Of a DNA stretch of 32,625 nucleotides, positions 1-32,625 are shown in pieces (position 1 is the first letter of the stretch; every line of letters begins with the position of its first letter). Origin of the DNA: Myxococcaceae bacterium (GTDB taxonomy: Bacteria > Myxococcota > Myxococcia > Myxococcales > Myxococcaceae); NCBI GenBank assembly GCA_019686135.1, contig JADGHL010000051.1:1-32625 (forward strand). Direction: 5' to 3'. The position numbers and the translations under genes are program-made. Below the pieces are notes generated by a model. The model made no database searches, had not been told where the DNA came from, and was given only the letters and a program-made list of their open reading frames with translations.

Positions 1-1019
1 GGATCGAGGACGCCTTCGAGAAGCTGCCCATCCACTGGATGTGGTGGCCGGCGCTGGGCGGGGTCGCGGTGGGGCTGGTGGGGCTGGTCTCACCGTCCAC
101 GCTCGGCGTGGGCTACGACAACGTCGCGGCCATCCTCAATGGCGAAAAGCTCGGCGCCGCGCTGGCGTTCTTCGCGGTGATGAAGTTCGTCTCCTGGTCG
201 ATCTCGCTGGGCAGCGGGACCTCGGGCGGAACGCTGGCGCCGTTGCTCACCATCGGCGGCGGCGCAGGGGCGCTCCTGGGCGCGGGCCTGCACGCCCTCT
301 TCCCGCACGCGGCGATCGACCCGCGGGTGGCGGCGCTGGTGGGGATGGCCGCGCTGTTCGGCGGCGCCTCGCGCGCGATGATGGCCTCGGTGGTGTTCGC
401 CTTCGAGGTGACGCTGCAGCCGCTGGGCCTTCTGCCGCTTCTGGCCGGGTGCGCGGCGTCGTACCTGGTGTCCGCACGGATGATGCGGCACTCCATCATG
501 ACCGAGAAGATCGCCCGGCGCGGGGTGCGGGTGCCGAGCGAGTACGCGGCGGACTACCTCGACCGGGTGCTGGTGCGGGACGTCATCAAGGGTGAGCTGG
601 TGACGCTGGTGAGCGACCGCACCGTGAAGGAGGTCCGCGCGTGGATGGCCGCGCGCGCGCCCGGGTCGTCACACCAGGGCTTCCCCATTCTGAACGCGGA
701 GGGCCGGGCGATCGGCGTGTTGACGCGACGGGATCTGCTGAACCCGGACGTGCCGGAGGACGCGACGCTGGGTGCGCTGGTGAAGCGGACGCCGCTCATC
801 GTCTTCGCCGACAACTCCCTGCGCGAAGCGGCCGACCACATGGTGCGCGGCGGCGTGGGGCGGCTGCTGGTGGTCGATCCATCGGACGCCACCCGCCCCA
901 TCGGCATCATCACTCGGAGCGATCTGCTCAACGCCCACCGCAACCGGCTCACCTCCGACAGCGAGGCCACCGGCAAGATTCCGCTGCCGAGCCGCTCGCT
1001 GCTGCGCCGCCGGGCGTAG
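1..1019 (+). CDS. ClC-family chloride channel/antiporter with C-terminal CBS pair (5' truncated)
   Basis: The reading frame is open from base 3, so the start lies outside the window; about 338 residues are visible. The first half is hydrophobic and membrane-spanning and contains GTSGGTLAPLLTIGG, which corresponds to the conserved ClC selectivity-filter region (GxFxP-type). The second half, from about DVIKGELVTLVSDRTV onward, is soluble and reads as two CBS domains. The second CBS ends in the typical RPIGIITRSDLL. ClC proteins move chloride across the inner membrane as channels or Cl-/H+ antiporters, and CBS pairs usually bind adenine nucleotides and regulate gating. Only the C-terminal half of the transporter is present, so the gating glutamate cannot be inspected. 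Family assignment is firm; channel versus antiporter is undecided. Confidence 0.9.
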   Translation, partial: IEDAFEKLPIHWMWWPALGGVAVGLVGLVSPSTLGVGYDNVAAILNGEKLGAALAFFAVMKFVSWSISLGSGTSGGTLAPLLTIGGGAGALLGAGLHALFPHAAIDPRVAALVGMAALFGGASRAMMASVVFAFEVTLQPLGLLPLLAGCAASYLVSARMMRHSIMTEKIARRGVRVPSEYAADYLDRVLVRDVIKGELVTLVSDRTVKEVRAWMAARAPGSSHQGFPILNAEGRAIGVLTRRDLLNPDVPEDATLGALVKRTPLIVFADNSLREAADHMVRGGVGRLLVVDPSDATRPIGIITRSDLLNAHRNRLTSDSEATGKIPLPSRSLLRRRA

Positions 1020-1063
1020 GCCGGGTGCCGGCCCCGGCCCAGTGGCGCGCTTAGAATGGCGAC

Positions 1064-1693
1064 ATGCACGCCACCGTCCTGTGGGCCGCGATCTCGCTGA
1101 CGGCGCTTCCCGCCGAAGGGACGATCCAGCTGGCGCCCGGGACGGGAGACACCCTGCAGCAGAAGGGCATCGTCCGGGTGGCGGTGGCCAACCCGGACGT
1201 GGTGGAGGTGCAGTCGCCCGGCCCGGACGAGTTGCTCTTCACCGGCCGGCAGCCCGGCCGCACCACCATCACGCTCTGGTTCAAGGGCGGCCGGACCATC
1301 ACCCGCACCGTGGTGGTCCGGGACGACTCCCCAAGCGACCTGGAACGGATGATCCACGAGACGGTGAACCCGGTGCTCGAGGTGAAGCAGGTCGGGGAGA
1401 AGACCATCGTCGACGGCACGCTCGACTCGATGGAGGAGCTCGACCGGCTCGAGAAGCTGATCGGTGACGATCCGGACGTCGTCATCCTCGCCCGAATGAA
1501 CCCGGCCGCGCTCCCGGTGCTGGCCCGGCGCATCACCGAGGCTCTGCACCAGAATGGCCTCCCAAACGCCCGGGCGGTGGCCGTGGGCGGACAGATCCTC
1601 CTTGAAGGCTCGGTGGCGGACGAGGCCGAACGCCAGAAGGCACAGCTGATCGCCGAAGCGTTCTATGCCGGCTGGCAGGGATCTGCGCCGTAA
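1064..1693 (+). CDS. Secretin N-terminus-like (CpaC/RhcC pil_N) protein with BON-like tail, no secretin domain
   Basis: This encodes 209 aa and starts at ATG 1064, 44 bp after the ClC gene. A short hydrophobic start is followed at about residues 20-90 by a domain matching the pattern of the pilus-assembly N-terminal domain of CpaC-type secretins (QLAPGTGDTLQQKGIVRVAV, then ELLFTGRQPGRTTITLW). The second half (about 95-205) contains repeated phrases typical of BON-like modules, such as VGEKTIVDGTLDS and VGGQILLEGSVADEAER. Full CpaC proteins are about 400-500 aa and end in an outer-membrane secretin barrel, which is absent because a stop follows at 1693. No Tad/Flp pilus genes are nearby. It is probably a periplasmic protein. 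The domain match is from pattern memory and the function is unknown. Confidence 0.7.
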   Translation: MHATVLWAAISLTALPAEGTIQLAPGTGDTLQQKGIVRVAVANPDVVEVQSPGPDELLFTGRQPGRTTITLWFKGGRTITRTVVVRDDSPSDLERMIHETVNPVLEVKQVGEKTIVDGTLDSMEELDRLEKLIGDDPDVVILARMNPAALPVLARRITEALHQNGLPNARAVAVGGQILLEGSVADEAERQKAQLIAEAFYAGWQGSAP

Positions 1694-1802
1694 GCGTGCC
1701 GACGGTCAGCCCGCCGGGCGATTGCGCCGAAGTCCCCGTAACTCTTTGACATCCCAGTCAGAATGTCTAAGGTGCGCGCCCTCGGAGGGGTGCGCTCCAC
1801 AG

Positions 1803-3332
1803 ATGACCACGGTCGAGATCGTTTTTCTGGGCGTGTACTTCGGCGTCCTGTGCGTGCTGTCCGTGTACGGATCGCACCGCTACCGGATGGCGTATTTGTA
1901 CTACCGGCACAAGTTCAAGCTGCCGACACCGGCGGGCAAGCTGACGTCGCTGCCGAAGGTCACCATCCAGCTGCCGATCTTCAACGAGATGTACGTGGTG
2001 GAGCGGCTGGTCGATTCCGTCTGCCGGATCGACTACCCACGCGAGCTGCTCGAGATCCAGGTGCTGGACGACTCCACCGACGAGACCTGCGCGATCGCTC
2101 GGGCCGTGGTGGAGCGGAACCGGCAGGCGGGCCACAACATCGTCTACCTGCACCGCACCAACCGCAAAGGGTTCAAGGCGGGCGCCCTGGAGAACGGGCT
2201 GAAGCACGCCCACGGCGAATTGGTGGCGGTGTTCGACGCGGACTTCGTGCCCCAGCCGGACTTCCTCCGCCGCACGGTGCCGTATTTCGCGGATCCGAAG
2301 GTGGGGATGGTGCAGGTCCGGTGGGGTCACCTGAACCGCGACTACTCGCTTTTGACCCAGGCACAATCGATCCTGCTCGACGGGCACTTCATCATCGAGC
2401 ACACCGCGCGCAACCGCTGCGGGGCGTTCTTCAACTTCAACGGCACCGCGGGGATCTGGCGGCGGACGGCGATCGGCGACGGCGGCGGCTGGCAGCACGA
2501 CACGCTGACCGAGGATCTCGACCTGTCGTACCGGACGCAGCTCAAGGGCTGGAAGTTCGTGTTCCTCCCGGACATCGTCGCGCCGGCGGAGCTGCCGGTC
2601 GACATGAACGCCTTCAAGAGCCAGCAGCACCGCTGGGCCAAGGGCTCCATCCAGACCGCGCGCAAGCTCTTGCCTACCATCCTCAAGAGCGATCAACCGG
2701 CGGTGGTGAAGCGGGAGGCGTTCTTCCACCTCACCAACAACATCGCCTACCTGTTGATGGTGCTGCTCTCGGTGATGATGCCGCTGAGCATGGTGGTCCG
2801 GTACAACCACGGGCTGTACGGCACCCTGTTCCTGGACCTGCCGTTCTTCATCACCGCCACCGCGTCGGTCGGCTTCTTCTACGTGGCCACGCAGCGGGAG
2901 CTGGGCATGAACTGGTGGCAGCGCGTGAAGTACCTGCCGTTCCTCATGGCGCTGGGCATCGGCCTTGCGGTGAACAACGCGCGGGCGGTGGTGGAGGCGC
3001 TGCTCAACCAGCAGTCGGCCTTCGCGCGGACGCCGAAGACCGGAGCGGAAGGCAAACAGGTGCGGCAGCCGATCAAGCGCACCTACCTGGGAGACAAGAC
3101 GCTCGCGTCCCTGGTGGAGCTGGCCTTCGGGCTCTACTTCACCGGCGCGCTCTGGTTCGCGGTGGACCACGAGATCTGGACGTCCATCCCGTTCCTCCTC
3201 CTGTTCCAGACGGGCTTCCTCTACGTCGGGCTCTCCTCGCTTCTGCAGGGACGGCTACCCATCGGCGATCTCGTCATCCTCCGCCGTCCCACCACCCCGG
3301 CCATCGAACAGAGCGCCCAGCGCGCGGCGTAG
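1803..3332 (+). CDS. Membrane family 2 glycosyltransferase (processive, cellulose-synthase-like)
   Basis: This encodes 509 aa. I prefer ATG 1803, which has GGAGGGG about 13 bases upstream and begins with a membrane helix (TTVEIVFLGVYFGVLCVLSV); an in-frame start at 1665 would overlap the previous gene and add a low-complexity tail. Catalytic signatures are in order: VLDDSTDET with D89, FDADF with D145/D147, TEDLD, and QQHRW starting at Q274. This D, DxD, TED, Q(Q/R)xRW set defines processive inverting GT-A enzymes such as cellulose and hyaluronan synthases. About five C-terminal membrane segments follow (roughly residues 305-500). It should polymerise or add a sugar from an activated nucleotide donor at the inner membrane. 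No PilZ domain or partner subunit is adjacent, so the polymer cannot be named. It converges on ddl with a 12 bp gap. Confidence 0.88.
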   Translation: MTTVEIVFLGVYFGVLCVLSVYGSHRYRMAYLYYRHKFKLPTPAGKLTSLPKVTIQLPIFNEMYVVERLVDSVCRIDYPRELLEIQVLDDSTDETCAIARAVVERNRQAGHNIVYLHRTNRKGFKAGALENGLKHAHGELVAVFDADFVPQPDFLRRTVPYFADPKVGMVQVRWGHLNRDYSLLTQAQSILLDGHFIIEHTARNRCGAFFNFNGTAGIWRRTAIGDGGGWQHDTLTEDLDLSYRTQLKGWKFVFLPDIVAPAELPVDMNAFKSQQHRWAKGSIQTARKLLPTILKSDQPAVVKREAFFHLTNNIAYLLMVLLSVMMPLSMVVRYNHGLYGTLFLDLPFFITATASVGFFYVATQRELGMNWWQRVKYLPFLMALGIGLAVNNARAVVEALLNQQSAFARTPKTGAEGKQVRQPIKRTYLGDKTLASLVELAFGLYFTGALWFAVDHEIWTSIPFLLLFQTGFLYVGLSSLLQGRLPIGDLVILRRPTTPAIEQSAQRAA

Positions 3333-3344
3333 CTTCCCAGCGCT

Positions 3345-4325
3345 TTAGCCCACCCGGCGGGCCGGCAGCGGCGACGACGTCCCGGGCAGAAGGTCCGCGC
3401 TGTCGCGCACCTCCGTGTCGTCGAGCGCGGCGAGGTCGAGGATCCGCTCCACCAGCTCGCCGAAGGACATGCCGCGGTGGGCGGCGATCTTCGGCAACAG
3501 GCTCATCGGCGTCATCCCGGGGAGCGTGTTCACCTCGAGGAGCTGATCGTTCTCGCTCTCGCTGGCGATGAGGTCCACCCGCGCATACCCGCGGCAGCCC
3601 AGCGCCTCGTACGCGGCCTGCGCCAGCGCCTCGATGTTCTGCACCCGCGTCGCCGACAACCGCGGCGGCAGGAAGTACTTCGCGCCGGTCTCGTACTTGG
3701 TCTGGTAATCGAAGGTCTCCGATCCGAAGGCCATCTCGCAGCTGCCCAGCACCTCGCCGCCGAGGATCCCCACGGTGATCTCCCGCCCCCGGATGAAGCG
3801 CTCCACCAGCGCCTCCCCGCCGTAGCGGCATGCGTTGGCCACCGCCGCGGGGAGCTCCGCCTCCGAGCGCACCACCGTGACGCCGACCGAGGAGCCGCCG
3901 CAGGCAGGCTTCACCACGCAAGGAAAGCCGAGGTCGCCGTGCAGCTCCAGCGCCCGCGCCTGGTCCTTCCGCCGCACCGGGTACCCGGCCGGCGTGGGCA
4001 GGTTGTGCAAGCGGAACAGCTTCTTGGCGAAGGTCTTGTTCATCGCCAGCGCCGACGCCATCACCCCCGACCCGGTGTACGGCAGCCCCATCACCTCGAG
4101 CAGCCCCTGCACCTTGCCGTCCTCTCCCATCCGCCCGTGCAGCGCGAGGAAGGCGACGTCCAGCTCGGTCGCGCGCAACGTCTGGTCCAGCCCGGGGCCG
4201 GCGAGCACGCGCGTCACCTGGTGCTCGTTCTTCTCCAGCGCCGCGGCGACCGCCTCGCCGGTCTTGATCGAGATCTCCTTCTCCTCGCCCCAACCACCCA
4301 TCAGCACTCCGACGCGCTTGCCCAT
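3345..4325 (-). CDS. ddl: D-alanine--D-alanine ligase
   Basis: This encodes 326 aa, the usual Ddl length. It joins two D-alanines with ATP in the cytoplasm to make the dipeptide capping peptidoglycan precursors. An N-terminal VLMGGWGEEKEIS replaces the classical GGxSxEHxVS. It is followed by LHGRMGEDGKVQGLLE, GLPYTGSG, the ATP-grasp segment FPCVVKPACGGSSVGV and the metal/substrate motif ARVDLIASE...LLEVNTLPGMT. ATG 4325 is chosen because AGGAGG lies 10 bases upstream and the family N-terminus begins there. The protein has a short extra C-terminal tail (about 20 aa, Asp/Ser/Pro/Arg-rich). It is the last gene of the long minus-strand envelope cluster and is separated from the upstream lipoprotein gene by 157 bp. 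Confidence 0.95.
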   Translation of the reverse strand: MGKRVGVLMGGWGEEKEISIKTGEAVAAALEKNEHQVTRVLAGPGLDQTLRATELDVAFLALHGRMGEDGKVQGLLEVMGLPYTGSGVMASALAMNKTFAKKLFRLHNLPTPAGYPVRRKDQARALELHGDLGFPCVVKPACGGSSVGVTVVRSEAELPAAVANACRYGGEALVERFIRGREITVGILGGEVLGSCEMAFGSETFDYQTKYETGAKYFLPPRLSATRVQNIEALAQAAYEALGCRGYARVDLIASESENDQLLEVNTLPGMTPMSLLPKIAAHRGMSFGELVERILDLAALDDTEVRDSADLLPGTSSPLPARRVG

Positions 4326-4335
4326 CGTGTCCAAT

Positions 4336-4341
4336 CCTCCT
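4336..4341 (-). promoter_or_regulatory. Shine-Dalgarno site deciding the ddl start
   Basis: A perfect AGGAGG on the minus strand lies 10 bases before ATG 4325. The frame stays open far upstream, so this site is the main reason for choosing that start. Confidence 0.7.
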
Positions 4342-4482
4342 CGCGAACGGGTCCAAAGCAGCCGCGATGCCAGCCCCCTGCACGCGACAGGCGTGTAGGA
4401 ATCGGTCCACTTTCCGGAGGGATGGACGCGCGCCTGCTCGCGCCACGGCGCGGCCGGACGGACACACCCTGCGCGAGCGTGG

Positions 4483-5586
4483 CTACGGGCACGCGCCGGA
4501 TTCCGGCGTGCAGAAGAACCCCGCGTCCAGCTCGGTGCACGCGTAATGGTCCGGGCACCGGAGCGCTCCCGCATCCGGCGTGCAGGCGCCAAGGCACCGC
4601 GACTCGCCGTTGAACGGCACGCAGTGCGGCGCGTCCGGCTGGCAGGTGCCGGTCGGGTTTCCGGCGCAGTCGGCGCAGTTCGACAGCTGCGGGATGCACA
4701 TGGGCAGATAGCGGATGGGCTCGCCGGGGCTGTCGACCTGGTACTCCACCTTCGCGCAGTACTCGCCCACGCAGGTGTTGGTGTCACAGGTCTGCCCGCA
4801 CACCGCCGTGGTGCTGGAGGCCGTGTCGGGGTCGGGGATGCACAGCCCGCTCTCGCAGAGCACGCCGCCATCCTCGCCGCGGCGGACGCACGACTGACCC
4901 GGCTTTGCGCCCGAGGCCAGCGGGAGGTCGCACGCTTCGATCGGCCCGGTGGCCGGGTGGTCGAAGACGGTGCACACGAGGTGCGCCCGCGCGCAGCCCT
5001 CGTCCGACGTGCACGCGGTCAGCGTGTTGGGGGGCAGGCACACCTTCGTCACGCCGGCGTCGGCACCGAGCACGAAGCTGCGGCACACCGCGCCGGGCGT
5101 GGCGCACGTATCTTCGGGCCCGCACTCCTCCACGCACACGCCGCCGCGCACGGTACCGGTGATGCGGCTCGGGACCGCGCCGATCAGACAGTGGCGCACG
5201 GATGGGCCCATCGCGTAGCACCCGGTGTCATCGAAGCACTTGGCAAACCCGAGCGTGGTGGGCCCCGGCGGGATCTCCCGGCACTGCGGGCCTGCGCCGT
5301 CGTTCGCGTCCACGCACTCGAAGCCGGCCTGGCAGATCTTGAACTCGCAGGTGTTGGGCAGACACGTGTGGGTCCCCGGTACGCAGCCGCCCGCCGGGCA
5401 CAGCGCGCAGTCGATGCCCCCGTCCGCGCCCTTGTGGCACTTGCCGTCCACGCACCCATAGCCCTCCAGGCACTGCCCGGCCGCGTCGCACGGCTGGCCC
5501 TCGGGATTGAAGGAGAGGATCAGGCTGCACGCGCTCCCGAAGGCGAAGCCCAGCGCGACGAACAGGATCGGGGTTCGGATCTTCAT
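4483..5586 (-). CDS. Cysteine-rich outer-membrane-type lipoprotein (about 43 Cys)
   Basis: This encodes 367 aa. It begins with a lipoprotein signal peptide (MKIRTPILFVALGFAFGSAC), with a GSAC lipobox making C20 the acylated residue. The mature chain is packed with about 43 cysteines in EGF-like spacing, for example QCLEGYGCVDGKCHKG and CADCAGNPTGTC, with many Asp/Gly/Pro. Such disulfide-rich lipoproteins are abundant in Myxococcota and usually have no assigned function; a role in surface adhesion or matrix is only a guess. Its ATG lies one base after the TGA of the PEGA-domain gene (TGA-G-ATG), so the two are almost certainly cotranscribed and translationally coupled. No catalytic motif is visible. 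The lipoprotein call is strong, but the activity is unknown. Confidence 0.85.
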   Translation of the reverse strand: MKIRTPILFVALGFAFGSACSLILSFNPEGQPCDAAGQCLEGYGCVDGKCHKGADGGIDCALCPAGGCVPGTHTCLPNTCEFKICQAGFECVDANDGAGPQCREIPPGPTTLGFAKCFDDTGCYAMGPSVRHCLIGAVPSRITGTVRGGVCVEECGPEDTCATPGAVCRSFVLGADAGVTKVCLPPNTLTACTSDEGCARAHLVCTVFDHPATGPIEACDLPLASGAKPGQSCVRRGEDGGVLCESGLCIPDPDTASSTTAVCGQTCDTNTCVGEYCAKVEYQVDSPGEPIRYLPMCIPQLSNCADCAGNPTGTCQPDAPHCVPFNGESRCLGACTPDAGALRCPDHYACTELDAGFFCTPESGACP

Positions 5587-5587
5587 C

Positions 5588-7132
5588 TCAGTAGTTCCGC
5601 AGATCGTCTTCGTCCTGGCGGGGTGCTTCCCGCCGCTCGTCCTTCTCCTCGTCCGGCGCGCGCTCCTTCTTCTCCTTTTCGGCCGGAGGCTGCGCCGAGG
5701 CCTTTGGCGTCTCGGCCTGCTTCGGCGCGGGGGCGGCCGACTTCGGCCCGGAGAGGAACGCGAGGTACGTGCCCCCACCGGCCGCCAGAAGGCCCACGAG
5801 GTATGAGACGTCCGCCACCACCGCGAGCGTCCGCCCGGTGGAGGCGACGCTGCTGGCGTGCGGATCCGTCTGGGCGAGGCGGCGGAACTCGTTGTGCTGC
5901 CCGTTGGCGGCGATGCCGAAGGCGATCCCGCCCACGAAGACCGCCGCACCCGCGCCGAGCAGCGCGTACCCGGCGACCTTCTTCGCGTCCGCCGCCCCCG
6001 GCACTTCGTAGTGCGTCACCGGCCCGCCCCGGCGCGGGTCATCGTGCGAAAGCACGCGTGAGGCCAGCGCCTCTACCTGCGGCACCGCGGACTCCCCGAG
6101 CGGGACCGACTCCTCGGCGTACGCGTCGTTGTGCCCGTCCTTCGGCTCGAGCCGAAGCAGCGTCACCTGGGCGGTGCTCGCACCCGGCGGAACGTCCACG
6201 ACGCCCAGAAGCACCTGGTCGACGCCGAGCCACTGCCCGAGCTCGTTCGCCGCCGCATCCCGCTGCGGCCCGCGCGGATCCTTCGCCACTTTCGTCACCA
6301 GCGCTTCGTAGCGCGGGAAGGCCTCGGCCTTGCGGAGGGTGAGCTCGGCGGTTCCGGGACGCGACCGCTGCTGCCCAAGCGCGTAGCCGGGGCGCTTCGC
6401 GGTCACGTAGTGGTCGCCGGGCGCGAGCTTGTCCACGGTGAGCGGCGAGAGGCCCTGATAGTGGCCGTCGACGAAGATCTCCGCCCCCGGGGGCGTGGTC
6501 TTCACCTCCAGCGTCATCTTCGCCTCGAGGAGCTGTTTGCGGACGTTCTCTGCGTAGGCGATCTCCTCCGGTGGAAAGTAGTTGGGCGAGAACGTCGCCG
6601 ACGGGTCGATCGCCAGCAGCCGGTCCATCTCCAGCTGCGCGGCCTTGTTCTCGCCGTTGGCCACCAGAGAGGCGATCTTGAGGATCCACGCCTTCGAGAG
6701 GTCCGGCAGGTGCACGCCGAGATCGCTGTCCCCGAAGGCCTTGATCGCCCGCTCCGCCTCCTTGAGCGCCTGGACGGTGTCGAGCTCGTTGTAGGCGGCG
6801 CGCGCGGACTTGAGCGCCTCGAGGCCCTCGGCAGCGCGGCTCTCGCGGCCGCGGGCGTTCTCGGCATCGAGCCGATCGATGAGCGACTGCACGTCGAACC
6901 GCCCGGACTTCTGCGCCGCCTCCCGCACCACCCGGTTCACGCGCGCCGCCAGCTCCTCGCCGGCGGGGCTGGTGGGCACCACCACCACCACCACCGCAGG
7001 CCGGGCCTGCGCCGGCACGGTGAGGGGCACGAACTGTGCGCGGAGCGCGGCGTGCGCCGGCCCGGTGGCAATCAGCCCCGCGAGCACGCCCGCGACCACG
7101 GACGCAGCGGCGCGACGACCAGCTTGAGCCAT
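5588..7132 (-). CDS. Exported PEGA-domain protein with two C-terminal membrane segments
   Basis: This encodes 514 aa from ATG 7132, with GAGGGAGG about 5 bases upstream. Residues 1-28 look like a signal peptide ending AHA. A helical, TPR-like stretch follows (about 60-200, for example LKEAERAIKAFGDSDLG), then one PEGA domain at about 206-252 (TLEVKTTPPGAEIFVDGHYQG, ending LAPGDHYVTAKRPGY). A mixed domain (about 260-355) containing LGVDQVLLGVVDVPPG precedes two hydrophobic segments (about 375-400 and 420-445). The tail is highly charged, Lys/Glu/Asp-rich. PEGA domains are surface or periplasmic beta modules common in myxobacterial envelope proteins. It is coupled to the Cys-rich lipoprotein gene downstream, suggesting a shared envelope complex. 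No enzyme signature is seen. Confidence 0.82.
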   Translation of the reverse strand: MAQAGRRAAASVVAGVLAGLIATGPAHAALRAQFVPLTVPAQARPAVVVVVVPTSPAGEELAARVNRVVREAAQKSGRFDVQSLIDRLDAENARGRESRAAEGLEALKSARAAYNELDTVQALKEAERAIKAFGDSDLGVHLPDLSKAWILKIASLVANGENKAAQLEMDRLLAIDPSATFSPNYFPPEEIAYAENVRKQLLEAKMTLEVKTTPPGAEIFVDGHYQGLSPLTVDKLAPGDHYVTAKRPGYALGQQRSRPGTAELTLRKAEAFPRYEALVTKVAKDPRGPQRDAAANELGQWLGVDQVLLGVVDVPPGASTAQVTLLRLEPKDGHNDAYAEESVPLGESAVPQVEALASRVLSHDDPRRGGPVTHYEVPGAADAKKVAGYALLGAGAAVFVGGIAFGIAANGQHNEFRRLAQTDPHASSVASTGRTLAVVADVSYLVGLLAAGGGTYLAFLSGPKSAAPAPKQAETPKASAQPPAEKEKKERAPDEEKDERREAPRQDEDDLRNY

Positions 7133-7206
7133 CGGTCCTCCCTCGCGGGCATTCAACCGGCCCGCGTCCCCAAATGCCAGACTTCGCGTCCGGCGAAAGC
7201 GTGAAA

Positions 7207-8553
7207 TCAGTGTGTCCCAGCACGCGCGGCCGTCATGTACGGCGTGCCGTAGTCGTGGAGGTAGTCGAGCGCGACGCGCAGCTGCACGTCGGTCAGCTTC
7301 TCGGTCACGCTCCACTTCTTCGTGGGCGGCAGCTTGCGCCCCGCCGGCGGATCGTCTGGGGTGGGTTGTTCGTTCTTGAAGTGCCGGACGAGATCCTTCT
7401 CCCGGATGATGCCGGTCCCCTTCGGCGCCGCCTCTTCCACGATGAAGTCCGGGACAATCCCCTTCTCCTGGATGCTCCGACCGGACGGCGTGTAGTAGCG
7501 CGCGATGGTGAGCTTCAGCCCGGACCCGTCCTCCAGCTCGATCACCGTCTGCACGCTGCCCTTGCCGAACGTCGGTTCGCCGATCACCACCGCCCGGTGG
7601 TGATCCTGCAGCGCGCCGGCGACGATCTCCGAAGCGGACGCGGAGCCAGCGTTGACCAGCACCACCATCGGGTACGGGCTCTCGGTGTCGCGCTCCTTGC
7701 TCTTCTCGTCGGTGGTGTTCCGCCCGTTGCGCCCCCGCGTGGAGACGATGGTCAGGTTGCCCGGCAGGAAGCGATCGCTCACCGCCACCGCCTGATCGAG
7801 CAGCCCGCCGGGGTTGTTGCGAAGGTCGAGCACCAGCCCCTTGAGCTCCTTGCCGCCGTTGAGCGACCGGAGCCGGTCCAGCTCCTTGCGCAGATAGGTG
7901 TCGGTGCGGTCCTGGAAGTTCTTCACCCGGACGTAGCCGATCCCGTCGAAGAGCTGGCCCTCCACCGAGACGATGCGGATGTGATCGCGGATGACCGCGA
8001 TCTCCTGCGGCTGCTGGAAGCCGTCGCGCATGATGGTCAGCAGCACCCGTTTGCCGGGCGGGCCGCGCAGCATGCCGATGACCTTGACCAGCTCCAGACC
8101 CTGCGTGGGCTGGCCGTCCACGGCGAGGATCCGGTCGCCGGCGCGAATCCCGGCGCGCGCCGCCGGCGTGTCGTCCAGCGGCGCCACCACGGTGATCTGA
8201 TCGTCCTTGCGCGCGATCTCGATCCCCAGCCCGCCGAACTCGCCCGAGGTGTCGACCTTCATCGTCCGGAAGTCCTCGGGCGTGAGGAACACGGTGTGCG
8301 GATCGAGGGTGTCCATCATCCCCTTGATCGCCCCGTAGATGAGCTTCTGCTGATCCACCGGCTCCACGTAGTTGTTCTCCACGTAGGAGAGCACGCGCGC
8401 GAACAGCTCGAGCTGCTTGTACGTCTTCGCCGACGAGGCCGCGGGCGGCGCGGCGCCCTTCGGCTCACCCTCCGCAACCGCGCGTGGGGCGAAGCTGAGC
8501 ACGACGATCAGGGCTGCGATGCGGGCGAAGCAGAGCGGAGGGGAGCGATGCAC
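7207..8553 (-). CDS. ctpA: S41 carboxy-terminal processing protease (CtpA type)
   Basis: This encodes 448 aa with an N-terminal signal peptide (residues 1-27, cleavage after AVA). An N-terminal helical region leads to a PDZ domain at about 100-180 (GGLGIEIARKDDQITVV, AGIRAGDRILAVDG). The S41 protease fold follows, with LVLDLRNNPGG, NAGSASASEI and GEPTFGKGSVQ. By alignment with Tsp/Prc the nucleophile is S306, the general base K331, and Q335 the third residue, so the Ser-Lys dyad is intact. These periplasmic proteases trim C-termini of envelope proteins and often control peptidoglycan hydrolases. In many deltaproteobacteria a ctpA lies beside ftsE-ftsX-envC, as here, although an alpha/beta hydrolase gene separates them. 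Its physiological substrate is unknown. Confidence 0.93.
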   Translation of the reverse strand: MHRSPPLCFARIAALIVVLSFAPRAVAEGEPKGAAPPAASSAKTYKQLELFARVLSYVENNYVEPVDQQKLIYGAIKGMMDTLDPHTVFLTPEDFRTMKVDTSGEFGGLGIEIARKDDQITVVAPLDDTPAARAGIRAGDRILAVDGQPTQGLELVKVIGMLRGPPGKRVLLTIMRDGFQQPQEIAVIRDHIRIVSVEGQLFDGIGYVRVKNFQDRTDTYLRKELDRLRSLNGGKELKGLVLDLRNNPGGLLDQAVAVSDRFLPGNLTIVSTRGRNGRNTTDEKSKERDTESPYPMVVLVNAGSASASEIVAGALQDHHRAVVIGEPTFGKGSVQTVIELEDGSGLKLTIARYYTPSGRSIQEKGIVPDFIVEEAAPKGTGIIREKDLVRHFKNEQPTPDDPPAGRKLPPTKKWSVTEKLTDVQLRVALDYLHDYGTPYMTAARAGTH

Positions 8554-8631
8554 GACGGCGCCATTCTAGGTGGAAGCCCTCGCGCCGCACACCGTCACGG
8601 GGCCGGCCTACATCGGCCCACGCCCGGTCCT

Positions 8632-9495
8632 CTACAGCCCGGAGCGATCCGCGAACCCCACGAGGTGGCGGACCAGCTCGGCCGGCCGCTCCATCTGCGG
8701 GACGTGGCCGAACCCCTCCACCACGTGCACCTCCGCGTGCTTCGGGAGGTGCTGCCTGAAGAAGTCGATCCCCTCCCAGGGGAGCAGCTTCTCGCTCTTC
8801 CCCCAGATGAGCAGCGTGGGCTGCGAAAGGGATTGGACCTGCGCCGGCTCGAGCAGATCCGCAAAGGAGGACTCGCGCAGCACCGCCTTCACCGTCCGGG
8901 TGCCGTACATCTTCCGCAATTCGCCGGCCAACAGGAGCGCCGCCACCGGCGTCCGGTGGAACAGCCGCCGGGTGAGCGCGCGCGCGTCCGCGTTGGTGTG
9001 GACGTGGAGCGACCGGATCAGCTCAGCGAAGCGCTCTTCGGAGACACGGGCTCCCGCCGGCGACACCAACCCGATCGCCCGGACGTGCTCGGGCGTCTCG
9101 TGCGCGAGCGTCAGCGTCATCGCCCCACCCAGCGAGTTACCCACCACGAAAGCAGGCTCCTGCACGACCGCGCGGAAGAAGCCCTTCAGGTATTCGAGCT
9201 GCCGCCGCGGACCGAGGCCGTCCGGCGCGGACGAAGGGAGCGGGCTGAAGCCGTTGCCGGGCAGATCCGGCACCAGCACCCGGGAGAACCGGCGCGAGAG
9301 CCGGTGCACCACCTTGTAGAAGGCGTTCGCGGAGCTCGCGAGCCCGTGCACGAGGACGAGCGGCGGCCCCGTGCCGGTGCCCCGAAGGTCGTAGTAGTGC
9401 ATCGGGCATCCGTCGATCGGCGCGACCGAAGACGCCACGCCCCGGAGGACGAGGTACCGCCGAAGCGCGCGATGCAACGCCGAAAGGAGCTCCAC
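8632..9495 (-). CDS. Alpha/beta-fold hydrolase
   Basis: This encodes 287 aa. It carries the usual landmarks: LVLVHGLASSANAF (oxyanion HG), nucleophile elbow VGNSLGG with S121, and C-terminal GFGHVPQMERP with H264. The position before the catalytic His that normally carries Asp (WGxxDxxxP) reads WGKSEKLLP, so E235 may be the acid or another Asp may be used. There is no signal peptide. It sits between envC and ctpA on the same strand, but a hairpin at 9506-9540 separates it from envC. Family members include esterases, lipases, epoxide hydrolases and C-C hydrolases, and sequence alone does not choose among them. Confidence 0.85.
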   Translation of the reverse strand: MELLSALHRALRRYLVLRGVASSVAPIDGCPMHYYDLRGTGTGPPLVLVHGLASSANAFYKVVHRLSRRFSRVLVPDLPGNGFSPLPSSAPDGLGPRRQLEYLKGFFRAVVQEPAFVVGNSLGGAMTLTLAHETPEHVRAIGLVSPAGARVSEERFAELIRSLHVHTNADARALTRRLFHRTPVAALLLAGELRKMYGTRTVKAVLRESSFADLLEPAQVQSLSQPTLLIWGKSEKLLPWEGIDFFRQHLPKHAEVHVVEGFGHVPQMERPAELVRHLVGFADRSGL

Positions 9496-9505
9496 GCCAG
9501 AAGCC

Positions 9506-9540
9506 TAACGGCCCGGCGCGTGGAGTCACGCCGGGCGTTA
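9506..9540 (-). terminator. Hairpin at the end of the ftsEX-envC operon
   Basis: Arms GCCCGGCG and CGCCGGGC (9511-9518 and 9529-9536) pair perfectly over a 10-base loop. TAAC/GTTA outside them extend the stem with one bulge. The envC stop codon is part of the stem. No long T-run follows, so it may be a weak or Rho-assisted terminator. Confidence 0.5.
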
Positions 9541-10689
9541 CGGCTCGGGCCGGCCCAGCCACTCCGCCGGATCGACGGCGATGCCGCTCTTGCGCACCTC
9601 GAAGTAGAGGTACGCGCCCTTGAGCGACCCGGTGTCGCCCACCCGGCCGACCTCGTCCCCCGCCTTCACCTCGTCGCCCACGGCGCGGCCGAACGCAGAG
9701 AGGTGCGCCATCAGCGTGTGGTACCCGCTGCCATGGTCGATGATGAGCAGGTTGCCGTAGCCGCGCAGCCAGTTGGCGTAGACCACCTTGCCCGGGGCGA
9801 TCGCCCGGACCGGCTCGCCGGCGCGGGCGCGGATGTCCAGCCCCTTCTGGAAGGTCACCGTGTTGAAGCGCGGGTTGACCACCTTGCCGAACCCGACCTC
9901 GATGATCCCCGTCACCGGCCAGGGCAGCGCGCCGCGGAGCTGACCGAAGGACGAGTCGTCCACCTCCGACCCGAAGTCGTCCACCATCCGCGTCAGCCGG
10001 CGATCCGCCTGCTCGAGCTCGCGGACCAGCCGCCCGCGCTCCTTCGCGTCGGAGGCGATCTGCCCGAGCAGCTGGGTCAACAGCTCCTGCTGCCGCGACG
10101 ACAGCGCCCGCTCCGCGGACAACCGCTTCGCCCGCGACGCCACCGACGCCTCCAGCCGCTCGAGCGCGCGGCGCGACTCCTCCTGGAACGCGATCGCCCG
10201 CTTCGTCTCGCGCACCGCCTGCAGATCGCGATCGAGCAGCGTGGAGAGCGCGCGGGTCCGCCTGATCATCGACGCGAAGTCGGACGCGGAGAGGACCACG
10301 TCCAGGCGGCTGCGGCGCTCGAGCCGGTACAGCGCCCAAAGCCGCGGCGACAGCCGGTCGATCTGCGCCTGCATCCACGCGCGCGCGAGCATCTCCTGAC
10401 GCCGGGCGAGCTCGCGCCGCCGCCTCAGCGCCGTCAGCTCGCGGTCCAGCCGCGCGGCGCGCAGCTCGGTGAGGCGGGCGCGCCGTTCGATGAGCTCGAT
10501 CACCGCGAGCAGGCTGGACTGCTGCGACTTCAGCGTGGCCAGCGCCGCCTTCTCCGCGGCCAGCCGCGCCTCCACCTCCGCCTTCTCTGCCGCAGCGTCG
10601 TCCTCCCGCGCATCCGCAGGCTGCGCAGACGCCTGCGCGCCGCAGACGAGGAGCACTGCCAAAAGTCCCAGCGCGCACCGGCCGCTCAT
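9538..10689 (-). CDS. envC: EnvC-like coiled-coil LytM (degenerate M23) amidase activator
   Basis: This encodes 383 aa with a signal peptide (about 1-22, ending ASA). A long charged coiled coil at about 28-230 (for example RRRRELARRQEMLARA) is followed by a LytM/M23 domain at about 255-380. The metal-site residues are lost. The HxxxD motif reads QKGLD with Gln in place of His, and the C-terminal HLH motif reads YLY in GAYLYFEV. This matches the non-catalytic EnvC class, which is recruited by FtsEX in the periplasm and activates cell-wall amidases at the septum. The start at ATG 10689 overlaps the ftsX stop (ATGA), giving tight ftsE-ftsX-envC coupling. The assignment rests on domain order, operon context and the zinc-ligand losses. 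Confidence 0.9.
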   Translation of the reverse strand: MSGRCALGLLAVLLVCGAQASAQPADAREDDAAAEKAEVEARLAAEKAALATLKSQQSSLLAVIELIERRARLTELRAARLDRELTALRRRRELARRQEMLARAWMQAQIDRLSPRLWALYRLERRSRLDVVLSASDFASMIRRTRALSTLLDRDLQAVRETKRAIAFQEESRRALERLEASVASRAKRLSAERALSSRQQELLTQLLGQIASDAKERGRLVRELEQADRRLTRMVDDFGSEVDDSSFGQLRGALPWPVTGIIEVGFGKVVNPRFNTVTFQKGLDIRARAGEPVRAIAPGKVVYANWLRGYGNLLIIDHGSGYHTLMAHLSAFGRAVGDEVKAGDEVGRVGDTGSLKGAYLYFEVRKSGIAVDPAEWLGRPEP

Positions 10690-11588
10690 ACCTTGAGGAA
10701 CCGCCCCACCGCGACGAACGAACCGCACAGCCCGAGCGCGGCGCCGACCGCCATCACCTCCACCAGCGCCCGCCCGTCCACCAGCGTCCACGAACGGCCC
10801 GGGCCCACCAGAAAGGCGAACAATTCGTCCACCCGCGGCCCCGCCCAACGCGAGAACGCCCAGAGGGCGATCACCGCCACCGCGCCCCCGAGCAGGCCCT
10901 GCAACAGGCCCTCGATCAGAAACGGCGCCTTGACGAAGCGGTCGGTGGCGCCGACCAGCTTCTGGATCTCGATCTCCTCGCGGCGCGCGTAGATCGCCAG
11001 CTGCAGCGTGGCGCTGGTGATGATCACCGTGGCGATGACGATCACCAGAAAGGCGATCCCTCCGCCCACCTGGAGCGCACGGGAGATCGCCGAGAGCCGC
11101 TCCACTGCTGCCTCGCCGTAGTCCACCGCGGTGACGCCCTCCTGTGCGCGCGCCTCCCGGGCCAGCGCGGCGAGCTTTTCGGGGCTGCGCAGCGGCGGCG
11201 GCACCCGAAGCTCCACCGAGGCCGGGAGCGGGTTCTCCGGCAACTCCGCGACGGTGTCGGCCAGATCCCCCAGCTCGCGCGAAAGACGCGTGAGCGCCTC
11301 GTCGGGCGACACCCAGGTCGCCTCACCGCCAGTGCGCTCTGCCAGCGCGCTGGCCAGCGCCCGGCCGCGTTCGGGGGTGACCGAGTCGTCCAGGTAGATC
11401 GTCACCTCCACCTCGCCGCCGAGCGTGTCCTTCAGCCCGTCCAGCATCCGCATCGCCCCACGGGCGAGCCCGGCGGTGAACAGCGCGATCGCCAGGGTGG
11501 AGACGGCGACGGAGTGGACGAACGGCGAGTGCCGCAGCCCCAGCACGGCGGAGCGCCAGAAGTATGCGGCCTTCGCGGTGGCGCTCAT
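10686..11588 (-). CDS. ftsX: Cell division protein FtsX
   Basis: This encodes 300 aa, a typical length. It has a cytoplasmic N-terminus (FWRSAVLGLRHSPFVHSVAV), a first membrane helix near residues 25-45, and a periplasmic domain of about 50-165 (VEVTIYLDDSVTPE, VSPDEALTRL). A C-terminal FtsX bundle holds three further helices (for example GGGIAFLVIVIATVIITSAT), with the signature YARREEIEIQKLVGAT. FtsX is the permease-like partner of FtsE and transmits ATP-driven conformational change to periplasmic EnvC. The start overlaps the ftsE stop as ATGA, and its own stop overlaps the envC start in the same way. All three genes therefore form one coupled operon. Confidence 0.95.
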   Translation of the reverse strand: MSATAKAAYFWRSAVLGLRHSPFVHSVAVSTLAIALFTAGLARGAMRMLDGLKDTLGGEVEVTIYLDDSVTPERGRALASALAERTGGEATWVSPDEALTRLSRELGDLADTVAELPENPLPASVELRVPPPLRSPEKLAALAREARAQEGVTAVDYGEAAVERLSAISRALQVGGGIAFLVIVIATVIITSATLQLAIYARREEIEIQKLVGATDRFVKAPFLIEGLLQGLLGGAVAVIALWAFSRWAGPRVDELFAFLVGPGRSWTLVDGRALVEVMAVGAALGLCGSFVAVGRFLKV

Positions 11589-12283
11589 CCCGCTGACGCC
11601 ACCCGGCGCGCCGCCTGGATGCCATCCTCGTCGGAGACGATCGTCCCGCGCTCGAGGCGGATGGTGCGCTTCGCGTACCGCTCCAGGAGCGATTGATCGT
11701 GCGTGGCGACCACCACGGTCGTGCCGCGCACGTTTACGTCGCAGAGCAGATCCATGATCTCCAGCGTCAGCGCCGGGTCGAGGTTCCCGGTGGGCTCGTC
11801 GGCCAGAAGGATCGCCGGGTCGTTCACCAGCGCCCGGGCGATCACCACGCGCTGCTGCTCGCCGCCGGAGAGCCGCGGCGGGAGCACGTCCGCCTTGTGC
11901 TCGAGCCCCACGCGCTTGAGCATCTTCATCACCCGCTCGCGCGACTCGCTCCGCGGCACCCCGAGCACGTCCAGGGTGAAGGCCACGTTGTCCGCGACGG
12001 TGCGGCGGGGCAGGAGCTTGAAGTCCTGGAACACGACGCCGATGTTGCGGCGGAGGAACGGGATCCCGGAGTCGCGGAGCCGGGCGATGTTGCGCCCGCC
12101 AATGAGGATCTGTCCCCGCGTGGGCCGCTCCGCCAGAAACAGCAGCTTGAGCAGCGTGGACTTGCCCGCGCCGGATGGACCGGTGAGGAAGACGAACTCG
12201 CCCTTGTCGATGCTGAGGTTGATGTCCGACAGCGCCGGCGGATCGCCCGGGTACGCCTTGTAGATGTGGAACAGCTGAATCAT
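11585..12283 (-). CDS. ftsE: Cell division ATP-binding protein FtsE
   Basis: This encodes 232 aa and is an ABC ATPase with all motifs: Walker A GPSGAGKSTLLKLL, Q-loop VFQDFKLLPRRTVADN, signature LSGGEQQRV, Walker B ILLADEPTGNLDP and H-loop VVVATHD. The FtsE-typical opening MIQLFHIYKAYPG is present. It is cytoplasmic and works with FtsX to drive septal wall hydrolysis through EnvC. It is the first gene of the ftsE-ftsX-envC operon, with a 40 bp gap to the upstream small gene that ends at 12324. Confidence 0.96.
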   Translation of the reverse strand: MIQLFHIYKAYPGDPPALSDINLSIDKGEFVFLTGPSGAGKSTLLKLLFLAERPTRGQILIGGRNIARLRDSGIPFLRRNIGVVFQDFKLLPRRTVADNVAFTLDVLGVPRSESRERVMKMLKRVGLEHKADVLPPRLSGGEQQRVVIARALVNDPAILLADEPTGNLDPALTLEIMDLLCDVNVRGTTVVVATHDQSLLERYAKRTIRLERGTIVSDEDGIQAARRVASAG

Positions 12284-12323
12284 GGCGCCGGGCGCGACGG
12301 TACCACGAGGCCCGACGCACGCC

Positions 12324-12749
12324 TCAGCGCTCCTGCGGGAGCGGCACCCGCTCCTGAAGCTCCCTCTGGTCGAGCCGGGTGTAGTCCTTGTCCAGCGTGG
12401 CGTAGATGGCCTTCTGCACCCGCGGGCTCAGCGCGGCGCGCAGCATCCCCATGAACCGCGGCGGAGCGACGATCATCAGCCGCTGGAACGCGTCCTGCGC
12501 GTGCGCCGTGTCGAGCGTCTGGGCGATCTGATGGGCGAAGCGCGTCTCCTCCACCTGCTTCGGATCCGAAGACATGTCGAAGGCGCGCTTGTCGGGCCCC
12601 TTCCCGGCGGCGTCGGTGACCAGCTCCAGCCGCTTCACCCGGCTGGGGGGATGTTCGAGCTCCTCGAACTTGACCCACTCGCCCTCTGCACCGCGCGCCA
12701 TGAAGAACCGGGCGCGGCTGCCATCACTGACCACGATCCACGTGCTCAT
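12324..12749 (-). CDS. Host-attachment/baeRF-like small protein
   Basis: This encodes 141 aa from ATG 12749. The opening MSTWIVVSDGSRARFFMA, the HPPSRVKRLELVTDAAGKG segment, DPKQVEETRFAHQIAQTL, and APPRFMGMLRAALSPRVQKA match my recollection of the family annotated as protein required for attachment to host cells, later related to bacterial eRF1-like (baeRF) domains. There is no signal peptide, so it is probably cytoplasmic. The attachment name comes from one plant-symbiont study and is unlikely to describe the molecular role. It lies 40 bp upstream of ftsE and may share its transcript. It is divergent from msrB across 235 bp. Confidence 0.7.
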   Translation of the reverse strand: MSTWIVVSDGSRARFFMARGAEGEWVKFEELEHPPSRVKRLELVTDAAGKGPDKRAFDMSSDPKQVEETRFAHQIAQTLDTAHAQDAFQRLMIVAPPRFMGMLRAALSPRVQKAIYATLDKDYTRLDQRELQERVPLPQER

Positions 12750-12984
12750 GGACGAACGGTATGCACCGACTGCCCGGGGAGGCCGCGCGCGCCTGCCTGA
12801 GCGGCGCCGGGAATCGCGGCGCCTGCCCGCCTGCTCGAAGAGGTGCGCGTGCCGCCCTTCGCCCCGGGCGACCTGCTCCTTCGCCGGCACGAACCTCCGC
12901 GCCGCCTGCCGGGCGAACCGGGCACCGGCGGTAACGCACAAGGCGCGCGCTGCGTAGCAGACTGATTATCAAGGAGACTGTCGC
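12750..12984. other. Divergent intergenic region between the baeRF-like gene and msrB
   Basis: This 235 bp stretch should carry promoters for both directions. I see no clear -35/-10 pair. An AT-richer patch (gattatca, 12964-12971) lies just before the msrB ribosome site AAGGAGA at 12971-12977. No conserved ORF was recognised. Confidence 0.4.
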
Positions 12985-13404
12985 ATGCAGACCCGACTCA
13001 TCCTCTCGGACGAAGAGTGGCGCAAGCGGCTCACGCCGGAGCAGTACCACGTGCTGCGCGAGCACGGCACGGAACGGCCCGGCACCGGCTGCTTTCTGGG
13101 GACCCAAGAACCGGGGACGTACGTCTGCGCCGGTTGCGGAAACCCGCTGTTCCGCTCCGGGACCAAGTTCGAATCCGGCACGGGTTGGCCCTCCTTCACC
13201 GAGCCCATCTCCCCTGACGCCATCGTCCGCGTGCGTGACACCAGCTACGGGATGATCCGCACCGAGGTGCGCTGCGCGCGCTGCGACGGCCATCTGGGCC
13301 ATGTGTTCCCCGATGGCCCGCCGCCGACGGGCGAGCGCTTCTGCATGAACTCGGTCGCGCTCAAGCACCTGCCCGAGGGCGTGGCGCCAACGCTCCTCCA
13401 GTAG
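12985..13404 (+). CDS. msrB: Peptide methionine-(R)-S-oxide reductase
   Basis: This encodes 139 aa. It reduces methionine-R-sulfoxide in damaged proteins. Zinc-site pairs are at C48/C51 (CAGCGNPLF) and C97/C100 ([12 protein letters not shown]). The substrate-binding SGTGWPSF and catalytic C120 in [10 protein letters not shown] are also present. There is no signal peptide, so it should be cytoplasmic. AAGGAGA sits 7 bases before ATG 12985. The gene converges on a small unknown gene with a 3 bp gap. It stands alone, with no msrA nearby. Confidence 0.96.
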
Positions 13405-13407
13405 CCG

Positions 13408-13833
13408 CTACGGCTCGTAGCCGGTCCAGGCGTGCGCCGTCCGCGCCGGGGTGTCGATCCGCACCGGCGAGAGGGTCGCGCCCCGCTCGGCCAGCACCTC
13501 CGCGAGCTTTTCCGGAGGCCCGGCGTATCCGCCGTCCTGCAGCCCGTGCAGCGCGGACGGGTCGGCGGTCCCGGCGAACAGCTCGACGTTCTGCGGATGC
13601 ACCACCGCCACCGCGAACGTCGCGGGCGCGGAGTCGTCCACGTCCATCACCCACAGCCGCCAGTGGGGCTGGTCGCGCTTCTCCGGCGCGCGGGCGAACA
13701 GCTCGCCGAGGTCCTCGAAGAGCTCCGCAAGGTTGGTGCGCAGATCCGCGACGCTCATCGCGTTCTCCGGCGAGGAGCTCTGCGCCTCTTCCAGCATCCG
13801 TCGCACCGCCGCCTCCAGCTCGAGCACCGTCAT
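13408..13833 (-). CDS. Small hypothetical protein
   Basis: This encodes 141 aa and I do not recognise it. It is acidic, with a helical first part (residues 1-50, for example LEAAVRRMLEEAQ and LRTNLAELFEDLGELFA) and a more beta-like second part containing HWRLWVMDVDD and ATFAVAVVHPQNVELF. There are no signal peptide, membrane helix or cysteines. Codon use matches the neighbours, supporting a real gene. It ends 3 bp from the msrB stop in convergent orientation. Confidence 0.6.
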   Translation of the reverse strand: MTVLELEAAVRRMLEEAQSSSPENAMSVADLRTNLAELFEDLGELFARAPEKRDQPHWRLWVMDVDDSAPATFAVAVVHPQNVELFAGTADPSALHGLQDGGYAGPPEKLAEVLAERGATLSPVRIDTPARTAHAWTGYEP

Positions 13834-13902
13834 CCTGCGGCTTTCTGTAGCGCGGCCTGATGGAGAAGGAAGAGCCGATTCGCCCCGGCCCCCGGTGCGC
13901 CT

Positions 13903-14175
13903 TCAGTGCGGGGGCCGGGAGCGGCCCGCAACCCATGCGCCGACGCGCCGGGCGGCGGACCGGACGCTCCAAAGCGAAGCATCCGACTGCAGCCAGCGCT
14001 CCACCCCGCGCACCACCCCGCCCGAACCATCGTACGGCGGGCCGACCTGGGTGAGCTGCCCGCCGCCGTCCGCGGAGATGTCGTCCAGCGGAAGCTCGCC
14101 GGAAACCGCCGGCTCCGTCATGTCCTCCATCCTCTCGCCTTTCACCATGGCGCCCTCCGCCATGAGGGTAGGCAT
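13903..14175 (-). CDS. Possible small hypothetical protein
   Basis: This encodes up to 90 aa, with alternative in-frame ATGs at residues 5, 10, 16 and 19, and no convincing ribosome site chooses among them. The minus-strand codons are strongly G/C-ending, as in true genes here. The downstream part reads sensibly (LPLDDISADGGGQLTQVG, then VRGVERWLQSDASLW). No homologue is recognised. It would be divergent from the MFE-2-like gene across an AT-rich patch. It accounts for most of the 427 bp between 13833 and 14261; the rest appears non-coding. Confidence 0.4.
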   Translation of the reverse strand: MPTLMAEGAMVKGERMEDMTEPAVSGELPLDDISADGGGQLTQVGPPYDGSGGVVRGVERWLQSDASLWSVRSAARRVGAWVAGRSRPPH

Positions 14176-14195
14176 CCCCGGTGCGCCGCCGCCGG

Positions 14196-14221
14196 TTGAC
14201 GATTATTGATTCAAATGTCAA
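14196..14221. promoter_or_regulatory. AT-rich imperfect dyad upstream of the beta-oxidation operon
   Basis: TTGAC at 14196-14200 and GTCAA at 14217-14221 form a perfect 5-bp inverted pair around an AT-rich core, with an inner TT/AA pair also matching. It is 40 bp before the MFE-2-like ATG and is the most AT-rich spot nearby. The form suits a TetR-type operator, and TTGACG could also be a -35 hexamer. No repressor gene is adjacent. Confidence 0.4.
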
Positions 14222-14260
14222 AAATCGCCGCCTGGTCCGCTTTTCCGGTCTGGAGGGAGC

Positions 14261-16885
14261 ATGTCCGAGCAGCTTCGTTTCGATGGGCGCGTGGCGATCG
14301 TCACCGGCGCGGGCAATGGCCTCGGCCGGTCGCACGCTCTGCTGCTTGCGTCGCGCGGCGCGAAGGTGGTGGTGAACGACCTCGGCGGATCGCACACCGG
14401 CTCGGGACGGTCGTCGGAGGCGGCGGACCGGGTGGTCGCGGAGATCAAGGCGGCCGGCGGCAAGGCGGTGGCCAACTACGACTCGGTGGAGGACGGCGCG
14501 AAGATCGTCCAGACCGCGCTGGACACGTGGAAGCGCGTCGACATCGTCATCAACAACGCGGGGATCCTGCGCGACACCTCGTTCCGGAAGATGACGCCCG
14601 AGGACTGGGAGCTCATCTACCGCGTGCACGTCAACGGCGCGTTCCGGGTCACGCACGCGGCGTGGCCGTACATGCAGGAGGCCGGCTACGGGCGGATCCT
14701 CTTCACCGCGTCCGCCGCGGGCATCTACGGCAACTTCGGCCAGGCGAACTACTCCATGGCCAAGCTGGGCCTGGTCGGCTTTGCCAACACGCTGGCGATC
14801 GAAGGCGCGAAGAAGAACATCCGGGTCAACACCATCGCGCCGATCGCCGGCTCGCGGATGACCGAGACGGTGCTCCCGAAGGAGCTCGTCGACGCGCTCA
14901 AGCCCGAATACGTCTCGCCGCTGGTGGCGTGGCTGGTCCACGAATCCTGCGAGGAGACCGGCGGGCTCTTCGAGGTCGGCGGCGGCTTCATGGCGAAGCT
15001 CCGCTGGGAGCGGACGAAGGGCCGGACGTGGCGGCTGGGCGCCCCCATCACGCCGGAGAAGGTGCGGGCGGACTTCGCGCAGATCACCGACTTTGCGAAC
15101 GCCACCCACCCGTCCGACATCAACGCGGCGCTCGAGCCGGTGATGGAGAACGTCAACGCGCCGCCGTCGAAGGGCGGGAACGAGTTCATCGACGTCGACG
15201 CCGCGCTCGGCTGGCAGATGCCAGAGATCACCTCGACGCACGACGAGCGCGACATGGCGCTCTACGCGCTGGGCGTGGGCGCGGCGAAAGATCCGCTCGA
15301 TGCGAGGGAGCTGCCGCTCGTCTACGAGCTGCACGGCGACGGCTTCAAGGCGCTGCCCACCTACGCGGTGAACCCCGTCATCGCCGGCGTGTTGAAGCTG
15401 TCCGCGGAGGGCCGGAACGCGCCGGGGCTGAACTACGGGCTGGACCGCATCCTCCACGGCGAGCAGTACACCGAGGTCTTCCGCCCGTTCCCGGCGAAGG
15501 CGACGCTCAAGCACAAGGGGCGCATCAAGGACATCTTCGACAAGGGCAAGCACGCCCTGGTCATCTCCGCGATCGACACGTTCGACGCCGAGACCGGCGA
15601 GCGAATCGCCTACAACGAAATCACCACCTTCGTCCGCGGCGCGGGCGGCTGGGGCGGCGACCGCGGGCCCAACACGGATGTGCCGGTGCCGGACCGCGCA
15701 CCGGACGTGGTGGTGACCGAGAAGACCTCCGACAACCAGGCGCTGCTCTACCGGCTCTCCGGTGACTGGAACCCGCTCCACGCGGATCCAGAGTTTGCGC
15801 AGGCGTTCGGCTTCCCCAGGCCCATCCTCCACGGCCTGTGCACGTTCGGCTTCGTCGGGCGCCAGGCGATCCGCGCGTTCGCGCCCAACGCCGACCCGCG
15901 CTACTTCAAGTGCATCCGCGTGCGCTTCGCCGACTCGGTCTTCCCGGGCGAGACGCTCCAGACGGAGATGTGGAAGGAGTCCGACACCCGCGTGCTGATC
16001 CGCACGAAGGTGCTGGAGCGCGAGAAGGTCGTCATCAACAACGCCTTCGTCGAGTTCTACAAGGAGATCCCCCGCGGGGAGACGAAGCGTGCACCCGCGC
16101 CGGCCCCCGCCCGGGCGGCCACGACGGCTCCTTCGGCCCCGGCCGGCCCGAGCAGCGCCGCCATCTTCCAGGTCATCGGCGCGTACGTGGCGAAGCACCC
16201 CGAGCTGGTGAAGAGCATCCACAACGTCTACCACTTCAAGCTGAAGAACCCGGCGAGCGAGTGGACGCTGGATCTGAAGAACGGCGCGGGCTCCGTCACC
16301 GCGGGCGCGCCGGCGAAGGCGGACTGCGTGCTCGAGCTCGAGGATTCGGACTGGGTGGCGATCGCCACCGGCAAGGCCGACGCCAACAAGCTCTACTTCG
16401 GCAAGAAGCTGAAGATCAGCGGCAACGTGATGGCGTCTCAGAAGCTCGACTTCCTCAGGAAGATCGATCCCGCCGAGGCCGCGGCGCTCGTCGGCACGGC
16501 GGGCGCGACGCCACCGGGCACCGGCACGCCGGCGTCCTCCACACCGGCCGAGCCGGCGAGAGAACCGCAGGCGCCGGCGATCTTCCGCGCGCTGCAGGAG
16601 CGGCTCGCGGCGAATCCGAAGCTGGCCGCGGAGGTGAACGCCGTCGTCCTCTTCAAGGTGACGGCGCCGGACGGGGTGTGGACGGTGGACCTGAAGGAAG
16701 CGCCGGGGGTGAAGTCGGGCGCCGTCGGCACGCCCACCACCACGTTCACGATCTCCGACGAGGATCTCCTGACGCTGGTGAAGGATCCGCAGTCGGCGCG
16801 GTGGCTCTATCAGCACGGGCAGTTGCGGGTAGACGGGGACATCTCCGTGGCGCACCGGCTCGGGTTTCTCAAGCAGCTCGTCTGA
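14261..16885 (+). CDS. MFE-2-like multifunctional beta-oxidation enzyme: 3-hydroxyacyl-CoA dehydrogenase, enoyl-CoA hydratase 2, two SCP2 domains
   Basis: This encodes 874 aa. Residues 1-305 form an SDR dehydrogenase: VTGAGNGLG (NAD site), NNAGILRD, S151, and Y164/K168 in ANYSMAKLG. These are the same residue numbers I recall for the triad of mammalian MFE-2 (HSD17B4). Residues about 310-600 form the double-hotdog (R)-specific enoyl-CoA hydratase 2, with LHGEQYTEVFRPFP and the signature LSGDWNPLH giving D502 and H507. A Pro/Ala linker leads to an SCP2 lipid-carrier domain (about 631-735), and a second linker to another SCP2 domain (about 771-874). Animal MFE-2 has only one SCP2 domain and is about 736 aa. 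The enzyme would hydrate 2-enoyl-CoA and oxidise the (3R)-hydroxyacyl-CoA. An SCP-x-type thiolase follows 15 bp downstream. No peroxisomal C-terminal tripeptide is present (it ends QLV). Confidence 0.95.
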   Translation: MSEQLRFDGRVAIVTGAGNGLGRSHALLLASRGAKVVVNDLGGSHTGSGRSSEAADRVVAEIKAAGGKAVANYDSVEDGAKIVQTALDTWKRVDIVINNAGILRDTSFRKMTPEDWELIYRVHVNGAFRVTHAAWPYMQEAGYGRILFTASAAGIYGNFGQANYSMAKLGLVGFANTLAIEGAKKNIRVNTIAPIAGSRMTETVLPKELVDALKPEYVSPLVAWLVHESCEETGGLFEVGGGFMAKLRWERTKGRTWRLGAPITPEKVRADFAQITDFANATHPSDINAALEPVMENVNAPPSKGGNEFIDVDAALGWQMPEITSTHDERDMALYALGVGAAKDPLDARELPLVYELHGDGFKALPTYAVNPVIAGVLKLSAEGRNAPGLNYGLDRILHGEQYTEVFRPFPAKATLKHKGRIKDIFDKGKHALVISAIDTFDAETGERIAYNEITTFVRGAGGWGGDRGPNTDVPVPDRAPDVVVTEKTSDNQALLYRLSGDWNPLHADPEFAQAFGFPRPILHGLCTFGFVGRQAIRAFAPNADPRYFKCIRVRFADSVFPGETLQTEMWKESDTRVLIRTKVLEREKVVINNAFVEFYKEIPRGETKRAPAPAPARAATTAPSAPAGPSSAAIFQVIGAYVAKHPELVKSIHNVYHFKLKNPASEWTLDLKNGAGSVTAGAPAKADCVLELEDSDWVAIATGKADANKLYFGKKLKISGNVMASQKLDFLRKIDPAEAAALVGTAGATPPGTGTPASSTPAEPAREPQAPAIFRALQERLAANPKLAAEVNAVVLFKVTAPDGVWTVDLKEAPGVKSGAVGTPTTTFTISDEDLLTLVKDPQSARWLYQHGQLRVDGDISVAHRLGFLKQLV

Positions 16886-16900
16886 CTCAAGGAGGCGAAC

Positions 16901-18076
16901 ATGGGACGTAAGGTGAATGTGATCGGCGTCGGAATGGTGAAGTTCGCCAAACCGGGGGCCAGCGAGGAGTACGACGTGATGGCCCACAAGGCGATCGTGA
17001 GCGCCATCCAGGACGCGGGCATCACATACGACGAGGTCGAACAGGCGTTCGCCGGCTACGTCTACGGCGACAGCACCTGCGGCCAGAAGGCGGTGTACTC
17101 GGTCGGGCTGACCGGGATCCCGGTGGTGAACGTGAACAACAACTGCTCCACCGGGTCGACCGCGCTCTTCCTGGCGCGTCAGGCGATCGAAGCCGGCGCG
17201 GAGTGCGTGCTCGCCGTCGGCTTCGAGAAGATGGAGAAGGGCGCGCTCGGCAACAAGTTCAGCGACCGCGTCAACCCGCTGGAGAAGCACGTGGAGGTGA
17301 TGAACCGCGTGCAGGGCTTCAACCAGGCGCCTCCGGCCGCGCAGATGTTCGGCGGCGCGGGCCGCGAGTACCGGTGGAAGTACGGCACCCGGCGCGAGAC
17401 GTTCGCGAAGATCTCCGAGAAGGCGCGCAAGCACGCCTCGAAGAACCCCTACGCGCTTTTCACGCAGCCATTGAGCGTGGAGGAGATCCTCGCCTCCGAC
17501 GAGGTGTTCGATCCGCTGACGCGTTTCCAGTGCTGCCCGCCCACCTGCGGCGCCGCCGCGGCGATCCTCTGTTCGGACGAGTTCGCTAGGCGGCACAACA
17601 TCTCCCGCCCCGTCTACATCGCGGCGCAGGCGATGACGACCGACTCTCCGTCCTCCTTCGAGGACTCGATGATCAAGATGGTCGGCTACGACATGGCGAA
17701 GCGCTGCGCGCAGGTGGTCTACGAGAAGTCCGGCGTCGGGCCCGAGGACGTCGACGTGATCGAGCTGCACGACTGCTTCACCACCAATGAGCTGCTCACC
17801 TACGAGGCGCTCCAGCTCTGCAAGGAGGGCGAGGCGGAGAAGTTCATCTGGGACGGCGACAACACCTACGGCGGCCGGTTCGTCACCAATCCGTCCGGTG
17901 GGTTGCTGTCCAAGGGCCATCCGCTGGGCGCCACCGGGCTCGCCCAGTGCACCGAGCTGGTGTGGCAACTTCGGGGCCAGGCCGAACAGCGCCAGGTGGA
18001 GGACGCCACCATCGCGCTCCAGCACAACCTCGGCCTCGGCGGCGCGTGCGTCGTGACGATGTACCGCCGCGACTAG
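16901..18076 (+). CDS. SCP-x-type 3-ketoacyl-CoA thiolase (lipid-transfer thiolase)
   Basis: This encodes 391 aa and closely follows the N-terminal thiolase half of animal SCP-x. [13 protein letters not shown] holds the acyl-accepting C82. [73 protein letters not shown] with H340, and [11 protein letters not shown] follow in the same order. It would cleave 3-ketoacyl-CoA with CoA; SCP-x itself acts on branched and sterol side-chain substrates. Its own C-terminus stops where animal SCP-x continues into SCP2, but two SCP2 domains occur on the preceding enzyme. A strong AAGGAGG at 16889-16895 precedes ATG 16901, giving high independent translation within the operon. It converges on the histidine kinase gene. 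Confidence 0.95.
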
Positions 18077-18082
18077 AAGTCG

Positions 18083-19180
18083 TTAATGCGGCGCGCGCGG
18101 GAGGCGGACGCGGAAGACGCTTCCCCGCGGCTGGTTGTGCTCCACCCAGATCCGCCCGCCGTGGGCCATCGCGGCGAGCTTGCAGAAGTGCAGCCCCAGG
18201 CCGCGGCTGCTATCCGCGGCGGTGGCGGCGTCGCGTTCCAAGCGGGTGTACTTGTCGAAGATCCGCTCCTCGTAGCCGGGCGGGATGCCCGGGCCCTGAT
18301 CGCTCACGGTCAGATCGATGTGGCCGTCGATCTCGGCCAGCTCCACCCGGACCGTCTGCCGCGGCGGCGTGTACTTCACCGCGTTCTCCACGAGGTTGAG
18401 GAGGATCCGCCGCACCAGGTCCGGATCCGCTTCGATCCGCCCCCGTTCGGAGCGCTGCACCATCTCCAGCTGCTGTCCACGTTCGTTCAGGAGCGGCCGC
18501 ATCGCGCGGTGGACCTCGTCGAGGAGCCGCCCCACCTCCACCGACTGGTACCGCGGCGCCAGCACACCGTCCTCCGCCCGCCGCACGTCGAGCAGGTTCA
18601 TCACCATCCGGTTGAGGCGCTCGGCGGCGAGCCCGATGAACAGCGCGGACTCGCGGCGGTCGACCTCGCAGTCCAGATCGGTGCTGGTGAGCAGCTGGGC
18701 GTGGCCGGAGATCGCCGTGAGCGGGTTCTTCAGATCGTGCACCAGAAGCGCGGTCAGCTCCTCCTTCTGGCGTTCGGCGTCCTGCCGCCGCGCGACCTCG
18801 TGGCGCAGCCTGAGCGACAGATCGCGCATCCACCCCGTGCCCGCGCCCACGGCAAGCCCTATCACCACGCTGAGCAGGTTCCCGAAGAGGTCGCCGCCGG
18901 TGCGCGCGAGGATTCCGAAGCGCCAGTACAGCACCAGGTTGACGACGACGGTGAGCGCGCTCAGCCCCAGCCCCCCGCGGAACCCGAAGAAGAACCCGCC
19001 GGCCACGACGACGAGGACGTTGAGTGGCCGGAGCGCGAGCCGGTACTCGGGGCCGACCACCAAGAAGAGGATCAAGTAGACCGCGCCCACGGACGCGGTG
19101 ACCAGCGCGCGGGTGCGGATGCGGAGGCTGGCGGCGCGGACCCACAACGGGCGGGAAGCGTCTCGGGGCTGGGTGACCAT
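18083..19180 (-). CDS. Membrane sensor histidine kinase (orphan)
   Basis: This encodes 365 aa. About four hydrophobic helices lie within residues 25-118, with very short loops, so there is no large periplasmic sensor domain. A HisKA dimerisation domain has H148 in LLVHDLKNPLTAISGH. The HATPase domain shows the N box NLVENAVKYTPP, G1 VSDQGPGIPPG, and G2 GLGLHFCKLAAMAHGG. It should autophosphorylate H148 in response to a membrane or intracellular cue. No response regulator gene is adjacent, which is common in myxobacteria. Its 3' end is 6 bp from the thiolase gene in convergent orientation, so it need not regulate it. Confidence 0.93.
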   Translation of the reverse strand: MVTQPRDASRPLWVRAASLRIRTRALVTASVGAVYLILFLVVGPEYRLALRPLNVLVVVAGGFFFGFRGGLGLSALTVVVNLVLYWRFGILARTGGDLFGNLLSVVIGLAVGAGTGWMRDLSLRLRHEVARRQDAERQKEELTALLVHDLKNPLTAISGHAQLLTSTDLDCEVDRRESALFIGLAAERLNRMVMNLLDVRRAEDGVLAPRYQSVEVGRLLDEVHRAMRPLLNERGQQLEMVQRSERGRIEADPDLVRRILLNLVENAVKYTPPRQTVRVELAEIDGHIDLTVSDQGPGIPPGYEERIFDKYTRLERDAATAADSSRGLGLHFCKLAAMAHGGRIWVEHNQPRGSVFRVRLPRAPH

Positions 19181-19239
19181 CGCTGTCTCCCCAGTCTACC
19201 CGGCCTCTTCGGGAACGCGTGGATTCGTTCGATTCCGGG

Positions 19240-20172
19240 TCAGGACAGTGCCGCGGCGATCTGTTCGGCCAGACCGGCGGCGTCCAGCTTGAACCAGGCC
19301 AGCACCGCTTCGGGTGTGCCACTCTCACCAAAGGTATCCCTGACACCTATCCGCAACAGCCGCGTCCCCACCCCGTGCTCGGCGAGCACCTCCGACACCG
19401 CGGAGCCAAGCCCGCCGATGATCTGATGGTCCTCCGCAGTGACGATGAGCCGCGTCCGCTTCGCGGCCGCCAGGACCGCCTCCACGTCCAGCGGCTTGAT
19501 GGTGTGGACGTTGACCACCCCGACGTCCCATCCCTGCTTCGCGAGCTGCTCCGCGGCCTGGAGCGCGAAGTAGACCTCTCCGCCGGTGGCGAAGACGACG
19601 GCATCCTTGCCGCCCTTGCGCAACTCCACCGCCTTGCCGAACTCGAAGCGGTAGACCTCCGGGTTGACCCGTTCCACCTTCTGCCGGGTGGTGCGAAGGA
19701 AGGCGGGGCCGCGGTGACGGCAGAGGTACTCCACCGCGCCCTCCGTCTCCAGGTCGTCCGCGGGCTGGATCACCACCATCCCGGGGATGGCTCGCATCAG
19801 CGCCACGTCCTCGAGGCCCATCTGCGAGTAGCCGTCGTCGCCGATCGCCACACCCGCGTGGGAGCCGACGATCCGCACGTTCGCCTGCGCGTAGCCGATG
19901 GAGATCCGGATCTGGTCGTAGCGGCCGGTGACGAAGCAGGCGAACGAACAGATGAACGGGATCTTCCCCGCCAGCGCCAGGCCGGCGCCGGTGCCGATCA
20001 TGTTGGCCTCAGCGATCCCCATCTCGAAGAACCGGTGGGGGAACTTCTTCGCGAAGATCTCCGACTTGGTGCTCTTGGCGAGGTCGGCGTCCAGCGCCAC
20101 CACCTCGGGGTACTTCTCTCCCATCTTCGCGAGCGCTTCGCCGAACGCGTCGCGGGTCGCGCGGGCCGGCAT
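19240..20172 (-). CDS. Transketolase, C-terminal subunit
   Basis: This encodes 310 aa and covers the pyrimidine-binding and C-terminal domains of transketolase. Seen are VALDADLAKSTKSEIFAKKF, HRFFEMGIAEANMIGTGAGLA (catalytic Glu that activates thiamine diphosphate), SFACFVTGRYDQIR, and DHQIIGGLGSAVSEVLAEHG. It pairs with the N-terminal subunit encoded immediately upstream; the TGA of that gene and the ATG of this one share a base (TGATG). Together they transfer two-carbon ketol units in the pentose phosphate pathway. Split transketolases are well known in archaea and various bacteria, so this is not a frameshifted full-length gene. Confidence 0.93.
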   Translation of the reverse strand: MPARATRDAFGEALAKMGEKYPEVVALDADLAKSTKSEIFAKKFPHRFFEMGIAEANMIGTGAGLALAGKIPFICSFACFVTGRYDQIRISIGYAQANVRIVGSHAGVAIGDDGYSQMGLEDVALMRAIPGMVVIQPADDLETEGAVEYLCRHRGPAFLRTTRQKVERVNPEVYRFEFGKAVELRKGGKDAVVFATGGEVYFALQAAEQLAKQGWDVGVVNVHTIKPLDVEAVLAAAKRTRLIVTAEDHQIIGGLGSAVSEVLAEHGVGTRLLRIGVRDTFGESGTPEAVLAWFKLDAAGLAEQIAAALS

Positions 20173-21038
20173 CAGTTCCTCCCTCCGGTGAGCGCATTGA
20201 GCGCGCGCAGTTCTTCGAGCGCCTTCTCGGTCTGCTCCTTGTTGGGAGCGGTGCCGTGCCAGGCGATCTGGTGCTCCATGAAGCTGACGCCCTTGCCCTT
20301 GACCGTGTTGGCGATGATCAGCGTGGGCTTGCCGGTCGTGGCTTTCGCCTCGTCGATGGCCCCGAGGATCTGCTCGAAGTCGTGACCATCGATGGTGAGC
20401 ACGTTCCAGTTGAAGGCGCGCCACTTGTCCGCGACCGGCTCGATGTTCATCACCTCGGCCACCGGGCCGTCGATCTGTCCCTTGTTGTAGTCGAGGAAGA
20501 CGGTGAGGTTGTCGAGCCGGAACTTGGGCGCGCTCATCGCGGCCTCCCAGATCTGGCCCTCCTGCATCTCGCCGTCGCCGATCATGCAGTAGACGTGGAA
20601 CCGGCCGCCGTCCAGCTTCGAGGCGAGCGCCATGCCCTGCGCGACCGAGAGCCCCTGCCCCAACGACCCGGTGGGCGCCTCGATGCCGGGGAGCATCGTG
20701 TTGACCGGGTGGCCCTGCAGGCGCGAACCGCGCTCGCGCAGGGTCATCAGCTCCTCCTTCGGGAAGTAGCCGGCTTCCGCCATCACCGCGTAGAGCGCGG
20801 GGACGCCATGGCCCTTGGAGAGGACGAAGCGGTCGCGGTCCGGCCAGTCCGGACGCTTCGGGTCGTGCCGCATCCGCGCGAAATACAGCGCGGTGATGAT
20901 GTCCACGGCGGAGAGCGAACCGCCGGGGTGCCCCGAAGCGGCCTTGTGGATCATCTCGATGATGGTGATGCGCAGCCGTCCGGAGATCTCCTGGAGCTTC
21001 CGGATCTCCGGCGCCGGACTGCCGGTGGTGGCGGGCAT
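20172..21038 (-). CDS. Transketolase, N-terminal subunit
   Basis: This encodes 288 aa from ATG 21038. It carries the thiamine-diphosphate pyrophosphate-binding half. ASGHPGGSLSAVDIITALYF, DRFVLSKGHGVPALYAV, GSLGQGLSVAQGMALA, and the TPP motif GDGEMQEGQIWEAAM ending at DYNKGQ are all present. It is complementary to the downstream C-terminal subunit with a one-base overlap, so the two are made in equal amounts. The frame is open upstream of 21038, but that part overlaps the decayed Cys-rich gene and has no transketolase sequence. Confidence 0.93.
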   Translation of the reverse strand: MPATTGSPAPEIRKLQEISGRLRITIIEMIHKAASGHPGGSLSAVDIITALYFARMRHDPKRPDWPDRDRFVLSKGHGVPALYAVMAEAGYFPKEELMTLRERGSRLQGHPVNTMLPGIEAPTGSLGQGLSVAQGMALASKLDGGRFHVYCMIGDGEMQEGQIWEAAMSAPKFRLDNLTVFLDYNKGQIDGPVAEVMNIEPVADKWRAFNWNVLTIDGHDFEQILGAIDEAKATTGKPTLIIANTVKGKGVSFMEHQIAWHGTAPNKEQTEKALEELRALNALTGGRN

Positions 21039-21202
21039 GGCGCCGCCATGTATCGGAGGCCGTGGCGCGCGGCAACTGCGGTTGCGCACGGCGCGAGCGG
21101 TTCGGTGTGGACTCTTCCGCCATGTGCGTCCGACGCGCGGGCCGCCCGGTCGCTCAGCCACCCCGGGTGGCCGTGGCAGACGACCGCAGCGCCGCCGAAG
21201 AG

Positions 21203-21811
21203 CTACCTCTCCAACAGCACGGAGCAGAAGCCGTCCGCTTCGCACACCCCGCGCACGCAGGCGAGGGACCGGCACTCGCTGCTTTGGGTGCACGGCTCGC
21301 CACCCGCCTTCTGTGCGGCGCAGGTGCCGTGGTCGCAGAACGCCCAGTCCACGCATGGCACGTGGCCGTCCCCGCCGCACGCGGCGCCGATCGCTGCCAG
21401 GGTCCTGCACCGGTCGCTCTCGTCGCAATGACATCCCGCGCTCGCAGGACCGATCGCTGCGGATCTCGTCCAGCTTCGCTGGCCTTCTGCAGGTCCCGAC
21501 GAAGGTGTTGCTGCTGCTGTCGCGGGTCAGCAGGCAAATCAACCTTCTGCACAGGAGAGCGCGAACCCGGAGCAGTCGCCGCCGTCGGGGATCGTCCCGG
21601 CAACCGCCTGGTGACACGCGTCGACGATCGCTTCGGAATCCCCCGCGGCGTCGCAGTCGCACTGCACCGCCCGGACCGCGCTGACGCATCTCACGGCGCC
21701 CGCGGAATCGTAGGTCGATTTGCCCGCGTCGAGCGCCCGAAGGACGTCGGCTTCACAGAACCCCCTCATCCGGGCAGTGCAGTCTGCCTCGTCCCCCTCT
21801 CTCGAAGGGAC
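21203..21811 (-). pseudogene. Frameshifted, 5'-truncated Cys-rich protein gene
   Basis: Three consecutive frames join into one Cys-rich protein of about 200 aa. Frame A (21811-21539) includes DEADCTARMRGFCEADVL and VQCDCDAAGDSEAIVDACHQ, ending SCAEG then stop. Frame B (about 21545-21435) continues LICLLTRDSSSNTFVGTCRR to RSDRSCERG. Frame C (about 21437-21203) continues CHCDESDRCRTLAAIGAACG and ends FCSVLLER then stop. The breaks are single-base changes in short runs, a lost T near 21541 and an extra G in GGG at 21435-21437, and they compensate each other. There is no start codon or signal peptide before frame A, because a stop at 21812-21814 precedes it. This looks like a decayed relative of the myxobacterial Cys-rich lipoproteins. 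The two indels could instead be sequencing errors. Confidence 0.7.
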
Positions 21812-22354
21812 CTAGGTGGCGTCGCCTTCGCCTGCCAGGTAGCTGAGGATGACCTCGTCGAGACTCTTCTCGGAGATCAGGTCCTCCCCGAAAAGCGTCT
21901 CCACACCGACCTCGTTGATCTTCGGCTTCTCCTTCAGCTCGCGCGCGGCGATCACCTCGGGCGGCAAGGGCTGCGGGGGCGGAGGAGACGGATTGATGCC
22001 CGGCGACAGCTTCGTTTGCGCGGCCTCCTGGTCGGTGGCGAGCTGGCCGGGCTGGTAGTGCCGGACGGCCGCCACGGAGTCGATGTTGTCGTAGACCCCG
22101 TTGATGAGGTTCCGCAGCATCTCCTTGTGCTGCTCCTCCATCAGCTCGCGCACGACTTCCTGGAGGTTCTCGGCGCCGAGGATGTCCGCGTAGGAGGTCT
22201 TCTTCGACGCGAGGATGTTCCCGCCCACGAACAGGTGCGTGATGATGTGCGGGTTGGCGATGCCCGAGTCCTCCGTCTGGACGTGGTAGACCTTCCCCTT
22301 GTGCTTGATGTTGTGGTTGAAGCCGGTAACTGCCTTTTCGAAGGTCTTCGCCAT
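21812..22354 (-). CDS. Conserved hypothetical protein of myxobacterial type
   Basis: This encodes 180 aa from ATG 22354. The N-terminal half (GFNHNIKHKGKVYHVQTEDS, PHIITHLFVGGNILASKKTS, VRELMEEQHKEMLRNLINGV) looks strongly structured and resembles proteins I recall as uncharacterised in deltaproteobacteria. A Pro-rich linker (PSPPPPQPLPPE) leads to an acidic C-terminal helix ending ILSYLAGEGDAT. There is no signal peptide or membrane segment, so it is probably cytoplasmic. The stop is in the same frame as the decayed Cys-rich gene that follows. Function is unknown. Confidence 0.7.
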   Translation of the reverse strand: MAKTFEKAVTGFNHNIKHKGKVYHVQTEDSGIANPHIITHLFVGGNILASKKTSYADILGAENLQEVVRELMEEQHKEMLRNLINGVYDNIDSVAAVRHYQPGQLATDQEAAQTKLSPGINPSPPPPQPLPPEVIAARELKEKPKINEVGVETLFGEDLISEKSLDEVILSYLAGEGDAT

Positions 22355-22398
22355 GGGGGCGGCGCAACCTAACCGTGCGTGTCGTCATTGATCAAGGC

Positions 22399-22415
22399 TG
22401 TGCGGCAGCCGCACA
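22399..22415 (-). terminator. Short perfect palindrome after mobA
   Basis: TGTGCGGC-A-GCCGCACA lies 8 bases beyond the mobA stop on the minus strand. As RNA it would fold with a 3-base loop. No U-run follows, so termination is only possible. Confidence 0.35.
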
Positions 22416-22423
22416 CGCAGGGT

Positions 22424-23062
22424 TCAGCGCGGTTCGTCGCCCCTGCGCACAGGCAGCGCACCACCGGCGCGCGACAGGTCCCCGGGTGTGTTGATGCTGA
22501 CCAGCGACGCGGCCCCGGGCTCTCTGGCACACAGCGCGGACACGGGCACTGCGCACCCCTGAACCCTGCGGAGCACCTGCTGGAACGAGGGGTTCTCCGA
22601 AAGCGCATCGCCGAGCGGGCGAGCGAGCGCGCGTGCGTACAGCCCGGGCATCGGCTCGAGGCGGCCCTCGCGCTCGAAGCAGACCCACAGGGGTGCCGCA
22701 TCGCGCCGGCACGCATCCCGGAGAAGCTCCACCGCGGCCACGGAGACGAACGGCATGTCGCAGGCGACCAGCAGCACCCGGTCGGTGCGCGCGTGGACGA
22801 GCGCCGTGTAGAGGCCGCCCGGCGCGCCGTGCCCCGGCTGTTCGTCCGGAACGGCCCGGAGCCCGAAGCGCGCGTAGGGCGACGGATCGTCTGTCACCAG
22901 CAGCACGTCCTCGGTGATGGGCCCGAGCGCGAGGAGAAGGCGTTCGAGGATGGGCACTCCGCCGACTTCGATCAATCCCTTGGCCACGCCCCCCAGACGC
23001 GTCCCGCGCCCGCCGGCCAGGACCGCGAGTGTCACCCCGTCGGTGCTGCCCGACGCTTTCAC
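22424..23062 (-). CDS. mobA: Molybdenum cofactor guanylyltransferase
   Basis: This encodes 212 aa. It attaches GMP from GTP to molybdopterin to give the guanine dinucleotide cofactor used by DMSO-reductase-family enzymes. The nucleotide-binding signature LAGGRGTRLGGVAKGLIEVGG is present, followed by PGHGAPGGLYTAL, the metal motif LVACDMPFVS and late SINTPGDL. It is cytoplasmic. It is divergent from the moeA-mobB gene with a 38 bp gap, so a shared promoter region must be very compact. The extra C-terminal tail is short and basic. Confidence 0.92.
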   Translation of the reverse strand: MKASGSTDGVTLAVLAGGRGTRLGGVAKGLIEVGGVPILERLLLALGPITEDVLLVTDDPSPYARFGLRAVPDEQPGHGAPGGLYTALVHARTDRVLLVACDMPFVSVAAVELLRDACRRDAAPLWVCFEREGRLEPMPGLYARALARPLGDALSENPSFQQVLRRVQGCAVPVSALCAREPGAASLVSINTPGDLSRAGGALPVRRGDEPR

Positions 23063-23100
23063 TTCCGCCGCTCCATGCCTCCTTCATACTCCCGCCGCCC

Positions 23101-24789
23101 ATGGCGCTGATGCCTCTGGAAGAAGCGGTGCAGGCCGCGCTTACGATCGCCCGCCCCCTACCGGCGATCGCCGTGCCCGTCGCGGAGGCGGAGGGCTTCG
23201 TGGCCGAACCGGTGCGCGCGCCGCGGGACGTCCCCGCCTGCGACAACTCGGCGATGGACGGCTACGCGGTCCGCGCGAAGGACACCGTCGGCGCCACGCG
23301 CGATCGGCCGGCGCGCCTGAAAATCGTCGAGACCCTCTTCGCGGGTCAGGCGCCCAGGTGCGCGCTGGGTCCCGGCGAGGCGGCGCGGATCTTCACCGGC
23401 GCCCCCATCCCCGAGGGCGCCGACGCGGTGGTGCGCCAGGAGGCGACCCGCCCTTTTGGCGCGGAGGTGGAGATCGGCGTCGAAGCCACCGTGGGAGAGC
23501 ACATCCGCCGCCGCGGCGAGGAGATCGCCTGCGGCGCGGTGGTGTTCCCGGCAGGCCAGCGGATCGACGCGTACGTCGCCGGCGTGCTCGCCACGCTCGG
23601 CTTCGCCGAGGTGCGGGTGCGACAGCAGCCGCGCGTGGCAATCGTCACCGTCGGCGACGAGCTGGTCGCACCCGGACAGCCGGCGGCACCGCATCAGGTC
23701 TTCGACAGCAACGCCATCCTGCTGGCGCGGTTGTGCCGCGATGCTTCGGCCCGCGTCGTCTCCACCGCGCGCACGAGTGACGACGAGGCCCGGCTCGAAG
23801 GCGCTCTCGCCGACGCGCTGGCCCGGGGCGAGGTGCTCATCACATGTGGCGGCGCGTCCGTGGGCGACCGCGACCGCGTGAAGGCGGCGCTTCGGCGGCT
23901 TGGCGCCGACTTCGTGGTGGATGGCGTGGCGCTCAAGCCCGGCAAGCCGGTGGGCGTGGCCCGGCTGGGCGGGAAGATTGCGCTGGTGCTCCCCGGGAAC
24001 CCGGGCGCGGCGGCCATGGCGTTCGACCGGATCGGCCGCCCGCTGCTCCTCGCCCTTCAGGGCGTGTGCGAGCTGCGGCGCCGGTCGCGCGTGCGGCTCG
24101 ACGCGGACCGCCGCAAACAGCCGGGGCTCACCTACTTCCTGAGCGCGAAGTGGGGCGGCCCCGGCGCCCGGGTGCGGGTGCGGCCGCAGGGCGCGGGGCA
24201 GCTTCTGCAGAACGTGGAGATGGACGGGTGGGTGCGTCTGCCCGCCGGCCGAGGCGAATTCCGCGCCGGCGAGTGGGTGGACTTCGAATGGGCCCACGCG
24301 GGCCGCTTCGTCGCTTTGGAGGGCGGAGCGCCTGCCCGCCACATGCGGCCCATCGCCGTGAGCGTGGTGGGCTGGTCCGGCGCGGGAAAGACGTGCCTCA
24401 TCGAACGGCTGATCCCGGCGCTCGCCGCGCACGGCTGGAAGGTGGCGGCGCTCAAGCACACGCCGGATGCGCACCCGCTCGATCGCCCCGGCAGCGACAC
24501 CGAGCGCTTCGCCCGGGCGGGCGCAACGGCCTGGGCGATCTGGTCCGCGTCCACCTTGCGCCTGTCCGTCGAAACCGGGTGGGAGACCGCGTTGGACCTT
24601 GTGGCGCAAAGCGGTGAGGCGGACCTGATCCTCGTCGAGGGCTGGAAGGACGGACCGTTGCCGAAGATCGAGGTGCGGCGGCCGGGCGGAGGCGAACCGC
24701 TCGAGCGCCCGGAGACCATGGCCGCCATCGGGTGGGACGAGCCGCTGGAGCCTCTCACCCAAAAGCTCATTGCCCTGCTCGAGGAGTGA
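23101..24789 (+). CDS. moeA: MoeA-MobB fusion: molybdopterin molybdotransferase plus MGD-synthesis adaptor GTPase
   Basis: This encodes 562 aa from ATG 23101. Residues about 1-410 are MoeA, which inserts molybdate into adenylated molybdopterin: DVPACDNSAMDGYAV, IFTGAPIPEGADAVV, VTVGDELV, FDSNAILL, CGGASVGDRD, LPGNPGAA. Residues about 418-562 are MobB, with Walker A GWSGAGKT starting at G424, followed by KHTPDAHPLDRPGSDTERFA and LILVEGWKD. MobB is a GTP-binding helper of MobA. The linker is continuous with no internal stop or start signal. It heads a plus-strand operon with fdhD, whose start lies 2 bases after this stop. A longer start at 23029 is possible but would overlap mobA. Confidence 0.93.
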   Translation: MALMPLEEAVQAALTIARPLPAIAVPVAEAEGFVAEPVRAPRDVPACDNSAMDGYAVRAKDTVGATRDRPARLKIVETLFAGQAPRCALGPGEAARIFTGAPIPEGADAVVRQEATRPFGAEVEIGVEATVGEHIRRRGEEIACGAVVFPAGQRIDAYVAGVLATLGFAEVRVRQQPRVAIVTVGDELVAPGQPAAPHQVFDSNAILLARLCRDASARVVSTARTSDDEARLEGALADALARGEVLITCGGASVGDRDRVKAALRRLGADFVVDGVALKPGKPVGVARLGGKIALVLPGNPGAAAMAFDRIGRPLLLALQGVCELRRRSRVRLDADRRKQPGLTYFLSAKWGGPGARVRVRPQGAGQLLQNVEMDGWVRLPAGRGEFRAGEWVDFEWAHAGRFVALEGGAPARHMRPIAVSVVGWSGAGKTCLIERLIPALAAHGWKVAALKHTPDAHPLDRPGSDTERFARAGATAWAIWSASTLRLSVETGWETALDLVAQSGEADLILVEGWKDGPLPKIEVRRPGGGEPLERPETMAAIGWDEPLEPLTQKLIALLEE

Positions 24790-24791
24790 CC

Positions 24792-25667
24792 GTGCCGATC
24801 ATCCCGGACAAGTCGTTGGCGGAACGACACCTGTTGCGGTTCCGCGGCGGGGCGAAGCTCGACGAGGTCGATGACCAGGTCGCGGTGGAGGAACCGCTGG
24901 AGATCCGCATCGCGGGCGATCCCGTCGCGGTGACGCTGCGCACTCCGGGAGACGATCACCGGCTCGCGCTGGGGTTCCTCTTCTGCGAGGGCATCATCCG
25001 CGGCGGCGAAGACGTGGGCACGGTTGCCCATTGCGGCCGCCCCGGCGACGAAGGCTACGGCAACGCCATCGACGTCATCCCCGCGCCGGGCGCGAAGGTC
25101 GAGCTCGAGCGCGTGGAGACCACCCGGAGGGGAACGCTCACGACCGCAGCGTGCGGAGTGTGCGGCCGAAGGACGGTGGACGATCTCTTCGACCGCTGCG
25201 GCGCGCTCCCACCGGGCCCCACCGTTCCCGCCTCGCTCCTGGGCGAATCGACCGCGCGCCTGCGCGACGTGCAGCGCGTGTTCGAACGCACCGGCGGAAC
25301 GCACGCCGCAGCGGTGCTCGACGTGAACGGCGAGCTCCTCCACGGGTTCGAGGACATCGGCCGGCACAACGCCGTGGACAAGGTGGTGGGCGCGTTGGTC
25401 CTGCGCGGGCTGAGCGCCGCGCGCGGCGGCAGCGCGGGCACACCGCCCGAGGGCGAAGCGCCGGCGATCCTCGTGGTGAGCGGGCGGGCGAGCTTCGAGA
25501 TGGTCCAGAAGGCGGCGATGGCGCGGATCCCCATCGTGGCCAGCGTCTCCGCGGCGAGCTCGCTGGCGATCGACCTCGCCCAACGCGTGGGCATCACGCT
25601 CGCCACCTTCGTCCGCGACGGCAGCTTCAACGTGTGCAGCCATCCCGAGCGGGTCGTCGACTCGTAG
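24792..25667 (+). CDS. fdhD: Formate dehydrogenase accessory sulfurtransferase FdhD
   Basis: This encodes 291 aa from GTG 24792, with GAGGAG just upstream inside the end of the previous gene. FdhD passes sulfur from cysteine desulfurase to the molybdenum cofactor and is needed for active formate dehydrogenases. Present are DDHRLALGFLFCEGII, the essential CxxC (C121/C124 in ACGVCGR), RTGGTHAAAVLD-type sequence, HGFEDIGRHNAVDKVVG, and VSGRASFEMVQKAAMARIP. It lies between the cofactor-synthesis fusion and the oxidoreductase, its likely client. An upstream in-frame ATG at 24732 would overlap moeA-mobB by 58 bases. Confidence 0.94.
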   Translation: MPIIPDKSLAERHLLRFRGGAKLDEVDDQVAVEEPLEIRIAGDPVAVTLRTPGDDHRLALGFLFCEGIIRGGEDVGTVAHCGRPGDEGYGNAIDVIPAPGAKVELERVETTRRGTLTTAACGVCGRRTVDDLFDRCGALPPGPTVPASLLGESTARLRDVQRVFERTGGTHAAAVLDVNGELLHGFEDIGRHNAVDKVVGALVLRGLSAARGGSAGTPPEGEAPAILVVSGRASFEMVQKAAMARIPIVASVSAASSLAIDLAQRVGITLATFVRDGSFNVCSHPERVVDS

Positions 25668-25674
25668 GCAGACG

Positions 25675-25700
25675 CCCCTCCCCGCCCGCGCCGGGAGGGG
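25675..25700 (+). promoter_or_regulatory. Stem-loop overlapping the ribosome site of the oxidoreductase gene
   Basis: CCCCTCCC (25675-25682) pairs perfectly with GGGAGGGG (25693-25700) over a 10-base loop. The right arm is the only good Shine-Dalgarno for GTG 25715. In mRNA it could hide the ribosome site, or act as a weak terminator after fdhD. No U-run follows. Confidence 0.45.
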
Positions 25701-25714
25701 GTACGGTCGCCGCC

Positions 25715-27991
25715 GTGTCCATCCTCCGGCGAATCTGGAAGCTCATCCGCACGTACTTTCCCTTCGGGCTGCTCTGGGGCCCCAAGCCCGCCCACTTCCG
25801 TGAGATGCTCAAGGTCGCCTGGGAGAACCGGGACGCGCTCGGCTGGGCCTGGCGCGTCCTCCGCCACGGCGTCTGCGACGGCTGTTCGCTGGGGCCGTAC
25901 GGGCTGCGGGACAACGTGATCTCCGGCACGCACCTGTGCCTCACCCGGCTGAAGCTCCTGCGCCTCAACACCATGCCCGCGCTCCCCGACGGCGCGTGGG
26001 AGGACATCGGCCGGCTGCGGCTGTACTCTAACGAGCAGCTGCACCGCCTGGGCCGGCTGCCGTACCCGTTGCTGTACCGGAAGGGCGACCGAGGCTTCCG
26101 GCGGATCAGCTGGGACGAGGCCGTGAAGAAGGTGGCGGACGCCCTGCGCGCCGCGGATCCGGACCGGGTGGGCTTCTTCGCCTCCAGCCGCGGCATCACC
26201 AACGAGACCTACTACACGTTCCAGAAGCTGGCCCGCATCGCCGGGACCCCGCACGTCGACAGCTGCGCCCGCCTCTGCCACGCCGCCTCCACCAACGCGC
26301 TGAAGGAGACCGTGGGCTACGGCGCCACCACCTGCTCGCTGAGCGACGTCATCGGCGCCGACCTCGTGATGCTGTTCGGCACCGACGTCGCCAACAACCA
26401 GCCGATGATGATGAAGTACCTCCACTACGCGAAGCGGAAGGGCACGCGCGTGGTGGTCATCAACCCGTTCCGCGAGCCCGCGCTGGACCGCTACTGGGTG
26501 CCATCCGTCGTCAGCTCCGCCGTGTTCGGCACGAAGATCTGCGACGACTTCTTCCAGGTCAAAGCCGGCGGGGACGTGTGGTTCTGCCTGGGCGTGATGA
26601 AGGCGCTCAAAGCCATGGACGCCTTCGACCGCACCTTCATCGCCGAACACACCACCGGCTTCGGAGACCTCGAGGCCCAGATGGACGAGGTGGGCTGGGA
26701 CGCGCTCGAAGAGGGCAGCGGCGTCACGCGCGCGGAGATGGAGCGGCTGGCGCAGCAGTACGCGAAGGCGAAGACCGCGGTGCTGATCTGGAGCATGGGC
26801 CTGACCCAGCACCGCTTCGGCGTGGAGAACGTCCGCTCGGTCGTGCTGCTCGGCCTGTGCCGCGGGATGATCGGCCGGCCCCACTGCGGACTGATGCCGA
26901 TCCGCGGCCACTCCGGCGTGCAGGGCACCGCCGAGTGCGGCGCGGACGCGGACAAGCTCCCGGGCGCAGTGGACATCACGCCGGAGGACGTGGCGAAGCT
27001 GGAGGCCCACTGGGGACACCCTATCCCGGCGCGGCGCGGCCTGAAGGCGGCGCACCTGCTCGACCGGGCGCTGGAGAGCGGGCTGGATGTCCTCTACACG
27101 CTCGGCGGCAACTACCTCGACACGCTGCCCGAGCCCGGCGCCGCCACCCGCGCGCTCGCCAACGTCCGGCTGCGCGTCCACCAGGACATCCTCATCAACA
27201 CCTCCGCGCTGGTGGAGCCCGCGATGGAGGGCGGCGAGGTGCTGCTGCTCCCCGCACAGACCCGCTACGAACAGCGCGGCGGCGGCACCTCCACCTCCAC
27301 CGAACGCCGCATCCGCTTCACCCCCGAGCTGCCCGGCCACCGGATCGGCGAGGCGCTCGCGGAGTGGGAGATCCCGGTGCGGATCGGCCGCGCGCTCCGT
27401 CCGGACCGCCCCGACCTCTTCGCCTTCGACGAAGCCAGGGACGTGCGCCGCGAGATGGCGAAGGTGATGCCGCTGTACGCGGGCATCGAGACGCTCGAGC
27501 GCGAAGGCCAGTGGGTCCAGTGGGGCGGCCCGCATCTCGGCGCCGGCGGCATCTTCAAGAACCTCCCCGACGGGCGCGCGCGCTTCCGCCGGCTCGAGCT
27601 GCCGCGCGTGGAGATCCCCCCGGGGATGTTCTTTCTCGCCTCGCGGCGCGGCAAACAGTTCAACTCCATCACCTGGGGGAAGCGCGATCTCATCACCGGC
27701 GCGCCGTCGCGGCAAGCCGTGTTCTTCTCCCGCGAGGACGCGCAGCGCCTGGGCCTGCGCGAGGGGATGCGGGTGCGGCTTCGGAGCGAGACTGGCACCT
27801 TCGACGGCGTGGTGCAGCTTGCGGACCTCAAGCCGGGGCACCTGCAGGCCTTCTGGCCCGAGTGCAACCCGCTCATCGCCCACAGGTACGACCCCATCTC
27901 CGGGGAGCCCGACTACAACGCCTTCGTCACGGTGGAGGCGCTCGACGCCGCGACCACCGCCGAAGCGGCCCGGAGCGCTCAGGCGGCGTGA
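25715..27991 (+). CDS. Formate-dehydrogenase-like molybdopterin oxidoreductase (FdhF/YdeP-type alpha subunit)
   Basis: This encodes 758 aa from GTG 25715, 47 bp after fdhD. The cysteines C54, C57 and C75 (CDGC...HLC) would bind an Fe-S cluster; the fourth ligand of a standard 4Fe-4S site is not obvious. SCARLCHAAS lines up with the catalytic loop of formate dehydrogenase H, placing C188 where that enzyme has selenocysteine. MGLTQHRFGVENVRSV, GLMPIRGHSGVQG, TLGGNYLDTLPEP, and the C-terminal molybdopterin-dinucleotide domain (GLREGMRVRLRSETGTF) follow. There is no Tat signal, so it is likely cytoplasmic. No Fe-S beta subunit or cytochrome is adjacent, so its electron partner is unknown. The fdhD context supports formate-dehydrogenase-type chemistry, but YdeP-like enzymes have unclear substrates. 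Confidence 0.88.
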   Translation: MSILRRIWKLIRTYFPFGLLWGPKPAHFREMLKVAWENRDALGWAWRVLRHGVCDGCSLGPYGLRDNVISGTHLCLTRLKLLRLNTMPALPDGAWEDIGRLRLYSNEQLHRLGRLPYPLLYRKGDRGFRRISWDEAVKKVADALRAADPDRVGFFASSRGITNETYYTFQKLARIAGTPHVDSCARLCHAASTNALKETVGYGATTCSLSDVIGADLVMLFGTDVANNQPMMMKYLHYAKRKGTRVVVINPFREPALDRYWVPSVVSSAVFGTKICDDFFQVKAGGDVWFCLGVMKALKAMDAFDRTFIAEHTTGFGDLEAQMDEVGWDALEEGSGVTRAEMERLAQQYAKAKTAVLIWSMGLTQHRFGVENVRSVVLLGLCRGMIGRPHCGLMPIRGHSGVQGTAECGADADKLPGAVDITPEDVAKLEAHWGHPIPARRGLKAAHLLDRALESGLDVLYTLGGNYLDTLPEPGAATRALANVRLRVHQDILINTSALVEPAMEGGEVLLLPAQTRYEQRGGGTSTSTERRIRFTPELPGHRIGEALAEWEIPVRIGRALRPDRPDLFAFDEARDVRREMAKVMPLYAGIETLEREGQWVQWGGPHLGAGGIFKNLPDGRARFRRLELPRVEIPPGMFFLASRRGKQFNSITWGKRDLITGAPSRQAVFFSREDAQRLGLREGMRVRLRSETGTFDGVVQLADLKPGHLQAFWPECNPLIAHRYDPISGEPDYNAFVTVEALDAATTAEAARSAQAA

Positions 27992-28121
27992 GCGGAAAGG
28001 TACGCACACAGACGGCTCACGGGGAGGGGGATCTGTCGGGTCGGCGAGGAATTCCGAAATCGGTTAGTGTGACCTCCCGCATCGCCGCAGTCCGAGTGCG
28101 GCACCGGTTTCGAGAATCAAC

Positions 28122-28934
28122 ATGGAACAGTTCGATCCCCGTCAGGTGAAGCACCGCGATGCGCAGGAGCTCGCGCAGGGCTATTCGAAGGGCATCCGAC
28201 GGTTCGAGATCGCCTGCATCGCGCTGTTCGCGGTGGCGGTCACCGTTCAGGCGATCCGGATGGTTCGTCCCGCGATGGAGAACCCCTGGCTGATGGTGGC
28301 GGCATTCGCCGCCGGGTACCTGTTCGCGGACTTCGTCTCCGGCTTCGTGCACTGGCTGGCGGACACCTGGGGCAGCGTGGACATGCCCATCATCGGCAAG
28401 GCGCTGTTGCGGCCGTTCCGCGAGCACCACGTCGACCAGAAGGCGATCATCCACCACGACTTCATCGAGACCAACGGCAACAACTGCGGGATCTGCGTAC
28501 CGGCGGGCCTCGCGGCCTTGTTCGTTCCGCTCGAGGACCCGTTGGTGTTCTTCCTCATGGCGTGGCTGCTGTGGTCGATGATCTGGGTGATGGGCACCAA
28601 CCAGTTCCACAAGTGGGCTCATATGGATCGCCCGCCCGGCTGGGTGGCGGTTCTGCAGAAGCTCCACCTGGTGCTGCCGCCCGAGCACCATCAGATCCAC
28701 CACACGCCGCCGTATGCGACGCACTACTGCATCACCACCGGCTGGCTGAACCGGCCGCTGGCGGCGATCCGCTTCTTCCGCGTGCTGGAGTGGATCGTCA
28801 CCACCACCACCGGGGTCATCCCCCGCGCGGACGACCTCGGCGTGCGCGCCGCGCTCGCGGTGCAGGAGGCGGTGGCGGTCAAGCCGGTGGCGGTCCCCGC
28901 AGACGAGCGCAAGGCCCCGGCGCCGCGGCCGTAG
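28122..28934 (+). CDS. carF: CarF/TMEM189-family plasmanylethanolamine desaturase
   Basis: This encodes 270 aa. It is a membrane protein with helices near residues 28-48, 55-75 and 125-160. Many conserved His residues suit a di-iron desaturase: H77 (GFVHWLAD), H102/H103 (FREHHVDQ), H111/H112 (HHDFIETNGNNC), H163/H167 (QFHKWAH), and H189/H190/H193/H194 (PPEHHQIHH). This order is characteristic of the lipid desaturase domain of CarF and animal PEDS1/TMEM189/Kua. These enzymes introduce the vinyl-ether bond of plasmalogens. In Myxococcus xanthus CarF is also needed for singlet-oxygen signalling that switches on carotenoid synthesis. It stands alone, with 130 bp upstream that may hold its own promoter. 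The Ala/Pro-rich tail is unique to this protein. Confidence 0.95.
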   Translation: MEQFDPRQVKHRDAQELAQGYSKGIRRFEIACIALFAVAVTVQAIRMVRPAMENPWLMVAAFAAGYLFADFVSGFVHWLADTWGSVDMPIIGKALLRPFREHHVDQKAIIHHDFIETNGNNCGICVPAGLAALFVPLEDPLVFFLMAWLLWSMIWVMGTNQFHKWAHMDRPPGWVAVLQKLHLVLPPEHHQIHHTPPYATHYCITTGWLNRPLAAIRFFRVLEWIVTTTTGVIPRADDLGVRAALAVQEAVAVKPVAVPADERKAPAPRP

Positions 28935-28944
28935 GGCCTCCGCC

Positions 28945-29763
28945 TCACACCGGCCGGATGTCCACCTGCTCCGCCTGTTCGACCGGGCGGCCGAGGAACC
29001 TTCCCGCCACTTCGAGGAAGCGGTCCGGGGTGTCGGTGACGAAGTACGCGTGTGCCGGCGGGGTGGCCGCCTTCGCCGCGAGCAGCCCGCGCTCCTGCAG
29101 CACCGCCTCCGCCGCCTCGGCCACCGCGGCGGCGGAGTCCACCAGGGTCACGCCGTCTCCCATCACCTCGGCGATGACACCCTGGAGCAGCGGATAGTGG
29201 GTACACCCCAGGACCAGGGTGTCCACGCCCGTGGTGGCGAGCTCCGAGAGGTACTGCCGTGCCACGAGGCGCGGGACCTCGCCCGTCGTCCAGCCCTCCT
29301 CGGCCAGCGGGACGAAGAGCGGACAGGCGCGCGAGGTCACCACCAGGTCCGCCCGCGCCCGTTTGAGCGCGCGCGCGTACGCCCCGGACCGCACCGTGCC
29401 CGGCGTGCCGATCACCCCCACCCGCCCGGTCCGCGTCCTCGCCGCCGCCACCTTCGCGCCGGGTTCGATGACGCCCAGCACCGGGATGGGCAGCTGCTGC
29501 GCGAGCGCCTCGAGACCGACCGCGCTGGCCGTATTGCAGGCGATCACCAGCAGCTTGACGTCGCGCGCGAGCAGAAAACGCGCGTTGGCCAGGGAATAAC
29601 GGGTGACCACCTCCGCGGACTTGGTCCCGTACGGGACCCGCGCGGTGTCGCCCAGGTACACGGTGGCCTCGTGCGGGAGCCGCTCCATCAGGGCGCGCAG
29701 GACGGTGAGCCCGCCCACCCCGGAGTCGAACACGCCGATCGGCCTGCGGTCGTCAGGAAGCAT
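28945..29763 (-). CDS. murI: Glutamate racemase
   Basis: This encodes 272 aa. It interconverts L- and D-glutamate for peptidoglycan. It starts with IGVFDSGVGGLTVLRAL, then YLGDTARVPYGTKS, VIACNTAS with catalytic C76, VGVIGTPGTV, and VLGCTHYPLL with catalytic C187. The two-cysteine active site is intact. ATG 29763 is chosen, with GGGTGG about 4 bases upstream; a GTG at 29781 would add six residues. It is cytoplasmic. It ends 10 bp from the carF stop in convergent orientation. Confidence 0.95.
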   Translation of the reverse strand: MLPDDRRPIGVFDSGVGGLTVLRALMERLPHEATVYLGDTARVPYGTKSAEVVTRYSLANARFLLARDVKLLVIACNTASAVGLEALAQQLPIPVLGVIEPGAKVAAARTRTGRVGVIGTPGTVRSGAYARALKRARADLVVTSRACPLFVPLAEEGWTTGEVPRLVARQYLSELATTGVDTLVLGCTHYPLLQGVIAEVMGDGVTLVDSAAAVAEAAEAVLQERGLLAAKAATPPAHAYFVTDTPDRFLEVAGRFLGRPVEQAEQVDIRPV

Positions 29764-29834
29764 TCGCCACCCACGTAGCACGAAGGATGCCGCCTCGCGA
29801 AAGCAGGCGAACGAGCGCTAGTATCCGTCTGGCT

Positions 29835-29866
29835 GGTTCGTTGGCCTGGGCCGGGGTCAACGAACC
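29835..29866. terminator. Hairpin between murI and the lipoprotein gene
   Basis: GGTTCGTTG (29835-29843) and CAACGAACC (29858-29866) pair perfectly over 9 bp with a 14-base loop. It lies three bases from the larger hairpin at 29870-29927. It is downstream of the minus-strand lipoprotein gene and upstream of murI, so it could be a second terminator stem or a murI leader structure. Confidence 0.45.
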
Positions 29867-29869
29867 CGC

Positions 29870-29927
29870 GAAGACGCGAAGGCCGAAGGAGCGCTGACGT
29901 TCCGCCCCTTCGGCCTTTGGCGTCTTC
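29870..29927 (-). terminator. Long terminator hairpin after the lipoprotein gene
   Basis: The arm GAAGACGCGAAGGCCGAAGG (29870-29889) pairs with 29907-29927, whose reverse complement is the same apart from one mismatch and one extra base. The loop is 17 bases. It begins 12 bases after the lipoprotein stop on the minus strand. It lacks a clear U-run but is the strongest stem-loop in the window. Confidence 0.65.
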
Positions 29928-29939
29928 AGGGGTGTGCGG

Positions 29940-30980
29940 CTACTGCCGGGTCAACACCACCGTGGGCGCGTTGTTCGGCATCATGAACTGACCGGGGAAG
30001 ATCGTCACCACGAGCGGCGAGCTGGCGCTGGAGAGGTAGACGTCGCCGCTCCCGTCGTTGGTCGGCGCCTGGAGGTAGACCTCGTAGGTGTCTGGGTAGA
30101 GATAGTTGTAGAGCGCGGGCGGCGCATTGCAGTTCTGCGGATCGCCGGCGCCCGGGTAGAGGAGGTTGCCGGCCGAGTCCCGGAAGTTCACGTAGACCGT
30201 GGTCACGTGGGCCTGCGCGCAGCTCTGCTGGATCCCGTCGGAGAGCTGCCAGCCGATCGCGACGCCTCCCACCGACCAGTCCAGCGTGTAGTCCACGCCG
30301 ATCGCCTTGCCGGACAAGAGAGGCAGGTTCGCCGCCTTGCGGTACAGCTCGTTGCCGGTGGCGTCGTAGGCGACGAGCATGATGGTGTGGTTGCCGCCGG
30401 TGAGATACGGGGTGGGCACGCCGTCGGCGGTCTGGCCCTGCGCGCAGGGGAAGTGATCGACCAGCTGGTCATCGACGTACATGTCCACCGTGGCGACCCA
30501 GGCGTCCGCGCACGAGGGGTTGGCAATGGTCGACGACACCAGCGGCGGGTTGAGCGGAGGGAAGAACCACCGCACGTACGCGTAGCTGAGGGGATCGCCC
30601 ACCGGCGCCAGGTCCACGTTCACGGTGAGGTCGCCGTCCACCGTGAAGCGTCCGGAGCTCGAGAAGACCACGTTGTTGCTGTAGTCGATGGCGTCGATGG
30701 TGAAGCTGTACGATCCGCCCGCGAAGTCGAGAAGGTTGATGCCCGGGTAGTTGTCGGCAAGGCACGGGAAGTAGCCGTCGTTCTGCAGCGTCTCACCCGG
30801 GATCTGCAGGTGGATGTTCTTCACATACGGGACGTCCGGACAGTTCTGGCCGGCGAACGTCCAGGTGAAGGTGACGTCTCCGGGGTGGAGAGGAGGAGGA
30901 GGATTTCCGCCGCCACCAACGATGATGCAGCCCGAACCGGTCAAGGCGAGGAGGAATGCGCCGAGGATCTTTGCGTTCAT
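29940..30980 (-). CDS. Hypothetical lipoprotein
   Basis: This encodes 346 aa. The N-terminus MNAKILGAFLLALTGSGC is a lipoprotein signal with lipobox GSGC (C18), followed by a Gly/Pro-rich tether (GGGGNPPPPL). The mature part looks all-beta, with repeated Ig-like phrases such as GGSYSFTIDAIDYSNNVVF and GGNHTIMLVAYDATGNELY, suggesting two to three similar modules. Four or five spaced cysteine pairs may form disulfides (NCPDV, FPCLAD, PSCADAW, FPCAQG, SCAQAHV). No named family is recognised. It is probably displayed in the periplasm or on the outer membrane. It has its own terminator and a divergent upstream region shared with tolQ. Confidence 0.78.
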   Translation of the reverse strand: MNAKILGAFLLALTGSGCIIVGGGGNPPPPLHPGDVTFTWTFAGQNCPDVPYVKNIHLQIPGETLQNDGYFPCLADNYPGINLLDFAGGSYSFTIDAIDYSNNVVFSSSGRFTVDGDLTVNVDLAPVGDPLSYAYVRWFFPPLNPPLVSSTIANPSCADAWVATVDMYVDDQLVDHFPCAQGQTADGVPTPYLTGGNHTIMLVAYDATGNELYRKAANLPLLSGKAIGVDYTLDWSVGGVAIGWQLSDGIQQSCAQAHVTTVYVNFRDSAGNLLYPGAGDPQNCNAPPALYNYLYPDTYEVYLQAPTNDGSGDVYLSSASSPLVVTIFPGQFMMPNNAPTVVLTRQ

Positions 30981-31082
30981 GTGTGTGCTTCCCCGATGGT
31001 CGCCGGACTGTTTCCGGCGGTCGTGCCATCGGACGGGGAGGGTCCGTTGGTATTCATGCTACCGCGCGAAAAGCTCAGCGGG

Positions 31083-31146
31083 GGCACAGCTGTGCCGGAT
31101 CGCCTGCCCACCCACATGCCCGCCGCGTTCCGCCTGCTGGGCAGGC
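31083..31146. promoter_or_regulatory. Cluster of inverted repeats in the tolQ/lipoprotein divergent region
   Basis: A perfect 14-bp palindrome GGCACAGCTGTGCC lies at 31083-31096. Just after it, GCCTGCCCA (31102-31110) and TGGGCAGGC (31138-31146) form a 9-bp inverted repeat with a 27-base spacer. The two sit in the 218 bp between divergent starts, so they could be regulator sites or an mRNA leader fold. Confidence 0.4.
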
Positions 31147-31160
31147 ACGCTGAGGTTTGT

Positions 31161-31189
31161 TTGACCCATCCCGGTGGGGGTGCTACTCG
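31161..31189 (+). promoter_or_regulatory. Weak sigma-70-like promoter candidate before tolQ
   Basis: TTGACC (31161-31166) is a good -35 match, and 17 bases later TACTCG (31184-31189) is a poor -10. Transcription from here would start within a few bases of ATG 31199, giving an almost leaderless message. Confidence 0.25.
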
Positions 31190-31198
31190 GGTCGGTCC

Positions 31199-31906
31199 AT
31201 GACGCTGCCCGCCGTTCCGCCTCTTTCGGCGCTCGACGTCGTCGCGGTTCTCCGGAGCGCATCCTTCATCGAACTCGCGGTGCTCTTGCTTCTGGCGTGC
31301 GCGTCGATCGCCTCCTGGGCGCTCATCGCGATGAAGATCGCCCAACTGCGCAAGGCGCGGGCGCAGTCGGTGAGCTTCCTCGACACGTTCTGGAAGGCCT
31401 CGCGGCTCGAGGCCATCTACGCCACCGCGCAGCAGCTCAACGACTCGCCGCTCTCCAAGGTGTTCCGCGCCGGCTACGAGGAGCTCTCCCGGCTCTCCCA
31501 GACCCGCGACCAGAAGGAGGGCGCGATGGCCGAACGGCTGGGCGGGATCGAGAACGTGGAGCGCGCGCTCAACCGCGCCTCCACCGCGGAGATCACCTCG
31601 CTGGAGAGCACCGTCCCGTTCCTGGGCACGGTGGGCGCGGCGGCCCCCTTCGTGGGGCTGTTCGGCACGGTGGTGGGCATCCTCTCCGCCTTCAACGAGA
31701 TCTCCGAACAGGGAAACGCCAGCCTCGCCACGGTGGCGGCGCCGGTAGGCAACGCGCTCTTCGCCACCGCCGCGGGGCTGTTCGCGGCGATCCCGGCCGT
31801 GGTCGCCTACAACCACTTCGTCTCGCGGATCCGCGTCTTCGACACCGAGATGGCCAACTTCTCGGCGGACTTCCTCAACATCGTGAAGCGGCACTTCTTC
31901 AAGTAG
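31199..31906 (+). CDS. tolQ: TolQ/ExbB-type proton channel protein
   Basis: This encodes 235 aa from ATG 31199 (an in-frame TTG at 31157 is possible). It has a first membrane helix near residues 22-42 (ELAVLLLLACASIASWALIA), a cytoplasmic loop of about 45-130, and two helices in the MotA/TolQ/ExbB domain. That domain begins VPFLGTVGAAAPFVGLFGTV, and the second helix includes FATAAGLFAAIPAVVAYNHF. With TolR it forms the proton-driven motor of the Tol-Pal system at the inner membrane. A tolR gene follows 10 bp downstream and a TonB/TolA-like gene after that. The order favours TolQ over ExbB but does not prove it. Confidence 0.9.
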   Translation: MTLPAVPPLSALDVVAVLRSASFIELAVLLLLACASIASWALIAMKIAQLRKARAQSVSFLDTFWKASRLEAIYATAQQLNDSPLSKVFRAGYEELSRLSQTRDQKEGAMAERLGGIENVERALNRASTAEITSLESTVPFLGTVGAAAPFVGLFGTVVGILSAFNEISEQGNASLATVAAPVGNALFATAAGLFAAIPAVVAYNHFVSRIRVFDTEMANFSADFLNIVKRHFFK

Positions 31907-31916
31907 GAGCGCTCGC

Positions 31917-32381
31917 GTGGCCATCGGCGGAGGCAGAGGCGGCGCCACCGGGCGCACCACGATGAGCGAGATCAACGTCACGCCGCTGGTGGACGTGATG
32001 CTGGTGCTGCTCATCATCTTCATGATCACCGCGCCGCTCATCCAGCAGGGCGTGAAGGTGAACCTCCCCGAGGCGCGCGCGGCACCGGTGCAGTCCGAAG
32101 AGAAGAAGATCGTCCTGTCGATCGACGCGTCGAAGAACGTGTTCATCGGCGACGTGCAGGTGCCGCTCGAGGAGCTGGAGGAGAAGCTCCGGACCAACGC
32201 CAAGGCGCAGGCGGACAAGGAGGTCTACCTCCACGCCGATCGCGACATCCCCTATGGCATCGTGGTCGAGGTGATGGCAGCGGCGCAGCGCGCGGGCATC
32301 AGCAACGTGGGAATGATCACCGACCCGATCTCGTCCGGAGCGTCGGGGAAGAAGAACAGGGACAGAAAGAACGGACGCTGA
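31917..32381 (+). CDS. tolR: TolR/ExbD-type protein
   Basis: This encodes 154 aa from GTG 31917. A short Gly-rich cytoplasmic start is followed by one membrane helix with the signature EINVTPLVDVMLVLLIIFMI. D26 is the proton-path aspartate conserved in TolR/ExbD. The periplasmic domain is VNLPEARAAPVQ...IVLSIDASKNVFI...VYLHADRDIPYGIVVEVMAAA. It partners TolQ to harness the proton gradient. The C-terminus is unusually basic (KKNRDRKNGR). It is in an operon with tolQ and the truncated gene downstream. Confidence 0.92.
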   Translation: MAIGGGRGGATGRTTMSEINVTPLVDVMLVLLIIFMITAPLIQQGVKVNLPEARAAPVQSEEKKIVLSIDASKNVFIGDVQVPLEELEEKLRTNAKAQADKEVYLHADRDIPYGIVVEVMAAAQRAGISNVGMITDPISSGASGKKNRDRKNGR

Positions 32382-32402
32382 GGCCGCGGCGTCCCAACCC
32401 GC

Positions 32403-32625
32403 ATGCACGCCGCCGTCGCACAGAGCCTGCTGGTCCGCCGGCCCACGGTCGCGCTGCCCTTCGTTGCGCTGTCTTTCGCCGCGCACGCGCTCGTGGTGAT
32501 CGTCGCCGTGGTGATCGGCCTGTTCCACCGGCCGCCGCCGATCAACCTGGACCAGAAGCCGATCAAGGCGTCGCTGGTCCGGCTGGGGAAGCCGCGCGAC
32601 AAGAAGCTGTTGCCCCGCAAGGAAG
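32403..32625 (+). CDS. TonB/TolA-like energy-transducing protein (3' truncated)
   Basis: The frame opens at ATG 32403, 21 bases after tolR, and runs off the window; 74 residues are visible. A basic cytoplasmic start (SLLVRRPTVALP) precedes one membrane helix (FAAHALVVIVAVVIGLFH) that includes the SxxxH-like pattern SFAAH typical of TonB/TolA anchors. It is followed by a Pro-rich stretch (HRPPPINLD) and Lys-rich sequence (KPIKASLVRLGKPRDKK). Position after tolQR makes TolA the likeliest identity; the C-terminal domain that would decide lies outside the window. Confidence 0.75.
   Translation, partial: MHAAVAQSLLVRRPTVALPFVALSFAAHALVVIVAVVIGLFHRPPPINLDQKPIKASLVRLGKPRDKKLLPRKE

Follow-up and report, generated by a model that had tools for sequence, protein, structure and literature searches.

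A carF ortholog encoding a putative CarF/PEDS1-type plasmalogen desaturase in a Myxococcaceae draft genome with candidate ether-lipid genes and no phytoene synthase match

Introduction

The window, i.e. the whole stretch of 32,625 nucleotides of Myxococcaceae DNA that was analysed, carries a gene which is very probably the myxobacterial carF ortholog and which would encode a CarF/PEDS1-type desaturase, its activity being predicted from sequence. That a myxobacterium should possess CarF is no surprise, and it has been published before. The combination of carF and ether-lipid genes without phytoene synthase or an intact carQR pair, on the other hand, looks new, as far as this one draft genome can be read. 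The source genome is probably that of an uncultured member of the Myxococcaceae, a draft of 5.5 Mb in 245 contigs estimated as 97% complete.

Coding status and family assignment

The gene is an open reading frame of 270 codons from an ATG start to a stop codon; its third-position GC content is 0.93, and its codon pattern is unremarkable for a real gene (window GC 69.5%). Other frames run across the same DNA (28017-28724 and 28247-28612 on the minus strand, 28562-29197 on the plus strand), but the PF10520 match and the protein alignments favour the frame that starts at 28122. The Pfam family PF10520 (Lipid_desat) matches the product over its entire profile (1-175 of 175, E 1.1e-59, 201.8 bits versus a cut-off of 26.4), and the sole NCBIfam match is NF045946 (CarF), which covers residues 7-254 with E 1.6e-102 and 342.6 bits; judged by these scores, chance is excluded as the source of the matches. 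The NF045946 score lies below the curated cut-off of 500 bits, while CarF from M. xanthus reaches 558 bits. Human PEDS1, by which M. xanthus CarF can be replaced, scores only 234 bits, so that this cut-off represents a naming threshold rather than a functional one, and it was dropped as an uninformative test of membership.

In pairwise comparison, the window protein is 52% identical over 258 residues to M. xanthus CarF (281 residues), and thus more divergent than the at least 70% observed within the Cystobacterineae (PMC9304148). Its identity to human PEDS1 is 46%; in the human sequence used, those catalytic positions that were checked are spaced as in PMC8960569, given a uniform one-residue offset. 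In a phylogeny whose taxa exclude Leptospira, alphaproteobacterial and plant homologs, the window CarF falls among the CarF proteins of Myxococcota, on a long branch whose position is approximate. A search of a plasmid collection returned no match. The features of the locus are compiled in Table 1.

Table 1. Features of the carF locus, with positions in the window
Feature	Position	Strand	Basis
mobA	22424-23062	-	family matches (Pfam, NCBIfam)
moeA-mobB fusion	23029-24789	+	family matches (Pfam, NCBIfam)
fdhD	24732-25667	+	family matches (Pfam, NCBIfam)
FdhF/YdeP-family molybdopterin oxidoreductase, upstream of carF	25031-27991	+	TIGR01701, 584.7 bits
carF/PEDS1-type plasmanylethanolamine desaturase gene (predicted activity), 270 aa	28122-28934	+	ORF, PF10520, NF045946, identity to M. 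xanthus CarF, AlphaFold2
HxxxD motif: H77 (mouse H96), D81 (mouse D100, essential)	28350-28364	+	alignments
F99 (mouse F118), H102 and H103 (mouse H121, H122)	28416-28430	+	alignments
H112, ninth histidine (mouse H131, CarF H113), separating CarF/PEDS1 from FAD4-type	28455-28457	+	alignments; PMC9131029, PMC8960569
HKWAH motif: H163, H167 (mouse H187, H191)	28608-28622	+	alignments
HHQIHH motif: H190, H193, H194 (mouse H215, H218, H219)	28686-28703	+	alignments
murI, glutamate racemase, convergent neighbour and conserved synteny partner of carF	28945-29781	-	TIGR00067, 249 bits
Hypothetical protein, conserved synteny partner of carF	29940-30980	-	locus comparison
exbB/tolQ (31157-31906) and exbD/tolR (31917-32381), conserved synteny partners of carF	31157-32381	+	PF01618, PF02472

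Catalytic residues and predicted structure

The essential histidines of PEDS1/CarF are, in mouse numbering, residues 96, 121, 122, 187, 191, 215, 218 and 219, and the alignments place their equivalents at H77, H102, H103, H163, H167, H190, H193 and H194 of the window protein; H189, within the HHQIHH motif, is the equivalent of the non-essential mouse H214. D81 and F99 are the counterparts of the essential mouse residues D100 (for its role see PMC8960569) and F118, and F99, H102 and H103 are invariant across an alignment of 38 sequences. With H112 added to these residues, the complete histidine-motif set of the animal enzyme is present in a bacterial gene, just as the initial annotation had stated. 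The nine histidines and the equivalents of D100 and F118 are common to the window CarF and to animal PEDS1/TMEM189. The two differ in that the window protein lacks the insert of human PEDS1 between the ninth-histidine region and the HKWxH motif, and in their setting, a bacterial membrane with an ElbD/AGPS-like pathway in the former and endoplasmic reticulum and peroxisome in the latter. M. xanthus CarF likewise shares the nine essential histidines, the aspartate and the phenylalanine, and differs from the window protein in having RH where the latter, with an extra histidine at position 111, has HH.

The histidine motifs had further been taken as the mark of a vinyl-ether-forming enzyme. Plant FAD4, however, possesses the same set of eight (PMC8960569), and a homolog from Erythrobacter phage vB_EliS-L02, which served as a negative control, keeps all eight and lacks the ninth, so that the eight-histidine motifs alone do not establish a vinyl-ether desaturase. 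Homologs from plants and alphaproteobacteria share the PF10520 fold and the eight histidines with the window CarF; they have no ninth histidine, and they are unable to stand in for CarF (PMC9131029). As judged from the alignments, H112 is the residue discriminating CarF/PEDS1 from FAD4. What could be retained of the earlier argument is the placement in the CarF/PEDS1 family and not with FAD4, for which H112 is the discriminating residue; the eight histidines alone do not suffice as a criterion. An acyl-chain desaturase of the FAD4 type, introducing for example trans-3-16:1 into phosphatidylglycerol instead of acting on an alkyl ether, would belong to the same Pfam family and carry the same eight histidines, but the presence of H112, the synteny with M. 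xanthus carF and the ether-lipid enzymes encoded in the source genome render this assignment extremely improbable. The CarF/PEDS1 type thus remains the preferred assignment.

The AlphaFold2 model of the window CarF, calculated from the 38-sequence alignment, is all-helical and of high confidence, with a mean pLDDT of 91.9 and a pTM of 0.86. Its best fold matches in the PDB were to the yeast di-metal fatty-acid hydroxylase Scs7p and were weak (E 0.25-0.86, Foldseek probability 0.90-0.97), and a PDB sequence search with a profile of 11 CarF sequences returned no relatives. The model and the Scs7p matches fit a di-iron membrane desaturase; they are compatible with such an enzyme and no proof of it.

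Homologs of PF10520 were also encountered in phages (L177:1528-2064 and L178:1474-1932; Erythrobacter phage vB_EliS-L02 and a 595-kb uncultured phage), the ninth histidine being present in the copy of the 595-kb phage and absent from that of the Erythrobacter phage, and a Harvfovirus homolog turned up in the structure search. CarF-type proteins with the ninth histidine were found at eight loci in genomes and metagenome-assembled genomes labelled Woesearchaeota, Planctomycetota, Patescibacteria, Bdellovibrionota and Acidobacteria. These labels exceed the published bacterial range; an archaeal origin of the Woesearchaeota contig is doubtful, as a bacterial-type Tgt adjoins the gene.

Gene neighbourhood and orthology

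The order carF-murI-hypothetical-exbB-exbD is common to the window, M. xanthus, Corallococcus, Archangium and many relatives, the named loci including Hyalangium and other Myxococcaceae and Archangiaceae, and murI lies beside carF in M. xanthus and in most loci of the Myxococcaceae. In a set of 100 loci that matched carF, murI occurred nearby in 58, the hypothetical gene in 48, exbB in 37 and exbD in 36; a number of the remaining loci do not extend far enough to include them. Because this order is shared with M. xanthus, the window gene is, by position, the ortholog of M. xanthus carF and appears to reside in its ancestral place. A record titled Comamonas sp. KCTC 72670 contains the Myxococcus carF locus with full synteny, and is mislabelled or contaminated.

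Pfam scans of the main open reading frames of the window gave no carotenoid and no ether-lipid gene, in agreement with what had been noted at first. The stand-alone position, previously considered worthy of remark, turned out to be the rule: M. xanthus carF was mapped away from the remaining car loci, without linkage to them (PMC8156234), and a survey that covered 27 myxobacteria describes it as a single, isolated gene (Cystobacterineae; PMC9304148). A location distant from carotenoid genes is the normal situation for carF, and the window carF is solitary because carF normally is so in this family; its isolation, as well as its murI and exbBD neighbours, is shared with M. xanthus.

Directly upstream of the window carF lie mobA, a moeA-mobB fusion, fdhD and the gene of the FdhF/YdeP-family oxidoreductase, whose true start is probably near 25.7 kb as judged from the onset of the family match. 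This fdhD/fdhF-carF order occurs in a minority of the Myxococcaceae. A functional tie between carF and FdhF/FdhD was not adopted, as FdhF was nearby in just 3 and FdhD in 8 of these 100 carF-matching loci.

Candidate ether-lipid genes outside the window

One contig of the source genome (C167) encodes a protein with FAR, Sterile, AMP-binding, ACP and acyltransferase domains, a make-up described for ElbD (PMC9131029), directly followed by an NAD-epimerase resembling ElbE. Over the FAR-containing part, this ElbD-type protein shares 70% identity with the one from Myxococcus. PF10520 matches were obtained in 19 of the 23 other genomes sampled from the same family. An ElbD-type protein was found in 24 of 25 PF10520-positive genomes, the source genome included, and also in 11 of 15 PF10520-negative ones; ElbD therefore fails as proof of a linkage to CarF, looking necessary and being unspecific.

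Two AGPS-like FAD enzymes are encoded on contigs C70 and C200. AGPS is their best match in the PDB, with 247 versus 84 bits and 209 versus 141 bits for other FAD oxidases/dehydrogenases, and both carry the HHH motif like Myxococcus AGPS, to which they are about 29% identical. Two further candidates were rejected, one on C40, whose nearest PDB entries are glycolate oxidase/lactate dehydrogenase, and one on C123; both show an EHG motif instead of HHH. On C200 the AGPS-like gene stands in a run (L040:5061-9680) with genes for a partial FAD-binding protein, an Fe-S CCG protein and a YegS/DAGK lipid kinase, possibly an ether-lipid cluster unlike the MXAN_1676 operon of M. xanthus.

It was proposed initially that the desaturase supports aerobic plasmalogen production, a proposal that a genome devoid of ether-lipid synthesis genes, together with cells devoid of plasmalogens, was to refute. 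The genome search yielded ElbD-type, ElbE-like and two AGPS-like genes instead. A pathway to the alkyl-ether substrate of CarF is thus likely to be present in the source genome, and with these genes at hand, its gene content is best read as that of an aerobic plasmalogen producer.

A second PF10520 paralog

The source genome contains a second PF10520 gene (L002:1291-2040, contig C21), just downstream of nuoG/H/I-like genes, of which the nuoI-like one was called by family match and the nuoG- and nuoH-like ones from sequence alone. Together with L015:1324-2052 and L152:4838-5578, it constitutes a class here termed B, seen in three Myxococcaceae genomes (the source genome, G003 and G142), each of which also has a normal carF. 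The class-B copies form a separate clade (SH-aLRT 99). They share about 50% core identity and the nine histidines with the window CarF, but display the motifs FRxHH and HGFxATNG (preceded by R) in place of FREHH and HDFIETNG, and they lack the murI synteny. The NF045946 score of the class-B protein from C21, 238 bits, is similar to that of human PEDS1, and a PEDS1-like activity is conceivable for it. Since single hits were reported for the genomes of PMC9304148, the second copy beside carF represents a small novelty.

With two PF10520 genes in one genome, and with nine histidines and such a score in the class-B protein, one may ask whether the latter is the working desaturase and the window carF non-functional or redundant. 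This is hardly credible: the window CarF possesses every catalytic residue, an intact open reading frame and conserved synteny, whereas class B is rare and each time occurs alongside a normal carF. The window carF is accordingly still regarded as the probable desaturase gene.

The carotenoid and singlet-oxygen response

The search for the carotenoid response covered PF00494 (phytoene/squalene synthase) and carQR. PF00494 gave no match in the 97%-complete source draft of 245 contigs, while the same search was positive in the controls and in 29 of 39 other genomes sampled. Two CarF-bearing relatives (G009, G026) are likewise without a phytoene/squalene synthase match. In the survey of PMC9304148, all CarF-bearing Cystobacterineae had carotenoid genes and carQRS. 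An intact carQ-carR pair was looked for in the source draft and not found, the Myxococcus reference genes having been taken as carQR on the grounds of gene order, size and family.

The sole Pfam DUF1109/NrsF match is an anti-sigma factor paired with an ECF sigma factor on contig C239. This pair was rejected as carQR, as an acyl-CoA desaturase gene adjoins it and the anti-sigma factor matches the Myxococcus CarR-like protein weakly (E 4.5e-7). A better CarR match is a fragment on contig C124 (L174:1445-1875, minus strand) beside a purL-like gene. One reading frame of the fragment covers residues 71-195 of a related CarR-like protein, and the last 18 residues of that protein are matched in another frame. 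About 70 N-terminal residues are missing, and no convincing carQ lies alongside. Faulty assembly might account for the frameshift; the truncated N-terminus and the lack of a sigma gene each point separately to apparent decay, and the fragment is possibly a relic of carQRS. In this context one should mention a recurrent module of the Myxococcaceae, seen at six loci, in which an acyl-CoA desaturase gene is followed by an ECF sigma factor gene and at several loci also by a DUF1109 anti-sigma factor gene, perhaps placing fatty-acid desaturation under membrane-fluidity or oxidative control.

The initial annotation had assigned to the desaturase a part in singlet-oxygen sensing and suggested a genome search for carQRS. 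CarF does act in this way in M. xanthus, at the front end of the response from singlet oxygen via CarQRS to carotenoids (PMC9131029, PMC8156234), and both the DUF1109-type anti-sigma/ECF sigma pair and the carR-like fragment might be taken to indicate such a response in the source organism. The lack of a phytoene synthase homolog in a search that succeeded elsewhere, the acyl-CoA desaturase gene next to the DUF1109 pair, and the truncated, frameshifted state of the fragment argue against it, so that this role is very unlikely here and the assignment was abandoned. Instead, judging from its gene content, the carotenoid light response in which CarF takes part in Myxococcus has apparently been lost from the source genome, which differs from M. 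xanthus both in this respect and in its second PF10520 paralog.

Proposed function and implications

According to the mechanism proposed here, CarF would be an integral-membrane di-iron desaturase, presumably using O2 and electrons. It would remove hydrogens at C1'-C2' of the sn-1 alkyl chain and so convert plasmanyl-phosphatidylethanolamine, the probable substrate, into the lipid with the vinyl-ether (plasmalogen) bond. The alkyl-ether substrate would come from the ElbD-type reductase/ligase/acyltransferase, possibly joined by the AGPS-like proteins, all encoded elsewhere in the genome. The plasmalogens would apparently stand outside a CarQRS-carotenoid response, and their role would most likely lie in the membrane itself or in a signalling output of another kind.

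A more far-reaching scenario can be put forward tentatively, and is rather doubtful at present: the lineage may have lost its carotenoid light response, with crtB gone and carQRS reduced to a fragment, and kept carF in the ancestral place, while a class-B desaturase was acquired or retained. Plasmalogens would then have been selected independently of carotenogenesis, and class B might act on a different ether-lipid substrate. If confirmed in a closed genome, organisms of this kind would allow the roles of bacterial plasmalogens to be studied separately from the triggering of carotenoid synthesis.
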